A stretch of 64,000 nucleotides of DNA from Vicinamibacterales bacterium. Lineage in GTDB: Bacteria > Acidobacteriota > Vicinamibacteria > Vicinamibacterales > Fen-181. The stretch's first letter is position 1, and every line of letters starts with the position of its first letter. Position numbers and translations under genes: made by a program. The stretch is from assembly GCA_036504215.1 (NCBI GenBank), contig DASXVO010000046.1, forward strand, positions 62,001 through 126,000, read 5' to 3'. The notes under the pieces are model-generated. The model saw only the letters and a list, made by a program, of their open reading frames with translations, was not told the DNA's origin and ran no database searches. This document shows, piece by piece, positions 1-64,000 of the stretch.

Positions 1-67
1 CCACGAGAGCGCCGAGGCCCAGCAGGGCCGGGGAACGACTGGCAACAGGCATCGGAATGGAAGGCAT
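1..67 (-). CDS. N-terminus of an exported or membrane protein (partial)
   Basis: Twenty-two codons run off the left edge of the window, starting at the ATG at 67 on the minus strand (MPSIPMPVAS then RSPALLGLGALV). A basic residue followed by a Leu/Ala/Gly-rich stretch looks like the start of a signal peptide or signal anchor. It is divergent from the GAF/sigma54 regulator and shares the short region 68-132 with it as a promoter zone. The product cannot be identified from this fragment. Confidence 0.45.
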   Translation of the reverse strand, partial: MPSIPMPVASRSPALLGLGALV

Positions 68-120
68 AGGCTGTCGGGGAGAGTATACGGTGCCGGGGAG
101 GGTAAGAGGCCAGGCTGAAG

Positions 121-126
121 TAGAAT
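121..126 (+). promoter_or_regulatory. -10-like TAGAAT six bases before a GTG start
   Basis: TAGAAT lies exactly 6 nt upstream of the GTG at 133, with no room for a Shine-Dalgarno sequence. The same hexamer and spacing precede queF (35248-35253), and similar arrangements precede def and the MBL hydrolase gene. The simplest reading is a sigma70-type -10 box giving a leaderless mRNA. No convincing -35 box is visible 17 nt upstream. Confidence 0.4.
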
Positions 127-132
127 CATCGC

Positions 133-1770
133 GTGATCGTCAGCCCCGAGGACAAGTACCGGCTTCTGCTCCACGTCGCCGAGGCGGCCAACGCCCACCT
201 CGACCTGTTCGGAGTGCTCGAGGAAGTGGACGCCGCGCTCGTGCCGCTCGTCGCGCTCGACGGCATCGGGATCGTCACCGTGAACGGCGAGGAACTGCGA
301 CCCCATGCGATTCACGTGCGCGGCATGGCGCCGAAGCATGGCGAGACGTTCGACGGCCGTGTCGCGCGGGCGCTGGATCTCTCGATGGAGGAGTACGAGG
401 CGCGGTACGGACGGCCGATGTCGTTGCCGGGATCGGGAACCGAACTGGTGGGCCGCACGGGCCGCGCCGACGTCTGCCAGGACCTCGGCAGCGTGCGGCG
501 GTTCCCGGAGGACGAGCGGCTCCTGTCGTTTGGCGTCCAGGCGTACGTCCGCACGCCGCTGATCTTCCGCGACCGGCTCGTGGGATCGATCACCTTCGGA
601 CGCTTCGCGGCGCGACCCTTCACCGCCGAGGAGATCGGCCTGCTCGAGGACATTTCCCGGCTGATCGCCGGCGCGGTCTCCAACGCGCTCGCCTACGAGG
701 AGATCTCCCGCCTGAAGAACCGCCTGCACGACGAGAACCTGGTGCTCCGGCAGGAACTCGACGAGCAGTCGATGTTCGAGGAGATCGTCGGGTCCTCCGC
801 ACCGCTCAGAAAGGTGATCCGGGAAGTCGAGAAGGTGGCCCGCACGGGTTCCACGGTGCTCATCACCGGTGAGACCGGAACCGGCAAGGAACTGATCGCC
901 CGTGCGATCCATCGCCGGTCGGCGCGCGCATCGCGGGCGATGATCAAGGTCAACCTGGCGGCGCTGCCGGATACGCTGATGGCGTCGGAGCTGTTCGGCC
1001 ACGAGAAGGGTGCATTCACCGGCGCGCTGCAGCGCCGGATCGGTCGATTCGAGCTGGCGAACGGAGGGACGATCTTCCTGGATGAAGTCGGCGAGGTGCC
1101 GGCCGACGTGCAGGTTGCGCTGTTGCGCGTCCTGCAGGAGGGAGAGTTCGAGCGTGTCGGCGGCAACCAGACGATTCGAACCGACGCCCGGGTGATTGCC
1201 GCCACCAACCGGGATCTCCAGGCCGCCATCGCGGAAGGACGGTTCCGCAGCGATCTGTTCTTCCGGCTGAACGTCTTTCCGATTGCGGTGCCGCCGCTGC
1301 GGGATCGCCGGGACGACATCCCGATCCTCGTCGAGTACTTCGTCGCCCGCCATGGGGCCAGGCTGCGGCGCCGGTTCCGGAGCGTCGATCGGCGGACCAT
1401 CGACCAGCTTGCGGCCTACTCGTGGCCCGGCAACATCCGCGAGCTGGAGAACGTGATCGAACGCGCGGCGATCCTGTCCGAAGGGGATGTCTTCAGGCTC
1501 GACGAAGGCATGCTACCGGCGGTCACGGCCCGCGTCGCCGACGCCGCCGCTCGGCGAAGGCATGACGACCCCGCCGAACCACCTGCGCGTCCAGCCGGCA
1601 CGCTACAGGACGAGGAGATCCGCGTCATCGAGGAGGCGCTGGCCGCGACACGCGGCCGGGTATCCGGCCCTTCCGGTGCCGCCGCGCGTCTCGGCCTTCC
1701 CGCCACGACACTCGAGTCCAAGATCAAGAAGCACGGGATCGACAAGTTCCGCTTCAAGAGCACCAGGTAG
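133..1770 (+). CDS. GAF-domain sigma54-dependent transcriptional activator (FhlA/NifA type)
   Basis: A 545-residue enhancer-binding protein predicted to bind an upstream site and open sigma54 promoters by ATP hydrolysis. Residues about 15-185 form a GAF sensor domain. A short helical linker leads into the AAA+ domain, which has Walker A GETGTGKE at about 246-253, the sigma54-contacting GAFTGA loop at 293-298 and Walker B IFLDEV at about 314. A Fis-type helix-turn-helix lies at the C-terminus (about 515-540). There is no receiver domain, so the signal is probably a small ligand sensed by GAF rather than phosphorylation. The GTG at 133 fits the domain start and sits just after a TAGAAT box. No sigma54 -24/-12 promoter was found nearby, so the target is unknown. 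Confidence 0.93.
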   Translation: MIVSPEDKYRLLLHVAEAANAHLDLFGVLEEVDAALVPLVALDGIGIVTVNGEELRPHAIHVRGMAPKHGETFDGRVARALDLSMEEYEARYGRPMSLPGSGTELVGRTGRADVCQDLGSVRRFPEDERLLSFGVQAYVRTPLIFRDRLVGSITFGRFAARPFTAEEIGLLEDISRLIAGAVSNALAYEEISRLKNRLHDENLVLRQELDEQSMFEEIVGSSAPLRKVIREVEKVARTGSTVLITGETGTGKELIARAIHRRSARASRAMIKVNLAALPDTLMASELFGHEKGAFTGALQRRIGRFELANGGTIFLDEVGEVPADVQVALLRVLQEGEFERVGGNQTIRTDARVIAATNRDLQAAIAEGRFRSDLFFRLNVFPIAVPPLRDRRDDIPILVEYFVARHGARLRRRFRSVDRRTIDQLAAYSWPGNIRELENVIERAAILSEGDVFRLDEGMLPAVTARVADAAARRRHDDPAEPPARPAGTLQDEEIRVIEEALAATRGRVSGPSGAAARLGLPATTLESKIKKHGIDKFRFKSTR

Positions 1771-1817
1771 CGGATCACGGCATTACACAGAGCCCCGAGA
1801 GGACGCAGCCACCGGGA

Positions 1818-1909
1818 ATCACGGGCAAAGTGGAGCAAGTGGCACGGGCAAGGTGGAGCGAGTGGCACGGGCAAGCTGGAGCGAGTGGCACGGGCAAGGT
1901 GGAGCGAGT
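1818..1909 (+). repeat. Four contiguous 23-bp tandem repeats
   Basis: Units are at 1818-1840, 1841-1863, 1864-1886 and 1887-1909. The last three match the 23-mer GGCACGGGCAAGG followed by TGGAGCGAGT with at most one substitution (a C in unit 3), and the first has diverged at a few positions. A fifth unit is cut after about 10 bases, where it runs into a palindrome of the same GGCACGGGC core. The units are contiguous with no spacers, so this is not a CRISPR array. It looks like local amplification of one arm of the dispersed palindromic element also present at 6709-6767. Confidence 0.85.
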
Positions 1910-1910
1910 G

Positions 1911-1931
1911 GCACGGGCGTCCCGCCCGTGC
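1911..1931. repeat. Dispersed palindromic element, intergenic copy
   Basis: GCACGGGCG, then TCC, then CGCCCGTGC: a perfect 9-bp inverted repeat with a 3-nt loop. Its reverse complement recurs at 6709-6729 inside the second permease gene. Read on the minus strand it encodes the HGRDARAT peptide that, from memory, turns up as a spurious or inserted peptide in several phyla. The element is probably a REP-like non-autonomous repeat. Confidence 0.75.
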
Positions 1932-2098
1932 GGGACTCGCAGGCGCCTCACGCTCCTTCGTGAATTCGCGAAGATTCCGCATCGGCTGTTCAGCCTCACA
2001 CTAGAAATCCCGCGTGTAATTGTCATTTCCCACTCGGCACGACTGTTGATGTTCCCATCGGCAGGGCGCGACCCGCGTTCCGGGTTCACCCCACCGAT

Positions 2099-2368
2099 AT
2101 GTTGAAGATCGAATCACCCCAAGACGCGTCGCCGGACCTGGTCGTGGCGTTGACCGGGACCATCGACGCCGAACATCTCCCGGCCCTCGAACAGGTGGTC
2201 GAGCACGCGTCGGCCGCCGGGCGGCCGATCGCGTTCGACCTCTCACAGGTGCGTCTCGTGGACCGCGACGCGGTTGCGTTCTTCGTCAGCGGTTCCGGCC
2301 GCCGCGCGCGCCTGGTCGGCTGCCCGACGTATCTGGAGCAGTGGCTCGAATCCGAAGGTCGTCAATGA
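2099..2368 (+). CDS. Small STAS-domain protein
   Basis: An 89-residue single-domain protein with the STAS pattern (SpoIIAA/MlaB fold): a strand near LVVALTG, then the helix-strand segment IAFDLSQVRLVDRDAVAFF. In anti-sigma antagonists this region carries a phosphorylatable Ser (D-S-S); here it reads D-R-D-A, so phospho-switching is unlikely and an MlaB-like structural role is more plausible. The stop overlaps the start of the TolC-like gene (ATGA at 2365-2368), placing it first in an efflux operon. No clear Shine-Dalgarno sequence precedes the ATG. The family call is fairly secure; the role is unknown. Confidence 0.7.
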   Translation: MLKIESPQDASPDLVVALTGTIDAEHLPALEQVVEHASAAGRPIAFDLSQVRLVDRDAVAFFVSGSGRRARLVGCPTYLEQWLESEGRQ

Positions 2369-3804
2369 GCATCAGAGATCATGTCCGCCCGCCGTCGGGT
2401 CTTTGCACGGCCATCGTCGTGCTTGCCGCGATCGGCCTGCTGGCGCCGGTCGCGACGGCGCAACAGCCGTCGGCCGATTCGCCCGCGACGCCCCTGTCGT
2501 TCAGCGAGGCTTCCAAGCGGATGCGCGACTCGCACCAGGCCCTGCAGGCCATCGACAAGGAGCGCGCGCAGCGTGAGGAGGAGCGGAAGGCCACCCGGTC
2601 TCTCTACTGGCCGAAAGTCGACGCCAACGCACGCTACACCCGCATCGATCGACCGATTGAAATCGACCTCGATCCCATCCGCCAGGTGATCCTCACGCTG
2701 CACCCGCAGGTGCCCGCCTCGCGCATCCCGCCGTTCGTCGAGCGGGTGCAGGACAAGTCGTTCTGGACGGCGGATGTCCGCGCGACGTGGCCCATCTACA
2801 CGGGCGGCAAGGTCACGGCCGCGAACCGCGCCGCCGAAGCGCAGGTGAAGGACGTCGAGCAAGAGCGGCGGTTGGCCGAAGAGTCGCTGACGAGCGAGTT
2901 GGTGCGGCGGTATTTCGGCCTCCGCCTCGCGACGAGCGCGAGAGACGTGCGCGCGCAGGTGCTGGCCGGTCTCGATCGGCATCTCCACGAGGCGAAGCGG
3001 CTCGAAGAGGAAGGCATGATCTCACGCGCCGAACGGCTGCACGCCGAGGTCGCGCGCGCCGACGCCGATCGACAGTTGAAGCGGGCCGAACAGGACGTCG
3101 CCATCACCCGGGCCGGCCTGGCCAATATCCTCTCGCTGGAACAAGCAGGCGACCCGACTTCCCCGCTCTTTCTGGCACCGGACCTCGAGAGCCTCGATGG
3201 GTTCCAGCGCCAAGCCCAGGAGAAACATCCCGCGTTCGGTCGCTTCGCCGCCCAACACCAGCTCGCCGACCAGGCCCTCGGGGCCGAGCGCGGCCGCCTT
3301 CTCCCGGATGTCTACCTCTTCGGGATGCGCGAGCTGCACACCGGGGACCTGACCATTCTCGACCCGAAGTGGGCTGCCGGCATCGGCGCGACGGTGACGC
3401 TCTTCGACGGGTTCGACCGGTCGCACCGCGTGGCTGCCGCGAAGCTCCAGCAGCAGCGCGTCACCGACCTCGAGCAGCGCACCCGCCGCGACATCGCCAC
3501 GCTGGTCGAGAAGCGATACCGCGAGGTGGCCAAGGCCCGCGAGCAGTTTACCGCGCTTCGAAGCGCACTCGAACTGGGCGAAGAGAACCTACGCGTGCGG
3601 ACCCGGGCGTTCGAGGAGGGCTTCGCCACGTCGATCGAGGTCGTGGATGCGCGCCTCTCGCTCTCGCGCGTCCAGCTCGAGCGGCTCGCCGCGGCGTACG
3701 ACGTCGATGTCGCGCTCGCCGACCTGCTCGAGGCGAGCGGCCAGAGCGATCGGTTCGAGCAGTTCCTGGCGGCCGGCACACCCGTCACGCAGATCGGCAA
3801 CTGA
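2365..3804 (+). CDS. TolC-family outer-membrane efflux protein
   Basis: A 479-residue outer-membrane channel subunit. A signal peptide at about residues 13-33 (hydrophobic VVLAAIGLLAPVATAQ) is followed by two repeats of long amphipathic helices typical of OEP/TolC proteins (YRLLR-like WPKVDANARYTR, LPDVYLFGMR, and RRDIATLVEKRYREVAKAR). The start at 2365 is chosen because its ATG overlaps the TGA of the STAS gene; an in-frame ATG at 2341 lies inside that gene. It should form the outer-membrane exit duct for the HlyD-like adaptor and ABC-2 permeases that follow. Confidence 0.92.
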   Translation: MSIRDHVRPPSGLCTAIVVLAAIGLLAPVATAQQPSADSPATPLSFSEASKRMRDSHQALQAIDKERAQREEERKATRSLYWPKVDANARYTRIDRPIEIDLDPIRQVILTLHPQVPASRIPPFVERVQDKSFWTADVRATWPIYTGGKVTAANRAAEAQVKDVEQERRLAEESLTSELVRRYFGLRLATSARDVRAQVLAGLDRHLHEAKRLEEEGMISRAERLHAEVARADADRQLKRAEQDVAITRAGLANILSLEQAGDPTSPLFLAPDLESLDGFQRQAQEKHPAFGRFAAQHQLADQALGAERGRLLPDVYLFGMRELHTGDLTILDPKWAAGIGATVTLFDGFDRSHRVAAAKLQQQRVTDLEQRTRRDIATLVEKRYREVAKAREQFTALRSALELGEENLRVRTRAFEEGFATSIEVVDARLSLSRVQLERLAAAYDVDVALADLLEASGQSDRFEQFLAAGTPVTQIGN

Positions 3805-3878
3805 TCACACGAGCCGGCCTGGAGGCCGGCGCTGTCGATTGGCCGGCCACCTGGCCGGTGCCATGAGAGCGCACAGAC

Positions 3879-4868
3879 ATGAAAGCACTTCGAATCATCC
3901 TCACGCTCCTCGTCGTTCTCACCGTCGTTGCCGGTCTTTGGCGATGGGCGTGGAAGCTGTCGCAGCCATTGCCGGAGGTCTTGCAGGGCCAGATGGAGGC
4001 GACGGTCGTCAATGTGTCCGCGAAGATCCCCGGCCGCGTCTCCTCCATCCTCGTTCGGGAAGGCCAGACCGTCCGGAAAGCGGACCCGCTCGTGACGCTC
4101 GAGAGTCCTGAAATCCAGGCCAGGCTCGATCAGGCCGAGGCGGCCCGCCAGGCGGCGTCCGCGCAGCGAGACAAGGCATTCAACGGCGCGCGCGAGGAGG
4201 AAATCCGCCAGGCGGAGAACATGTGGGAGCGGGCACAGCATGGGACCGAACTCGCTGAGAAGACGTTCCGCAGGGTTGACCGGCTGAACAAGGACGGCGT
4301 CGTCCCGGCCCAGCGGCGCGACGAGGCCGAGGCGCAGCTGAAGACGGCGCGCGACGCCGAGGCCGTCGCGAAGGCCGCCTACGACATGGCGGCGAGCGGC
4401 GCACGCGCGGAAGACAAAGCCACAGCCACCGCGCTCGTCAGCCGGGCACGTGGCGCCATCTCCGAGGTGCAGGCGTACCTCGGCGAAACGAAGGTGTCGG
4501 CGCCAATTGCCGGCGAGGTCTACAAGCGGAACGCGGAACCCGGCGAGATCGTCGCCGCCGGCTACCCGATTCTCACCATCCTCGACCCGACCGACACGTG
4601 GGCCACGTTCCAGCTCCGCGAGGACAAGCTGGCGGGCCTGAAGATCGGCGGCCACCTGACGGTGCGCGTCCCCGCCCTCTCCGATCGCCGGGTCGAACTG
4701 CAGGTGTCCTACGTCGCACCAGCCGGCGACTTCGCGACGTGGCGTGCGACGAACGCGCAGGGCGGTTTCGACCTCAAGACCTTCGAGGTTCGGGCGCGAC
4801 CGCTGCAGGCCGTCGACGGGCTCCGGCCAGGCATGAGCGTCATCCTCGTGAACAGCGCCGGGCGGTGA
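3879..4868 (+). CDS. HlyD-family periplasmic adaptor (membrane fusion protein)
   Basis: A 329-residue adaptor linking an inner-membrane transporter to the TolC-like channel. One N-terminal membrane anchor (residues about 5-24) is followed by the split biotinyl-lipoyl-like half motifs (VNVSAKIPGRVSSILVREG and later APIAGEVYKRNAEPGEIV) flanking a helical hairpin (about 85-200), then a beta-barrel domain. This is the architecture of the YbhG/YhiI/EmrA group. It starts 74 bp after the TolC-like gene and ends 2 bp before the first permease. The 3805-3878 gap holds a short GC-rich inverted repeat (GGCCGGC type) but no gene. Confidence 0.92.
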   Translation: MKALRIILTLLVVLTVVAGLWRWAWKLSQPLPEVLQGQMEATVVNVSAKIPGRVSSILVREGQTVRKADPLVTLESPEIQARLDQAEAARQAASAQRDKAFNGAREEEIRQAENMWERAQHGTELAEKTFRRVDRLNKDGVVPAQRRDEAEAQLKTARDAEAVAKAAYDMAASGARAEDKATATALVSRARGAISEVQAYLGETKVSAPIAGEVYKRNAEPGEIVAAGYPILTILDPTDTWATFQLREDKLAGLKIGGHLTVRVPALSDRRVELQVSYVAPAGDFATWRATNAQGGFDLKTFEVRARPLQAVDGLRPGMSVILVNSAGR

Positions 4869-4870
4869 GC

Positions 4871-6061
4871 ATGGCCATCTTTGCAGCTCGAACGGGCGGC
4901 GTGTTCCGCGTCACGAAACGCGAGTTCGGCCGGATCTTCGCGAGCTGGTACTACCTCATCCTCCTCGTCGTGCTGCCGATTGCGTCGTTCGCGATCCTGT
5001 GGACGATCTTCGGCGACGGCGTGCCACGGGATCTCCCCCTGGCGGTCGTCGATCAGGATCACTCGGCTCTGTCCCGGCAGCTCACGCGAATGGTGGATGC
5101 GACACCAAGCCTCAGCGTCGCCGTTCAGGTCCCGGACCTCGAGGCTGCCCGCTCGCTGATTCTTCGAAACAAGGTCTACGGCTTCATCGTCATCCCGTCG
5201 GACATGGAGCGCGATGTTCGGCGCGGCGAGGCGCCGGCGGTGGTCGCGTACTACAACGCGCAACTACTGCTGCCCGCGAGTCTCATCCGCCGCGATCTTC
5301 GGATGGCCGTCGGCACGCTCTCGGCCGTGGCAGAACTGAAGGTGCGGGAGGCTCATGGCGAGCCGCCGCGCGCGGCAATGGCGCACCTCGAGCCGATCCG
5401 CCTCGACTACCACACGCTCTTCAACCCGCAACTGAGCTACCTGTACTACCTGGTCGCCGCGCTCCTGCCGACGATGCTGCAGATCTTCGTGACCGTCGGC
5501 ACGGTGCACGCTCTCGGCGTGGAGCTGAAGGAAGGAACGGCCGGCGCGTGGATGGAGGCCGCCGGTGGAAGCGCGTGGCGCGCGGTCGTCGGAAAGCTCC
5601 TGCCGTACACGGCGCATTTCAGCGTCCTCAGCCTGTTCATGCTCGTCGTGCTGTTCCGCTACATGGGAGTGCCGATGCGCGGCAGCATGCAGGTGATCGT
5701 CGCCGGCACGCTGCTGTTCGTGCTCGCCTACCAAGCGGTTGCCCTGCTGGTTGTGGCCTGGATTGCGAATCTTCGCTTCGCCACGAGCGTTGCGGCCTTC
5801 TATTGCACCCCCGCGTTTGCTTTCGTCGGCATCACGTTCCCCACGATGGCGATGCCCGTGCTCGGGCGTGTGTGGGGCGCCGTCCTGCCGCTGACGCACT
5901 ACCTGAAGATCCTCGTGGACCAGGCCATGCGCGGTACAGCGCCGGCCAATTCCATGGCCTCGCTCGGCGCGCTGCTCGTGTTCGTCTGCGTCGCCCCACT
6001 CATCTCCGTCTGGCGCATGGGCGAGGTTGCCCGCGATCCGCGCCACTGGGGGCGCCTGTGA
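4871..6061 (+). CDS. ABC-2 type transporter permease, first of two
   Basis: A 396-residue inner-membrane permease of the YhhJ/YbhR group. One N-terminal transmembrane helix (about 22-42) is followed by a long extracytoplasmic domain (about 43-190, starting PRDLPLAVVDQDHSALSRQ), then five or so helices. An open reading frame extends far upstream, but the ATG at 4871 fits the adaptor stop and the family N-terminus. Its stop overlaps the GTG of the next permease. No ATP-binding subunit is encoded in this operon, so the energy source must be encoded elsewhere. Confidence 0.9.
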   Translation: MAIFAARTGGVFRVTKREFGRIFASWYYLILLVVLPIASFAILWTIFGDGVPRDLPLAVVDQDHSALSRQLTRMVDATPSLSVAVQVPDLEAARSLILRNKVYGFIVIPSDMERDVRRGEAPAVVAYYNAQLLLPASLIRRDLRMAVGTLSAVAELKVREAHGEPPRAAMAHLEPIRLDYHTLFNPQLSYLYYLVAALLPTMLQIFVTVGTVHALGVELKEGTAGAWMEAAGGSAWRAVVGKLLPYTAHFSVLSLFMLVVLFRYMGVPMRGSMQVIVAGTLLFVLAYQAVALLVVAWIANLRFATSVAAFYCTPAFAFVGITFPTMAMPVLGRVWGAVLPLTHYLKILVDQAMRGTAPANSMASLGALLVFVCVAPLISVWRMGEVARDPRHWGRL

Positions 6062-7278
6062 CGTCCTTCTTTCGCGCCATCCTCGACGAATACCGGCGCA
6101 TCTTCCTCGACGCGGGTGCGGTGCTGGTCTTGGTGGCCGCGCTGGTGCTCTACGCGTTCTTCTATCCGATTCCCTACCTGCCGGAAGTGCTCAAGCACGT
6201 GCCGGTCGTCGTGGTCGATCTCGACCAGAGCGAGTTGAGCCGAAAGCTCGTGCGCATGATCGACGCGCACGAACTGACGCACGTGGCGGCGGACGCCAGG
6301 AGCCTCTGCGAGGCCGAGGACATCGTTCGCGCCGGAAAGGCCGACGGCGTACTGGTGATTCCCCAGCAATTCGAGCGCAAGGTGCGGCGGGGCGACCAGG
6401 CGCAGGTTGCCGCCTACGCGGACGCCAGTTACTTCCTGGTCTATCGGCAGGTGCTGACGGGAGCGCTCGAGGCGACGGGTACCCTGTCGGCTGGCATCGA
6501 GATCCGCCGCCTGCAGGCGACGGGCATGCCGATCGACCAGGCGATGAAGGCGCGGGATCCACTACCGCTGACGATGAGGCCGCTGTTCAACCCGACGGAG
6601 GGCTACGGCACCTACATCGTGCCGGCCGTGCTCGTGCTGATCCTGCAACAGACGTTGTTGGTGGGAATCGGGCTCGTGGGCGGAACCGAGCGTGAGCGGG
6701 GGGGGAAACACGGGCGGGACGCCCGTGCCGCTCGACAGGACGGAGTGGGACGGGCGTCCGGCCCGTCTGGAAGCGCGCTCTCAATCCTTCTCGGCAAGGC
6801 AGTCGCCTACTTCGCGCTCTATCTCGTCCACTCGCTCTTCTACTTCGGCATCGTCTACAAGTTGTTCGGGTTCCAGCAACGGGCCGACGCGCTGACGCTC
6901 CTGTGGTTCGTCACGCCGTTCCTGCTGTCGGTGATCTTCCTGGGCCTCACCACGCGAGTGCTGTTCCGGTCGAGAGAGATGGCCCTCCAGGTGCTGCTGT
7001 TCACGTCGCTCCCCGCATTGTTCCTCGCGGGCTTTTCGTGGCCGGTCGAAGCGCTCCCCCGCTGGCTGGCCACGTGTGCAGACGCCCTGCCCAGTACCAC
7101 GGGCATCGCCGGATTCCTGCGGCTCACGCAGATGGGCGCGGTGCTGTCGGACGTGCGGGACGAGTGGCTCACGCTGTGGGTGCTGTGCGGCGCCTACTTC
7201 GTCCTGGCGTGGATCACGCAGTGGTGGAGTCTCCGCGCGCCGATCGCCTGGCGGCGGCCTCTTCAAGGCACCGACTGA
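6058..7278 (+). CDS. ABC-2 type transporter permease, second, carrying an in-frame palindromic insertion
   Basis: A 406-residue paralogue of the upstream permease with the same plan: TM1, a long extracytoplasmic domain beginning near [20 protein letters not shown], then a C-terminal helix bundle. The GTG start at 6058 overlaps the previous stop (GTGA). Residues about 215-240 ([20 protein letters not shown] and following) are alien to the family. They are encoded by the palindromic repeat at 6709-6767 and sit between two membrane helices, where the paralogue has a short cytoplasmic loop. The frame is kept, so the protein may still work. Its 3' end overlaps the convergent histidine kinase gene by 65 bp. 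Confidence 0.88.
6709..6767. repeat. Palindromic element inserted in frame within a gene
   Basis: CACGGGCG-GGA-CGCCCGTG at 6709-6727 plus CC is the reverse complement of the intergenic palindrome at 1911-1931. A second imperfect unit, GACGGGC-GTCCG-GCCCGTC, lies at 6749-6767, so the pair forms a double hairpin. A G8 run (6698-6705) marks the left edge. The inserted block is a multiple of three and open in the permease frame. Confidence 0.85.
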
Positions 7279-9709
7279 TGGCTTCTGCAATCGCGAGCGC
7301 GGTCACCGGCTTGGGAATGTAGCCGTTCATGCCGGCGGCCAGACAATGCTCACGGTCGCCCTGCATCGCGTTGGCGGTCAGCGCAACGATCGGAATGATG
7401 CCGACGGGAGCGGGCAGCTTTCGAATCTCCCGGGCGGCTTCATATCCATCCATGTCCGGCATCTGGCAGTCCATCAACACCACGTCGTAGGGGTTGGCCT
7501 GAACCTCGTTCAGCGCTTCCCTGCCCGTCCGGACGGCGTGTCCCTGGAATCCGATCTTCAGCAGCATGGCGAGGGCCACGCGCTGGTTGACCGGGTTGTC
7601 CTCCGCCAGCAGCACGCGCACGCGCTTTCGCTGCGCTTCGGACTCGGCCAGCGTGTGGCGCGTGATGATCGGCTGGCGCCCGTCTGACTGCGGCTGCGCC
7701 TGGCGGCCGAGGGCGAGAGCCAGGCAGTCGTGCAGATGCCGGCGGCGGATCGGCTTGGTCAGGTACGCCGAGAAGCCGGCATCTTCGAGCGCTCGGGCCT
7801 CGCCCTTCTGCCCGAGCGAGGTCATCATGACGAGCGCCGTGCGCGCCGTGATCGGATCCGCCTTGATCCGCCGTCCCAGCTCGAGGCCGCTGGTCTCGGA
7901 CAGCAGCATGTCGACAATCGCCGCGTCGAAGGGAGTCCCTGCCTCGGCCGCGCCGCGCAGCAGCGCCCACGCCTCATCGGCATCTCCCGCCTCCACCGCG
8001 TGACATCCCCATGCCGCGAGCAACCGCATCACGAGCAGCCGATTCGTCGCGTAGTCGTCGATGACGAGCACGCGCGCGCCCGACAGGCCCGCGGGCGGCT
8101 CGGCAACCCGCATCGATCTGGCCGACTGCTTGTCGAAAGTCGCAGTGAACCAGAACGTCGACCCACGGCCCTCCGCGCTCTCCGCGCCAATCCGGCCCTG
8201 CATCAACTCGACGAGCTGTTTCGAGATGGCGAGGCCGAGACCGGTGCCGCCGTACCGGCGGGTCGTCGACCCATCCACTTGCGTGAACGGATTGAACAGG
8301 AATGCGAGGCGGTCGGCCGGGATGCCGATGCCGGTGTCGGTCACCGAGAAGCGAATCACGACGCACTCATCGTCGTCACGCTCGAGGTCGGCGCGGAGGA
8401 CGACCTCGCCGGCGTCGGTGAACTTCACCGCGTTGCCGGCCAGGTTCACGAGCACCTGACGGAGGCGTCCCGGATCGCCACATAACAGGTTCGGGATGTC
8501 CTGGGCCACCAGGCAGGTGATGCGGATCCCTTTCTCGTGAGCCTTCGGCGAGAGGAGTTCGGCCGTGTTCTCGAGCGTGACCTGCAGATCGAAGTCGATG
8601 TGCTCGAGTTCGAGTCGCCGCGCTTCGATCTTCGAGAAGTCGAGGATGTCGTTGATGAGGGCCAGCAGCGCATCGGCGCTCACGTGCACGATGTCCGCGT
8701 ACTGCTGCTGCTCGGCTGTCAGTCCCGTGTCTGACAGCAGGTCGATCATGCCGATCACGCCGTTCATCGGCGTCCGGATCTCGTGGCTCATGTTCGCCAG
8801 GAACTCGCTCTTGGCGATGCTGGCCTGCTCGGCTTCGCGGGCGAGTCGCTGCGCCTCGAGCGTCGCCTCCTGGAGACGCCGGTTCGTCAGTTCCACTTCG
8901 AGTTCCGCCCGGTGCCGCCGCGTGATGTCCCGGCTGACGCCCACCAGTCCGACGATCCGTCCCTCGGCGTCGGCGAGCGGGGCCTTGGTCACCAGCAGGT
9001 AGGCCGGCGATCCGTCGAGGTAGACGCTCACTTCGTCGCGGTTCACGATCGGCTGCCCGGTGTCGAGCACCTGCTGGTCGTCGGCCAGCGAGCGCTCGGC
9101 GATCACGGCCGGCCGGAAGTCCGCATCCGTCTTCCCCAGCACCTCCTCCTGGGTCAGTGCGCCGAGCGCGGCGATGTGCGCCGAATTGTTGAGGATGAAC
9201 CGGCTGTGCGTGTCCTTGACGTAGATGCGATCGGGCAGGGTGTTGACGAGCGAGCGCAGCAGGTTGCGCTCGGCGGCGAGGCTGGCCTCTGCGCGCTTCT
9301 GCGCCGTGATGTCCCGCCAGGTCACGAACAGCGCCGCGTCGTCACCGAGCGCAACACGTACGAGGACGACATCCGCCCAGAACTCGGACCCGTCCGGGCG
9401 GAGGTACAGCCACTCGCCCTGGCCAGCGCCTGTGGCCAACGCCTCGGCGAACATGATCCTCGCCCGGTCCGCCGATGCGCAGCCGTCGGGTTGAAGTGCG
9501 GGCGAGAGATCGTGTGCCGCGCGGCCCGCGATCGCATCGTGTGGTCGGCCGGCGAGGGCGACGGCGGCGGCGTTGCAATCCACGAACGCCAGATCGCGGA
9601 CGAGGAGGCATGGCTGCGGCGAAGCGAGAAACAGGGCGTGCAGTGCCTGTTCGCCGGCCCACAACGCGGCGGTTGGACCTGATTGTTGGACGATTTCCAT
9701 CGGCGGCAC
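7214..9709 (-). CDS. Hybrid sensor histidine kinase with two PAS domains and two receiver domains
   Basis: An 831-residue cytoplasmic kinase. Order: PAS (about 25-140), PAS/PAC (about 155-265, ending [10 protein letters not shown]), short coiled coil, HisKA with H-box [12 protein letters not shown] (His about 309), HATPase with N-box [10 protein letters not shown] and the [10 protein letters not shown] box, receiver 1 ([10 protein letters not shown], Asp in AAIVDML) and receiver 2 ([10 protein letters not shown], Asp in [10 protein letters not shown]). No transmembrane helix is evident. The start could be the GTG at 9709 or the ATG at 9700. A TACAAT -10-like box lies at 9754-9759 on the minus strand. 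The last 65 bp overlap the convergent permease gene. The output is unknown; no partner HPt or regulator is adjacent. Confidence 0.93.
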
Positions 9710-9854
9710 TCAGTTGGAGACACCGGCAGGTGCACAGACCACCAGCCGCCGCCATTGTACAGGTCGGCGGCCGATCGTCCAGACAGAACTTGCAGGGCCG
9801 AGACTCCGGGGCCAGGCTTCGCACTCGCGCTGCGCACGGCAGCGCCTACACGCC

Positions 9855-10061
9855 TCAGGTGCCGCCGAAACCGATCGTGACCTTGTCACCGTCCACGATG
9901 ACGGGAACGTCGCGGCTCCCTTTGGTGAAGGTGAGCATGCGATCGAGCGATGCACGATCCTTCTTGACGTTGACGTACTCGAACGGGACGTGCCGCCGAC
10001 TGAAGTCATCACGGGCGGCTTGCGTGTAGGGTCAGGTGTCCTTCCCGAAGATGTAGACCAT
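9855..10061 (-). CDS. Glutaredoxin-like selenoprotein (UPYT motif, UGA read as selenocysteine)
   Basis: Reading from the ATG at 10061 gives 68 residues if codon 10, TGA (10034-10032), is read as selenocysteine: MVYIFGKDT-U-PYTQAARDDF and onward to stop TGA at 9855-9857. The product has a thioredoxin-fold glutaredoxin plan: beta strand VYIFG, active site U-P-Y-T in place of C-P-Y-C, cis-Pro segment DVPVIVDG, and a terminal GFGGT. A Shine-Dalgarno GGAGG sits 5 nt before the ATG, and a hairpin immediately 3' of the UGA matches the bacterial SECIS pattern (next entry). From memory, this resembles the group NCBI calls UXX-star (seleno)proteins; no search was run. It lies 50 bp after the MFS gene on the same strand, probably in the def-MFS transcript. 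The alternative is a nonsense-mutated pseudogene, but the residues on both sides are well conserved in type. Confidence 0.8.
9992..10034 (-). promoter_or_regulatory. Candidate bacterial SECIS element (UGA plus hairpin)
   Basis: On the minus strand the UGA at 10034-10032 is followed by 12 nt and then a 6-bp perfect stem, GCCGCC (10019-10014) with GGCGGC (9997-9992). Inside it, UGA (10011-10009) can pair with UCA (10003-10001), leaving an apical loop UGACU whose second base is G. The UGA-to-apical-loop distance is 23 nt. These features agree with published bacterial SECIS rules (G among the first two loop bases, loop roughly 16-37 nt from UGA). The element is wholly within the coding region, as expected for a SelB-dependent site. 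Confidence 0.7.
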
Positions 10062-10111
10062 GATGTCCTCCCGCATGTTCGCCACCCCTGTCGCGGGCGC
10101 GGGTGGCGTCG

Positions 10112-11314
10112 CTACCACTTTGTGGCAGTGGCCACCGGGTCCGGGCCCTGCCTCGCCTGGTGAAGGCCGCCGATGCTCACCGCGAACGCCGCCACCATGA
10201 GCGCCGCAGAGCTGAGGTATGGCGATGTCATGCCCCAGCGATCGAAGAGGAAGCCGCTCCAGGCCGGTCCGAGAATCCGCGCGAGGCTCGCGAGCCCTTG
10301 CGACAAACCGAGGATTCCGCCCTGATCTTCAGGGTCGGACGCTCGAGAGATCAGCGACGTCAGCGCGGGGCTGTTGAGGCCCATCCCGAACGCGAGGATT
10401 CCATTGGCGACGAAGAGGGCCGGGACCGAGCGCGAGAAGGCAATCGACGCGAGTCCGGTCGCCTGGCAGAGGATGCCCACAGGCACCAGCCGCCGCTCAC
10501 CGAATCGGCGAACGAGGCGTCCCACCAGGCCGCCCTGCACGAACGACAGCACGATGCCCACGTAGGCGAACAGGTAGCCGATGGTCTCTTCGTTGAAGCG
10601 GAACCGCCGTTCGGCGAACAGGGCGAACGTCGTCTCGAAGCCGGAGAACGCCGCAACGACCGTGAAGTAGATGAGCATCAGCGCCGGAAGCGTCGGCCGA
10701 GTCAATGCCTTCCTCAGTGCGTCGAGCCGCGAGGTTGACACCCTCGCCGTGGCCGGGATGTGGGCCGGCCGAGACTCGGACAAGAGGAACCACGCGGCCG
10801 CGAAGTTCACGAGCGCCAGCGCCGAGGCGAACAGCGGCGGCGCCATGTGGCCCCAGCGGCTGAGAACGCCCCCTATCGCCGGGCCGAAGATGAAGCCCAG
10901 CCCGAACGCCGCGCCGACGAGACCCATGCCCTTCGCGCGGTTCTCGGGCGTCGTGATGTCGGCGATGTACGCCTGGGCCGTCGAGACCGTCGCCCCGGCG
11001 ATCCCCGCGAAGATCCTCGACACGAACAGCAGCGGCAGCGAGCCCGCCAGGCCGAATACCAGGTACGATCCGAACGAGCCGAACAGGCCCAGCAGCAGGA
11101 TGGGCCGTCTGCCGACACGGTCCGACAGCCGCCCCCAGATCGGCATGAAGATGAACTGCATCAGCGAGAAGGACGCCGACAGCATCGCCACCGTCTGCGC
11201 GCTCCCGCCGAATCGCTCGGCGTAGAACGGCAGCAACGGGATGATGATCCCGAAGCCGAGCAGGTCGATGAAGACCGTGAGGAAGATGATCGCGAGTGGG
11301 GACAAGCGGCTCAC
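10112..11314 (-). CDS. MFS drug exporter (TetA/DHA1-like)
   Basis: A 400-residue major facilitator with twelve predicted helices. Helix 1 is IIFLTVFIDLLGFGIIIPLL, typical of the DHA1/TetA group. The loop 2-3 signature GRLSDRVGRRPILL is intact, and motif C-like glycines occur in GLGFIFGPAIGG. Export of a drug-like compound by proton antiport is the family expectation; the substrate cannot be read from sequence. The GTG start at 11314 directly abuts the def stop codon, so the two genes are almost certainly co-transcribed and perhaps translationally coupled. The candidate selenoprotein follows after 50 bp. Confidence 0.9.
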   Translation of the reverse strand: MSRLSPLAIIFLTVFIDLLGFGIIIPLLPFYAERFGGSAQTVAMLSASFSLMQFIFMPIWGRLSDRVGRRPILLLGLFGSFGSYLVFGLAGSLPLLFVSRIFAGIAGATVSTAQAYIADITTPENRAKGMGLVGAAFGLGFIFGPAIGGVLSRWGHMAPPLFASALALVNFAAAWFLLSESRPAHIPATARVSTSRLDALRKALTRPTLPALMLIYFTVVAAFSGFETTFALFAERRFRFNEETIGYLFAYVGIVLSFVQGGLVGRLVRRFGERRLVPVGILCQATGLASIAFSRSVPALFVANGILAFGMGLNSPALTSLISRASDPEDQGGILGLSQGLASLARILGPAWSGFLFDRWGMTSPYLSSAALMVAAFAVSIGGLHQARQGPDPVATATKW

Positions 11315-11845
11315 CTAGTCGTCATTCGCCCAGAATTTCGCGTACTCGTCCAGGAAGCACAGGGTGTCGAACGACTTCATCTTGTCGATGAACAGCACGC
11401 CGTCGAGATGATCGATCTCGTGCTGAGCGACACGCGCCGGGTAGCCCCTCAGCTCCAGTTCGACGCGGTTGCCACGGCGGTCGAGCGCCCGCACCTCGAC
11501 ACGGGTGGGCCGCACGACCTTCCCGCGGAGTCTCGGAAGGCTCAGACACCCCTCCCAGTCCTCCGCGGTCTCCTTGCCGATCGGCGTGACCTCCGGATTC
11601 ACCACGGGCAGCACGCGGATCGACCGATCCTCGTCCTGACCTTCTTCGATCCCGATGATCGCCAGTCTCAGTCCCTCGTGCACCTGCGGCGCCGCGAGGC
11701 CGATCCCGTCGTACTCCCTCATCGTCTCGATCAGATCGTCCACGAGTTTCTGGAACGCCGGCGACTTGAACTCGGATGCGTCAACCTTGCGCGCAACCTG
11801 CCGCAGCACGGGGTGTCCCATGCGCGCAATCTTCAGAATGGACAT
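11315..11845 (-). CDS. def: Peptide deformylase
   Basis: A 176-residue metalloenzyme that removes the formyl group from the N-terminal methionine of nascent proteins. All three signature motifs are present: GIGLAAPQ (motif 1), EGCLSLP with the metal-binding Cys (motif 2) and QHEIDH with the two metal His and catalytic Glu (motif 3). Length and start (MSILKIARMGHPVLR) match type 1 deformylases. A perfect TATAAT lies 8 nt upstream of the ATG, leaving no space for a Shine-Dalgarno sequence, so the mRNA may be leaderless. The usual partner fmt is not in the window. Confidence 0.96.
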   Translation of the reverse strand: MSILKIARMGHPVLRQVARKVDASEFKSPAFQKLVDDLIETMREYDGIGLAAPQVHEGLRLAIIGIEEGQDEDRSIRVLPVVNPEVTPIGKETAEDWEGCLSLPRLRGKVVRPTRVEVRALDRRGNRVELELRGYPARVAQHEIDHLDGVLFIDKMKSFDTLCFLDEYAKFWANDD

Positions 11846-11853
11846 ATCCGCTA

Positions 11854-11859
11854 ATTATA
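11854..11859 (-). promoter_or_regulatory. -10 box TATAAT just upstream of def
   Basis: On the minus strand TATAAT (11859-11854) is followed by 8 nt and then the def ATG at 11845. Transcription would start 1-3 nt before or at the start codon. The -35 region is poor. It is one of four cases in this window of a -10-like hexamer 6-8 nt from a start codon. Confidence 0.5.
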
Positions 11860-11866
11860 CAAGGCT

Positions 11867-12124
11867 ATGTCGACACGAGACGATCAACATCGTTTTCGTT
11901 TCTGCCCGGTGTGTGGCGCCCCCGCCGCACTGCGCCGGCTGAAGGCTGGCGAGCCCGAGCGGCTCGTGTGCCCCACCTGCGGTTTCATCCACTACTTCGA
12001 CCCCAAGCCGGCCGTTGGCACGATCATCGCGCTCGAGGGCGGCAAGATCCTGCTCGTCAGGCGGGCGATCGAGCCGGGCTATGGCCCCTGGGTTTTCCCC
12101 GGCGGACGCCGGTCGTGGTGGTGA
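11867..12124 (+). pseudogene. Truncated Nudix hydrolase with N-terminal zinc ribbon
   Basis: Eighty-five residues: a CPVCG...CPTCG zinc ribbon (about residues 14-41), the linker FDPKPAVGTIIALEGGKILL, and the beginning of a Nudix domain up to GPWVFPGG. The reading frame then ends (RRSWW, TGA) exactly where the Nudix box GX5EX7REUXEEXGU should begin. No Nudix box occurs in any frame before the convergent thiI gene at 12155. The enzyme core is therefore missing, and the gene is most likely a deletion remnant of an NADH-pyrophosphatase-like Nudix protein. A diverged small zinc-ribbon protein is possible but less likely. Confidence 0.75.
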
Positions 12125-12154
12125 ACGCCGCGACAATCACAGGTGGCGTCATGG

Positions 12155-13342
12155 CTATCGACCAGGAATCTCTCGAGGCGCGGGGGGGAATTCGAAGTGC
12201 TCGAGTTCCGCCGCGGCAGCGGCCTTCGACACGAGCTCCTCGATCGGCAAGACCCGTTCGGCCTCCTCGACCGCCCAGCGCGTGGCGCGCGTGGCCGGGT
12301 GCTTGGGCGTGAACAACTGGCAGCAATCCTGGTCGGGCACGATCGAGATGTCGTACGAGCCGATGCGCTGCGCCTGCGCGACAATCTCTTCCTTGTCCAT
12401 GCCGACGAGCGGCCGCAGCACCGGCAAAGTCGTCGCCGAAGCGATCACCGCCATGTTCTCGAGGGTCTGCGACGCGACCTGGCCAATCACCTCGCCAGTC
12501 ACCAGCGCGCCCGCACCGTGCTGGCGGGCGATCCGATCCGCGATGCGCATCATCAGCCGGCGGTAGACCACGACGCGCAGCGGCGACGGGACCGACAACA
12601 CCACCTGGCGCTGGATCTCGCCGAACGCCACCATGAAGAGCCGGCTCCGCAACTGGTAGCCCGTGAGCAACCCGGCCAGCTCGCGCACCTTCTCCTGCGA
12701 CGCGCGCGACAGGAACGGGTAGCTGTGGAAGTGGACGAGCATGACGCTGCAGCCCCGCTTCATCATCCGCCATGCGGCGACCGGTGAATCGATTCCGCCC
12801 GAGAGCAGACAGGCCACGCGTCCGCTCACGCCCGTCGGCAGGCCGCCGGCCCCCCGGTCTTTCGCGAAGAAATAGAATGCGTGATCGGCCAGCATCTCGA
12901 CGGTAATCGTCAATGCGGGATCGCCGAGATCGACGCGCCACCCCTTGGCCAGCTTGATCCGCCCGCCGATCTCCCGTTCGGCGTCGGGCGACTTCATCGG
13001 GAACCGCTTGTCGGACCTTTTCACGCTCACGCGGAACGACGGCGTCTCGGTGTCGCCGAGGTCGTGCAGGATGGCCGCCGCAATCTGGTCGATGTCGAGC
13101 GACGCGCGCGCCGCCCGCGAGAAGTTCGCGATGCCGAACACCCGGGCGAGGCGTTCTTTCACCTGTTCGTAGCTGGACCCGGGACCGAGGACGAGTTCGA
13201 TGCGCCCCATCAGGGGGCGAACGGCGCGGACGTCGAGGTCGGAGGTCGCGGTGCGGAGATTCTGGACGAGGCGCGCGATGAACCACGGACGGTTCCGCCC
13301 CTTGAGCGCAATCTCCTGGTAGTGGACAACGATGGAAGTCAT
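12155..13342 (-). CDS. thiI: tRNA 4-thiouridine synthetase ThiI, rhodanese-less form
   Basis: A 395-residue enzyme that adenylates U8 of tRNA for thiolation and may also serve thiazole synthesis. Residues about 1-60 form an NFLD segment (IVVHYQEIALKGRNR), then a THUMP domain (about 60-165) and the PP-loop ATP pyrophosphatase domain with LLSGGIDSPVA. The catalytic Cys lies in DQDCCQLF. The C-terminal rhodanese domain of the E. coli protein is absent, as in Bacillus-type ThiI, so a separate sulfur donor is needed. The start at 13342 is chosen because its ATG overlaps the hpnE stop (ATGA). The open frame continues upstream, but that part lies inside hpnE. Confidence 0.93.
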   Translation of the reverse strand: MTSIVVHYQEIALKGRNRPWFIARLVQNLRTATSDLDVRAVRPLMGRIELVLGPGSSYEQVKERLARVFGIANFSRAARASLDIDQIAAAILHDLGDTETPSFRVSVKRSDKRFPMKSPDAEREIGGRIKLAKGWRVDLGDPALTITVEMLADHAFYFFAKDRGAGGLPTGVSGRVACLLSGGIDSPVAAWRMMKRGCSVMLVHFHSYPFLSRASQEKVRELAGLLTGYQLRSRLFMVAFGEIQRQVVLSVPSPLRVVVYRRLMMRIADRIARQHGAGALVTGEVIGQVASQTLENMAVIASATTLPVLRPLVGMDKEEIVAQAQRIGSYDISIVPDQDCCQLFTPKHPATRATRWAVEEAERVLPIEELVSKAAAAAELEHFEFPPAPREIPGR

Positions 13343-14694
13343 CCCTGAGAGCATACAGCCTGCGCGGCCTGGTGTCCGCTCAGGACGGCTCCTTCGATGG
13401 AGGCCGGGAGCTCGGTGTCGACCCAATCGCCGGCGAGCCACAGCCCCGATATCGGCGTGCGCGTGACCGGGCGCGGCGGCTGGCTCGGGGCCAGGGAGAA
13501 CGTGGCCCGCCGTTCGCGGACGACCACGCTGCGAAGCACGGCGGCCGCGCGCGCAGACGGAAACGCGGCGACGAGTTCCTCATGGGCGCGCTGCGCCAGG
13601 GCGTCGTTCGATTCGGCGACAACAGACGCCGCGCCGCTCGACACGAACGACAGGTGCGAGGCGGAATCGCCGAGCACCTGCCGCTTGTCGAACACCCACT
13701 GGAACGTCCGGCCCGGGAGTCCGACGAATTCTCCGGGCAGCACCGGGCGATCCAGCCAGAGGTTGACGGTGACGATCGGCGAGGCCGTGACCGCACGCGC
13801 AGCCGACAGCAGCGTGTCGAGAGGGGCCACCTCGCCTGTGAAGAGCTCCGGGAGCGCGAACCAGGGCACTGCGACAACGACTGCCGGTGCGCACGTCCGG
13901 TCGGCGCGCACGTCCACGCCGACGACCCGGCCCGCCTCGACGGCGACTTTCGCGGGACTCGACACCCGCACCGTGCCTCCCCGACCTTCGACGAACCGGC
14001 GCGCGGGTTCGGCGTACATCGCAGTCAACGGCCGTAGCGGGACAGCCACCGCAGCGTCGCGCGGGTCCGGGCCGAGCATCCGGGCGAGCACCCTGACAAA
14101 CGGCGGTGCGGCCGCCTCGCTGATGGGTTGGTTGAGCGCCGCCAGGCCGAGTGGCTCCCAGAGCATGTCGCGCAGCCGGCGTGCCTGTCCGTTCCGGATC
14201 AACCAGTTCTCGACCGTCTCGCCACCTGATGCCGGCAGCCAGCCCTTGCCCGTCCTGAGAAACCGCTGCGTGCGACGAATCGGCGCGGCAAGATTGAATG
14301 CCGAGAGGCGGTCGCGCCAGCCCAGGGCCTCCCACTCGAGCAGGCCGCCAAGCAAGTGGAGCGGCGATGGCAGGGTCGGACAGACCAACACGCTCATCCG
14401 CCCCGACTCATCAACGAATGGGACCTCGAGACTCGACTGAACTCGCACGAGGTCCCGTGCGCCCACGAGGTCCAGGAACGCGAACGTCTCGTGGTAGCAG
14501 CCAAGCATCAGGTGCTGGCCGTTGTCCACCTCTTCGCCAGTCGCCGCGTCGACGAAGGTCGACGCGCGTCCACCAAGCGTGGCGCGCGATTCGAGCACCA
14601 GCACGCGAGCCCCGCCATCAGCCAGCGCGGCCGCGCAGCTGAGGCCGGCAAAGCCGGCGCCGATCACGATGACGTCGTAGGAGTGATCAGTCAC
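13339..14694 (-). CDS. hpnE: Hydroxysqualene dehydroxylase (FAD-dependent, HpnE)
   Basis: A 451-residue FAD amine-oxidase-fold enzyme. The N-terminal dinucleotide fold reads VIVIGAGFAGLSCAAALADG, followed by E at the end of strand 2 and LGGRAST. The C-terminus has the FAD-binding LWLAGDWVDTELPAS segment. Placement right after hpnC and hpnD identifies it as the HpnE step, reductive removal of the hydroxyl of hydroxysqualene to give squalene, rather than a carotenoid desaturase. It ends with a 4-bp overlap onto thiI. A 143-bp gap separates it from hpnD. Confidence 0.88.
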   Translation of the reverse strand: MTDHSYDVIVIGAGFAGLSCAAALADGGARVLVLESRATLGGRASTFVDAATGEEVDNGQHLMLGCYHETFAFLDLVGARDLVRVQSSLEVPFVDESGRMSVLVCPTLPSPLHLLGGLLEWEALGWRDRLSAFNLAAPIRRTQRFLRTGKGWLPASGGETVENWLIRNGQARRLRDMLWEPLGLAALNQPISEAAAPPFVRVLARMLGPDPRDAAVAVPLRPLTAMYAEPARRFVEGRGGTVRVSSPAKVAVEAGRVVGVDVRADRTCAPAVVVAVPWFALPELFTGEVAPLDTLLSAARAVTASPIVTVNLWLDRPVLPGEFVGLPGRTFQWVFDKRQVLGDSASHLSFVSSGAASVVAESNDALAQRAHEELVAAFPSARAAAVLRSVVVRERRATFSLAPSQPPRPVTRTPISGLWLAGDWVDTELPASIEGAVLSGHQAAQAVCSQG

Positions 14695-14837
14695 GGCACT
14701 TGGCGTCGTCGTGTTTCCATGCCCTCGGCGGCCCTACCCTTCGACCCAGTTGTGTTGACCAGCGTCTCGCGCAGGGAACGCCCGTTTCACAGGGTGCGCA
14801 GGGCGCGAAGCATGGTACACACACGTGAGCTCAGGGT

Positions 14838-15674
14838 TTAGAGGCCCAGCATCGCGCGGATCCACAAGGTCGCTGCAATCACTGCCCGACGGGGCCTGGG
14901 AACGCGGATCTTGCCGGAGAAGACATCGTAGCCGGACGCTTCGACCCGATCCAGGATCGCGCGGTAGATCCCGCCCATGATCCGGGCGGCGACCATTCGG
15001 CGCCGGTCGTGGCGAGGCAACTCTCGCTCGGCCGTTTCGTAGTAGTGGCGGGCGCGCTGGCTCTCATAGCGCAGCAGTTCACGCACCCCGGCCCCGCTGA
15101 GGCCTTTCTCCAGATCGGCTTCGGTGCACCGGAACCGCGCCAGATCCTCGAGCGGCAGGTAGATCCGGCCGCGCGACCGGTCGGTCTCCACGTCGCGGAT
15201 GATGTTCGTCAACTGCAGCGCGATGCCGAGATCCACCGCGTACTGACGCGTGCCCGGTTCGCGGTAGCCGAAGATCTCGATGCACAAGAGGCCGACAGCA
15301 GACGCCACGTGCAGACAGTACTCGCGCAGGTCGTCGAACGTGCGATACCTCGTCCGCTCGAGATCCATCGCAACGCCATCGATCACCGCTTCGAACGACT
15401 CGCGCGGCAGGCCGAACCTGGCAATGAACGGCACCAGCGCGCGCCCCTGCCGCGTTTCGGGCGTGCCGGCGCCGTAGCTCGCGGCCAACTCCCGACGCCA
15501 CCGCGCCAACTGGGCGCGCCCGCTCCCCTCGTCGTCCGGCGCCAGACCTGCGGGCGCTTCGTCCACCGCATCGTCCACCGCGCGGCAGAAATCCCATACG
15601 GCGACAATGGCGTGGCGCTTCTCGGCGGGAAGCACGAGGAAGGAGTAATAGAAGTTGGTGTCGCGACCACTCAT
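14838..15674 (-). CDS. hpnD: Presqualene diphosphate synthase (HpnD)
   Basis: A 278-residue trans-isoprenyl diphosphate synthase of the squalene/phytoene family. The first Asp-rich motif is CRAVDDAVDE and the second is NIIRDVETDRSRGRIYLP. It starts MSGRDTNFYYSFLVLP, and its ATG overlaps the hpnC stop (ATGA at 15671-15674), so upstream in-frame codons are not used. By family it condenses two farnesyl diphosphates to presqualene diphosphate, which HpnC converts to hydroxysqualene. The pairing with hpnC and hpnE supports squalene rather than phytoene production. Confidence 0.9.
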   Translation of the reverse strand: MSGRDTNFYYSFLVLPAEKRHAIVAVWDFCRAVDDAVDEAPAGLAPDDEGSGRAQLARWRRELAASYGAGTPETRQGRALVPFIARFGLPRESFEAVIDGVAMDLERTRYRTFDDLREYCLHVASAVGLLCIEIFGYREPGTRQYAVDLGIALQLTNIIRDVETDRSRGRIYLPLEDLARFRCTEADLEKGLSGAGVRELLRYESQRARHYYETAERELPRHDRRRMVAARIMGGIYRAILDRVEASGYDVFSGKIRVPRPRRAVIAATLWIRAMLGL

Positions 15675-16585
15675 CGGGTCCGCCACGTGAGCGCCTGCCA
15701 GAGCAGCGCAGGGACGTCTGTCGCTCCGAGCGTGGGCCGTTGATGGAAGACGTCGAAGTCGTTGCGCACGATCCGCGAGAGTATCCGCCGGCCCCCCAGC
15801 CACGTGAGCCGCAGTTCGAGGCCGAGCCGGCCGCCAACGCGGTCGCACACGAGCCTGCCGTCGTCGAACAGCGTGGCCGTGCGATCGGCCGCCGCTGCAA
15901 GCGCGCGTTGCCACTCCGGCGTGAGATGCCCGTCATCGAGATCCGAGAAATCGGCGTGGGCGCGCCGACACTCGTCGAGCGGCATGTAGAACCGACCCCT
16001 GCGCCAGTCGCGCTCGACGTCCTGCCAGAAGTTCGTCAACTGGAGCGCCGAGCAGACCGCATCCGACGAGCGATCGAGCGATTCGTCCTCATGCCCGGCT
16101 ATCCGCAGGACGAGCCGGCCGACCGGGTTCGCCGATCGTCGGCAGTAGTCGAGCAGTTCGTCCCACGTCCGATACCGCACGGTTGCCACGTCCTGCCGGA
16201 AAGCACTCAGCAGATCCTCGAACAACTGGAGCGGCAGCCGGCACTCGCGGATTGTACAGCCGAGCGCGGTGAAGATGTCGTTGGTTTCCGCCGGCAATTC
16301 GGCCGGGCCGTCGGACTCGGGCGTGGATACGGTGGGCCCACAGCCTCGCAGGCGCCCGAGCCAGGCGTCGAGTAGTGCGAACCGTTCCGCCGCGGTCCGT
16401 TGCCCCTCGTCGGCAAAGTCGTCCGCCACACGAGCGAAGGCATAGACCGCTGCCACGTGCGGCCGCATCCGCGCGGGCAGCAGGCGGGACGCCACGGGGA
16501 AGTTCTCGTAGTGCTCGCGCGCGAACCTGGCGCACGTCGCGTAGGCCCTGTCCGGCCGATCGGCCGCGGGCGAAGGCGTCACCAT
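15671..16585 (-). CDS. hpnC: Hydroxysqualene synthase (HpnC)
   Basis: A 304-residue squalene/phytoene synthase-like protein. The motifs are VADDFADEG (first Asp-rich) and NFWQDVERDWRRGRFYMP (second). The N-terminus has the AREHYENFPVASRLLPARMR signature common in HpnC. It works with HpnD in the three-enzyme bacterial route to squalene. Its start overlaps the 3' end of the PduO-type gene by 7 bp. No squalene-hopene cyclase gene is in the window, so the use of squalene (hopanoids or sterol-like lipids) is unknown here. Confidence 0.9.
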   Translation of the reverse strand: MVTPSPAADRPDRAYATCARFAREHYENFPVASRLLPARMRPHVAAVYAFARVADDFADEGQRTAAERFALLDAWLGRLRGCGPTVSTPESDGPAELPAETNDIFTALGCTIRECRLPLQLFEDLLSAFRQDVATVRYRTWDELLDYCRRSANPVGRLVLRIAGHEDESLDRSSDAVCSALQLTNFWQDVERDWRRGRFYMPLDECRRAHADFSDLDDGHLTPEWQRALAAAADRTATLFDDGRLVCDRVGGRLGLELRLTWLGGRRILSRIVRNDFDVFHQRPTLGATDVPALLWQALTWRTR

Positions 16586-17118
16586 TCGACTTCTGGAACA
16601 CCAGCACGCCGGTTCACGGCGCGGGCCAGTACGAAGAGGAAGTCCGACAGCCGGTTCACATAGGCCAGGAGTCGGGGCTCAACCGAGTCGGCGCCGAGCG
16701 CGACGATGCGCCGTTCGGCACGGCGGCAGATCGTGCGGGCCACGTGGAGATGCGCACCGGGCGGCGAGCCGCCGGGAAGAATGAAGCGCCGCAACGCCTC
16801 GAGTTCGGACTCGAGGCGATCGATCCACGCCTCGAGGCGGGCAATGTCGGTGTCGGCGATCGCGGCCTTGTCCACACGCTCGGCAATGTGTCGCTCGGGG
16901 TCGGCGAGCCGCCCGCCGACCGCAAACAGATCCCGCTGGACGGCCTGCAGCATCGCGGCCAGGTCGGCGTCTATCCCTTCGGCCAGGACGACGCCCACTG
17001 CCGCGTTCAGCTCGTCAATCTCACCGTACGCGTCCACGCGGAGCGCCGCTTTGGACACCCGGCGGCCGTCGAACAACGCCGTTTCGCCGCCGTCCCCGGT
17101 GCGCGTGTAGATCTTCAC
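16579..17118 (-). CDS. Cob(I)alamin adenosyltransferase, PduO type
   Basis: A 179-residue enzyme that transfers the adenosyl group of ATP to cob(I)alamin to make coenzyme B12. The N-terminal ATP-binding signature YTRTGDGGETALFDGRRV is intact, followed by the helical bundle with GEIDELNAAVG and the C-terminal RTICRRAERRIVAL and VNRLSDFLFVLAR segments of the family. The length is normal. It is the first gene of the hpn cluster and overlaps hpnC by 7 bp, an unusual partnership, since corrinoid metabolism has no required role in squalene synthesis. Confidence 0.93.
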   Translation of the reverse strand: MKIYTRTGDGGETALFDGRRVSKAALRVDAYGEIDELNAAVGVVLAEGIDADLAAMLQAVQRDLFAVGGRLADPERHIAERVDKAAIADTDIARLEAWIDRLESELEALRRFILPGGSPPGAHLHVARTICRRAERRIVALGADSVEPRLLAYVNRLSDFLFVLARAVNRRAGVPEVEW

Positions 17119-17211
17119 AGGGGGATTCTACAGGGAGAAACGGGAAAAGTGCTATGTGCGCGGGAAGGTGCCTGGGGTGACGGCCGATGGCGTCAGCGAG
17201 GATAATCAGGA

Positions 17212-17286
17212 TCAAGGAGGAAAGGAGGAAGGATGAAGTAGGAAGGATGAAGGATGAAGTAGGAAGGAGGAGGGCGGACGGATGAA
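17212..17286 (+). repeat. Purine-rich direct repeats upstream of mutY
   Basis: A 75-bp tract made almost only of A and G on the plus strand, with repeated GGATGAAGTAGGAAGG units (GGATGAAG occurs four times, the last including the mutY ATG). It contains several Shine-Dalgarno-like GGAGG cores and spare in-frame or out-of-frame ATGs. It may influence mutY translation or be prone to slippage. Confidence 0.7.
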
Positions 17287-17947
17287 GAAAGTGCCCGCGC
17301 TGCCCGCGGCGGGTGCCAGGCAGCGGTTTCGGCGGCGGCTGCTGGGATGGTACGACGTGCACGGCCGCGATCTGCCCTGGCGAAAGGCCGATACTCCGTA
17401 CCAGATCCTCGTATCGGAGATTATGCTCCAGCAGACGCAGGTCGACCGCGTGCTGCCCAAGTACCACGAATGGCTCGGGCGGTTTCCGTCCCTTGCCGCG
17501 CTCGCCGACGCCTCCGTCGAAGATGCGGTGAAGACGTGGTACCCGCTCGGCTACAACATCCGCCCGCGGCGCCTGCATTCGATCGCTCGAGAAGCGGTCG
17601 CTCGATACGGAGGCGAACTGCCGGCAGATGAGGAGACCCTGCTGCAGTTCAAGGGTATCGGACGTTACACCGCCGGCGCCATCCGGAGCTTCGCGTTCGG
17701 CCAGCGCTCGGCCATTCTCGACACCAACGTCGCGCGCGTGCTGTTTCGTGTGTTCGTCGGAAACGGCGATCTCAAGGCGCACGCGATGCGGAACCGGCTC
17801 TGGGATATCTCGCGCGCGCTGCTGCCGCACAAGCGCGTGTTCGACTTCAACCAGGCCTTGATGGATCTGGGCGCCATGGTGTGCGTGGCCCGAAAGCCAA
17901 GGTGCAGCCTGTGCCCGATGGCGGCGTTCTGCAAGAGCAGGTTGTAG
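17282..17947 (+). CDS. mutY: A/G-specific adenine glycosylase MutY, catalytic domain only
   Basis: A 221-residue base-excision enzyme that removes adenine mispaired with 8-oxoguanine. The HhH-GPD domain has the catalytic Glu in SEIMLQQTQV, the helix-hairpin-helix LLQFKGIGRYTAGAI and the catalytic Asp in AILDTNVARV. The 4Fe-4S loop is complete at the C-terminus (C-x6-C-x2-C-x5-C in CVARKPRCSLCPMAAFC). The protein ends there, about 130 residues short of E. coli MutY, so the MutT-like 8-oxoG recognition domain is missing. A free-standing MutT gene begins 13 bp later. The ATG sits at the end of the purine-rich repeat tract. Confidence 0.92.
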   Translation: MKKVPALPAAGARQRFRRRLLGWYDVHGRDLPWRKADTPYQILVSEIMLQQTQVDRVLPKYHEWLGRFPSLAALADASVEDAVKTWYPLGYNIRPRRLHSIAREAVARYGGELPADEETLLQFKGIGRYTAGAIRSFAFGQRSAILDTNVARVLFRVFVGNGDLKAHAMRNRLWDISRALLPHKRVFDFNQALMDLGAMVCVARKPRCSLCPMAAFCKSRL

Positions 17948-17960
17948 GGACCAGGGGACA

Positions 17961-18350
17961 ATGCCGACGATTGTGACCGCCGCCGTTGTCGAACGGGACG
18001 GGCGCCTGCTCGTGGCGCGGCGCGTCACGGGCTCGCACCTGGCCGGATGCTGGGAGTTCCCTGGCGGCAAGTGCGAACCGGGGGAGACAGCCGAGGAGGC
18101 GCTGGCCCGCGAGTTGGTCGAGGAACTCGGCGTGGCGGCCGCGATCGGCGAGGAAATCTACCGCACGACCTACGCCTACGACGACCGTGTGCTCGACCTG
18201 CGCTTCTTCTCCTGCCGCATCGACGGTGACCCGCAACCGCTGCTCGGCCAGGAGATTCGGTGGGTGACGCGCTCCGAGCTCCCCACGCTCTCGTTCCCCC
18301 CCGCCGACACGGAACTCGTCGCGCGGCTCGCCTCGGATTGGCGGGTCTGA
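17961..18350 (+). CDS. mutT: MutT-like Nudix hydrolase (8-oxo-dGTP diphosphatase)
   Basis: A 129-residue Nudix protein with the complete box GGKCEPGETAEEALARELVEELGV (positions about 36-58; the Gly, Glu and REL-EEL core residues are all present). It starts MPTIVTAAVVERDGRLLVAR as in MutT and ends with a short WVTRSELPTL strand. The expected role is to clear 8-oxo-dGTP from the nucleotide pool. It lies 13 bp after mutY, forming a compact GO-repair operon. It could also supply in trans the domain that MutY lacks, but that is speculation. Confidence 0.92.
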   Translation: MPTIVTAAVVERDGRLLVARRVTGSHLAGCWEFPGGKCEPGETAEEALARELVEELGVAAAIGEEIYRTTYAYDDRVLDLRFFSCRIDGDPQPLLGQEIRWVTRSELPTLSFPPADTELVARLASDWRV

Positions 18351-18391
18351 AAGCCAGCCAGCCTCCGCGCCCGAGCGGCCTGCCGCCATCT

Positions 18392-18409
18392 CAGGAGTCG
18401 CTACTCCTG
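18392..18409. terminator. Hairpin between convergent mutT and ygfZ
   Basis: CAGGAGT-CGCT-ACTCCTG is a perfect 7-bp stem with a 4-nt loop. It overlaps the ygfZ stop codon (18401-18403) and lies 42 bp after the mutT stop, as expected for a shared terminator. There is no U-tract on either strand, so intrinsic termination would be weak. Confidence 0.4.
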
Positions 18410-19432
18410 GCGGACGAATGGCAGTGTCGCGACGCGAGCCGTCAACCGCTGGTCGCCACGTGCGATGACGACCGACGTGCCGGGTTCGATGAAGTCTCGG
18501 TGCACGTACGCGAGCGCGATCGGCTGCCCGACGAGCGGCGACACGCACGCGCTGGTCACCCGGCCCGCGTCACGATCGCCTGCCCGTAGCGCATCCCCCC
18601 GCGCGGGCAGATCCGCCCCATCGACCAGCAGGCCCACGAGCCTCCTCGCCACGCGCCCGTGGCCGCGGTGCAGGACGCGGATGACGACTTCCTGTCCCGG
18701 ATAGCATCCCTTCGTGAAGCTGATCGCGCGGCCCTCAATCCCGGCCTCGAGCGGGATCGTCTCGGCGTCCAGGTCGATGCCAAATGCGGGACGGCCGGCC
18801 TCGATCCGCAGCGTCTCGGCAACCGCGGCGTCGCCCGGCGTCGCCCCCGCAGCGATCAGCGCGCGGTGCAGCGCCTCGACGTGCGGCCGCTCGATGTAGA
18901 GGTCGAAGCCTGGGGATCCCACCTCGGTCGACGCCGCGACGAGCACCATTTCTCCGCCATGCGTGGCCCGAGCATTCTGGAATTCGCGCCAGCCGCGCAA
19001 CTCGGCTTCTCCGAGCGTCGCGGCGCCCGAACCACCGCCGTCGGCCAGCGACACCGCCACCACGTGCGCAGCCCTGGGGCCTACGACCGACAGTTCACCG
19101 AACGAGTCGGTGAGATTACCGAGCCGGACATCCTCGGCGAACACGAACTGGTCGAGCTTCTCGAGGATGGCCCCTGTCACCGACGGCTCCAGGTCCATCA
19201 GGATCAGGTCACCAAGTTCGAGCAGCCGCACATCCGCCATCATCCGGCCCTGGGGCGTCAGATAGGCCGCGTAGCACCCGCCGCCCGCCTGCAACGTGGC
19301 CACGTCGTTGGTCAGCATCGCGTGGAGATACGTGCGCCGGTCGTTCCCCGCGACCGCGATCTTGCCGCGCGCCGATCGGTCGAACACTGCCGCTGTCTCC
19401 CTGGCAGCCCGATACGCGTCACCTGTCTCCAT
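18401..19432 (-). CDS. ygfZ: YgfZ/GcvT-like folate-binding protein
   Basis: A 343-residue protein of the YgfZ family, which helps maintain certain Fe-S enzymes in a folate-dependent way. The hallmark K-G-C-Y-x-G-Q-E is present as FTKGCYPGQEVV. The GcvT fold is indicated by the N-terminal LHAMLTNDVATL and YLTPQGRMMADV segments. The ATG at 19432 is preceded by GGGAGGGGGAA, a strong Shine-Dalgarno sequence; the longer upstream frame has no support. It is convergent with mutT and divergent from the alpha/beta hydrolase. Confidence 0.9.
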   Translation of the reverse strand: METGDAYRAARETAAVFDRSARGKIAVAGNDRRTYLHAMLTNDVATLQAGGGCYAAYLTPQGRMMADVRLLELGDLILMDLEPSVTGAILEKLDQFVFAEDVRLGNLTDSFGELSVVGPRAAHVVAVSLADGGGSGAATLGEAELRGWREFQNARATHGGEMVLVAASTEVGSPGFDLYIERPHVEALHRALIAAGATPGDAAVAETLRIEAGRPAFGIDLDAETIPLEAGIEGRAISFTKGCYPGQEVVIRVLHRGHGRVARRLVGLLVDGADLPARGDALRAGDRDAGRVTSACVSPLVGQPIALAYVHRDFIEPGTSVVIARGDQRLTARVATLPFVRQE

Positions 19433-19513
19433 TTCCCCCTCCCGACCATCGCCCGGCGACTGACGTCTTGATACTGTATGAGTCCGACCACCCGATGCTA
19501 TGCTCTTGAAGCC

Positions 19514-21172
19514 ATGCGTATTGCTCATTGTACCGTTGCACTGGTGCTTCTCGCATCGCTGACGTCCGCCGCCCAGAGCCCGACCGCAGCGGCCCCGCAG
19601 TCGGCAGAGTTCGCCATCTTCCTCAAGGGCGTTCCCATCGGCACCGACCAGGTGACGGTCACCCGAACGGCCGACGGGGTGAGCATTACCGGGTCGGAAC
19701 GCCTCGGCGCACCAGTCAACATGACGATCCGCAAGGCCGAGATTCGGTACGACGGCAGCGGACACCCGCTCGAATGCCGGATCGAAGGCAGTCTCCGCGA
19801 ACAACTGCTCATCATCCATACCGTGGTGTCAGGCACCACCGCCACGACCAACACGACGCAGGGCCAGGCCTCCGGTCAGAAGAATGACGAGATTGCAGCG
19901 GACGCCGTCCTGCTGCCGAATGCCTTTTTTGCGGGCTACGAGGGCTTGGCCGCGCGTCTCGTGTCGGCGAAACCCGGCGACGAGCTCAAGGCCTACATCC
20001 CGCCGCAAGCCCAGATCGGCGTTCAGATCCTCAGCGTGGCCGACGATCGCATCCGGACCACGGCCGGCGCACTGCAGGTGCGGCGCTACCGGCTGCGGTT
20101 CCTCAATCCGGGAAAGCCGAGCGAGGTCGAAATCTGGGCCGAGACGAGCGGCCGGCTGTTGCGGTTCAGTGTGATGAGCCAGGGTCTGGACGTCGTCCGC
20201 ACCGATATCGCGTCGGTCGCCGCGCGCCGCGAGCCGGTGGCCCGCCCGAACGACGAGCAGGTGCGCGTCCCGGCCGATGGCTTCACGGTTGCCGGGACGT
20301 TGTCGAGGCCCGCGACCCAGCCCAGCCCGGGGTGGCGCTTCCCCGCGGTCGTCCTCGTCGGCAAGTTGGACGAAGGCGACCGGGAAGAGACGACGGGCGG
20401 TGTTCCGGTGTTCGGCCAACTCGCCTCCGCACTGGCGGACGCCGGCTTCCTGGTGATTCGGTATGACAAGCGCGGAATCGGCCAGAGCGGCGGGCGATCG
20501 GAAACGGCTACCGTGTCCGACTACGCCGAGGATCTGCGGGCAGTCGTCAAGTTCCTGAAGAACCGCAAGGACGTGCAGGACAATCGAATCGTCGTGCTGG
20601 GTTACGCGGAGGGCGCCGCCGTGGCGATGACCGCCGCGATGCGCGACAAGGAGATCAGAGCGCTGGTGCTCGTTGCCGCCGCCGGCAGGAGCGGCAGCGA
20701 GGCGATCCTCGACCAGCAGGTTCGCTCCCTCGCCGCGATGAACATCCCCGCGGCGGAAAAGCAGGCAAAGATCGGGCTACAGCGGAAGATTCATCTGGCG
20801 GCGCTGACCGGCAAGGGTTGGGAGGGCATCCCACCCGACGTGCGGCGACAGGCTGAGACTCCTTGGTTCCAGACGTTCCTGGCGTTCGACCCGGGGAAGC
20901 TCATGCCCAAACTGCGCCAGCCGATTCTCATTCTCCATGGTGAACGCGATCGCCAGATCGACCCGTCGAATGCCGACATCCTCGCCGCCATGGCCAGGGC
21001 GCGCAAGGGCGAAGCCGGCCTGGCCGTGACGCTCGTGAAGATTCCAGGGGTCAATCACCTGCTGCTGCCTGCGACCACCGGAGAATCTGACGAGTACGCC
21101 CAACTGGCGAACGCGCCGGTGAGCCCAGCCGTGGTGCCGGCGATCGACGCGTGGCTGAAATCACTCCGCTGA
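19514..21172 (+). CDS. Exported alpha/beta hydrolase-fold protein lacking the nucleophile Ser
   Basis: A 552-residue protein with a signal peptide (MRIAHCTVALVLLASLTSAA), an N-terminal beta-rich domain (about 25-245) and a C-terminal alpha/beta hydrolase domain (about 255-552). The fold landmarks are present: FLVIRYDKRGIGQSGG, the nucleophile-elbow strand IVVLGYAEGAAVAM, the acid loop HGERDRQIDPSNA and the His in GVNHLLLP. At the elbow the family has G-x-S-x-G, but here it is G-Y-A-E-G, so the catalytic Ser is Ala. It is probably a non-hydrolytic or altered family member. The start at 19514 is chosen for the signal peptide; an ATG at 19478 adds 12 hydrophilic residues. Confidence 0.85.
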   Translation: MRIAHCTVALVLLASLTSAAQSPTAAAPQSAEFAIFLKGVPIGTDQVTVTRTADGVSITGSERLGAPVNMTIRKAEIRYDGSGHPLECRIEGSLREQLLIIHTVVSGTTATTNTTQGQASGQKNDEIAADAVLLPNAFFAGYEGLAARLVSAKPGDELKAYIPPQAQIGVQILSVADDRIRTTAGALQVRRYRLRFLNPGKPSEVEIWAETSGRLLRFSVMSQGLDVVRTDIASVAARREPVARPNDEQVRVPADGFTVAGTLSRPATQPSPGWRFPAVVLVGKLDEGDREETTGGVPVFGQLASALADAGFLVIRYDKRGIGQSGGRSETATVSDYAEDLRAVVKFLKNRKDVQDNRIVVLGYAEGAAVAMTAAMRDKEIRALVLVAAAGRSGSEAILDQQVRSLAAMNIPAAEKQAKIGLQRKIHLAALTGKGWEGIPPDVRRQAETPWFQTFLAFDPGKLMPKLRQPILILHGERDRQIDPSNADILAAMARARKGEAGLAVTLVKIPGVNHLLLPATTGESDEYAQLANAPVSPAVVPAIDAWLKSLR

Positions 21173-21227
21173 AGATCACTTTGGGCGTGATTTCGGTCTT
21201 TCGATCTTGTCAGGAGGAGTCGGCAGG

Positions 21228-21536
21228 ATGTGGATCCTTCGAACGAAGGTCGGGTCCGACGATGAGGAGCGGGCGACGTTCCGCGTGATGCCGGGCTCGA
21301 CGAAGACGATGGGGAGGGCGACGCGCGCGGATTTCATCCTCGATGCCGCGCTCGTGTCGCGCGTGCACTGCCGTTTCATCGCGGGCGATGCCGGCACGCT
21401 CGAAGTGGAGGACTTGAAGAGCACGAACGGCACGTTCGTGAACGACCGTCGGGTGAAGAGAGCCCCGCTCGAGGCCGGCGATCGCGTGAGGGTTGGGCGG
21501 ATGGAACTGGTGGTGGAACGGAAGGCGGAGGCTTGA
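21228..21536 (+). CDS. Small FHA-domain protein
   Basis: A 102-residue single-domain phosphothreonine-binding protein. The FHA signature residues are in order: MGRATRADFIL, the SRVHCRF core (Ser, Arg, His) and the KSTNGTFVND loop with the conserved Asn. The ATG at 21228 is preceded by AGGAGG at 21211-21216. It probably reads out Ser/Thr kinase signalling; the nearest kinase gene, at 23230-25827, looks catalytically degenerate. It ends 1 bp from the convergent MBL gene. Confidence 0.9.
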   Translation: MWILRTKVGSDDEERATFRVMPGSTKTMGRATRADFILDAALVSRVHCRFIAGDAGTLEVEDLKSTNGTFVNDRRVKRAPLEAGDRVRVGRMELVVERKAEA

Positions 21537-21537
21537 C

Positions 21538-22191
21538 CTACCGCCCGCGCGTGCCGGTCAGGAACGGGTTCGTCCGTCGTTCCTGGCCGATCATCGTCTT
21601 CGGACCGTGTCCCGAGTAGACCTCCACGTCGTCGGCCAGCTTGAAGAGGACACCTCGAATCGAACCAATGAGCGTGTCATAGTCACCACCCGGCAGGTCC
21701 GTCCTTCCGATCGACCCGGCGAACAGCGTGTCCCCGACGAACACCTTCTTCCCGGCCTCGCCCGCGCGGCCGACGAGCAGGCACACGCCGCCGGGCGTGT
21801 GCCCCGGCGTGTGGAGCACTCGCACCTCGTACCGGCCGAAGGCGATGGGCGCCGACAGATCGTAGAACTGATCGACGGGCGGCGGCGGCTCGATCTCGAG
21901 GCCGAAGAACGCGGCCTGCTGTGGCGCCGCCTCATAAAGCGGTAGATCGTCGCGGTGAAGGCACACCGGCGCGTTGCAGGCTGCGCGGGCCCGCGCGGTG
22001 CCCGCCACGTGATCCACGTGGGCGTGCGTCAGGAGAATGTGCGTCACGCGCAACTGGTGCTCGTCGCGTACGCGCAGCAACTGCTCGATCTCGTCGCCGG
22101 GATCGATGATGACCGCCTCCCGGGTCTGCTGGCAGCCGAGCACGTAGCCGTTCTTGTAGAAGGGGGGCGAATCGCGGCTCTCGAGCAGCAT
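21538..22191 (-). CDS. Metallo-beta-lactamase-fold hydrolase (glyoxalase II/YcbL-like)
   Basis: A 217-residue single-domain hydrolase with two metal sites: THAHVDHVAG (H-x-H-x-D-H), HTPGHTPGG, and GDTLFAGSIGRTDLPGGD carrying the bridging Asp. The length and GRTDLPGG segment match the YcbL/GloB-like short family, which hydrolyses thioesters such as S-lactoylglutathione; the natural substrate here is unknown. The ATG at 22191 is preceded by TATCAT with a 6-nt gap, suggesting a leaderless transcript. It is divergent from the dehydratase gene. Confidence 0.88.
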   Translation of the reverse strand: MLLESRDSPPFYKNGYVLGCQQTREAVIIDPGDEIEQLLRVRDEHQLRVTHILLTHAHVDHVAGTARARAACNAPVCLHRDDLPLYEAAPQQAAFFGLEIEPPPPVDQFYDLSAPIAFGRYEVRVLHTPGHTPGGVCLLVGRAGEAGKKVFVGDTLFAGSIGRTDLPGGDYDTLIGSIRGVLFKLADDVEVYSGHGPKTMIGQERRTNPFLTGTRGR

Positions 22192-22197
22192 GGCGAT

Positions 22198-22203
22198 ATG
22201 ATA
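22198..22203 (-). promoter_or_regulatory. -10-like TATCAT six bases before the MBL gene
   Basis: On the minus strand TATCAT (22203-22198) is separated from the ATG at 22191 by ATCGCC only. The spacing equals that at the 133 and queF starts. The same AT-rich 12 bp also faces the divergent dehydratase gene (GATACTAGATAGG). Confidence 0.35.
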
Positions 22204-22215
22204 CTAGATAGGCTC

Positions 22216-23199
22216 ATGACACCAACACTCGTCGACGTCCAGGCAGCGCGCTCGCGGATCGCCGGGCGTGTCCGCCGGACGCCGCTCGTCCGCTCCGATT
22301 GGCTGTCCGACATCGGCGGCGGCGATGTCTTCCTCAAGCTCGAGTCGCTCCAGATCACCAACTCGTTCAAGGCCCGCGGCGCTCTGAACGCGCTGCTGGC
22401 GATCGTCGAGCACTCCAGCGCGGCCGCGGCGCCGACTGCCATCGTCACGGCGTCGGCGGGCAATCACGGCCGCGCCCTCGCGTGGGCGGCGCAACAGGTC
22501 GGGATACCGGTCGTGATCTACACCCCACGACGCGCGCCGGCAACCAAGCTCGACGCAATCCGACGCCATGGCGCCGACCTGCGAGCGGTGGCTGAGACCT
22601 ACGAGGAATCCGAACGGCTCGCCAAGGAGCATGCGCGGGTGAGCGGTTGCCCGTTCATCTCCGCCTACAGCCATCCCGACCTCCTGGCCGCGATCGGAAC
22701 GATTGCCCTCGAGGTCGTCGAGGATCTGCCAGGCGTCGATCAGGTGATCGTGCCGACGGGCGGCGGCGGCCTCCTCGCGGGACTGGCGGCCGCGCTCGAT
22801 GCGGTCGCGCCGGCAACCGAGGTCGTCGGCGTCGAGGTCGAGGCATCGCATCCGTTCGCGGCATCGCTCGCCGCCGGACGGATCGTCGAGGTGGAGGTCG
22901 GACCGACGATCGCGGACGGCCTGGCGGGGAACATGGACCCGGACAACCTCGCATTCCCGATCGTGCAGGCGCTCGTCGATCGCATGGCGATCGTCGGTGA
23001 GCGCCAGCTCGAGGACGGCATCCGCGGCCTCGTGCATCACGAGCACCTGATTGCGGAAGGCGCGGGAATTGCTGGTGTGGCAGCGATCCTCGGTGGCGCG
23101 GTCTCAGCCTCCGGCCGTCGAACTGCCGTGGTCGTGTCCGGCGCCAATATCGACAGCCGGCGGCTCAGGACGATTCTCGAGGGCGCGGATTTCGCGTGA
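22216..23199 (+). CDS. PLP-dependent threonine dehydratase/serine racemase-like enzyme
   Basis: A 327-residue fold-type II PLP enzyme. The Schiff-base Lys is in TNSFKARGA, and the phosphate-binding Gly loop is PTGGGGLLAGLA. The SAGNHGRALAWAA segment is typical of the ilvA/serine racemase group, which deaminates Thr or Ser to a 2-oxo acid. There is no C-terminal ACT or regulatory domain, so it corresponds to the catabolic or racemase-like short form. The start at 22216 is the best fit to the family N-terminus; an ATG at 22198 would add six residues. Confidence 0.87.
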   Translation: MTPTLVDVQAARSRIAGRVRRTPLVRSDWLSDIGGGDVFLKLESLQITNSFKARGALNALLAIVEHSSAAAAPTAIVTASAGNHGRALAWAAQQVGIPVVIYTPRRAPATKLDAIRRHGADLRAVAETYEESERLAKEHARVSGCPFISAYSHPDLLAAIGTIALEVVEDLPGVDQVIVPTGGGGLLAGLAAALDAVAPATEVVGVEVEASHPFAASLAAGRIVEVEVGPTIADGLAGNMDPDNLAFPIVQALVDRMAIVGERQLEDGIRGLVHHEHLIAEGAGIAGVAAILGGAVSASGRRTAVVVSGANIDSRRLRTILEGADFA

Positions 23200-23229
23200 C
23201 TGAGGACGTGACCATCGGGCTCACCGAGG

Positions 23230-25827
23230 TCACCGTGCGGGCTGTGCGGCGGGAGCGGCTGCGGGGGGAGACGGCAGGCGTCGGGCGATTTCGGCGCGGA
23301 CTCTCTGCAGGCTCTGGTCCAACTCGGCTGTCGCTTGCTGTACGGGCGCCGATCCCGCCACCTTGTCCCACGGATACCACTGCCGCCGGAGGACGAGATT
23401 AAGACTGAAGACGGCGTGGCGTGTCCACAGGCGCAACGCGCGGTCGTCGGCCGCGGTCCTCGACAGGTAGTTGGCAGCCTGCGCGGCGTCACCGACGGCC
23501 GCGGCGGCCATGGCCGCGCACGGTAGCGTCACGGACAGAACGTTCGCGGCTGAGGCTTGGCTGAACACGGCATCCGCCGTCGTTCGACCTTGCTGTCTGG
23601 CGTTCGTGTCCCACTCGAGGCCCGCCAGCACCGCCCGGCCTTCGCAGTACGACGGGTACACCGTGACGAGGTCGGTCGCCTCCTTCCGCGCCTCCTCGGT
23701 GCGCGACGCGAGGCGGAGCGGAATCACGCGTCCGACGAGCCACACGATGGGGCTGGATTCGGTGGCTGGGTCGTCCGCGAGCAGTCTGACCGCGGAGTCG
23801 TACTGGTGCTGGAGAATCGCGAACCGGGCGCGCATCTGCGCCCACCAGGGCCGGTCCGGCCGCGCCGCCTGTCCCGCATTCACCGCCTGTTCGGCTTCCG
23901 GCAGGCGGTTGAGCAGTTCGAGCGCGGCTGCGATGTCGCGGTGGGTCGCGTCGATGCCGGGTTCGAGCGACAGCGAGTGGCGGTAGAACGACAGGGCACG
24001 CTCCGGATCCTGATCGAGAACGAGGTCGCCCGCGTGGTGCCACGCCTCGCCGGACGAGGGATCGAGCGCCAGCGCGCGAGAGAGCGCCGAGGCCGCGCCA
24101 ACCGGCGTCGGCGCGGACAGCGCCGCGACGAGGTGAGCGCGCGGCATCTCCGGGTCCACGGCCAGCGCGGCGTCCGCCTGCTGCCGTGCTTCGTCTGCCG
24201 TATTGGCATCGACGCCGGCGTAGAAGTCGTCCAGGTACAGAGACTCCGAAAGCCCGACTCGGGCTTCCACCAGGCGGTGATCGAGTTGCAGCGCCTGCCG
24301 GTACAAGGCAACGGCCCTGCTGCGGTCACGGTGCGCGTTGGCGTCGCGCGCCTGCAGGTAGATGTCGTATGCTGCCGGGTCGATCTGCCGCGCCATCGCG
24401 GCCGCCCAGCGATTGCCGGTCGGCATCGGGAGCCGCAGTTGGTCGGCCACCTGCCGGGCAATCTCCGCCTGGACGCCGAACGCCTGCCGCGGCTCGCGTG
24501 ACATCTCGTCGGACCAGATTGACCGACCGGTCACCGCGTCCACGAGTTGCACACTCACGCGCAGTGAGTACGGCCCGGGACGGACGGTTCCTTTCAGCAC
24601 GACCGCCGCGTCGAGCCGCTTCGCCAGCGCTGCCGCGGAGGGCCCGGGCGCCTCGCGAATCGTCGTCCGGCCGACGACTCTGAGCCCGGAGACCTCGCCA
24701 AGACGGCCTGCGAGATCTTCAGAAAAGCCGTATCCGTAGTACGGCCGGCTCGTGTCGCCGGGAGGTGTCGAAAACGGCAGGACGACGACGACCGTGCGCG
24801 GCGCTGGAGGCTCTGGGAACACGAGGTGACGGATCGCAGTGCGGGCGTACCAGGCCGCCGCACCGAGCCCGCCAACAACGGCGAGGACGATGGCGGCGAC
24901 GAGCAGACGGCGACGCATGCGGCGAGGTCGCTCGCCCTTCGGGTTGTTCTTCCAGTGAATGGTCCTGGCCGACACGGGTACGTCCAGTCGCGCGGCCATG
25001 GCCCGCAGGTCCGCGGCCATGGTGGCTGCGTCAGGATAGCGTCCCTCCAGGCTCTTGGCGAGCGCGCGGGTGATGATTCGGTCGAACTCCGCAGGCAGCG
25101 CGGGGTTCTCGCAAGTTGGTGCCGGCGGGATCAACTGCAGAACGTTCATCGCCGTCTCTGTCGCCGTGGATGCGAGGAACGGCGAGCGGCCTGTCAGCAT
25201 CTGGTAGAGGATGACGCCCAGCGAGAAGATGTCGGTGCGGTGATCGATACGACCGCCGAGAACCTGCTCAGGCGAGAGGTACGCGGCCAGTTGGCCGGCC
25301 GGGATGTCCGCTGCCTGTCCCGACCCGAGCCTCTCCGCGAACGTCTTGCGCGCCACGCCACCAGTCGTCCAGTTGGAGAGGCCAAAGTCGACGACCTTCG
25401 TCTGCTCGGCGGGCGTCACGAAGATGGTCCATGGCCGGAGGTCGCCGTGCACGATGCCCTGACGATGGGCCTCGGCGAGGGCGTCGGCAAGCTGGACGGC
25501 AAACTCGAGAGCGAGTGTGACATCGAACGGGCGGCCGGCCAGCAACGCCTCCAGCGGGCCGCCGGTAACGTATTCGTGCGCGAGGTAGACGCGCCCGTCT
25601 TCCTCACCGAAATCGAAGAGGGCCGCGATGTGGGGATGTGAGAGGGCGGCGGCGAGCGCCGCGTCGGCCAGCAGTGCGTCACGGCGCAGAGGGTCGCCGG
25701 CGATCGCGGGCGCAACGAGTCGTAGCGCCACCGTGCGTCCCATGCGCGCATCGCGCGCACGGCAGACCTCACCGATGCCACCGGAGCCGAGCCGCTCGAG
25801 AATTTTGTAGTGGCCGAAACTTTCCAT
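23230..25827 (-). CDS. Degenerate Ser/Thr kinase with membrane anchor, TolB-like domain and TPRs
   Basis: An 865-residue protein. Residues 8-270 have a Hanks kinase fold (LGSGGIGEV glycine loop, VVDFGL for DFG, AYLSPEQ for APE). Key residues are altered: the VAIK Lys is Arg (TVALRLV), HRD is HGD, and D-L-K-P-x-N is D-L-R-P-W-T. One membrane helix follows (about 315-335, VAAIVLAVVGGLGAA), then a FlgO/TolB-N-like domain (VVVLPFSTPPGD to DEMSREP) and some 8-10 TPR units. It may be a pseudokinase scaffold or a weak kinase. A TATACT box lies about 27 nt upstream of the ATG at 25827. It follows the sigma and anti-sigma genes on the same strand after 96-104 bp. Confidence 0.88.
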   Translation of the reverse strand: MESFGHYKILERLGSGGIGEVCRARDARMGRTVALRLVAPAIAGDPLRRDALLADAALAAALSHPHIAALFDFGEEDGRVYLAHEYVTGGPLEALLAGRPFDVTLALEFAVQLADALAEAHRQGIVHGDLRPWTIFVTPAEQTKVVDFGLSNWTTGGVARKTFAERLGSGQAADIPAGQLAAYLSPEQVLGGRIDHRTDIFSLGVILYQMLTGRSPFLASTATETAMNVLQLIPPAPTCENPALPAEFDRIITRALAKSLEGRYPDAATMAADLRAMAARLDVPVSARTIHWKNNPKGERPRRMRRRLLVAAIVLAVVGGLGAAAWYARTAIRHLVFPEPPAPRTVVVVLPFSTPPGDTSRPYYGYGFSEDLAGRLGEVSGLRVVGRTTIREAPGPSAAALAKRLDAAVVLKGTVRPGPYSLRVSVQLVDAVTGRSIWSDEMSREPRQAFGVQAEIARQVADQLRLPMPTGNRWAAAMARQIDPAAYDIYLQARDANAHRDRSRAVALYRQALQLDHRLVEARVGLSESLYLDDFYAGVDANTADEARQQADAALAVDPEMPRAHLVAALSAPTPVGAASALSRALALDPSSGEAWHHAGDLVLDQDPERALSFYRHSLSLEPGIDATHRDIAAALELLNRLPEAEQAVNAGQAARPDRPWWAQMRARFAILQHQYDSAVRLLADDPATESSPIVWLVGRVIPLRLASRTEEARKEATDLVTVYPSYCEGRAVLAGLEWDTNARQQGRTTADAVFSQASAANVLSVTLPCAAMAAAAVGDAAQAANYLSRTAADDRALRLWTRHAVFSLNLVLRRQWYPWDKVAGSAPVQQATAELDQSLQRVRAEIARRLPSPPAAAPAAQPAR

Positions 25828-25931
25828 CAAAACGTTGCCAGGCCGGGAGCGACAGTATACCCCGCGTTCCGCTCATCGGCCGAAATCAAGCAAGTCGCAC
25901 GCAGCACCCGGTACCTCCCACTCGGCACGTT

Positions 25932-27035
25932 TCACCGTCGCACCCACGTCCCCCCGCCGTCCGTCGTGCTGTACTCGGTACGGTCCTTCGCCGCAATCGT
26001 CGCCGCCGTACCGCTCCACGCGCGGACCGAAACCAGGTCGATGCTGGTTGGTGACGCGACGCGCTGCCAGGTCTCGCCATCGACGGTGCGAAGGACCAGG
26101 CCGGCGGCCCCGACGATCCAGCAGACGCTGGCGCTCGGCGCGGAAGCGTCGAGCAGCGCAACGTCGGCACCACTCGATTGGCGCTGCCAGGTCTGACCGT
26201 GATTCCCGGACCGCTCGATGGTGCCAGCGTCGCCGTAGCGCCAGAGGACCGGCGTGCCCGGCACCGATGTCACGAGAAGCGAAGAACTGGATTCGCGGTC
26301 CGCGCGCATGGCCGATTTCTGCGCACCGACCTGTCGCGTCTCGACCCCTGGAGCAGCGGTCTCGGCGCGGGAGGCAACGGCGGTCAACCGGGGTGAAAGC
26401 GCGGTGTCCGCTGCCACCGGAGAGGCACCGCCACCGGCTGAGGGCGCCGCTGCTGGTAGCTGGCGCACGGAAGGCGCCGGCGCCGCCGCGCGGTCGGGCT
26501 CCCGTGCGGCATTCTCTGCCTGAGAGGCCGGAGCGGATGACCGCGTCTGCGCCAGGTCGGCCGCCGCTGGCGGCGCGGCCGGAACCACGTCGGCGGGTGC
26601 CGGTTTGGACTGTGCCATCTGGCCTTCAGTCGCGATCAACTCCGGCGGGCGTGTGGGCGCGACGAGCGTCCGCCCCCCCACCACCAGGAGCACGACGGCG
26701 GCCGCCACAGGCACCAGCCAGCGCCAGTGCCAGAACAGGGGGCGCGGCGGCAATGGCAGAGGTGCCGCCCGCGTGACCTCCGGCTCCGACCGTGCGAGGT
26801 CGGCGAGAATCCGCTGGCACTCGCCGCACCCGGCGGCGTGCGCCTCGATCCGCCCGGCCTCCACCGGGACCAGCGACCGGTCGAACCACGCGGCGAGCAG
26901 GTCGGTGTCGGGACACGCGTTCCCCGGCGCGGCGGTCTGCCGCGCGAGGCTGTCCGCGACCAGTCGGTCGAACGCGGGCTCCCGATCTCCGGCGGTGGAC
27001 GTCACATCCTCGCTCCTTCTCTCAGAACGATCCAT
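25932..27035 (-). CDS. Anti-sigma factor fused to a YCF48/BNR-like domain
   Basis: A 367-residue single-pass membrane protein. The N-terminal cytoplasmic zinc-binding anti-sigma domain has H-A-A-G-C-G-E-C (H-x3-C-x2-C). A membrane helix (LVPVAAAVVLLVVGG) and an Ala/Pro-rich linker follow. The last 100 residues or so look like YCF48/BNR repeats (GTIERSGNHGQTWQR, GLVLRTVDGETWQRV, EYSTTDGGGTWVRR). The start at 27035 overlaps the sigma gene by 14 bp, so the two are translated together. The outer domain may sense envelope or photosynthesis-unrelated ligands; its function in bacteria is not established. Confidence 0.82.
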   Translation of the reverse strand: MDRSERRSEDVTSTAGDREPAFDRLVADSLARQTAAPGNACPDTDLLAAWFDRSLVPVEAGRIEAHAAGCGECQRILADLARSEPEVTRAAPLPLPPRPLFWHWRWLVPVAAAVVLLVVGGRTLVAPTRPPELIATEGQMAQSKPAPADVVPAAPPAAADLAQTRSSAPASQAENAAREPDRAAAPAPSVRQLPAAAPSAGGGASPVAADTALSPRLTAVASRAETAAPGVETRQVGAQKSAMRADRESSSSLLVTSVPGTPVLWRYGDAGTIERSGNHGQTWQRQSSGADVALLDASAPSASVCWIVGAAGLVLRTVDGETWQRVASPTSIDLVSVRAWSGTAATIAAKDRTEYSTTDGGGTWVRR

Positions 27036-27930
27036 CGGGCGTTTCTTGCTGTCCCATCGCCCGCTCGAGGTCGACGCCGACATCGTCCAACGCGTAGTCG
27101 AGACACGCCGCCACCTGGCGGTCGTCGAAGTGATGGTCCGTGCGCAGTGTCCGCTCGACTTCGGACTTCAGGCGCCGCCGGATGCGCTCCAGCTTGCGCG
27201 ACACCGTCGCTTCGTGCTCGCCCATCAGCCGACCGATCTGCGCGAGCGTCAGACGCTGCACGTAGTAGGAGGCCAGCCGCAGGCGGTCGTGCGCCTCGAG
27301 GCGGCCGATCGCGCCAGCCACCGCACGCTGTGCGAGCATCGCGAAGTGCCGCCGGTCCGGATCGGGTACACCCTCGTCGCTTTGCGGCGTCGGCCCGCGC
27401 CCGGCGTCGGCGATGCCGGCCTCGTCATCGAGCGGCCGCAGACGACGAGCCATCCGGATGCGATCGACGTTCCGCTGCGCGAGGATCGCGCGAAGCCACG
27501 TGGACAGGCGGCTCCGACCGTGGAAATAGTCGAAGAGCGATCGGCGGCAGCCGTCGCGTTCCTCGAGGCCGTACAGCTCCGCGTACAACGAATCGGCGAG
27601 TTCCGTGCCGTCGCTGTCGCCGGCAATCGCACGCGCCGCGGCACGCAACCCGGGGCGATGGCACTCGATGAAATACGCCCACGCCGACACCTGGCCTTCG
27701 GCGCAGGCGCACGCGAGCGCAAGTTCCTCGAGGTTCAGCGAGTTCACATACTCCTGGACGACGACGGGCGTCTTGACTTCGGTGGCAAAACGGCTGGCAA
27801 TGCTCCGCTCGAGCGCACGGGCAAACGACTCGCGGGACAGACCCCATCTCGGCGCGTTCGACCGTGCAAACGCGCGCGACAACAGCGGCTCGTCGACGAG
27901 ACGGGATGGGACGGTGTGCGGCGCTGGCAT
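27022..27930 (-). CDS. Sigma-70 family RNA polymerase sigma factor with N-terminal extension
   Basis: A 302-residue sigma factor. Region 2-like residues lie around GRSRLSTWLRAILAQRNVDR, and region 4 is LTLAQIGRLMGEHEATVSRK followed by basic residues. The first 90 residues or so are an extension not typical of small ECF factors, and a loop between regions 2 and 4 is Asp-rich. Its direct overlap with an anti-sigma gene identifies a sigma/anti-sigma pair. The pair probably controls its own operon and perhaps the downstream kinase-like gene. The 27931-28089 gap upstream shows no gene. Confidence 0.85.
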   Translation of the reverse strand: MPAPHTVPSRLVDEPLLSRAFARSNAPRWGLSRESFARALERSIASRFATEVKTPVVVQEYVNSLNLEELALACACAEGQVSAWAYFIECHRPGLRAAARAIAGDSDGTELADSLYAELYGLEERDGCRRSLFDYFHGRSRLSTWLRAILAQRNVDRIRMARRLRPLDDEAGIADAGRGPTPQSDEGVPDPDRRHFAMLAQRAVAGAIGRLEAHDRLRLASYYVQRLTLAQIGRLMGEHEATVSRKLERIRRRLKSEVERTLRTDHHFDDRQVAACLDYALDDVGVDLERAMGQQETPDGSF

Positions 27931-28089
27931 CCTTTGCCAGCCCTATTCTACGCCGTGCACAGAGAAACGACCCCCGCCGCGAAGAACACTCCCGCGAACG
28001 CCGGACAATGGCTCCGGGAGAGATTGCTCCGCAAGCGTGCTGGCCACGGGCCGCGCGCCGGAAGCTGCGGGCCGATGGTCACACGACGG

Positions 28090-28731
28090 CTAGTTCAGCG
28101 ATTCGGCCGGGGCCCGGTGAAGCGCCAGGCCACCGGAGAACTCCGACAGGCGGTCTCGGAGGATCATGCGGCCGCGATGCAGGCGTGACTTGAGCGTCTG
28201 GTCCTTCACGCGCAGCACCGCGCTGGCTTCCTCGGTCGTCAAACCGTGGACGTCGCGCAGGAGGACCGGCAGGCGGTAGATTGAAGGGAGAACGGACAGC
28301 TCCCGGACGAGCTTCTCGCGCAACTCGGCCCGCATCACCTCATCGTCGGCCATCGAGGACCAGTCGGCGATGTCGGTCGGGTAGGTCGAGCGCTTGCCGT
28401 TCTGGAGGTCGGTGAGCAGGGGCCCGGTCGTGTCGCGCCGGCTGGCCCTTACGCTGCGCAGCCGCGACATCGCCGTGTTGAAGGTGATGCGATAGATCCA
28501 GGACGACAGCGCAGCGTCGCCGCGAAACGCGTCGATCTTCTGATATACCTTGAGCAACACGTCCTGCACAACCTCGTCCGCGTCTTCCTCGTTCCTGACG
28601 TAGCGAAGCGCGAGCTGGCGGATTCGGGGCGAGTATCGAACGGCCAGGTCCGAGACCGCTGACTGGTCCCGCGCCCGAAGGCGCTCGACCAGAGTGTCTT
28701 CAACGGTGGTTTCTTCGAGAATTCGTGCCAC
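28090..28731 (-). CDS. ECF-type RNA polymerase sigma factor
   Basis: A 213-residue sigma factor with region 2 (YVRNEEDADEVVQDVLLKVY, then SSWIYRITFNTAMSRLR) and region 4 (LTTEEASAVLRVKDQTLKSR). The frame is open far upstream, but the only plausible start near the domain boundary is the GTG at 28731 (VARILEETTVED). It is divergent from the HAD gene, with an AT-richer segment (28741-28785) between them. On the minus strand this contains GGGAATAATTG, a possible ECF -35 element for autoregulation. No anti-sigma gene is adjacent. Confidence 0.85.
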   Translation of the reverse strand: MARILEETTVEDTLVERLRARDQSAVSDLAVRYSPRIRQLALRYVRNEEDADEVVQDVLLKVYQKIDAFRGDAALSSWIYRITFNTAMSRLRSVRASRRDTTGPLLTDLQNGKRSTYPTDIADWSSMADDEVMRAELREKLVRELSVLPSIYRLPVLLRDVHGLTTEEASAVLRVKDQTLKSRLHRGRMILRDRLSEFSGGLALHRAPAESLN

Positions 28732-28786
28732 GAGATTAGTAACCCGTCGTAGTCCACAATTATTCCCGACACTGCCTGGCGAATAC

Positions 28787-29491
28787 ATGGCGAATCTTGG
28801 CGTCTTCTTCGACCTTGTTGGAACGCTCATCCACGGGCGAACGACGATCGGGGAACAGTATGCGTTCTGGGCGAGGCGGTTTGGGGCGGAAGAAGCCGAT
28901 CCGGACCGGCTGGAGGCCGCCTTCCGGCGGGCCATGCTGGCCGCGCCGCGGATGGCGTTTCCGGGCAGATCCCGTCGAGACGCCGAGGCTTTGGAACGGG
29001 CGTGGTGGAAGCAACTCGTCCGCGCCGTCATCGGCGACGCCGGTCTGTCACCGGCACTCGCCGGCACCACCTTCGACCTCTTCTTCGAGAACCTGTTCTC
29101 TCACTTCACAACCGAACAGGCCTGGCAGACGTACCAGGACGCCATTCCCGCGCTCACCCGTCTGCATGCGCGCGGGCTCATCGTCGGCGTCATCACCAAT
29201 TACGATGCCCGCGTTTACGCCGTGCTCGACACGCTTGGCCTGTCGCCGCTCCTCGATTCGGTCACGATTCCCGCTGACGTCGGTGCATCCAAACCGGATG
29301 CTGCCATTTTCGCGCACGCCCTTGTGCGTCATGGCCTGGATGCATCGGACGCACTGTTTGTCGGTGACGAACTCGAGGACGATTACCGCGGCGCCGTGGA
29401 GGCCGGCATGCAGGCGCTGCTTCTCGACCGGGATGGACGATGGACCGGAATGCAGGGGATCGATTCCATACCGGACCTGAGAGAGTTGTAG
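28787..29491 (+). CDS. HAD-superfamily hydrolase
   Basis: A 234-residue HAD subfamily IA protein. Motif I is FFDLVGTLIH: the nucleophile Asp is present, while the usual second Asp (D-x-D) is Val, as in the DxVGT subset of the superfamily. Motif II is the Thr-containing segment VGVITNYD, the motif III Lys is in GASKPDAAIF, and motif IV is FVGDELEDDYRGA. A cap domain covers residues about 15-95. It is probably a phosphatase on a small metabolite; the specificity is unknown. It is convergent with lipB, 23 bp apart. Confidence 0.87.
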   Translation: MANLGVFFDLVGTLIHGRTTIGEQYAFWARRFGAEEADPDRLEAAFRRAMLAAPRMAFPGRSRRDAEALERAWWKQLVRAVIGDAGLSPALAGTTFDLFFENLFSHFTTEQAWQTYQDAIPALTRLHARGLIVGVITNYDARVYAVLDTLGLSPLLDSVTIPADVGASKPDAAIFAHALVRHGLDASDALFVGDELEDDYRGAVEAGMQALLLDRDGRWTGMQGIDSIPDLREL

Positions 29492-29514
29492 GAGGAAGTC
29501 GGGGCTGACGTTTG

Positions 29515-30188
<674 letters not shown>

Positions 30189-30192
<4 letters not shown>

Positions 30193-31427
30193 AACGATGC
30201 CGCGTCGAAGTTCTCGATCTGCTGTTTCACCACCGACATGAACTGGTCGGCGACCGCGCCGTCGATCAGCCGGTGATCGTAGCCAAGTGCCAGGTACGCC
30301 CGTGGCCTGATCGCAATCGCGTCGTCGACGACGACGGGCCGTTTCTCGACCGCGCCGATGCCGAGGATGGCGACCTGCGGCTGGCTGATGATCGGCGTGC
30401 CGAAGAGCGCCCCGAACACGCCGGGGTTCGTGATCGTGAAGGTGCCGCCCTGGACCTCCTCGGGCTTGAGCTGTTTGCTCCGGGCGCGGCTGGCGAGATC
30501 GTGCATCGCGCGGCTCAGGCCCAGGATGCTCTTCTCGTCGGCCTGGCGGACGACGGGCACAATCAGCCCCCAGTCGAGCGCGACCGCGATGCCGATGTTG
30601 ATGTCCTTGTGGTAGATGATGTTCTCGCCGTCGATCGACGAGTTGATGACCGGTACCGCGCGCAGGCCGTCCACCACGGCCTTGACGATGAACGGCAGGT
30701 ACGTGAGCTTGGCGCCGGCCTGCTCGAATTCGGCCTTCTTCGCGTCGCGGATCTTCGACACGCGGGTGAAGTCGATCTCGAACACCGAGTGGACGTGCGC
30801 GGACGTGCGACGGCTTGCGATCATGTGCTCGGCGATGCGCCGGCGCATGATCGACAATGGCACGACCTCGTCTCGCGCGCCTGGTCTGACGCCGGGCACG
30901 GCAGGCGGCGGCGCGGCCTCCTCCTTGTTATCGATGTAGCCAAGGATGTCGTGCTTGGTCACGCGTCCGCCGATGCCTGAGCCCGGGAGCTGCGAGATGT
31001 CCACGCCATGCTCGGCCGCGATGCGGCGCACGAGTGGTGACGACTTCTGTCGCAGCGCCGGCGCGTCTGGCGCCGGCGCGCCTGCAGTCGCCGCGCTTGC
31101 TGCAGGAGCCGATGCGACTGCCACCGCCTCCGGCGGCACGGCCCGGGCCACCGGGCCCGCCTGGCCCTGCGCCACCACCGTCGCGCCGGGGGCGTCGTCG
31201 ATGACTGCGACGACCTGGTTGACGGGGATGGTCTCGCCTTCCTTCGATCGAATCTCGGTGAGAAGGCCGGCCGCGGGAGAGGGAATCTCCGCGTCCACCT
31301 TGTCGGTCGAGATCTCGAACAGCGGCTCGTCGCGATCGACGTGGTCGCCGACCCGTTTGACCCAACGGACGATCGTGCCCTCGGCAATCGACTCGCCCAT
31401 CTGCGGCATCAGAACGTTGGTTGGCAT
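30189..31427 (-). CDS. Dihydrolipoamide acyltransferase (E2) of a 2-oxo acid dehydrogenase
   Basis: A 412-residue E2 core subunit. One lipoyl domain (residues 1-75) carries the lipoylated Lys in EISTDKVDAEIP. An Ala/Pro-rich linker leads to the E3/E1-binding domain (about 125-160, VRRIAAEHGVDISQLPGSG) and the catalytic domain, which ends with the His-x3-Asp-Gly active site in YDHRLIDGA. The single lipoyl domain and overall length fit a 2-oxoglutarate or branched-chain type. Start MPTNVLMPQMGES matches the family. It sits between lpdA and lipB; E1 genes are not visible. Confidence 0.92.
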
Positions 31428-31431
31428 AGGC

Positions 31432-32850
31432 TCAGACGTGAATGGCGCCGCCGTGCAGGGCATGGGCGGCTTCGCCCACCGCTTCGGCGAACGTCGGGTG
31501 CGCGTGAATGGTCCGGACCAGTTCCTCGCCGGTGCACTCGAGGCGAAGGGCCACCGACGCCTCCGCAATCAGATCGGTCGCACGCGGGCCGATGATGTGC
31601 ACGCCGAGCACCTCGTCGTACTTCTTCTCGGCAACGATCTTGACGAACCCTTCTGTCTCACCGGCAATCTTCGCCCGGCCGAGCGCCATGAACGGGAAGG
31701 TACCGACGAGGACATCGTAGCCGGCGTCCTTCGCACGCTGCTCGGTCAGGCCGATGCTGCCGATTTCCGGGTCACAGAACGTGCAGCCCGGCACCTGGTC
31801 GTAATCGACGGTGCGCGGCGGTTGTCCGGCTATCCGCTCTGCGGTCGCCATGCCTTCGGCTGTGGACACGTGAGCGAGCTGTGGGTGCCCCGGCTTCCCG
31901 AAGGAGATGACGTCTCCGACTGCCGAGATGCCGGCGGCGCCGGTCCGGTAGAACTCGTCCACGACGATGTAGCCGCGGTCGAGGCGGAGCCCGGCTTCGG
32001 CAGCGCCAAGTCCTTCGGTCACGGGCCCGCGGCCCGTGGCGACCAGCAGGTAGTCGGCGTGGATCTTCTCGACCTTGCCGTCGGGCAGCTGCACCTCGAG
32101 GTCGACGGCGTCCTCCGCCGATCGCGCGGTCGTCACCTTCGATCCGGTGTACGTCCTGATGCCGCGTTTCTTGAACGCCTTCTGCAACTCGGCCGACACC
32201 GCCTCGTCCTCGATCGGCACGAGGCGCGGCAACAACTCGATGATTGTCACGTCGCTGCCATAGCTCTTGAAGATCGAGCCGAACTCGACGCCCACCGCGC
32301 CGGCGCCGAGAATCGCGATCGACTTCGGCACCTCGCGGAGCGCGATCGCCTCATCGCTGGTGATGATTCGCCGGCGGTCGATCTCGACGCCCGGCACGCT
32401 GCGCGGCTGCGACCCGGTGGCGACGACGATCTCCTTCGTGGCGTGGAGCATCTGCGGCTGCTCGCCGGTCACCTCCACGTTGCCGTTGCCGGCCAGGCGC
32501 GCGGTTCCCTTGATCCAGTCGATCTTGTTCTTCTTGAAGAGGAACTCGACGCCCTTGGTGAGAGTCGTGACGACCTTGTCCTTGCGCGCCTGCACCTGCT
32601 TCATGTCGATCGTCACCGACGCGCCGTCGATCGAGAGCCCCCACTCCTTGGCACCACGCGCCACCTTCAGCGCGTGCGCGTGCTCGAGCAGCGCCTTGGT
32701 CGGGATGCAGCCCCAGATCAGGCAGGTTCCGCCGAGCGCCTTCTGCTTCTCCACGACCGCGACGCGCAGCCCAAGCTGCGCCGCGCGGATCGCCGTCGGA
32801 TAGCCGCCCGTTCCCGCACCCACCACGACAACGTCGTACTCGTTCGCCAC
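31432..32850 (-). CDS. lpdA: Dihydrolipoyl dehydrogenase (E3)
   Basis: A 472-residue FAD disulfide oxidoreductase that reoxidises dihydrolipoyl groups with NAD. It has the FAD fold (VVVVGAGTGGYPTAIRAAQ), the redox disulfide GGTCLIWGCIPTK, the NAD fold (IAILGAGAVGVEFGSIF) and the C-terminal His-Glu segment (HAHPTFAEAVGEAAHAL). The GTG at 32850 is the chosen start because GAGGAG lies just upstream and the family begins a few residues before the FAD fold. It precedes the E2 gene by 4 bp. Confidence 0.94.
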   Translation of the reverse strand: MANEYDVVVVGAGTGGYPTAIRAAQLGLRVAVVEKQKALGGTCLIWGCIPTKALLEHAHALKVARGAKEWGLSIDGASVTIDMKQVQARKDKVVTTLTKGVEFLFKKNKIDWIKGTARLAGNGNVEVTGEQPQMLHATKEIVVATGSQPRSVPGVEIDRRRIITSDEAIALREVPKSIAILGAGAVGVEFGSIFKSYGSDVTIIELLPRLVPIEDEAVSAELQKAFKKRGIRTYTGSKVTTARSAEDAVDLEVQLPDGKVEKIHADYLLVATGRGPVTEGLGAAEAGLRLDRGYIVVDEFYRTGAAGISAVGDVISFGKPGHPQLAHVSTAEGMATAERIAGQPPRTVDYDQVPGCTFCDPEIGSIGLTEQRAKDAGYDVLVGTFPFMALGRAKIAGETEGFVKIVAEKKYDEVLGVHIIGPRATDLIAEASVALRLECTGEELVRTIHAHPTFAEAVGEAAHALHGGAIHV

Positions 32851-32888
32851 AGTGACTCCTCGATGATGAAGCAACTGAATCTGCCGAA

Positions 32889-33161
32889 TCACCGCTCGGT
32901 GCCCGACCGCTGCGTGTTCGGCTCGCGGCGGACAGACGACAGCGGGATGAACGCACTCGCCACCCCGGGATCGCCGGCGCCGTCGGCCGTTCGAACCGCG
33001 CCAGCCGACGGCTCGACGCGCGCCTGCAGGCGGTCATGCTCGTACCGCAGTTCCCAGTATCTCTGCGTCAGCCGGTCCACACGTCGCGACAGGCTCCTGA
33101 CGTATGTCGCCGCAAACAGCGCCAGCAACAGGGCGACAACGGAAACGACCCACCAAGGCAT
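32889..33161 (-). CDS. Small membrane protein with coiled-coil segment
   Basis: Ninety residues: an N-terminal membrane helix (WWVVSVVALLLALFAATYV), then a heptad-like charged helix (SLSRRVDRLTQRYWELRYEHDRLQ, residues about 22-46, split here by positions), then a polar tail. I do not recognise the family. It is 38 bp upstream of lpdA on the same strand and may be the first gene of the lpdA-E2-lipB transcript. Confidence 0.55.
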   Translation of the reverse strand: MPWWVVSVVALLLALFAATYVRSLSRRVDRLTQRYWELRYEHDRLQARVEPSAGAVRTADGAGDPGVASAFIPLSSVRREPNTQRSGTER

Positions 33162-33286
33162 TGGGCTCCCGGCTCTGGACTCTCGGCAGGAAACGCGCGT
33201 AGATCTATCGTTGCCCAGGCCTCAGCCACAGTCAACTCAACACTACCGGCCGGCTGGGATTACAATCGGTCCGGCTGGCGGAGACG

Positions 33287-34675
<1,389 letters not shown>

Positions 34676-34687
34676 GGGGAGGAGGGT

Positions 34688-34727
34688 TGAGCCACCAGCG
34701 GGTCGGCATGGCCGACCCGCCGGCTCA
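34688..34727. terminator. Long two-part palindrome after the NtrC-like gene
   Basis: TGAGCC (34688-34693) pairs with GGCTCA (34722-34727), and inside it GCGGGTCGGC (34698-34707) pairs perfectly with GCCGACCCGC (34711-34720) around a 3-nt loop. It begins 12 bp after the stop codon, between convergent genes, consistent with a bidirectional terminator or a REP-like repeat. Confidence 0.6.
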
Positions 34728-34744
34728 GTGCGATCGACGCCGTG

Positions 34745-34782
34745 TTCCCTGAGCCCGTCGACGACCGAGCGGCGCTCAGGAA
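34745..34782. repeat. Second inverted repeat next to the hup gene
   Basis: TTCCCTGAGC (34745-34754) pairs with GCTCAGGAA (34774-34782), with one bulged C and an 19-nt loop that contains GTCGAC. The CCTGAGC...GCTCAGG plan is like REP elements seen in many high-GC genomes. It ends 5 bp before the HU-like gene stop and may terminate that transcript. Confidence 0.5.
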
Positions 34783-34787
34783 CGACG

Positions 34788-35087
34788 CTACTTGCGCGGA
34801 AGGACGGTGTCCTTCAGCTGCTTTGCGATCTTTGCCTTGACGACGGTCTTGGCGGGAATCTTGATCGCTTCGCCGGTGGCCGGGTTCCGGCCCATCCGCG
34901 CCTTGCGCTTCTGCACCACCAGCTTGACCATACCGGGCAGCACGAACTCGCCCGACCGCTTGAGCTCTTTCTCGGCAAGCACTGTCAGCTCGTCGAAGAA
35001 CTCACGCGCCTGCGCACGCTTCATTTCGAAGCGATCGGCAAAGTGCGCGAACAGCTCGGATTTGCCCATTCTGCGGGCGTCAGCCAT
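34788..35087 (-). CDS. HU-family DNA-binding protein
   Basis: A 99-residue histone-like protein. The beta-arm signature GRNPATGEAIKIPAKTVVK that inserts into the DNA minor groove is intact, as are the helical dimer core (SELFAHFADRFEMKRAQARE) and a basic tail. The preferred start is the ATG at 35087 (MADARRMGKSE); the frame extends 11 codons further. The 35088-35259 gap shared with queF should hold both promoters. Confidence 0.92.
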   Translation of the reverse strand: MADARRMGKSELFAHFADRFEMKRAQAREFFDELTVLAEKELKRSGEFVLPGMVKLVVQKRKARMGRNPATGEAIKIPAKTVVKAKIAKQLKDTVLPRK

Positions 35088-35224
35088 CGGCGTCCCCCTC
35101 ACGTTGGGCGCGCTTGTCATTCGACCGCTACCAACCGCGCGCGCAGGCGGCTGTGCGGAAACAGGCCTAAATTTCGTCGTATCCTAGCTCGCACCTTCAG
35201 AGCTTGTCAATTCCGATTGCGTGG

Positions 35225-35253
35225 TTCACGCACGGATTTCGCCGCGGTAGAAT
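35225..35253 (+). promoter_or_regulatory. Promoter for queF: TTCACG - 17 bp - TAGAAT
   Basis: TTCACG (35225-35230) and TAGAAT (35248-35253) are separated by 17 bp, the optimal spacing for sigma70. Only 6 nt (GCTCGC) lie between TAGAAT and the queF ATG at 35260, implying a leaderless mRNA. This is the best-formed promoter of the four such cases in the window. Confidence 0.5.
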
Positions 35254-35259
35254 GCTCGC

Positions 35260-35616
35260 ATGCCCGCACCATCCATCGAGACGTTCGCCAACCCGAACCC
35301 CGGCCGCGATTACGAAATCGCGATCCAATGTCCCGAGTTCACGTCGGTCTGCCCGAAGACAGGACTGCCCGACTTCGGCGAGATCCGCATCACCTACGTG
35401 CCGGACCAACGGTGCATTGAACTGAAGGCTCTCAAATATTACCTGATCGAGTTCAGAAACAAGGGGATTTTCTACGAATCGGTCACGAACCAGATTCTCG
35501 ACGATCTCGTCGCGGTCTGTTCCCCGCGCCGCATGACCGTCGTCGGCGACTTCACGCCGCGCGGTGGAATCAAGACCGTGGTCACGGTGAAGTACGAGAG
35601 AGCCGGGAACGGATGA
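35260..35616 (+). CDS. queF: NADPH-dependent preQ0 reductase QueF
   Basis: A 118-residue tunnel-fold enzyme that reduces the nitrile of preQ0 to preQ1 in queuosine synthesis. The catalytic Cys is in [12 protein letters not shown], and the NADPH-binding QueF motif appears as ELKALKYYL (canonical E-S-K-S-x-K-x-Y-x), followed by the conserved FRNKGIFYE. The size fits the short, single-domain (YkvM) type. It is convergent with the S74 protein gene, 6 bp apart. No other que gene is in the window. Confidence 0.95.
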
Positions 35617-35622
35617 CGAGTA

Positions 35623-37668
35623 CTACTTCTGCTTCTGCAACTGCGCCACGATCGCCTCGAGACGTTCGAGACGCGCCTTCAGCGCGTCGTTTTCCGCCTT
35701 CAGTTCGCGCACGCCCGCCAGCGTCAGGTAGGGAAGCTCGCTGTAGTTCACCATCTTGTAGCCGCGCACATCCGTCGCGACCATCTCAGGGAAGACCCGC
35801 TCCACATCCTGCGCGATGAGGCCGGAGTTGAGCGCCTCACCGAAGTGATACTCGGGAAACTCCTTCACCTTCCAGTTGAAGTGGACCGGCTGCAGGCGCA
35901 CGAGGCGGTCGAGCACCGGCGCAAAGGGGTTCACATTGGTCTTCAGCCTCGCATCCGACGAGCAGAGGCCTAACATGCCAGCGCCCGCGTAGTTCATGAG
36001 GCAACCGTTCGTGCCGCTCGTCCCCACCCTGATGTCGCCGACCACCTGCAGCGTGGTGTTCGGCGCCGACGTCCCGATGCCGACGCTCACCGCGTTGGCA
36101 CCGGTCCCTCCCAGCACCAATGAGTTGTTCTGCGTGACCAACGCGTTCGCACCAATCGCCGTCGCGTTGACGATGCCGCTGTTGTAGCCGTCGGTTGCCG
36201 CATGGTACCCGACGAAGGTGTTGTTCGAGCCCGTGACGACCAGCGCCCCTGCCTGCGTGCCAATCGCGGTGTTCCCGGCGCCGACGCTCGTCTGGAGGAG
36301 ACTCCCGTACCCGACAGCCGTGTTCGAGTCTCCGGTGCTGTTCGTGTAGAGCGCCTGGTAGCCGACGCCGGTGTTGCTGCCGCCCGATGTCGTGAAACCG
36401 CCGCCCGCCTGACCACCCGCGAAGGTATTCGTCGGGTCGCCATAGGCGTGCAGGAAACTCTGGCCGCCGATCTTCAGCACCCCGGTGGTCGCCCCTCCGG
36501 TTGCGGGCAGCTCCAGGTTGCCGCTGCTGATCGTCTGCGTGGCCGTAAACGTGTTCGCATCGCGGCTCAATGCCGTGGTCTGCGTGGTCCCGTCCGGGAA
36601 CCTGAAGCCGCCGGCCATGCTCCAGACCGCTCCGTTGACAGTCAGTTTCTGTGCCGGCGTCGAGGTGCCGATCCCGATGTTCCCCCCAGGCTCGACGCGG
36701 AGCCGCTCGACCCACCCCACGGTGCCGAGCGCGGTCGTCGAGAACAGCAGGTACGTCCCCTGCGCCGTGTCGGTCCAGTTCTGCGCCGCCCGGAACATGA
36801 CCTGGCCAGCGCCATCCGAGTACTTCGTTGTGGCGTACCCACGCACCGCCAGCCCGCCCAGGATGTCGTCCGTCCCCACGGCCGACAGCGCGCCAGGCAC
36901 GCCGCGCGCGGCCCGGTAGATCGCCGGCAGCGCCCCCAGGCTGTTGTTCACCACGTCGAAGAATAGCGCTGGCGCCGTCAGCGGCGGTTCGGTCGACACC
37001 ACGTGGAGCGTCGCCGCCGGCGTCGTCGTCCCCACACCCACTCTGGCGCCCGCCTGGAACACCGTCGAATCACCCAGACTCACTCCGTCCGCCATGAACC
37101 GGGCGAGGTAGTTCTGCGTCCCCGTCGTCGCCGCCTGCGGGCTCGGCGCCGCTGCGGCCAGGCCGCTCTTCAGCACCCGCGTGTCCACGTACGTCAGGCC
37201 ATCCGGGCCGACGCCAGTCGTGTTACCGGCCAGGACGAAGGCGGACAGGGGCCTGCCCGCGACGGTCTCCGCATCGCCTGCCTTGAAGGCGTAGGGCACG
37301 CTCACCAGCATGGCGCGCGGCTGCTCGGGCTGGCCTTCCACCCGAGCACCCAGCCAGCGCGCCTCACCCCGTGCGAACAGCTCTGCTGGAAGGCCGCCTG
37401 GGGTTGCGGCGCCCAGCGCGACGGAGTACCGCCCCCCCCCGTCCACGACGAGCGTCTGCACCTCGTGCCAGAGCGGCATCTCGTCGGACTGCCCGGCATA
37501 CAGGCTGAAAACAACCGTGACCGTGCCGGACGCCGGGGCGACGGAACCGGCAAACCTGATGACCCCTGGAACCGGCGGGTCGGCGGCGGTTGCCGCCCGA
37601 CCCGACGCGGCGAATGCGATGACAAGAGCCAACGTCACGGCGGCGACGTGAGCGCGTGAGCGAGCCAT
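35623..37668 (-). CDS. Exported YadA-head/tail-fibre-like protein with S74 intramolecular chaperone
   Basis: A 681-residue protein. A signal peptide (AHVAAVTLALVIAFAASGRA) is followed by a beta domain (about 28-150). The middle has repeats of the type NTAVGYGSLLQTS, NTAIGTQAGAL and NTFVGYHAATDG, typical of trimeric YadA-like heads. The C-terminus is a Peptidase_S74 domain (SDARLKTNVNPF; GLIAQDVERVFPEMV; NYSELPYLTLAGVREL) with the Ser and Lys five residues apart as in the endosialidase chaperone, then a coiled coil. It is probably a trimeric surface fibre that self-cleaves on folding. AAGGAG precedes the ATG at 37668. A G9 run lies in the coding strand (37440-37432). No phage genes flank it. 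Confidence 0.85.
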   Translation of the reverse strand: MARSRAHVAAVTLALVIAFAASGRAATAADPPVPGVIRFAGSVAPASGTVTVVFSLYAGQSDEMPLWHEVQTLVVDGGGRYSVALGAATPGGLPAELFARGEARWLGARVEGQPEQPRAMLVSVPYAFKAGDAETVAGRPLSAFVLAGNTTGVGPDGLTYVDTRVLKSGLAAAAPSPQAATTGTQNYLARFMADGVSLGDSTVFQAGARVGVGTTTPAATLHVVSTEPPLTAPALFFDVVNNSLGALPAIYRAARGVPGALSAVGTDDILGGLAVRGYATTKYSDGAGQVMFRAAQNWTDTAQGTYLLFSTTALGTVGWVERLRVEPGGNIGIGTSTPAQKLTVNGAVWSMAGGFRFPDGTTQTTALSRDANTFTATQTISSGNLELPATGGATTGVLKIGGQSFLHAYGDPTNTFAGGQAGGGFTTSGGSNTGVGYQALYTNSTGDSNTAVGYGSLLQTSVGAGNTAIGTQAGALVVTGSNNTFVGYHAATDGYNSGIVNATAIGANALVTQNNSLVLGGTGANAVSVGIGTSAPNTTLQVVGDIRVGTSGTNGCLMNYAGAGMLGLCSSDARLKTNVNPFAPVLDRLVRLQPVHFNWKVKEFPEYHFGEALNSGLIAQDVERVFPEMVATDVRGYKMVNYSELPYLTLAGVRELKAENDALKARLERLEAIVAQLQKQK

Positions 37669-37696
37669 GAGAAATCTCCTTGATCCGGCTGATCCG

Positions 37697-37719
37697 CACC
37701 CGAGTGGACACCTCGGGTG
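37697..37719. promoter_or_regulatory. Palindrome upstream of the S74 protein gene
   Basis: CACCCGAG (37697-37704) and CTCGGGTG (37712-37719) form a perfect 8-bp inverted repeat with a 7-nt centre, 29 bp upstream of the ATG. It could be a dimeric operator or a 5'-UTR hairpin. The rest of 37669-37912 shows no gene. Confidence 0.35.
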
Positions 37720-37912
37720 ATCGTGTGGTGTATCGGCAGGTCGCAAGAGTTCCGTGAGGGCAGGGGGGCAGCGCGGCAACCTGGTCGACAGAGGTTGCGC
37801 CCGCTCATGCTGTCGAGCTGGCTGCGCACGACGGGGAGGCTGCGCTAAGATACCCACCGAACGCAGGTTCCGCTCCTCGCCGATGCGAGGAACAGGCAGG
37901 CGGCGACTCGAG

Positions 37913-38185
37913 ATGGACGACGAATTTCGCATTCCGATCGAGGACACGCTCGACCTGCATCCGTTCGCCCCACGCGACGTCGTGTCGGTCGTGGACGAGT
38001 ATCTCCGCGCGGCGCATGGTGCTGGGCTTCGCGAAGTACGGCTGATTCACGGTCGGGGTCGCGGCGTGCAGCGTGGTCTCGTCCAGGCCGCGCTCGAGCA
38101 CCATCCGCTCGTCGAGGAATTCTGGGACGCTCCCGATGCCCACCTCGGCGCAACGATCGCCAGGCTCGACGCCGGCGAGCGATAG
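37913..38185 (+). CDS. Smr-domain protein
   Basis: A 90-residue single-domain protein resembling the Smr domain of MutS2. The landmarks are DTLDLHPF (D-L-H), VDEYLRAAHGAG and the LIHGRGRGVQRG loop (H-G-x-G). Stand-alone Smr proteins are often endonucleases that cut stalled-ribosome mRNA or DNA, but this one cannot be assigned. The ATG at 37913 is favoured; an in-frame ATG at 37883 would add ten basic residues. Confidence 0.82.
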   Translation: MDDEFRIPIEDTLDLHPFAPRDVVSVVDEYLRAAHGAGLREVRLIHGRGRGVQRGLVQAALEHHPLVEEFWDAPDAHLGATIARLDAGER

Positions 38186-38230
38186 TGGGTGCTATCATTC
38201 ACCAAAATCCCCTCGTTCCCTGATACTCAC

Positions 38231-40831
38231 ATGACCATACGATTGCCGCGCTCGATCGGACTCGCGCTCGTTGTCCTCGTTGTCGTCCTGGCGCCCCTGT
38301 CGGCCCTTGCGCAGGTGCCGCCGCCCGAGTCCTTCTTCGGGTTCCGCATGGGCACCGATGGACGGCTGGCCGACTGGCCGGAAATCGAGCGTTACTTCCA
38401 GACGGTCGCGGCCGCGGCCAGCGACCGCGTGAAGATCGTGGACGCGGGAAAGAGCACCGAGGGGCGACGCCTGATCGCGGCGATTATCAGCGCGCCGGAG
38501 AACGTGAAGCGTCTCGACGCGATCCGCGCCGCCAACCAGCGGCTGGCCGACCCTCGCGCGCTGACCGAGCAGGATGCGGCCGCGCTCCTCGCGGGTCACA
38601 AGGTCGTCGTCGCCATCGGCGCCAGCATCCACGCGTCGGAGATCGGCGCGACGCAGATGGCCAACGAGCTGTTGTACGAGCTCGCCACGTCCAGCGATCC
38701 GCGCACGCTCGCGATCCTCCGCGACGTCGTGGTCGTGCTGTTCCCGTCGCTGAACCCCGACGGCCACGTGATGGTGGTGGATTGGCACAAGAAGATGAAG
38801 GGCACCGCGTATGAGGGCGGCTCGATGCCGTGGCTCTACCACAAGTACGCCGGCCACGACATCAACCGCGACGGGTTCATGATGAACCTCGCCGAGAACC
38901 GCGCGCTGGCGCGGTTCTTCTACTCGGAGTGGCACCCGCAGGTCTTCCTGGCCATGCATCAGATGGGACAGACCGGGGCGCGGATGTTCGTGCCGCCGAA
39001 CTACGACCCGGTCCATCCGAACTACGACCCGCTGATCTGGCGTGAGTCGGCAGTGCTCGGGCAGGCGATGGCGCTCGAACTCGAACGCCACAACCGGGCG
39101 GGCGTTGTCTCGAACGCGCTGTACGACTACTACTGGCCCGGCTACGAGGATTCGGTGCCGCTCGGCCACAACACCGTGTGCCTGCTCACCGAGGTGGCGT
39201 CGGCCAGGCTCGCCGCGCCGGCGACGGTGACGCCGGCGGAACTCGCGAGGTCGTCCGCGCCCGGCCTGCCGGAGTACAAGCCGCAGGTGACGTTCCCCAA
39301 TCCATGGCCCGGCGGCACCTGGCGCCTGCGCGACATCGTCGACTACGAACTCGATGCGGTGCACGGCCTGCTGCAGGCGGCCTCGCTCTACCGGCCGCAG
39401 CTCGTCGAAGATTTCTATGTCATGGGCAAGCGCGCCGTGGAGCAAGGCCTGGCGGGCGGACCGTTCGCCTTCGTCATCCCGCCCGAGCAGGCCGATCCGA
39501 GCGCTGCGGCTCGACTGGTGAACCTGCTCATCGATGGCGCTGTCGACGTGCGCCAGGCACAGGAACCGTTCAGGGCTGGCGACACGACGTACCCTGCCGG
39601 CAGTGCGCTGATCCTGATGGCGCAGCCGTACCGGGCCTACGCCAAGACGCTCCTCGAGAAGCAGGATTACCCGGCGCGTCGGCTCGCGCGCGGCGCCACA
39701 CCCGAGCGTCCGTACGACGTCGCGGGCTGGACGCTTCCGTGGCAGTTCGGCGTGAAGGTGGATCGTATCGAGGCGAAGTTCGAACAACCGATGACGACGC
39801 GGCTCGCGCGCGGAGGTATCGCACCTGCTCAGGTCTGGGGCGAGCGACGTCCGGGTTACTTCCTGGTCGATGCGCCGGGCATCAGCGGCATACTCGCGCT
39901 CAACCGACTGGTCGACCTCTCCCTCAAGCCCGAGTGGCTGACCTCAGCCATCGAGACCAACGGCTACTGGTACCCCGCCGGAGCGCTGGTCCTCCGCGAC
40001 GGCCCTGGCGTGCGGGACGCTGTGACTGCACTCGCGCGAGAACTGGGCCTCCGCGCCGACGGCATGCGGGGCGTGCCCCCGGCCAACGCTGTGGCGGCGA
40101 TCAGCGGAGCGCGCGTCGGACTCTACAAACCCTGGTTCGAGAACACGGACGAGGGCTGGACGCGCTATCTGCTCGAGCAATACAAGATCCCGTTCCGCAG
40201 CATGGCCGACGATGAGATCCGGCAGGGGAACCTGCGGGCGGGCTTCGACGTCATCATCCTGCCCGACGCGTCGGCGCAGCGGCTGCTCAACGGGCAGTCG
40301 GCGACAGCGGTCCCGCCGGAGTACGCTGGAGGCCTGACGGAAAAGGGAATTGCGGCGCTCAAGGCATTCGTCGAATCCGGAGGGACGCTCGTGTGCCTGG
40401 GTGGGTCGGGTCAGCTCGCGATCGACGCGCTCGGTCTCCCCGTGAAGGACGTCGTGCGCGGTGTGCCGCCTGAACAGTTCTTCTGCCCGGGTTCGCTGCT
40501 GGCACTCCAGGTGGACACGACCAGACCGCTCGCCTACGGAATGAAACGGGAGACGGCGGCGTTCATGGCCCGCGGTTCTGCGTTCGAGTCCGATCCGGCC
40601 AGATCGGGCGCCGGCCGAGTCCGCGTCGTGGCCCGCTACGCCGACAAGAATGTGCTGCTGAGCGGCTGGCTGGAGGGGGAGCAGGCCATTGCCGGGCGGC
40701 CAGCCGTCGTGGAGGTCGCTCTCGGCACTGGCCGCGTTGTGCTCTACGGGATTCGCCCGCAGCACCGCGCCCAGTCGCTGGCGACATTCCGGCTGCTGCT
40801 GAACGCCCTGTTCCTCAGTTCCTCGCGATAG
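38231..40831 (+). CDS. Exported M14-family zinc carboxypeptidase, large form
   Basis: An 866-residue secreted metallopeptidase. A signal peptide (GLALVVLVVVLAPLSALA) is followed by the M14 domain (about 35-330): zinc ligands in SIHASEIGA (H-x2-E), the Arg/Asn loop GHDINRDGF, the third His in FLAMHQMGQ and the catalytic Glu in CLLTEVAS. A long C-terminal part (about 340-866) is not a recognised catalytic domain; it contains a segment resembling a glutamine amidotransferase-like fold (FDVIILPDAS, LKAFVESGGTLVCLG). Such large M14 proteins are frequent in Acidobacteriota and presumably digest external peptides. The upstream in-frame ATG at 38189 is not preferred. Confidence 0.88.
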   Translation: MTIRLPRSIGLALVVLVVVLAPLSALAQVPPPESFFGFRMGTDGRLADWPEIERYFQTVAAAASDRVKIVDAGKSTEGRRLIAAIISAPENVKRLDAIRAANQRLADPRALTEQDAAALLAGHKVVVAIGASIHASEIGATQMANELLYELATSSDPRTLAILRDVVVVLFPSLNPDGHVMVVDWHKKMKGTAYEGGSMPWLYHKYAGHDINRDGFMMNLAENRALARFFYSEWHPQVFLAMHQMGQTGARMFVPPNYDPVHPNYDPLIWRESAVLGQAMALELERHNRAGVVSNALYDYYWPGYEDSVPLGHNTVCLLTEVASARLAAPATVTPAELARSSAPGLPEYKPQVTFPNPWPGGTWRLRDIVDYELDAVHGLLQAASLYRPQLVEDFYVMGKRAVEQGLAGGPFAFVIPPEQADPSAAARLVNLLIDGAVDVRQAQEPFRAGDTTYPAGSALILMAQPYRAYAKTLLEKQDYPARRLARGATPERPYDVAGWTLPWQFGVKVDRIEAKFEQPMTTRLARGGIAPAQVWGERRPGYFLVDAPGISGILALNRLVDLSLKPEWLTSAIETNGYWYPAGALVLRDGPGVRDAVTALARELGLRADGMRGVPPANAVAAISGARVGLYKPWFENTDEGWTRYLLEQYKIPFRSMADDEIRQGNLRAGFDVIILPDASAQRLLNGQSATAVPPEYAGGLTEKGIAALKAFVESGGTLVCLGGSGQLAIDALGLPVKDVVRGVPPEQFFCPGSLLALQVDTTRPLAYGMKRETAAFMARGSAFESDPARSGAGRVRVVARYADKNVLLSGWLEGEQAIAGRPAVVEVALGTGRVVLYGIRPQHRAQSLATFRLLLNALFLSSSR

Positions 40832-40909
40832 TCGGTGTAATTGGGGGCCGATCCCGCCCCCCCCTTTTCGACGCTAACCGTCCGGGTTCTCTTCCGTCTA
40901 ATCCAACAG

Positions 40910-41488
40910 ATGGACGTGCACGACGACGCCCAGGATGTCACGCAGGCGCAGGCCGGTGACGAGCCGGCCTTCCGCCGGCTTGTCGAGCGGCACAGCCGGG
41001 GTGTCTTCCAGCTCGCCTTTCGCCTGACCGGAAGCGAGCCGGACGCCGAGGACGTCGTGCAAGAGGCGTTTCTGAAGGCCTACCGTGAGCTTCGGCGGTT
41101 CGAGGCCCGGTCGAGCTTCAGGACCTGGATCCACCGGATAACCGTCAACTGCGCGTACGACCTGCTGCGTCAGCGGCCCCGGCACAAGGCCGAGTCCCTG
41201 AATGCGGACGAGGGCGACGGCGTTGGCGGGATCGAGCCGGAGGCCGACGAGACGTCCAGGCCGGATCGTCTCGCGTTTGGCGCCGAGGTTCAGAGCCGGG
41301 TCAGGACGGCGATGGACCTGCTGACGCCGGCCGAGCGGACCGCCTTCGTGCTTCGGCACTTCGAGGGACGCTCGCTCGAAGAGATTGGCGAAGCCCTCGG
41401 CCTCCGGGTCGGCGCGACGAAGCACAGCATCTTCCGCGCGGTGCAGAAGATGCGGCGGGCGCTCGCGCCGATCGTCGGGTGTAGTTAG
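40910..41488 (+). CDS. ECF sigma factor (sigma-24 type)
   Basis: A 192-residue sigma factor. Region 2: LTGSEPDAEDVVQEAFLKAY then SSFRTWIHRITVNCAYDLLR; region 4: LTPAERTAFVLRHFEGRSLE followed by EIGEALGLRVGATKHSIFRA. It heads a four-gene operon with an anti-sigma factor and two HEAT-repeat proteins. A C8 run lies 45 bp upstream (40857-40864). The anti-sigma gene begins 34 bp later. Confidence 0.92.
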   Translation: MDVHDDAQDVTQAQAGDEPAFRRLVERHSRGVFQLAFRLTGSEPDAEDVVQEAFLKAYRELRRFEARSSFRTWIHRITVNCAYDLLRQRPRHKAESLNADEGDGVGGIEPEADETSRPDRLAFGAEVQSRVRTAMDLLTPAERTAFVLRHFEGRSLEEIGEALGLRVGATKHSIFRAVQKMRRALAPIVGCS

Positions 41489-41522
41489 AGCGCGGACCTT
41501 CACGTCCGCATGGGCAGGAACC

Positions 41523-42338
41523 GTGAACCACCTCAGCGAAGAACAGCTCGTCCTCTACCACTACGGCGATGCTGGTGACCGCGCCGAAAACGCCGCCATC
41601 GAAGAGCACCTGCACGGCTGTGAGGCATGCCAGGTGCAGTTCGCGGCGATTCGACGGACGCTGGACACGGTTCAATCGGCGCCCGTCCCCGAACGCGGCG
41701 ATGGCTACGGCACCGAGATCTGGATGCGCATCGAGCCGCGCCTGGCCGCGTCCCGCCGCCCGTGGTGGCAGACGGCATCCGACTTCTTCGTGCCCCGTCG
41801 TCTCGTTTTGGCGGGGGGCGTGGCGGTGCTGATCGTTGCAGCGTTCGTAGCCGGGCGTCTCTCGCCGGGCACGACGCAGCCGGCGCGGCCGCCGGCCGTG
41901 GCCGCCGGGAAAGCGAATGGCGGCCAGCCGGCCGCGACACAGGAACAGGTCCGGGAGCGGATCCTCCTCGTCGCCGTGGGCGATCACCTCGAGCGGTCGC
42001 AGATGGCGCTCGTCGAGCTCGTCAACACCGGCGACGGTCCGAAGGTCGACATCTCGGCCGAACAGATACGGGCCCGCGACCTCGTGTCAGCCAATCGCCT
42101 CTATCGGGCAACGGCCGTGTCGGCCGGAGAGAACGGGATGGCGAGCGTGCTGGATGATCTCGAGCGCGTGCTGCTGGAAGTCGCCAACAGCCCCTCGACG
42201 CTGACGACGGCCGAGTTCCAGAAGGTGCGCGAGCGGATCGAAGCACAGGGAATCATCTTCAAGGTCCGCGTGTTGGGCGACAACGTGCGCGAGCGGGAGG
42301 TTCGGCCCGCCCCAAAGGTCGCCAGTATCCGCGGATGA
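41523..42338 (+). CDS. Membrane anti-sigma factor with zinc-finger (zf-HC2 type)
   Basis: A 271-residue single-pass protein. Its cytoplasmic N-terminus has H-L-H-G-C-E-A-C (H-x3-C-x2-C), the zinc-binding anti-sigma motif. A membrane helix (VLAGGVAVLIVAAFVAG) follows at about residues 96-112. The periplasmic part is mostly helical and charged (EQVRERILLVAVGDHLERSQ). The GTG at 41523 gives the expected N-terminus. The stop overlaps the next ATG (42335-42338). It should hold the upstream ECF factor inactive until an envelope signal arrives. Confidence 0.9.
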   Translation: MNHLSEEQLVLYHYGDAGDRAENAAIEEHLHGCEACQVQFAAIRRTLDTVQSAPVPERGDGYGTEIWMRIEPRLAASRRPWWQTASDFFVPRRLVLAGGVAVLIVAAFVAGRLSPGTTQPARPPAVAAGKANGGQPAATQEQVRERILLVAVGDHLERSQMALVELVNTGDGPKVDISAEQIRARDLVSANRLYRATAVSAGENGMASVLDDLERVLLEVANSPSTLTTAEFQKVRERIEAQGIIFKVRVLGDNVREREVRPAPKVASIRG

Positions 42339-43843
42339 CGATAGACAAGGACAAGAACATGTGGCGAAACACTTCTCTCGTGGCGACGTTCGTGCTGATG
42401 GCGGCCCTCGTGTCGGCCCAGACAGGCCCCAAGCCTCCTCTGCCGCCGAAGCTGCCGGTTGCGCCGGCGCTGCCCCGCTCGCCGGTCATTCCGCCGGAGA
42501 TCGACCTGAAACTCGATGACTTGGGCTTCGCGATCGGAAACCTCGATGTGCACCTCGATGGGCTCGATGCGGTAATCGGTTCCGCGGTTGAAGCCGGGAT
42601 CCGCGGGGGGGGGGCCGGCCTCGAGGGCTTGTCGGGTCTCGCGGGACTCGAGGCGCTCGACGCCGTCCGGTCGTGGCAGGGGACGGGTGTCGGCGGGGGC
42701 TCGTCGTTCGGCGTCGGATCGGGCCGATCGCAGGACAGTGACTACAGTCGCGGCACGACCGCGCTCGACGCGGGCCGGTACGAATCGGCCGTGACCGCCT
42801 TCGATCGAGTCATTGCGAAGGGCGGCACGCGCGTTGACGGCGCGATGTACTGGAAGGCGTATGCGCAGAATCGGCTCGGCAAACGCACCGAGGCGCTTGC
42901 GACAATCGACGAACTCCTGAAGAAGTTTCCGGCGAGCCGCTGGACGAACGACGCAAAGGCGTTGCAGCTCGACGTGCGCCAGGCGTCCGGCCAGTCGGTG
43001 TCGCCAGACGCCGCGAGCGACGAGGAGCTGAAACTGATGGCGCTCCAGGGCCTGCTCCACAGCGACCCCTCTCGAGCGCTGTCGACGCTCGAGAAGATGC
43101 TCCAGAGCAACGAATCGCCGCGCGTGAAGGAGCGGGCGCTGTTCGTGCTCGCGCAGACCGGGTCGCCGCAGACGCGCGACATCCTCGGTCGCCTCGCGCG
43201 CGGCCAGGGGAATCCCGACCTGCAGCTCAAGGCCGTTCGGTTCCTCGCGCTGTTCGGCGGCAAGGAGAGCCGGCAGATCCTCTCTGACGTCTACACCGCC
43301 AACAGCGATGTCGACGTGCGTCGGCAGGTGCTGCAGGCATTCATGTTGGCCGGTGACCGCGACAGACTGCTGCAGGCGGCGCGCACCGAGAAGAACGCCG
43401 ACCTGCGGATGGAAGCCGTTCGTCAGCTCGGGATCATGGGCGCCCGCGTGGAACTCGGCGAACTCTACACCAACGAACTCTCGGCCGAGGTGAAGAAGCA
43501 GGTGCTCCAATCGCTGTTCATGGCAGGCGCCAGCGACCGCCTCCTCCAGATTGCCCGCGCGGAAACCGACGCCGCGCTGCGGAAGACGGCCGTGCGCAAC
43601 CTCGGCCTGATCGACGCCGCAAAGACCGGCGACGCGCTCGTCCAGATCTATCGAGAGGACAAGGACCTCTCGGTGAAGAAGACCGCGATCCAGGGTCTCT
43701 TCATGCAGCAGAACGCCGCCGCACTCGTGCAGCTCGCACGCCAGGAGACGAACTTCGAGTTGAAGAAAGACCTCGTCTCGAAGCTGTCGCTGATGCAGAG
43801 CAAGGACGCGGCAGACTACATGATGGAGATCTTGAAGAAATGA
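42335..43843 (+). CDS. Exported TPR/HEAT-repeat protein
   Basis: A 502-residue protein with a signal peptide (NTSLVATFVLMAALVSAQ), a Gly/Pro-rich region (residues 30-135) and a TPR pair (YSRGTTALDAGRYESAVTAF). Some 10 HEAT-like repeats follow, with units such as LQGLLHSDPSRALSTLEKML and RQVLQAFMLAGDRDRLLQAA. The ATG at 42335 overlaps the anti-sigma stop, but the ATG at 42359 would give a cleaner signal peptide. A G10 run (42605-42614) within the Gly-rich region could cause frameshifts. Probably a periplasmic scaffold regulated with, or reporting to, the sigma system. Confidence 0.83.
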   Translation: MTIDKDKNMWRNTSLVATFVLMAALVSAQTGPKPPLPPKLPVAPALPRSPVIPPEIDLKLDDLGFAIGNLDVHLDGLDAVIGSAVEAGIRGGGAGLEGLSGLAGLEALDAVRSWQGTGVGGGSSFGVGSGRSQDSDYSRGTTALDAGRYESAVTAFDRVIAKGGTRVDGAMYWKAYAQNRLGKRTEALATIDELLKKFPASRWTNDAKALQLDVRQASGQSVSPDAASDEELKLMALQGLLHSDPSRALSTLEKMLQSNESPRVKERALFVLAQTGSPQTRDILGRLARGQGNPDLQLKAVRFLALFGGKESRQILSDVYTANSDVDVRRQVLQAFMLAGDRDRLLQAARTEKNADLRMEAVRQLGIMGARVELGELYTNELSAEVKKQVLQSLFMAGASDRLLQIARAETDAALRKTAVRNLGLIDAAKTGDALVQIYREDKDLSVKKTAIQGLFMQQNAAALVQLARQETNFELKKDLVSKLSLMQSKDAADYMMEILKK

Positions 43844-44931
43844 ACTCCACCTACTCGTTCGTCTCGGCCCTTGGTGTCCTCTGTTGTTCCTTGTCCCTCG
43901 CCGTTCCGGCGGCGAACGCGCAGTCGAAGCCCAGGCTTGTCGACGCGCAGGTGCAGACGCAGGCGGTCGCGTCCGGGCTCGGACAGGCGTTCGGGACCAT
44001 CGTGACCGGTCAGCAGTCGCCGGCGTGGATCGGGTACGGCATCGCGGCCGTGCCCGGTGAACACCACATGTGCGACAACTGCTACGACTCGGGCGGCTGC
44101 GGTCGCACGTACCTCGAGGGTCGCAGGCCCGGCGTCACCATCGACACGACCGGCGGCAAGGTGGCGCTCGAAGCACCGCGCGTCGCCTACGTCTTCTTCC
44201 GTGTCGAGCACGGGGCCGTTCAGAAGATCCGCGTCTTCTCGCCCGAGTGCGAGCTGGATGCGGGGGGCCTTCCGGTCCGCTGGCTCACCGATGTGAACCA
44301 GGCTGAGAGCGTCGCTCTGCTTTCCTCGTTCGTCAGGACGAAGGTCGAACGGGCGAACGCGAGCCCGTCGGACAACGCGGCGCTGATGGCCCTTGCGCAG
44401 CACGCCGACGGCTCTGCCACCGCGGCGCTCGACCGGTTCGTCGCAGCGGGCCAGCCTGCGGACATCCGCAAGCACGCGGCGTTCTGGCTCGCCGCCGCCC
44501 GCGGGCGGGAGGGTTTCCAGACACTGCAGCGGCTCGTGCGCGTGGAGTCCGACGTGGCCTTTCGAAGGGAACTGGTGTTCCCGATTTCCATCAGCCACGA
44601 GCCGGGCGTCGTCGACGCCTTGATTCAGCTCGCGCACGACAGCCAGAGCGGCGTCAGGAGCCAGGCGCTCTTCTGGCTTGCGCAGAAAGCGGGCGCCAAG
44701 GCGGCCGGCACGCTGGCCGACGCCGTGGCCAACGACCCGGATACCGAGGTGAAGACGCGCGCGGTCTTCGGGCTGAGCCAACTGCCGAAGGAAGAAGGCG
44801 TGCCGCGACTGATCGAGGTGGCCCGCACCAACCGCAACCCCGCCGTTCGCAAGAAGGCGATGTTCTGGCTGGGACAGTCGGGCGACCCGCGGGCGACGGC
44901 GTTCTTCGAGGAGATCCTGCGGGGAAAGTGA
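43840..44931 (+). CDS. Exported HEAT-repeat protein with Cys-rich N-terminal domain
   Basis: A 363-residue protein with a signal peptide (VSALGVLCCSLSLAVPAANA), a domain with a Cys cluster (HHMCDNCYDSGGCGR, residues about 75-90) that could bind metal or form disulfides, and C-terminal HEAT repeats (LIQLAHDSQSGVRSQALFWL, KKAMFWLGQSGDPRATAFF). Its start overlaps the previous stop (ATGA), placing it last in the ECF operon. It ends 11 bp before the convergent dipeptidase. No catalytic motif is evident. Confidence 0.82.
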   Translation: MNSTYSFVSALGVLCCSLSLAVPAANAQSKPRLVDAQVQTQAVASGLGQAFGTIVTGQQSPAWIGYGIAAVPGEHHMCDNCYDSGGCGRTYLEGRRPGVTIDTTGGKVALEAPRVAYVFFRVEHGAVQKIRVFSPECELDAGGLPVRWLTDVNQAESVALLSSFVRTKVERANASPSDNAALMALAQHADGSATAALDRFVAAGQPADIRKHAAFWLAAARGREGFQTLQRLVRVESDVAFRRELVFPISISHEPGVVDALIQLAHDSQSGVRSQALFWLAQKAGAKAAGTLADAVANDPDTEVKTRAVFGLSQLPKEEGVPRLIEVARTNRNPAVRKKAMFWLGQSGDPRATAFFEEILRGK

Positions 44932-44942
44932 CCCCCGCCTGC

Positions 44943-46226
44943 TCAGCGTTTGGCTGCCCTGTCCACTTCACGCCAGACGCGCATGAGGTTGCCGCCCCAG
45001 ATCTTGGCGATTTGGTCCTCGGTGTAGCCGCGACGCAACAATTCGACGGTCACGTTCATGGCTTCCGAGTGGTCGTTGAATCCGGGGATGCCGCCGCCAC
45101 CGTCGAAATCCGTGCCGACGCCGACGTGGTCGATGCCAGCCACCTGCACGGCGTGGTCGATATGATCGGCGAAGTCCTTGAGCGTGGCGCCGGGGTACTT
45201 CGCGTCAATCGCCTTCATCCGCTCCCGGTACGTGTCCCGACGCTTCTCCATCTCGCCGCGCTGTTCGGGCGTCACCTGTGGCGCGCCCTGCCCCGCCTGC
45301 CCACCCGGCGCACCTGGACCGCCCGCCCGGCGTCCAAGTCCCAGTTCCTCGCGCAACGCCTGCACGGCCTTCTGCCGCTCGGGTGATGCTGCCTCGAGAT
45401 ACTCGGCCAGCGCGACGATCTGGATGACGCCTCCGTTCTTCGCCAGCGCCTTCAACTGCTCATCGTCCAGGTTGCGGGGATTGTCGTTGACCGCCGAGCA
45501 CCCGGAATGCGACGCGATGATCGGCGCCTTCGAGACCTTGATCACATCCCAGAACGACTTCTTCGAGGCGTGCGAGACGTCCACCATGATTCCCAGCCGG
45601 TTCATCTCGGCCACGACTCTCGCGCCAAACGGCGACAGCCCGTTGTGCATGGGCTCTCTCGGGCCGGCTGAATCGGTCACCTGGTTGTGCGCTGTGTGCA
45701 CGAGCGTGATGTAGCGCGCGCCGAGGTCGAAGAACGTCTTCACGTTCGCCGGGTCGTCGCCGATCGGATAGCCGTTCTCCAGCCCGACGAGGATGATCCG
45801 CTTGCCGGTCTTCTGAACCCTCTCGACCTCGGCGGGTGTCCGGGCCAGTTCGCAGAGTTCGGGGTGCATCTTCGTCAACCGCGCGATCGCATCGAACTTC
45901 GAAATTGCCTGGTCGTAGGCGGTCTTGTAGCCGGCCGCGTCGAGGTTCGGGTTCTGGCCCACGAACACGGCCAGGAACACGCCGTCGAGGCCGCCGGCTT
46001 TCATCTTCGGCAGATCGCACTTGAGCGACGTGGGCCCGCCGGGATCGAGCGCGGGCGTGGCGTAGGTGGCCCCCCCGATGTCGACGTGGCTGTCGATGGT
46101 CAGGATCCGTTCGTGGATGGCCTTCGCCTTCTTGATGAAGGCAGCGTCGGGGTCTGCCTGGCGGGCAGCGAGGCCGACGCCAGCGAGGCACGTCGCGGCA
46201 AGAACGACTGGGAAGAGGCGTTGCAT
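44943..46226 (-). CDS. Exported membrane dipeptidase (M19 renal dipeptidase family)
   Basis: A 427-residue zinc dipeptidase. A signal peptide (LFPVVLAATCLAGVGLAA) is followed by the TIM-barrel metal motifs TIDSHVDIG (H-x-D), the bridging Glu near LVGLENG, VHTAHNQ, MVDVSHAS and IASHSGCSAV, and VGVGTDFDGGGG. A Gly/Pro/Gln-rich insertion (about 310-335) separates the barrel halves. The start at 46226 gives the signal peptide; the frame is open 19 codons upstream. It may process dipeptides released by the exported M14 and S9 peptidases nearby. Confidence 0.92.
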   Translation of the reverse strand: MQRLFPVVLAATCLAGVGLAARQADPDAAFIKKAKAIHERILTIDSHVDIGGATYATPALDPGGPTSLKCDLPKMKAGGLDGVFLAVFVGQNPNLDAAGYKTAYDQAISKFDAIARLTKMHPELCELARTPAEVERVQKTGKRIILVGLENGYPIGDDPANVKTFFDLGARYITLVHTAHNQVTDSAGPREPMHNGLSPFGARVVAEMNRLGIMVDVSHASKKSFWDVIKVSKAPIIASHSGCSAVNDNPRNLDDEQLKALAKNGGVIQIVALAEYLEAASPERQKAVQALREELGLGRRAGGPGAPGGQAGQGAPQVTPEQRGEMEKRRDTYRERMKAIDAKYPGATLKDFADHIDHAVQVAGIDHVGVGTDFDGGGGIPGFNDHSEAMNVTVELLRRGYTEDQIAKIWGGNLMRVWREVDRAAKR

Positions 46227-46350
46227 GGCAGCCAACTCTCGGGGGTTTGGGTGAATATCACGAGAAGAGGCCGCCGCGGACAAGAGACGGCCTTCAAGAG
46301 TTGGAATACGCCGGCAGGCGAAGAAACGCTTACCGCCGACCTCTCACGGC

Positions 46351-47418
46351 CTACTGGGCGATGCCTGCCCTCGATCGCGCCCAGAGTCTGCCAATCACCT
46401 CCACCGCCTTCCAACAGTCGGCTTCGCTGATCCCGTAGTGCGTCACCAATCGGAGCCTCCCGCCGCCGAAGTCCGACACGCGCACTCCCTCCTTCTCCAG
46501 CGCCGCCGACAGCGCCGCCGCTTCAGCCACACCGGGCAACCCGAAGATGACGATGTTGGTCTGGACCGTGGAGAGGTCGAGCGTGATGCCCGGGAGCGAG
46601 GCAATGCCTTCGGCCAGAATCCGGGCGTTCTGATGGTCCTCGGCCAGACGGTCGACCATCTCGGTGAGCGCAACGATTCCGGGCGCCGCGATGACACCGG
46701 CCTGCCGCATGCCGCCGCCGAGAATCTTCCGCATCCGGCGCGCGCGATCGACGAAGGCCGCCGACCCGCAGATCAGCGAGCCAACCGGCGCCGCCAGCCC
46801 CTTGGACACACAGAGCTGCACGGACGACACGTGACGCGTCCAGTCGGAGACCGGCCGGCCGCTGGCCACCGCCGCGTTGAACAGGCGTGCGCCGTCCAGA
46901 TGGACGGGCAGGTTGTGGCGCCGGGCGATCGCCGCCACGGCCGCGAAGTACTCGGGCGAGAGGATGGCGCCGCCGCATCGGTTGTGCGTGTTCTCCAGAC
47001 AGATCACGCCGGGAGGTGCCCAGTGATAGAAATGGTAGTGGTGCGACGGCAGGTGAATCGCCGCCTCGATGGCGTCGAGCGGAAGCGTGCCGTCGAGGTT
47101 GGTCCGGACCGGGTGCATGACCATGCCCCCGAGTGCCGACGCGGATCCGTTCTCGTACTGGTAGATGTGCGATTCGTCGCCCAGGATCACTTCCTGGCCG
47201 CGACCGCAGTGCGCGAGCAGCGACCCCAGATTCCCCATCGTCCCGCTGCTGACGAAGAGGCCGGCCTCCATCCCAGTGAGCCGGGCCGCCAGGGATTCCA
47301 GACGATTGACCGTCGGATCCTCGCCAAAAACGTCGTCGCCAAGCTCCGCCGTCGCCATCGCCTGCCGCATGGCCGGCGTCGGCAGCGTGACCGTATCACT
47401 CCGTAGATCGATTGGCAT
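46351..47418 (-). CDS. ltaE: Low-specificity L-threonine aldolase
   Basis: A 355-residue fold-type I PLP enzyme that cleaves threonine or allo-threonine to glycine and acetaldehyde. N-terminal IDLRSDTVTLPTPAMRQAM and DDVFGEDPTVNRLE are family signatures, and the Schiff-base Lys is in VQLCVSKGLAAPVG. Its length is typical. It lies 72 bp after the S9 peptidase gene on the same strand. The 46227-46350 gap before the dipeptidase has no gene. Confidence 0.94.
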   Translation of the reverse strand: MPIDLRSDTVTLPTPAMRQAMATAELGDDVFGEDPTVNRLESLAARLTGMEAGLFVSSGTMGNLGSLLAHCGRGQEVILGDESHIYQYENGSASALGGMVMHPVRTNLDGTLPLDAIEAAIHLPSHHYHFYHWAPPGVICLENTHNRCGGAILSPEYFAAVAAIARRHNLPVHLDGARLFNAAVASGRPVSDWTRHVSSVQLCVSKGLAAPVGSLICGSAAFVDRARRMRKILGGGMRQAGVIAAPGIVALTEMVDRLAEDHQNARILAEGIASLPGITLDLSTVQTNIVIFGLPGVAEAAALSAALEKEGVRVSDFGGGRLRLVTHYGISEADCWKAVEVIGRLWARSRAGIAQ

Positions 47419-47490
47419 AAACCTTTCCGTGCAGTATGAAGTAGAACGACCACCGCCCCGCAGTCGTCACCGACTGACAAGCACCACCGA

Positions 47491-49566
47491 CTATTCCCTG
47501 ACCCACCGGTCCATCCACGTGATGAACTCGTGATACCACAACGCGCTGTTTGCAGGCCTGTTGATCCAGTGCCCCTCGTCCGGGAGGTAGACGAGCCGTG
47601 ACGGCACGCCCTGCCGCTGCAACGCGGTGAACAACTGCAGTCCCTCGCCGATCGGCACGCGGAAGTCGAGCTCGCCGTGCGTCACCAGCGTGGGCGTCTT
47701 GAAGTTCCTGGCGTAGGTGTGCGGCGAGAGCCTGGCGTAGAGATCCGGGTTCGTCCAGGGCGTGCCTTTCAAATCCCATTCCGGGAACCACAGCTCCTCG
47801 GTGACGCCGTACATGCTCGTCAGATTGTAGACGCCGGCGTGCGTGACGATCGCTTTGAAGCGTGTCGTGTGACCAAGGAACCAGTCCATCATGTAGCCGC
47901 CGAATGACGCGCCCGCTGCTCCCGTCCGACCCCTCTCGACGTACGGCAGCGCCTCGGCGAAATCAGCGCCTTTCATCAGGTCCTCGTAGACCATGCCCGC
48001 CCAGTCGCCGCTGATCTCGTCGGTGAACTGCTGGCCAAAACTCGTGGACCCATGCGGGTTCGGCATGAACACCACGTAGCCGGCGGCGGCAAAGACCTGT
48101 GCGTTCCAGCGGAACGTCCAGCCGTCGTGCCACGAGTTCTGCGGCCCGCCGTGCACGAGGTAGAGCAGAGGGTACTTCTGCCCCTCCTTGAAGCCGGCCG
48201 GCTTCACCACCCACGCCTGGATCTTCGCTCCGCCAGCACCCTCGAACCAGACATTCTCACCCGGGCGAAGCCTGAACGCGGCAAGAGCAGGATTGGTGGA
48301 GGTCACCTGGCGGACCCCCTGCAGGACCTGTCCTTTGGCGGCCGTGAGCGGTGCGCTGAACACCTCGGCGGGAGCCGCCAGGGTCGTCTGGCTGAACACG
48401 AGCGTCCGCCCGTCGCCCGACACCTGGAGGTCGCCGTTCGACCCCGAACGGAGGATCGGCAGGGGTTCACCGCCTGCCAGGTCCAGCCGGAAGATGTCAC
48501 TGCGCCCCTCGTTCTCCGCGGTCAGGTAGACCGTCTTCGAGTCCGGCGCCCACACGTAACTGTCCGCCGATCGGTCCCACGACGCGGTGATCGACCGGTG
48601 TTCGCCGGTCTTGCGGTCGTAGAGCATCAACTGCCAGCGGTCCGCCTCGAAGCCCGGTCGCTGTTGAGCCCGGTAGGCGACGTAGCGGCCATCAGGCGAG
48701 TAGGCAGGACCGCCGTCGGCGGCCGGGTTGGTCGTGATCTTCTTCGGCTTCGCCGCCGGATCGGCAAGGTCCAGGAGGAACAGGTCGCTGTTGGTGCTGA
48801 TCGACTCCATCGGGTCCGTCTTGCGGGCGAAGGCCAGTTCCTTCGAGTCCGGCGAGAAGGCGTAGTCGTCCGGGCCGCCGAGCGAGAACGGAGGCACATC
48901 CGCCTCGCCCGGCGTCACATCGCGGGGCGCGGCGGATCCATCCGAAGGGATGAGGAAGATATGGCTGAACTTCCCTTCCTTCCACGACACCCAGTGCCGG
49001 AACATCAGGCGGTCGGCCACGCGGGCCCGGCTCTTCCGGTTGTCGAATTCCTTCACCTTCTGAGCGTTGCACTCGTTGGTCGTGCACTCCGGGTAGACGT
49101 CCGAGCCGAACGCCATCGACTTGCCGTCCGGCGACCACGTGACGCCGCCTGCTTCGGTGCCCAGGCTGGTCAGCTTGCGCGGCTCGCCGACAGGTCCGAT
49201 CGGGCCCATGTCCACCACCCAGATCTGAGAGCCGCCGTCGCGCGTGGAGATGAACGCCAGTTTCGTGCCGTCCGGTGACCAGCGCGGCGTGTCCTCGCCC
49301 TGCTCGGAGCGGACGATCGAGATCGCCTCGCCTCCGGCAACGGGCACGAGCCAGATGTGATTTCGCCGGGCGTTCTTCTCGAGACTGACGTCGGTCACCA
49401 CGTAGGCGATGCGACGGCCGTCCGGAGACAGGCGCGGATCGGAAACGCGCCTGAGCTTCAACATCTCCTCGACGCTGAAGGGCGGCGCGGAGGTCGACTG
49501 CGCCGCGACCAGAGGCGCACCGAGGGCCAGCAGGACTGCCGACGCCAGGAGCGGACGAACTCGCAT
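47491..49566 (-). CDS. Exported S9-family prolyl oligopeptidase-like serine peptidase
   Basis: A 691-residue peptidase. A signal peptide (LLASAVLLALGAPLVAAQ) precedes a WD/PD40 beta-propeller (about 30-430, with units such as LSPDGRRIAYVV and WSPDGTKLAFIS) and an alpha/beta hydrolase domain (about 430-691). The catalytic Ser is in GAAGASFGGYM, the Asp in GELDFRVP and the His in DEGHWI. It fits the dipeptidyl-peptidase/acylaminoacyl-peptidase branch. The start at 49566 is set by the signal peptide, the longer frame being spurious. The divergent gap 49567-49784 has no gene. Confidence 0.92.
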   Translation of the reverse strand: MRVRPLLASAVLLALGAPLVAAQSTSAPPFSVEEMLKLRRVSDPRLSPDGRRIAYVVTDVSLEKNARRNHIWLVPVAGGEAISIVRSEQGEDTPRWSPDGTKLAFISTRDGGSQIWVVDMGPIGPVGEPRKLTSLGTEAGGVTWSPDGKSMAFGSDVYPECTTNECNAQKVKEFDNRKSRARVADRLMFRHWVSWKEGKFSHIFLIPSDGSAAPRDVTPGEADVPPFSLGGPDDYAFSPDSKELAFARKTDPMESISTNSDLFLLDLADPAAKPKKITTNPAADGGPAYSPDGRYVAYRAQQRPGFEADRWQLMLYDRKTGEHRSITASWDRSADSYVWAPDSKTVYLTAENEGRSDIFRLDLAGGEPLPILRSGSNGDLQVSGDGRTLVFSQTTLAAPAEVFSAPLTAAKGQVLQGVRQVTSTNPALAAFRLRPGENVWFEGAGGAKIQAWVVKPAGFKEGQKYPLLYLVHGGPQNSWHDGWTFRWNAQVFAAAGYVVFMPNPHGSTSFGQQFTDEISGDWAGMVYEDLMKGADFAEALPYVERGRTGAAGASFGGYMMDWFLGHTTRFKAIVTHAGVYNLTSMYGVTEELWFPEWDLKGTPWTNPDLYARLSPHTYARNFKTPTLVTHGELDFRVPIGEGLQLFTALQRQGVPSRLVYLPDEGHWINRPANSALWYHEFITWMDRWVRE

Positions 49567-49784
49567 GAAAGCCTCCAGATGAAGGGCGACAAACGGGGAG
49601 TATAGCGTGTCGGCACGGGAGATGCGCCAGCGCAGGTGGGTTCTGCGCCCGGTCCACGACGTGTGTCGCGCGATCGTCGCAAGAATGCTGGCCTTTTCCA
49701 ACCGGGTTGACAGTCGCGACGGGCCTTTGCGCCCAACGGCGGACGACAAAGCGTGGCTGGAAATGCCGTCCGAGGCGGAGAACG

Positions 49785-52328
49785 ATGTGGCAAGAACTGC
49801 ACGACGCGTCGCCTGGCAGCGCAGTTGAGGCACGAGGGGACCGTTGGCGCGTGATCGACGTGGATCGGTACGACGACTGCGCCGTCTGCCGGGTGCTGGG
49901 CACGACCGCCTCCAATCGTGGCGTCGAGCGGTCGCTCCTGCTCCCATTCGACCGCCTCCGACCCGGCAACCGCCCTGCGCGACTTCGCCGGATCGGCCGT
50001 CGCCGCTGGATGCTCGCGCTCCGCGCACTGAGCGTGGATTTCGAGGCGCGAGGAGGTCTTCGGGGTGCGGCGTTCGCGCGGCTGACGCTCATCGACTACC
50101 AGCTCGAGCCGGCGCTCGCGTGCGCCCGCGGCGCCACGCGCGTCCTGATTGCCGATGAGGTTGGCCTTGGGAAGACGATCGAGGCTGGCTTGATCCTGGG
50201 CGACATCTGGGCTCGCACGAGTTCTCCGCGTGCACTCGTGGCGGCACCCGCAGGCCTGTGCCAGCAGTGGGTCGAGGAACTGCAGGATCGCTTTCGCCTG
50301 CCGGCCGTGCTCGTTGACGCCGGCGAACTCCGACGAGCCTCGCGACTGGCGGCGCCGGACGACAGTGTGTGGGCGCGGATCCCGCTGGCCGTCGTGTCGA
50401 TTGATTTCGTGAAGCAGCCGGAAGTGCTTCACGGGCTCGCGGCCGTGCGGTGGGATCTGCTCGTCGTGGACGAAGCGCACCTGGCCGCGATGGCACGGGA
50501 GCGGGCCGCCGCCGTTCGCTGGCTCGCGCGGCGCGCGCGCCGGGTCGTGCTGCTGACCGCGACACCACACCCCGGCGAGCCTGGTGCGTTCGAGGCCCTG
50601 GCGGAGATCGGCCGCCTGCCCGCCGATCAGCCGATGGTGATGTTCCGACGGACTCGGCTCGACCTCGGGTTCACAAATGCCAGGCACGTGCGGATCCTGT
50701 CGGTTCGCCTGTCGCCGGTCGAGACACGAATGCATGCACTTCTCCATCGGTACTGCTCGAAGGTCTGGAGGGAGACGGACGGGCAAGGCGCCAACCCCGA
50801 CGCGCGACTGGCAATGATTGTTCTCGGCAAGCGGGCATCATCCGGCGCGGCGTCGCTCGCGATATCGCTCGATCGTCGTCTTCAGGCGCTGTCGTCCGGG
50901 CCTGATGCGGCCGGCTGGCAACCGTCCCTCCCTCTTGCGGCGGAGGACGAAGACTGCAGCACGGCCGACGAGGATCCGACGTCGGTGCTCGCGGCGCCGG
51001 GGCTGTCGGATCGGCAGGCCGAGAAGCGGATGCTCCAGCGGCTGCTCGATCTCGCCCGCGAGGCGGTCCGGTCCGACAGCAAGGAACGCCGGCTCGGCCG
51101 CCTCCTCCTGCGCATCACCGAACCAGCCGTCGTCTTCACCGAGTACCGCGACACGCTGGAGCGGCTCGCACGCGTCCTGTCGGAGCACGCGAGTTTGGCC
51201 GTGCTCCACGGCGGCCTCGACGCGCGAGCGCGGAACGACGCGGTGCGGGCATTTGCCGAGGGCCGGGTGCGGGTGCTCCTCGCAACCGACGCGGCGGCGC
51301 ACGGCCTGAACCTCCATACGCGGTGTCGGCTCGTCGTCAACCTCGAGTTGCCGTGGAATCCGGTACGTCTCGAGCAGCGGATCGGGCGCGTCGATCGCAT
51401 CGGCCAGTCGCGGACGGTGCATGCCGTGCACCTGGTCGCGGCGGGAACGAGCGAAGAGCAGGTCCTCGCGCGATTGGTGGTCCGACTCCACCGCGCGAGA
51501 GAGGTGCTCGGCACCGCAAGTTCGCCCCTCGGCCACCTGACCGAATTCCAGGTGGGCGAGCACGTCATGACGGGCGCGGGAACGCCGCCTGACAGGCTCG
51601 ACGTCGGTGAGACGTCGACCGTTCGTTCGCCGTTCGCTGACCGGGCCGCCTCGGCGCATGGCGGCGTCCGCCGTCTCGACCTGCGGGTCGAAGCACGCGC
51701 CGAGGTCGCGAGGCTGAAGCAGGTTCGGGAGTTGGCTCGAGGACCGCGCCCCGAACCGTCCCGCGTGTCGGATCTCGAGGGCGTGCTGTCCGATCTCGGC
51801 CCGTCGGGCGCGTGGTGGACCGTGCTGCGCCGCCGAGACTTCGTCGCGGGTCTTCTGCCATGTGTGCTCTGTCTGCACCGCGTGCAGGTGGTGGACGGCG
51901 CGGGGCGGATCGCGGAAAGACTCCTCGTGCCGATCCGTATCGATGTTCCGATCGACGCGCTTCGGACGGTTGCGGTCAATCGCGGTGCTCTCCGCGCGCT
52001 GCTCGATGCGGCGCGCGACACGCTGTCGGCCGCCGCGCGTGCGTGGGTCGAGCGGTACCTGGACGCCGGACGTGAATCGCTTCGTCTGGCGGTCGCGCCG
52101 TTGTGCGCCCGACAGATCGAGATCGCTCGCGTCGCGGATGCGACGCCGGTGGTCGCGCTCCAGCCCGGCCTGTTCGATCGGCGCGCGCTGAAGTCGGCCG
52201 ACCGCGATGAGGCGCTGCGCCGGCGGAGCGAAACCGACGACGACGCCCGGCTGTCTGCCCTGACGCGCGCGACCGACCTCTCCCTCGCCGGCCCACCGGC
52301 CGTGCTGCTGGTGGCCGTGGTGACCTAG
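49785..52328 (+). CDS. SNF2-family DNA helicase/translocase, likely defence module component
   Basis: An 847-residue SWI2/SNF2 ATPase. An N-terminal region (1-100) is followed by the helicase core: LIDYQL (Q-like motif), Walker A ADEVGLGKTIEA (Gly127-Thr131), motif II VVDEAHLA (229-232), the TATPHPGEPG motif III, and lobe 2 with VVFTEYRDTLERLARVL, LLATDAAAHGLN and motif VI RIGRVDRIGQ (about 530). A helical C-terminus of about 250 residues has no recognised nuclease. Architecture and size resemble HepA/RapA and DISARM DrmD. The ATG at 49785 gives the family N-terminus; earlier codons lack support. The methyltransferase follows 49 bp later. Confidence 0.88.
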   Translation: MWQELHDASPGSAVEARGDRWRVIDVDRYDDCAVCRVLGTTASNRGVERSLLLPFDRLRPGNRPARLRRIGRRRWMLALRALSVDFEARGGLRGAAFARLTLIDYQLEPALACARGATRVLIADEVGLGKTIEAGLILGDIWARTSSPRALVAAPAGLCQQWVEELQDRFRLPAVLVDAGELRRASRLAAPDDSVWARIPLAVVSIDFVKQPEVLHGLAAVRWDLLVVDEAHLAAMARERAAAVRWLARRARRVVLLTATPHPGEPGAFEALAEIGRLPADQPMVMFRRTRLDLGFTNARHVRILSVRLSPVETRMHALLHRYCSKVWRETDGQGANPDARLAMIVLGKRASSGAASLAISLDRRLQALSSGPDAAGWQPSLPLAAEDEDCSTADEDPTSVLAAPGLSDRQAEKRMLQRLLDLAREAVRSDSKERRLGRLLLRITEPAVVFTEYRDTLERLARVLSEHASLAVLHGGLDARARNDAVRAFAEGRVRVLLATDAAAHGLNLHTRCRLVVNLELPWNPVRLEQRIGRVDRIGQSRTVHAVHLVAAGTSEEQVLARLVVRLHRAREVLGTASSPLGHLTEFQVGEHVMTGAGTPPDRLDVGETSTVRSPFADRAASAHGGVRRLDLRVEARAEVARLKQVRELARGPRPEPSRVSDLEGVLSDLGPSGAWWTVLRRRDFVAGLLPCVLCLHRVQVVDGAGRIAERLLVPIRIDVPIDALRTVAVNRGALRALLDAARDTLSAAARAWVERYLDAGRESLRLAVAPLCARQIEIARVADATPVVALQPGLFDRRALKSADRDEALRRRSETDDDARLSALTRATDLSLAGPPAVLLVAVVT

Positions 52329-52375
52329 GCCACCGAGGTCCTCCGACCTCCGCGGCCTCTGCGGGCTTGGTGGCC
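52328..52375 (+). promoter_or_regulatory. Structured intercistronic element between helicase and methyltransferase
   Basis: GGCCACC (52328-52334) pairs with GGTGGCC (52369-52375). Enclosed is a 6-bp hairpin GAGGTC-CTCC-GACCTC (52335-52350) and a possible shorter CGC/GCG stem, together resembling a three-way junction. The 3' outer arm holds GGTGG, the only Shine-Dalgarno-like sequence for the ATG at 52378, and the 5' arm begins at the helicase stop codon (52326-52328). The arrangement suggests translational coupling. Confidence 0.5.
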
Positions 52376-52377
52376 CT

Positions 52378-55300
52378 ATGCTCCCTGGCGTTTCCGGCAC
52401 GCTGGTATCGGAGTACTTCCTCGAGGAGATCCTGCCCGTGCTGTTTGCGGGCCGCCTCGGTGAGAGCACGCGTGCCCACGGCTGGCGCAGCCTCGTCCGC
52501 TGGCAACGCGACCGCGGCCGGCTGCTCGGGCCGGTCAGCAGCGCACGCGTGGTGTTCGACACGGCCGCCATACCTGTGGCCGCGACCCTTGGGTTTACCG
52601 CGGGCCCCGCAGCGCCGATTCCGCGCGCGGATCTCATCGTCGCGCCGCTGCTGGCGGATGACTCGATCCGCCTGCTGCTCGTAACAGCGGCGTGGTCACA
52701 GGACCTGGAACAGATCTGGCGCACGAGTATTCGTCATGGCCTGGCTGCCGGGACCAGGTGGTGCGTCTGCACGAACGGGCGCAGCCTGCGGCTCGTTGAC
52801 GCGCGCGCCACCCACGCGCGCCGTTTCGTGCAGTTCGACCTCGACGCTGCGATCGACGACGAGCGGAGCATGGCGGCGCTCTGGGCACTGCTTGGCGCAG
52901 ACACTTTCCTGGTCCAGGAGACCGGTGCGTCGGACCACCGCCGCATCGATGAAGCGGAGTCGTCCGGCGACATCTCCCTGATCGAACAGGTCGTTGCCGC
53001 GTCGGCCCGCCACACGGTTGGCGTCTGTCGGTCGCTGAGACGCGGGGTCCTCGAGGCGCTTGGCGAGCTGCTGTCGGACTTTGCCGGCTGCACCCGCAAC
53101 CCGCACACGACACCTGGACCCGATCTCGACGCCATTCACGAACAGGCATTGACCGTCGTCTACCGGATCCTGTTCCTCCTGTTCGCCGAATCGCGGAGCC
53201 TCGTTCCGGTGTGGCACCCGGTGTACCGCGACAGCTACTCGCTCGAGGCGGCGCGAACTCTCGCCGAGCGGCCCGGCCCCGCTCGTGGTCTGTGGGAGAC
53301 GCTGCAGGCCATTTCCCGGCTCGCGCACAACGGGTGCCGCGCTGGCGACCTGCGCGTGACACCGTTCAACGGTCGCCTGTTCGCGCCCGCGTCGACGCCG
53401 CTCGGCGAGCACGGTCGCGTGAGCGACGAGTCGGCGCGGAGGGTGGTGCTGGCGTTGTCCACGGCGCCGGGGCGATCGGGTGCGGCCCGGGCGCGCATCG
53501 TGTATCGCGACCTGGGCGTCGAACAGCTTGGTGCGGTGTACGAAAGCGTACTCGACTACCGTCCGCGCCTCGAGCCCGACACGGCTCCAGCGCCAGCGCG
53601 CGCACCGAACCGCCGACTGCGAGGTGGAGTGCGGGTGCGCCTCGAGCCGGGCGGCCGGACGCGCAAGGCCACGGGCACGTTCTACACGCCGCGATCGATT
53701 ACCAGCCACCTGGTGCGGCAGACGCTCGAGCCGCTCGTCGCGCACGCGACGACCGAAGACATCCTCCGCCTCCGGATTGTCGATCCCGCGATGGGCAGCG
53801 GCGCCTTTCTGGTTGCCGCCTGTCGGTTCCTCGCCGCCGCGTACGAGGCGGCGGTCATCGAGGGCGGCGGTTGCCAGCCGAACGATGTGTCGGACGAGGA
53901 TCGCCGTGGGTTCAGGCGCCTGATCGTGCAGCGGTGCGTGTACGGCGTGGACCGAAATCCGGTCGCCGTCCAGCTTGCGCGGCTCTCGCTGTGGTTGACG
54001 ACGCTCGCACCCGATCGGCCGCTGACGTTCCTGGATCACCACCTGCGCGTCGGTGACAGCCTCGTCGGTGCATCGCTCGACGACCTGCGGCGATGCCCGC
54101 CCGGTTGCGCCGGAAGAGCGGAGCGGTCTGGCGATGTCGGCGGCCGGCTGCCTCTGTTCGGCGACGAGCCGACGGGGCCTGACATCCGGGCGGTCTGGCC
54201 GGATCGCGACCGCGTTGCCGCGCTGCCGGACGACACGTTGGCGATCGTGCGGGAGAAGGAGAGGCTTCTCGGCGCCATGGCGGGCGAGGCCTCGCCGCTG
54301 GCGCGGTGGAGAACGCTGGCGGATCTCTGGTGCGCGTTCAGCTTCATGGATCGCCGCGTCACTGATGGCGGCCGCCTGTTCGGTGCGCTGGCGGATCAGG
54401 TCCTGCGCGGGCGCCCCTCCCTGCCGTTGGCGCTGTCCGCGTCCCGGCTCGACGAGGCGCGCGAGGCCGCGCGGCAGCGTCGATTCTTCCACTGGGTGCT
54501 CGAGTTCCCTGAGGTGTTCTTCTCCGCCGACGGGACGCCGCTGGCGCGGCCGGGGTTCGACGCAGTGATCGGCAACCCTCCTTGGGACATGGTGCGCGGC
54601 GACGACCGCGACGCGGCTGCCCGCAGGGGGGGCAAGGTGGAGAGCGGCCGGCTCCTTCGCTTTGCCCGCGACTCCGGGCTCTACCGGGCGCAGGGCGCGG
54701 GTCACGCGAATCTGTACCAGTTGTTCGTGGAACGTGCCGTCCGGCTGGCCAGGGACGCCGGACGGATTGGCCTTGTCGTGCCGTGGGGGCTGGCCGCCGA
54801 TTCCGGGTGCGCGCCCCTGCGCCGCCTGCTGCTCGATCGCTGTCGCGTCGATTCACTCATCTCCTTCGAGAATGCCAACGCGATCTTCCCGATTCATCGC
54901 AGCGTGCGTTTCCTGGTCTTCACGGCCAGCACGGGCGGACGGACCGACGCCATTCCCTGCTGGCTGGGGCAACGGGATCCGGCGGTCCTCGATGCGATTG
55001 GAGAGGGCCCGAGCGGATCCGGACCTCGGTGGCCGTTCATCGTCACCCGCGGCCTGCTGCAGCGGGTGTCAGCGGACGATCTCGCGATTCCCGACCTGCG
55101 GACGCGGCTGGATCTCGAAATCCTCGAACGCGTGGCGCACGCGTTTCCGTCCCTTGCGTCCCGTGACGGGTGGGGCGTCGAGTTCGGCCGCGAGTTGAAC
55201 GCCAGCGACGACCGCCCGCACTTCGACAGCAGCCCAGAGGGTCTTCCGGTGCTGGAGGGCAAGCATCTCCAACCGTTTCGCGTGGTCGTGCCGGCGGACG

Positions 55301-55827
55301 GCGCTCGTATCGCCGCAGCAGCCGCACATCGACTGCTCCGCCAGTCCCCCACCTTCGGCAGGCCGCGGCTGGCCTATCGTGACGTCGCGAGCGCGACGAA
55401 CAGGCTGACGCTCATCGCCGCGATCGTTCCTGGCGGGTGCGTGACGGTGCACACACTGTTCTGTGCGCGAACGCCGCTCAGCGACGAGGACCAGCAGTTC
55501 CTGTGCGGTATGTTCAACAGCCTGATGGCGAACTACCTCGTTCGGCAACGCGTCACCACGCATGTGAGCGCCGGCATCATCGCCCGGTTGCCCGTGCCTG
55601 GACCCAGCGTCGCGTCGCCCCAACGACACCGGATTGCGTCGCTCGCGGCCCGTTTGTCGACAAGCCGTGAGCCGGAAACCGACGCGGCGTACGTGCAATT
55701 GCAGGCTGAGGCGGCGGCGGTCTATCGGGTGACGGCGGCGGAACTCGAGCACATCCTCGGTACGTTTCCGCTGATCGACGCTGCCATCAGACGTCAAGTC
55801 GCCGACGCGTGGGCTGATCTCCGCTGA
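52378..55827 (+). CDS. Eco57I-like N6-adenine DNA methyltransferase (type IIG/DrmMI-like)
   Basis: A 1149-residue gamma-order adenine methyltransferase. The SAM-binding motif I is DPAMGSGAFLVAACRF (about 467-480), preceded by GTFYTPRSIT. The acidic motif VYGVDRNPVAVQLARLSLWL and the catalytic NPPW (IGNPPWDMVRGD, about 730) follow. The C-terminal third resembles a target recognition region (LEGKHLQPF, FLCGMFNSLMANYLV). Residues about 85-140 look like a PD-(D/E)xK-type fold (ADLIVAPLL, RLLLVTAAW, CVCTNGRSLRLVDA), but the E-x-K pair is replaced by T-A. It pairs with the SNF2 helicase upstream; the start codon is preceded by GGTGG within the coupling structure. Confidence 0.87.
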   Translation: MLPGVSGTLVSEYFLEEILPVLFAGRLGESTRAHGWRSLVRWQRDRGRLLGPVSSARVVFDTAAIPVAATLGFTAGPAAPIPRADLIVAPLLADDSIRLLLVTAAWSQDLEQIWRTSIRHGLAAGTRWCVCTNGRSLRLVDARATHARRFVQFDLDAAIDDERSMAALWALLGADTFLVQETGASDHRRIDEAESSGDISLIEQVVAASARHTVGVCRSLRRGVLEALGELLSDFAGCTRNPHTTPGPDLDAIHEQALTVVYRILFLLFAESRSLVPVWHPVYRDSYSLEAARTLAERPGPARGLWETLQAISRLAHNGCRAGDLRVTPFNGRLFAPASTPLGEHGRVSDESARRVVLALSTAPGRSGAARARIVYRDLGVEQLGAVYESVLDYRPRLEPDTAPAPARAPNRRLRGGVRVRLEPGGRTRKATGTFYTPRSITSHLVRQTLEPLVAHATTEDILRLRIVDPAMGSGAFLVAACRFLAAAYEAAVIEGGGCQPNDVSDEDRRGFRRLIVQRCVYGVDRNPVAVQLARLSLWLTTLAPDRPLTFLDHHLRVGDSLVGASLDDLRRCPPGCAGRAERSGDVGGRLPLFGDEPTGPDIRAVWPDRDRVAALPDDTLAIVREKERLLGAMAGEASPLARWRTLADLWCAFSFMDRRVTDGGRLFGALADQVLRGRPSLPLALSASRLDEAREAARQRRFFHWVLEFPEVFFSADGTPLARPGFDAVIGNPPWDMVRGDDRDAAARRGGKVESGRLLRFARDSGLYRAQGAGHANLYQLFVERAVRLARDAGRIGLVVPWGLAADSGCAPLRRLLLDRCRVDSLISFENANAIFPIHRSVRFLVFTASTGGRTDAIPCWLGQRDPAVLDAIGEGPSGSGPRWPFIVTRGLLQRVSADDLAIPDLRTRLDLEILERVAHAFPSLASRDGWGVEFGRELNASDDRPHFDSSPEGLPVLEGKHLQPFRVVVPADGARIAAAAAHRLLRQSPTFGRPRLAYRDVASATNRLTLIAAIVPGGCVTVHTLFCARTPLSDEDQQFLCGMFNSLMANYLVRQRVTTHVSAGIIARLPVPGPSVASPQRHRIASLAARLSTSREPETDAAYVQLQAEAAAVYRVTAAELEHILGTFPLIDAAIRRQVADAWADLR

Positions 55828-55903
55828 AGCCCGCCCCTCTTTGGCCCGGCAGCACGGCCGCGACGGCGGCGGCACCGAGGGGCGTCCTCACGGCCAGCTC
55901 GAC

Positions 55904-56248
55904 TCAGGCAAGCACGACGGCCATCAGGACCGCCAACTGGTCGCCGTCGTTGCGAACGCTGTGAGTTTCACCGTTCCCGGTCAGCATCGCATCTCCGGCT
56001 TCGAGACAGGTATCGACGCCGTTGTCCGTGGCCGTCAGCCGGCCGCTCAACAGGTAGTAGATTTCCGCATCGGGTCCGTGCGCGTGCACCCCGATCGACT
56101 GACCCTTCTCCAGGTTCAGGAGGGCGCAGAGGTTCACCTTCCCGAAGCACTCGCTCTTCTCGAGCAGGTTGATGCAGCGGATGGTGCCGTCACCGCCGCG
56201 GATCTGGTCTCGCATCTCGATGCGCATGTCCTGTTGTCTCTTGATCAT
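55904..56248 (-). CDS. Small cupin-domain protein
   Basis: A 114-residue single-domain cupin. Motif 1 is IGVHAHGPDAEIYYLLSG, with two His and a Glu for metal, and motif 2 is GETHSVRNDGD with the third His. GGGGAG lies just before the ATG at 56248. A role as a sugar-nucleotide or small-molecule binding protein is possible, but nothing around it decides. It begins a minus-strand run but is separated from DUF1634 by 116 bp. Confidence 0.85.
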   Translation of the reverse strand: MIKRQQDMRIEMRDQIRGGDGTIRCINLLEKSECFGKVNLCALLNLEKGQSIGVHAHGPDAEIYYLLSGRLTATDNGVDTCLEAGDAMLTGNGETHSVRNDGDQLAVLMAVVLA

Positions 56249-56364
56249 GTCACTCCCCTTCTCTGTCGCGTCCCGGCAGGTTGGCCGATCCGAGGGCGCC
56301 ATTGTAGGCGACACACCGCGGATCGGAGGAGCGTGGCCTGTGTTTCGGCGGCTGCCGTATACCC

Positions 56365-56661
56365 TTACAGTAGCGCCACGACCAGGCTGCCGAGCAGGAT
56401 GGCCAACACCGTCGTGGTGAGAGCGAAGAACGGCCAGTCGCGTTCCAGGACGTATTCGGCGACCGAGATCACCACGCGCCCAACCGGCGTGGCCATCAGG
56501 ACCAGCAAGCCCGCCGTGGTCAGGAGGCCGGCCAGGCGGGCATTCCCGCCAGCCAGTTGAAGCACGAGGCCGACCGCAAGCAGCGTGGTGCTGGTCGTCA
56601 CGCCAATCCGCAGCACACGGCCCAACCACCGTTCGAGTCGTCCGACGTCTGGAGCGATCAT
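56365..56661 (-). CDS. DUF1634-family membrane protein
   Basis: A 98-residue protein with three predicted helices (GVTTSTTLLAVGLVLQLAG, LAGLLTTAGLLVLMATPVG and FFALTTTVLAILLGSLVVAL). DUF1634 proteins are commonly encoded next to TSUP permeases, and here the start overlaps the TSUP stop by one base (TGATG). It is likely an accessory subunit of that transporter. Confidence 0.85.
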   Translation of the reverse strand: MIAPDVGRLERWLGRVLRIGVTTSTTLLAVGLVLQLAGGNARLAGLLTTAGLLVLMATPVGRVVISVAEYVLERDWPFFALTTTVLAILLGSLVVALL

Positions 56662-57491
56662 CACGACTTCACCAGCATGAGCATCGAGACAGCCACGAGG
56701 ACGGCCGCCAGCAGGATCTTCAGCCATTTGGCGCGAGCCCTGGCGCCGACCGCGAAGCCAGCCCGGGATCCGACCATGACGCCGAGCACCGTGGCCGCCG
56801 CCATCCACGCGACGACCTCACCGCGGCCGTAGTAGATCACCGCGCCAGCGGTGGCCGTCACGCCAATCATGAACGCGCTCGTGGCCGCCGCGGCCCTCAT
56901 CGGCACTCCGCACCAGATGTTCAGCGCCGGGACCTTGAGGATGCCGCCGCCCAACCCGAGGAGCGACGAGACGCTCCCGGCCACGAACGACACGACCATC
57001 GCCAGCGGCACCCGCCTGACCTGGTACGAGACCACTGCGCCGCTCTCGGCTTCGTAGTACCGCCCGCCGAGCCGGCCGGGATCCGCCGCAGGGTCGAGAA
57101 TCACGTTTCGTCGCTCGAGCCGCGTCAGCATGGCGACCGCAGAGAGCATGGCGACGATCCCGAACAGGCGTTCGAGCGTCGGTGTCGAGAGCGAGGCTGC
57201 GGTGATGCCGCCGGCGAGACCGCCAGCGGTGGTCGCCACCTCGAGCAGCATGCCGAGCCGGAGATTCACCAGGGAGCGGCCCAGCCGGCCGGAGGTGACC
57301 ACGCTCGAGGTCGCGATGACGGTGGTCAGGCTGATGCCGACCGCCAGCCGCATGGGCAGATGGAGCACCAACACCAGGAACGGGACGAGAAAGACGCCAC
57401 CGCCAAGACCGAGGAGTGCGCCGAGCACGCCCGCACCGCCGCCTGCCAGGAAGAGTACGGTCACGAGGAATGGCGAGATGTCCGGCATCAC
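56661..57491 (-). CDS. TSUP-family permease (TauE/SafE-like)
   Basis: A 276-residue membrane protein with about eight helices in two repeats. The Gly-rich signatures GVLGALLGLGGGVFLVPFL and SVSSLLGLGGGILKVPALN, one per repeat, are characteristic of the sulfite/organosulfonate exporter family. The start is either GTG at 57491 (overlapping the panE stop as GTGA) or ATG at 57488. The substrate is probably a small sulfur- or carboxyl-containing anion. Confidence 0.92.
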   Translation of the reverse strand: MMPDISPFLVTVLFLAGGGAGVLGALLGLGGGVFLVPFLVLVLHLPMRLAVGISLTTVIATSSVVTSGRLGRSLVNLRLGMLLEVATTAGGLAGGITAASLSTPTLERLFGIVAMLSAVAMLTRLERRNVILDPAADPGRLGGRYYEAESGAVVSYQVRRVPLAMVVSFVAGSVSSLLGLGGGILKVPALNIWCGVPMRAAAATSAFMIGVTATAGAVIYYGRGEVVAWMAAATVLGVMVGSRAGFAVGARARAKWLKILLAAVLVAVSMLMLVKS

Positions 57492-58414
57492 TGCGGGGTG
57501 CCGAACTCGAAGGGCTTCAGCACGCCGTACAGCGTCGCCATCACCGGCGTATCGATCGCCGCGGCGCGGCCGCGCCGGATCACGGTTCCGACCAGCGCCT
57601 GGAGCTCCAGCGGTCTGCCCGAGACGAGATCGACCATCATCGACGACCGCATGGTCGCCGGGCTGTTGTCCATGTACCGCATCTTCTGTTCCCGGACGTC
57701 GTCGGCCACCGCGACGCCGGCGTGGCGCGCAAGCTGCTCGACCTCGCCCATCGCGCGGTGGAACGCGTCACGGAACGCCGGCTGTGCCCAGGCGGGACCA
57801 ACCGCCAGCCGGGCCGCAGCCGTCAGCGCCGCGACTGGGGCGAGGAAGATGAACTTCTCCCAGATGGGGATGCGGCTGTCGGCGGCGGCTTCCGACTGGA
57901 TGTCCGCTCCGGCCAGCACCTCGTGGACGCGCGAGACCCTTTCGCTGATCACCCGATCGCCGGCTGCTTCGCCAAACACGATCCGACGAACCGTGCCGAC
58001 GTGTTCGATCTCGCCTGGCGCGGTCAGCGTGGCGCCGATGTACGTGGCGCCGGCGAGAACGTGCCCCGCGCCCACGACCGCCGCGACCTCGTCGGCGCTG
58101 TCCACGCCGTTCTGCAGCGTCAGCACGGCCGTGTCCGGACCGACGAGGGGTGGCAGCAACAGGAGCGCCTCGCGGTTCGAATACGTCTTCACGGCGAGGA
58201 TCACGAGATCGACCGCGCCGACCAGGGCCGCGTCGGCTTCGGCCCGGGCCGCGACCACGAAGTCACCGAGCTGGCTTCGAACGCGCACGCCTCGCTCACG
58301 AACAGCCCGGAGGTTTGTTCCACGCGCGATGAACACGACCTCGTGCCCCGCCTGCGCGAGCCGCCCGCCGTAGTAGCCCCCGACCGCACCTGCGCCGACA
58401 ACCGCAATTCGCAT
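57488..58414 (-). CDS. panE: 2-dehydropantoate 2-reductase
   Basis: A 308-residue NADPH enzyme of the ketopantoate reductase family. It opens with the Rossmann motif IAVVGAGAVGGYYGGRLA and carries the conserved Lys in WEKFIFLAPVAALTA and the C-terminal SSMMVDLVSGRPLELQAL segment with the substrate-binding Ser. The expected reaction is ketopantoate to pantoate for coenzyme A, although the family includes other 2-keto acid reductases and no other pan gene is present. It lies 9 bp after the AspA/AstE-like gene and overlaps the TSUP gene. Confidence 0.88.
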   Translation of the reverse strand: MRIAVVGAGAVGGYYGGRLAQAGHEVVFIARGTNLRAVRERGVRVRSQLGDFVVAARAEADAALVGAVDLVILAVKTYSNREALLLLPPLVGPDTAVLTLQNGVDSADEVAAVVGAGHVLAGATYIGATLTAPGEIEHVGTVRRIVFGEAAGDRVISERVSRVHEVLAGADIQSEAAADSRIPIWEKFIFLAPVAALTAAARLAVGPAWAQPAFRDAFHRAMGEVEQLARHAGVAVADDVREQKMRYMDNSPATMRSSMMVDLVSGRPLELQALVGTVIRRGRAAAIDTPVMATLYGVLKPFEFGTPQ

Positions 58415-58423
58415 GGGGTTCAG

Positions 58424-59497
58424 CTAATCCTTCTTCACAACGCCGATGTTCGCCACCGTCTCGCCCTTCGTCATGGACGGCACCGCCCGGAGGTAGAGCA
58501 CGACGCCCGATTCAGGAGCGCGAGCCTCGAACACGGTCTTCCCGACGTAATCCGTCACGTAACCTACGAGCCTGCCCTTCTGCACGTAGGTTCCGCGCTT
58601 GACCAGCGGATAGAATACGCCCGTCTGCTCGCTGGTGATGCCGGCGATTCGCTCGATCCAGACCGGATTGTCGATGATCGTCGGCACGCCCGGCAGCATC
58701 TTCAGGTATCGCATCACGCTCAGGCACCCGTTGATGAGCGCATTCACATCGTCGGTCTCCACGGTGCCTGCGTGCCCCGCCTCGGCCGTCAGTGACGGCT
58801 TGCCGCGCGTGCTCGCCGTGTTCTCGAGGTAGCGCGACTGCGCCGGATCCTTCGGGCGGTCGGCGGAGATGATGATCGTGTCGAGTCCGAAGGCGAGCGC
58901 CATCTCGCGTGCGATCTGATCCTGTTTCTGGTTGCCGGTGACCGTCCAGTAACTGTAGGGTCTGAGGCTCTCGTCGAGATCCCCTCCGTGCAGATCGATC
59001 AGATGGTCGCTCGGTTCGACCACCTGTTTCGTGATCAGGTAGGCTGCGCGTTCGGTTTGCGACCCGTTCGGATTCCCCGGGTAGAACCGGTTCATGCTCT
59101 TGCCGTCCACCGGATTGACGTGCGCGATCTTCTGCTCGAACGACGCCAGGTTCACGAGCGGCACGACGATGACCGTACCGGCGATCTGGGCGGGCTCGAG
59201 AAGCGCAATCATCTTCTCGAGCGCGATGATCGACGAATACTCCGTGCCGTGAGCGCCGGCCACCAGCGCCAGGACGGGACCGGGCCGCGCACCGTTGACC
59301 ACGGCCACCGGGATGTTCGTGGCGGCGTCGCTCCCGGCGGGCACCGCAATGATGCCCGTGACCTTCTGGCCGCGCGCCGCCGGGGCCGTCCCGCCGGGGA
59401 CGGTCGGCCTCGGGTCGGCCGTCTGCGCCGCGGCAGCGGCGGTGACAACCCCGATCACGGTGAGTAGCAGAATTGCGCGAACGAGCATGGTCTTCAT
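58424..59497 (-). CDS. Exported succinylglutamate desuccinylase/aspartoacylase-family protein
   Basis: A 357-residue M14-related zinc amidohydrolase with a signal peptide (AILLLTVIGVVTAAAAA). The zinc ligands are in GAHGTEYSS (H-x2-E) and LIDLHGGDLDE (third His), and the Arg/Asn in MNRFYPGNP fits the substrate-binding loop. Export is unusual for AstE/AspA, suggesting action on an N-acyl amino acid or peptide outside the cytoplasm. It heads the AspA-panE-TSUP-DUF1634 operon. A 181-bp divergent gap separates it from gabT. Confidence 0.88.
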   Translation of the reverse strand: MKTMLVRAILLLTVIGVVTAAAAAQTADPRPTVPGGTAPAARGQKVTGIIAVPAGSDAATNIPVAVVNGARPGPVLALVAGAHGTEYSSIIALEKMIALLEPAQIAGTVIVVPLVNLASFEQKIAHVNPVDGKSMNRFYPGNPNGSQTERAAYLITKQVVEPSDHLIDLHGGDLDESLRPYSYWTVTGNQKQDQIAREMALAFGLDTIIISADRPKDPAQSRYLENTASTRGKPSLTAEAGHAGTVETDDVNALINGCLSVMRYLKMLPGVPTIIDNPVWIERIAGITSEQTGVFYPLVKRGTYVQKGRLVGYVTDYVGKTVFEARAPESGVVLYLRAVPSMTKGETVANIGVVKKD

Positions 59498-59678
59498 GGT
59501 GAACTCCGATCATCATCGCGATCCAGGTGGCGTGCGCCAGCAGGTCGCGAGGCTTGCGCCACAACGCCGGGAGGCTCCGGCGCAGGGCAGTATCGGTCGC
59601 GCGGGGCGGGAAAGCAATGGCATGGTCCGTTCGAGGTAGAATCGCGCGGATCCACTCACGCGCAGGAAGCAGCCACTG

Positions 59679-61013
59679 ATGAGCGCAATCCGGCAGGTCA
59701 CGAAGATTCCAGGGCCGAACTCCGAGGCCGTCATGGCCCGTCGTGAGGCGGCCGTGCCGCGTGGCCTCTATCACGCGACGCCGATCGTGGCCGCAAGGGC
59801 CGAAGGTGCGATTGTCGAGGACCTGGACGGCAACCGTTATATTGATCTTGCGGGCGGCATCGGCACGCTGAACGTCGGGCACTCGGCGCCCGCCGTGGCC
59901 GCCGCCGTGCGGGCCCAACTCGAGCGCTTCACGCACACCTGCTTCTCCGTCGCACCCTACGAGAACTACATCGCGCTGGCCGAGCGGCTCATCCGGCTGA
60001 CCCCGGGATCGTTTGCGAAGAAGGCGATGTTTCTGAACACCGGCGCCGAGGTGGTCGAGAACGCGGTGAAGATCGCGAGACACGCGACGGGACGCCCGGG
60101 CGTGCTGGTATTCGAGGATGCCTTCCACGGCAGGTCGCTGCTCACCCTCTCGATGACGAGCAAGGTCCATCCCTACAAGGCCGGATTCGGCCCGTTCCCC
60201 GGCGAGGTCCACCGTGTGCCATACGCGTACTGCTATCGCTGCGCGTACAAGCGGACACCGGAAGAGTGCGCGACCGCCTGTGTCGATGCGATCGCGGATC
60301 ACTTCAAGCGGTACTTCGATCCCGCGTCGATTGCCGCGGTCGTCGTCGAGCCCGTCCTCGGCGAGGGCGGCTTCGTGGTGCCGCCGCGCGACTTCCTGCC
60401 CCGCCTCGCCTCGCTCTGCCGCAGCCACGGTATCGTCGTCGTGGCCGACGAGGTGCAGTCGGGCTTCGGGCGTACAGGACGGATGTTCGCCTGCGAGCAC
60501 TCGGGGTTCGAGCCCGACATCCTGGTCATGGCGAAGTCCCTGGCGGGCGGCCTTCCGCTCGGAGCCGTCGTTGGCCGCGCGGACCTGATGGACTCACCCG
60601 AGGTCGGCGGCCTTGGCGGGACCTTCGCCGGGAATCCGCTGGCCGTCGCCGCCGCGCACGCCGTGCTGGATCTGTTCGAGGACGGCTCGATGCTGGCCCG
60701 TGCCGAGGCAATCGGCGCGCGGATGGAAGACCGGGCGAGGACCTGGCTGCAACGGTTCCCTGTCGTTGGCGACGTGCGGCGGCTTGGGGCCATGGTGGGA
60801 ATCGAACTGGTCGCTGACCGCGCGACGAGGGCGCCAGCCAAGGACGCGACGTCCGCGGTCGCCAGGCTCGCGTGGCAGCGTGGCGTGCTGTTGATTACCG
60901 CGGGCACCTACGGGAATGTCCTCAGGAGCCTCGTGCCGCTGGTGATCTCAGACGCCGAACTCGACGAGGCCCTCGACGTCCTCGAGAGCTGCCTGGCCGA
61001 CGTGCGGGCCTGA
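59679..61013 (+). CDS. gabT: 4-aminobutyrate/omega-amino acid aminotransferase
   Basis: A 444-residue class III PLP aminotransferase. It has the NTGAEVVENAVKIAR motif, the long AFHGRSLLTLSMTSK segment, the PLP Asp in VVADEVQSGFGRTG and the Schiff-base Lys in MAKSLAGGLPLG. Closest to GabT/PuuE, transferring the amino group of 4-aminobutyrate to 2-oxoglutarate; related ornithine or beta-alanine specificity cannot be excluded. AGGAAG lies about 9 nt before the ATG, and TAGAAT (59637-59642) is a probable -10 box. The aldehyde dehydrogenase downstream suggests a GABA-shunt operon. Confidence 0.9.
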   Translation: MSAIRQVTKIPGPNSEAVMARREAAVPRGLYHATPIVAARAEGAIVEDLDGNRYIDLAGGIGTLNVGHSAPAVAAAVRAQLERFTHTCFSVAPYENYIALAERLIRLTPGSFAKKAMFLNTGAEVVENAVKIARHATGRPGVLVFEDAFHGRSLLTLSMTSKVHPYKAGFGPFPGEVHRVPYAYCYRCAYKRTPEECATACVDAIADHFKRYFDPASIAAVVVEPVLGEGGFVVPPRDFLPRLASLCRSHGIVVVADEVQSGFGRTGRMFACEHSGFEPDILVMAKSLAGGLPLGAVVGRADLMDSPEVGGLGGTFAGNPLAVAAAHAVLDLFEDGSMLARAEAIGARMEDRARTWLQRFPVVGDVRRLGAMVGIELVADRATRAPAKDATSAVARLAWQRGVLLITAGTYGNVLRSLVPLVISDAELDEALDVLESCLADVRA

Positions 61014-61049
61014 ACGGCGAATGCCGTTCTTCTACTGAGAGGCGTGGTC

Positions 61050-62489
61050 ATGGCGAGCGAACATCCGTTTCTCCTGGCCGGTTCATGGGAGCGTTCCGCG
61101 CACGCGCTTCCCGTGGTCAACCCGTACGACAACTCGACGGTCGGTTCGACCTGGCTGGCGGGTGACCCAGAGTTCGAGCGGGCGACCGTGGCCGCCGTGG
61201 CTGCCGCGGCCGAGATGTGGCGCCTGCCCGCATACGAACGGGCGAACATCCTGATGCGCGCGTTCAAGGAACTCACCGAGCGGCGCGAGGAGATTGGCCG
61301 CACGATTGCCGGCGAGGCGGGGAAGGCCATCCGCGACGCACTGGGCGAGGCGGATCGCGGGACGATGACGTTCCAGGTGGCGGCGGAGGAGGCGCGACGC
61401 ATCGGCGGTGAAGTGATCCCGATGGATCTCGCACCGCACGGCCGGAACAGAATCGCCTTCACCAGGCGCTATCCGATCGGTCCGGTCGCGGCCATCTCGC
61501 CCTTCAACTTCCCTTTCAATCTCACGGCCCACAAGCTCGCGCCGGCGATTGCCGCGGGCAATCCAATCGTGCTCAAGCCTGCCAGCAAGACGCCGCTGTC
61601 GGCGTTGATCCTCGCCGAGGCCCTCGACCACGCCGGAGTGCCGAAGGGCGCGCTGAGCGTGCTGCCGATGTCGCGTCGGACCGGGGATCGCCTGGTGACC
61701 GATGAACGTTACAAGCTGCTGACGTTCACGGGGTCGTCCAGCGTCGGGTGGGGCATGAAGGCGAGGGCCGGCCGGAAGAAGGTCATCCTGGAGCTCGGCG
61801 GAAACGCCGGCGTCATCGTCGACGAAACCGCGGACCTCGATTTCGCCGTTCGCCGGGTTGCGGTTGGCGGATTCGCACTGGCCGGTCAAAGCTGCATCTC
61901 GGTGCAGCGCGTCTACGTTCACCGCCGCCTGTTCGACCGCTTTGCGGCCGCCCTCGTCGCACGTGTCGAGATGCTGAAGGTGGGCGACCCGATGGATCCG
62001 GCGACCGACATCGGACCGATGATCGAAGAGCCGGAGGCCGCTCGCGTCGACGAATGGGTGAAGGAAGCCGTGCGGGAGGGTGCGCACGTGCTGACCGGCG
62101 GCACGCGGCTGGGGCCGGCGCTGTTCGCGCCGACCGTGCTCACGGGCGTGCCGGAAACCGCGAAGGTCTGCGCGCAGGAGGTCTTCGCGCCGGTTGTGGG
62201 CCTCTACCCGTTCGACGATTTCGCCGACGCGATCGCCCGGGTCAACCGGTCGTCCTTCGGGCTGCAGGCAGGCGTGTTCACGAACGACCTGCTCCGCACG
62301 CTCGTCGCGATGGACGCACTCGAGGTCGGTGGAGTCATCGTCAACGACGTCTCCGCCTGGCGCATCGACCACATGCCGTACGGCGGCGTGAAGGACTCGG
62401 GCATCGGCCGCGAAGGTCCTCGCTACACGATCGAGGAGATGACCGAACCGAAGCTCATCGTGATCAATCGTGACGTCGCGCAGGGCTAG
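61050..62489 (+). CDS. NAD(P)-dependent aldehyde dehydrogenase
   Basis: A 479-residue aldehyde dehydrogenase. It has the NAD-binding region (SPFNFPFNLTAHKLAPAIAA, IVLKPASKTPLSALILAE), catalytic Glu in LELGGNAGV and catalytic Cys in AGQSCISVQRV. The family is close to lactaldehyde/glyceraldehyde dehydrogenases, but the location 36 bp after gabT suggests succinate semialdehyde as substrate. The preferred ATG at 61050 follows GAGAGG (61037-61042); a GTG at 61044 is the alternative. Its stop codon shares the CTAG palindrome (62486-62489) with the convergent M14 gene. Confidence 0.88.
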   Translation: MASEHPFLLAGSWERSAHALPVVNPYDNSTVGSTWLAGDPEFERATVAAVAAAAEMWRLPAYERANILMRAFKELTERREEIGRTIAGEAGKAIRDALGEADRGTMTFQVAAEEARRIGGEVIPMDLAPHGRNRIAFTRRYPIGPVAAISPFNFPFNLTAHKLAPAIAAGNPIVLKPASKTPLSALILAEALDHAGVPKGALSVLPMSRRTGDRLVTDERYKLLTFTGSSSVGWGMKARAGRKKVILELGGNAGVIVDETADLDFAVRRVAVGGFALAGQSCISVQRVYVHRRLFDRFAAALVARVEMLKVGDPMDPATDIGPMIEEPEAARVDEWVKEAVREGAHVLTGGTRLGPALFAPTVLTGVPETAKVCAQEVFAPVVGLYPFDDFADAIARVNRSSFGLQAGVFTNDLLRTLVAMDALEVGGVIVNDVSAWRIDHMPYGGVKDSGIGREGPRYTIEEMTEPKLIVINRDVAQG

Positions 62490-63874
62490 GACGGTCCCAG
62501 GACCCGTTCCATGCGGATGATCCGGACGACCGTGTAGCTGCCGGTGCCGATCTGGCGCAGCAGGGCGATGTCCTTGTTCGCGCCAACCGCCAGCGGCCGC
62601 TCCGGCTTGAAGGCCTTCCAGTCCATCACCTGGACGGCCTCCCCTTCCTTCCAGCCCTGGTTCGTCACCGCGATGAGGCCCGTCGCGTCCACCGTTTCGA
62701 GCGCGGCGAACACGCGCATGTCACCCAGATCCTCGACACGGAGCGCCTGGACCGCCTGTCGATCGCCCTTCGGACCTGCCACCTTCACCACCCGACTCGA
62801 ACCGAGGGCGAGGTCGCCGGTGAACGGCGCGATCCCGGTCCCCGGAACGATCGACGCGTTCTTGATGATGATCGTGTAGAGGTTCGAGTCGTTGATCGGA
62901 AGCGAGGCGTAGAGGTTCGCATCGGCGCCCTGCACGGCGTTCGTGGCGAGTGCGTCGAGCGCCGTCAGGATCGCGACGACGTTCAGCTTGATCAGTTCAC
63001 GGTCGGCCGCGTCCCCTGCATAGGGGCCGGTTTCGATCAGCACGATCGGCGTGCCCCACTTCGTCACGTTGTCCCCGAACGCGCGGACCTCGAACTCGTC
63101 GTCGTATCGCGCAACCTGCCCGGGCGCCAGCGCCTCCACGGATTGCCGGATGACGGCGCAGGTGCGCTTGGCGAGCAGTCTCCCCGGGGTCTCCGTGCGG
63201 GCCTCGTCGAATGCCACGGCGAGCAGGGATATCGAGGCCGGCTTCGACTTGCCGGCCGACGTGCGCCAGTTCTGATTGTGCAGGTTGAAGCCGAGCGCGG
63301 GCTGCAGCCGATCGCGGAGCGCCTTGAGCGCGCGGCCCTCGGGCGCCTGCAGGAGCAGGGCATCGCGGTTGATGTCGATTCCCTGTGCGTTGCGCCGCTG
63401 GAAGCGCTGGGCGCCATCGGGGTTGAGCATCGGCACGACGTGAACCGTCAACTGCCGGAGCAGTCGCTGCACCGCCGGGTCCGCCTGGTGGTGAGCCACC
63501 ATGCGCAGGATGTCGATGAGCGCCGACGTGGCGGTCGGCTCGTCGCCGTGCATCTGCGACCACAGGAGCACGTGCATCGGGCCGGTGCCGAACCAGATGT
63601 GGTTGATCGAACGCCCCTCTTCCGAGCGCCCGATTTGCTCCATCTTGTAGAGCCCGGCCCCTTCGGCCAACGCCGTGTCCAGGCTGACCAGCAGGCGGGC
63701 GTGATCGAGGAGGGCCGGCGGCCCCACGTCGACATGCTCGGCCTCCCAGATTCGCGCGACACCAAGCGCGTCGCGCTGGGGATCCTGCACCGCGGCGAAG
63801 GATACGCCGACAGGGATGCTCAGGACGGTGATCGCGGATAGCGCGAGAACGGCGCGGCGTGCGTGTCGATTCAT
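62486..63874 (-). CDS. Exported M14-family zinc carboxypeptidase, short form
   Basis: A 462-residue peptidase. A signal peptide (AVLALSAITVLSIPVGVSFA) precedes an M14 domain with zinc ligands in QMHGDEPTAT (H-x2-E) and FNLHNQNW (third His), the loop GIDINRDAL and a catalytic Glu in VLIETGPYAG. The last 120 residues form a beta-rich C-terminal domain. It differs from the large M14 protein at 38231 in lacking the long extension. It is convergent with the aldehyde dehydrogenase, and the two stop codons overlap. Confidence 0.9.
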   Translation of the reverse strand: MNRHARRAVLALSAITVLSIPVGVSFAAVQDPQRDALGVARIWEAEHVDVGPPALLDHARLLVSLDTALAEGAGLYKMEQIGRSEEGRSINHIWFGTGPMHVLLWSQMHGDEPTATSALIDILRMVAHHQADPAVQRLLRQLTVHVVPMLNPDGAQRFQRRNAQGIDINRDALLLQAPEGRALKALRDRLQPALGFNLHNQNWRTSAGKSKPASISLLAVAFDEARTETPGRLLAKRTCAVIRQSVEALAPGQVARYDDEFEVRAFGDNVTKWGTPIVLIETGPYAGDAADRELIKLNVVAILTALDALATNAVQGADANLYASLPINDSNLYTIIIKNASIVPGTGIAPFTGDLALGSSRVVKVAGPKGDRQAVQALRVEDLGDMRVFAALETVDATGLIAVTNQGWKEGEAVQVMDWKAFKPERPLAVGANKDIALLRQIGTGSYTVVRIIRMERVLGPS

Positions 63875-63898
63875 GGCCGTAAGTATGTACAGGGACCG

Positions 63899-64000
63899 TC
63901 AGACCGGGAGCGGAGGGTGGAACAGGCTCTCGAGCGCCTCGCCGGCGTCATGGTGACCGAACCGGTATCCGCCCTCGAGGGCGCGCGCCGGTGTCATTTT
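63899..64000 (-). CDS. C-terminus of a TIGR01777-like NAD-dependent epimerase (partial)
   Basis: The last 33 codons before the TGA at 63899-63901 read TPARALEGGYRFGHHD and end EALESLFHPPLPV. P-A-[KR]-A-L-E-x-G-[FY]-x-[FY] is the ending typical of the YfcH/TIGR01777 sugar-epimerase-like family. The remainder lies beyond the right edge. It would be upstream of the M14 gene on the same strand, 24 bp apart. Confidence 0.6.
   Translation of the reverse strand, partial: KMTPARALEGGYRFGHHDAGEALESLFHPPLPV

What the first reader, a model, noticed from the sequence alone, without database searches (positions are those of the whole stretch)
49785..55827. Two-gene SNF2 helicase plus Eco57I-type methyltransferase module without DISARM core
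The 847-residue SNF2 translocase and 1149-residue gamma-order adenine methyltransferase match in type, order and size the DrmD and DrmMI pair of class 1 DISARM. The genes that follow are a cupin, DUF1634 and TSUP, and those before are peptidases: drmA (DUF1998), drmB and drmC (PLD) are absent on both sides. The recently described Hma (helicase-methylase-ATPase) has a third ATPase gene that is also absent. A stand-alone pair, with tight coupling between the genes, may be a minimal restriction-like or epigenetic system. It is the best candidate in the window for an undescribed defence system.
Basis: partly seen in the sequence, partly recalled or inferred. Interest (0 to 1): 0.75.

Follow-up and report, generated by a model that had tools for sequence, protein, structure and literature searches.

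The report
Order-wide helicase–methyltransferase pair without effector
Two coupled genes, a DNA motor and a DNA-methylating enzyme, look like the modification half of the known anti-virus systems DISARM and ARMADA, but in one order of soil bacteria they lack the attack half and have been passed down at the same chromosomal address, so the pair may be an immune module turned into a standing part of the genome.

Summary
The pair is real: a RapA-like SNF2 motor (49785-52328, 847 aa) and an Eco57I-type adenine methyltransferase (52378-55827, 1149 aa), both with intact motifs. It is not a stray DISARM fragment. It occurs once per genome in 97 of 162 Vicinamibacterales genomes (Acidobacteriota), at a fixed address between queF and TSUP/panE, and its trees track RpoB (Mantel r 0.84 and 0.88). 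Some genomes without it keep remnants at the same site. DrmA occurs in only 2 of 162 genomes. Of 31 more distant pairs, 28 carry a third gene, a YprA-family helicase-nuclease, which makes them the recently described ARMADA (PMC12458937). That gene is missing beside the pair here, and no homologue was found in the window's genome. In the methyltransferase tree the Vicinamibacterales proteins form their own lineage beside ARMADA and DISARM, and protein ends that could contact the missing partner are less conserved than in ARMADA. Best reading: an effector-less, vertically inherited derivative of the ArmAB/DrmD-DrmMI module, probably doing motor-assisted genome methylation. A retained immune role, perhaps with a partner encoded elsewhere, is nearly as likely. 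No function was tested.

The parts
49785..52328 (+). SNF2/RapA-like translocase of DrmD/ArmA type, 847 aa
   Evidence: PADLOC DrmD 1.4e-83; NCBIfam DISARM_DrmD 314 bits, below its cut-off of 610; AlphaFold model pLDDT 81.6, RapA the best Foldseek match
50154..50177 (+). Walker A, residues 124-131 (DEVGLGKT)
   Evidence: D124, V126, G127, G129, K130, T131 invariant in 26 helicases
50469..50480 (+). Walker B DEAH, residues 229-232
   Evidence: invariant in 26 helicases
51375..51407 (+). helicase motif VI QRIGRVDRIGQ, residues 531-541
   Evidence: Q531, R532, G534, R535, R538, G540, Q541 invariant
52161..52184 (+). conserved short motif QPGLFDRR in the divergent helicase C-terminal region, residues 793-800
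   Evidence: L796 and F797 invariant in 26 rows, Q793 in most; role unknown
52378..55827 (+). Eco57I-type adenine-N6 methyltransferase of DrmMI/ArmB type, 1149 aa
   Evidence: PADLOC DrmMI 1.9e-104, Pfam Eco57I; model pLDDT 86.3, matches CamA and PglX/BrxX
52462..52893 (+). N-terminal region of the methyltransferase (about residues 29-172), alpha/beta layout resembling a PD-(D/E)xK nuclease without a conserved E-x-K motif
   Evidence: predicted secondary structure and no conserved acidic/lysine motif in 27 homologues; the resemblance is inferred
53782..53808 (+). SAM-binding motif I DPAMGSGAF, residues 469-477
   Evidence: D469, M472, G473, S474, A476 invariant in 27 proteins
54574..54585 (+). 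catalytic motif IV NPPW, residues 733-736
   Evidence: invariant in 27 and in 35 proteins
35260..35616 (+). queF, upstream landmark of the conserved address (not part of the system)
   Evidence: Pfam QueF; upstream on the same strand in 68 of 69 genomes with both on one contig
56661..57491 (-). TSUP permease, downstream landmark
   Evidence: Pfam TauE; conserved neighbour
57488..58414 (-). panE-like ketopantoate reductase, downstream landmark
   Evidence: Pfam ApbA; downstream on the opposite strand in 37 of 37 genomes with both on one contig

Best explanation
The pair is a vertically inherited, effector-less derivative of the helicase-methyltransferase module shared by class 1 DISARM (DrmD-DrmMI) and ARMADA (ArmA-ArmB). 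Shown by sequence: intact motor and methyltransferase motifs, strict linkage, a fixed chromosomal address, co-inheritance with RpoB, purifying selection in the closest pair compared, and no YprA-family helicase-nuclease in the operon. Inferred: the adenine-N6 methyltransferase methylates a sequence motif across the host chromosome, and the RapA-like motor moves on or remodels DNA so that it can act. Without its attack component the module now mainly marks the genome (epigenetic or self-marking) instead of destroying DNA.
For: 97 of 162 genomes of the order have the helicase, once each. Where queF shares a contig with it, queF is upstream on the same strand in 68 of 69; panE is downstream on the opposite strand in 37 of 37. 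Several genomes without the pair keep queF and panE there, and three genomes have pair remnants at that site. RpoB against helicase and methyltransferase trees: Mantel r 0.84 and 0.88; helicase against methyltransferase 0.96; 0 of 2000 permutations reach any of them. dN/dS in the closest pair is about 0.25 and 0.18. Of 31 more distant pair loci, 28 have a third gene, a DEAD helicase with MZB and a DUF559 nuclease-like end in the one examined; the window's genome has no match to it at E 1e-20 and only 6 of 97 pair-bearing genomes do. DrmA is in 2 of 162. The methyltransferase tree makes the Vicinamibacterales proteins one clade (0.98) outside ARMADA and DISARM. At matched core identity the methyltransferase N-terminus (0.30 against 0.48) and the helicase C-terminus (0.21 against 0.33) are less conserved than in ARMADA. 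Close structural relatives of the methyltransferase include CamA, an orphan methyltransferase.
Against: No methylation or phenotype was measured. The closest sequence relatives with a tested function are defence systems. In ARMADA type II all four genes are needed for defence (PMC12458937), but that does not show what two genes alone do. The pair has been lost several times, so it is dispensable. The predicted target-recognition region gives no signal that separates domesticated from defensive enzymes. Pairwise comparisons share sequences and are not independent.
Confidence: 0.45

Rival explanations
1. It is still an immune system: the pair marks self DNA and the motor interferes with unmarked DNA directly, or recruits a partner encoded elsewhere, for example the housekeeping YprA/MrfA helicase.
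For: The closest relatives with tested function are defence systems (PMC12458937, PMC9142583). The motifs of both enzymes are intact. A MrfA-like YprA helicase is in 90 of 97 pair-bearing genomes against 35 of 65 others.
Against: Vertical inheritance at a fixed site is unusual for restriction-type systems; about 4% of them were in core genomes within species (PMC4176335). MrfA is retained in genomes that lost the pair (G391, G449, G014), and the association is confounded by phylogeny and assembly completeness.
Confidence: 0.4
2. It is a decaying remnant of ARMADA or DISARM that has lost its effector and is on the way out.
For: Remnants and clean losses in several lineages; helicase split or interrupted in a few genomes.
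Against: Catalytic residues invariant across the order, dN/dS well below 1, 68 of 100 high-quality genomes keep it.
Confidence: 0.1
3. It is the detached half of the drmABC cluster on contig C60 of the same genome and works with it as DISARM.
For: The genome carries drmA, drmB and drmC homologues at C60.
Against: C60 has its own methyltransferase next to drmC; DrmA is in only 2 of 162 genomes.
Confidence: 0.04

Closest known systems
ARMADA (Bell et al. 2025, PMC12458937)
   Same: RapA/BrxHII-like helicase (ArmA) directly upstream of a PglX-like methyltransferase (ArmB), same order and coupling
   Different: ARMADA has the YprA-family helicase-nuclease ArmC (plus ArmD in type II), and the systems tested lie in islands derived from mobile elements; here ArmC is absent and the locus is fixed and vertical
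DISARM class 1 (DrmD-DrmMI with drmABC)
   Same: DrmD and DrmMI are the best profile matches; L207 and L208 show such a pair beside drmA and the DUF1998 gene
   Different: no drmABC; helicase scores about half of NCBI's DrmD cut-off; separate clade in the methyltransferase tree
Hma (PMC8565338)
   Same: helicase plus methyltransferase
   Different: Hma has a third ATPase and other families; a complete Hma sits elsewhere in this genome (C40)
Orphan adenine methyltransferases such as CamA
   Same: vertical conservation, adenine-N6 methyltransferase fold; structural match Z 26.3, rmsd 4.4, 497 aligned
   Different: CamA has no partner motor; its conserved regulatory role is from general knowledge, not tested here

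Membership tests
DISARM | drmA, drmB (and drmC) with drmD-drmMI in one locus | tested here: not met
   none seen around the pair; DrmA in 2 of 162 genomes, in this one on another contig
DISARM | DrmD above the NCBIfam cut-off | tested here: not met
   314 bits against 610
ARMADA | ArmA-like helicase followed by ArmB-like methyltransferase | tested here: met
   helicase upstream of the methyltransferase in the loci that span both
ARMADA | YprA-family ArmC helicase-nuclease in the operon | tested here: not met
   not found beside the pair in the order; no match in the window's genome at E 1e-20; 6 of 97 pair-bearing genomes have one
ARMADA | anti-phage activity | not testable with these tools
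   needs phage challenge
Hma | HmaA-HmaB-HmaC profiles | tested here: not met
   HmaA matches weakly (173 bits) and HmaB is not among the 25 families listed for the methyltransferase; true Hma at C40 scores 1717, 1528 and 993 bits
Type IIG restriction-modification | active PD-(D/E)xK nuclease fused to the methyltransferase | tested here: inconclusive
   N-terminal layout resembles one but no E-x-K is conserved in 27 homologues; activity not testable
Orphan epigenetic methyltransferase | vertical conservation across a clade | tested here: met
Orphan epigenetic methyltransferase | genome methylation that changes gene expression or a phenotype | not testable with these tools
   needs a methylome and a deletion

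The most novel reading that the evidence does not exclude
A third lineage of the DISARM/ARMADA helicase-methyltransferase module has become a core, vertically inherited, motor-assisted genome-methylation system in a bacterial order, without any effector.
Probability: 0.4. Interest if true: 0.75.

Novelty: new variant of a known kind. Interest (0 to 1): 0.6.

Why it matters
Restriction-type systems turn over fast; about 4% were in core genomes even within species (PMC4176335). A DISARM/ARMADA module kept at one address across an order gives a direct way to ask whether immune modules become domesticated, and whether the helicase-methyltransferase half has an activity of its own. Both questions could be tested in a cultured relative.

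Tried and rejected
Smr gene next to queF as a third component: it follows queF in genomes without the pair too. Hypervariable target-recognition region as a sign of restriction: its identity does not set the pair apart from ARMADA, so uninformative. drmABC in trans: too rare. Sigma-70 promoter and terminator scan of 49300-56000: nothing found. First genome-contig scan with the single protein found no relatives; the alignment-based scan did. Lists of structural matches are dominated by the motor and methyltransferase cores, so absent families there mean nothing. Literature searches for the pair in Acidobacteriota or Vicinamibacterales found nothing relevant.

Full report
Observation. PADLOC's best models are DrmD (279.7 bits) and DrmMI (348.7 bits). 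NCBI's DISARM_DrmD model gives 314 bits against a cut-off of 610, so the helicase is related to DrmD but not accepted as one.

Distribution. A scan of 396 genomes of the phylum found methyltransferase relatives at 41-58% identity in 28 other genomes, some split across contigs, all in the same order, plus a short remnant in G391; matches beyond the order are far weaker. In 162 genomes of the order the helicase is present, once each, in 97, and in 68 of 100 high-quality genomes. A profile-guided scan of 84,980 species genomes kept 80 loci. About 43 of them match at 37-62% identity, from records titled Acidobacteria, Vicinamibacterales, Luteitalea and the like; a few titles name other groups, such as Acidimicrobiia and Gemmatimonadaceae. 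The rest match at 34% or less.

Fixed address. The helicase lies upstream of the methyltransferase in the loci that span both, and in many relatives the genes overlap by 4 nt. Of 69 genomes with queF on the same contig, 68 have it upstream on the same strand, 55 of them within 6 kb. Of 37 with panE on the same contig, all have it downstream on the opposite strand. In the window, queF is 14 kb upstream. Contig sharing depends on assembly, so orientation and order are the stronger part of this test.

Losses. Of the pair-less genomes I fetched at this place, all have queF and several have panE next to it. Three genomes carry remnants: a methyltransferase C-terminus in L060, a helicase stretch in L090 and a 45-residue helicase stretch in L079. 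Others (L076, L077, L078, L080, L086) show no match to either gene there. I did not identify every gene at the emptied sites, so replacement by other systems is not excluded.

Vertical inheritance and selection. Trees of RpoB, helicase and methyltransferase for 22 genomes give Mantel correlations of 0.84 (RpoB-helicase), 0.88 (RpoB-methyltransferase) and 0.96 (helicase-methyltransferase), with 0 of 2000 permutations reaching any of them. A few well-supported splits conflict with RpoB, so occasional transfer or tree error is not excluded. In the closest pair compared, dN/dS is 0.142/0.57 = 0.25 for the helicase and 0.108/0.61 = 0.18 for the methyltransferase; in the other pairs synonymous sites are near saturation.

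What is missing. Of 31 more distant pair loci with readable flanks, 28 carry a third gene, mostly about 1500-1900 aa. In L161 it has a DEAD helicase, MZB (DUF1998) and a DUF559 nuclease-like end. The three without it are L062, a full DrmD-DrmMI pair, and two Thermus loci, of which L183 ends soon after the methyltransferase. The third gene matches the description of ARMADA's ArmC, and the pair that of ArmA-ArmB (PMC12458937). The window's genome has no match to the L161 protein at E 1e-20. In the order 17 genomes do: 6 of the 97 with the pair and 11 of the 65 without. In G116 the ArmC match and a second set of methyltransferase matches lie together on contig C42, apart from the fixed-site pair on C104. 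DrmA is in 2 of 162 genomes.

Lineage. In a methyltransferase tree with ARMADA and DISARM references, the 35 Vicinamibacterales proteins form one clade (support 0.98), separate from both. The helicase tree also makes them one group, but with support 0.58 only.

Protein anatomy. Walker A, Walker B, helicase motif VI, the SAM motif and NPPW are invariant across the aligned relatives. The models match RapA (Z 22.4, 580 aligned) and, for the methyltransferase, CamA (Z 26.3, 497 aligned) and BrxX (Z 25.2, 670 aligned). The methyltransferase N-terminus has a PD-(D/E)xK-like layout without a conserved catalytic motif. By eye I saw none in the four distant relatives printed either, so the lack is probably not specific to this lineage.

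Relaxed ends. At core identity of about 0.5 the methyltransferase N-terminus averages 0.30 identity here against 0.48 in ARMADA. The helicase C-terminus averages 0.21 against 0.33, and 0.25 against 0.42 in the next bin. This fits loss of a partner that touched those ends, but alignment gaps and non-independent pairs weaken it.

Split helicase. Seven loci with a short helicase ORF were checked. In four (L124, L125, L143, L149) the helicase ORF ends near residue 602-624 and a second, overlapping ORF of about 203-250 codons follows, ending just before the methyltransferase. The printed ends of L125 and L149 include QPGLFDRR; the printed ends of L124 and L143 do not show the motif, and I did not look at the rest of those ORFs. 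The other three differ: L128 gave no forward ORF in the gap, L129 only one of 42 codons, and L145 (helicase ORF 576 aa) several of 172-201 codons in different frames, none clearly a continuation. So in some relatives the C-terminal part appears to be a separate gene; assembly or sequencing errors were not excluded.

Other systems in the same genome. Contig C40 has a complete Hma (1717, 1528 and 993 bits). Contig C60 has drmA, drmB and drmC homologues followed by a methyltransferase and a DUF5677 gene. A MrfA-like YprA helicase on C17 is widespread in the order: 90 of 97 pair-bearing genomes and 35 of 65 others. The association is confounded by phylogeny and assembly, and the three remnant genomes keep it.

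Verdict. The structural and evolutionary claim (an effector-less, vertically inherited relative of ArmAB/DrmD-DrmMI) is well supported. What it does is inference: motor-assisted genome methylation is my first choice, a retained immune role a close second.

Noticed in passing
G000:C40, L074:8097-19498: Complete Hma system (HmaA, HmaB, HmaC at 1717, 1528 and 993 bits) in the window's genome.
   Followed up: partly
G000:C60, L075:1942-10574: drmA-drmB-drmC-methyltransferase cluster followed by a DUF5677 gene, a DISARM-like locus apart from the pair.
   Followed up: partly
L062:4815-13727 (G088): Full-length DrmD and DrmMI followed by a UG19 reverse transcriptase; no match to the DrmA model PDLC02576 in that genome at E 1e-50.
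   Followed up: no
L124, L125, L143, L149: Helicase ORF ends near residue 602-624 and an overlapping ORF of about 203-250 codons follows before the methyltransferase; QPGLFDRR is visible in the printed ends of L125 and L149 only. L128, L129 and L145, checked the same way, did not show this.
   Followed up: partly
window 37907-38167 (+): Match to a small Smr-like gene downstream of queF; it accompanies queF in genomes with and without the pair.
   Followed up: yes
L063:1800-19901 (G058): Two DrmD-like helicases and a methyltransferase in one cluster, with a DruE/YprA-like gene running off the fetched stretch.
   Followed up: no
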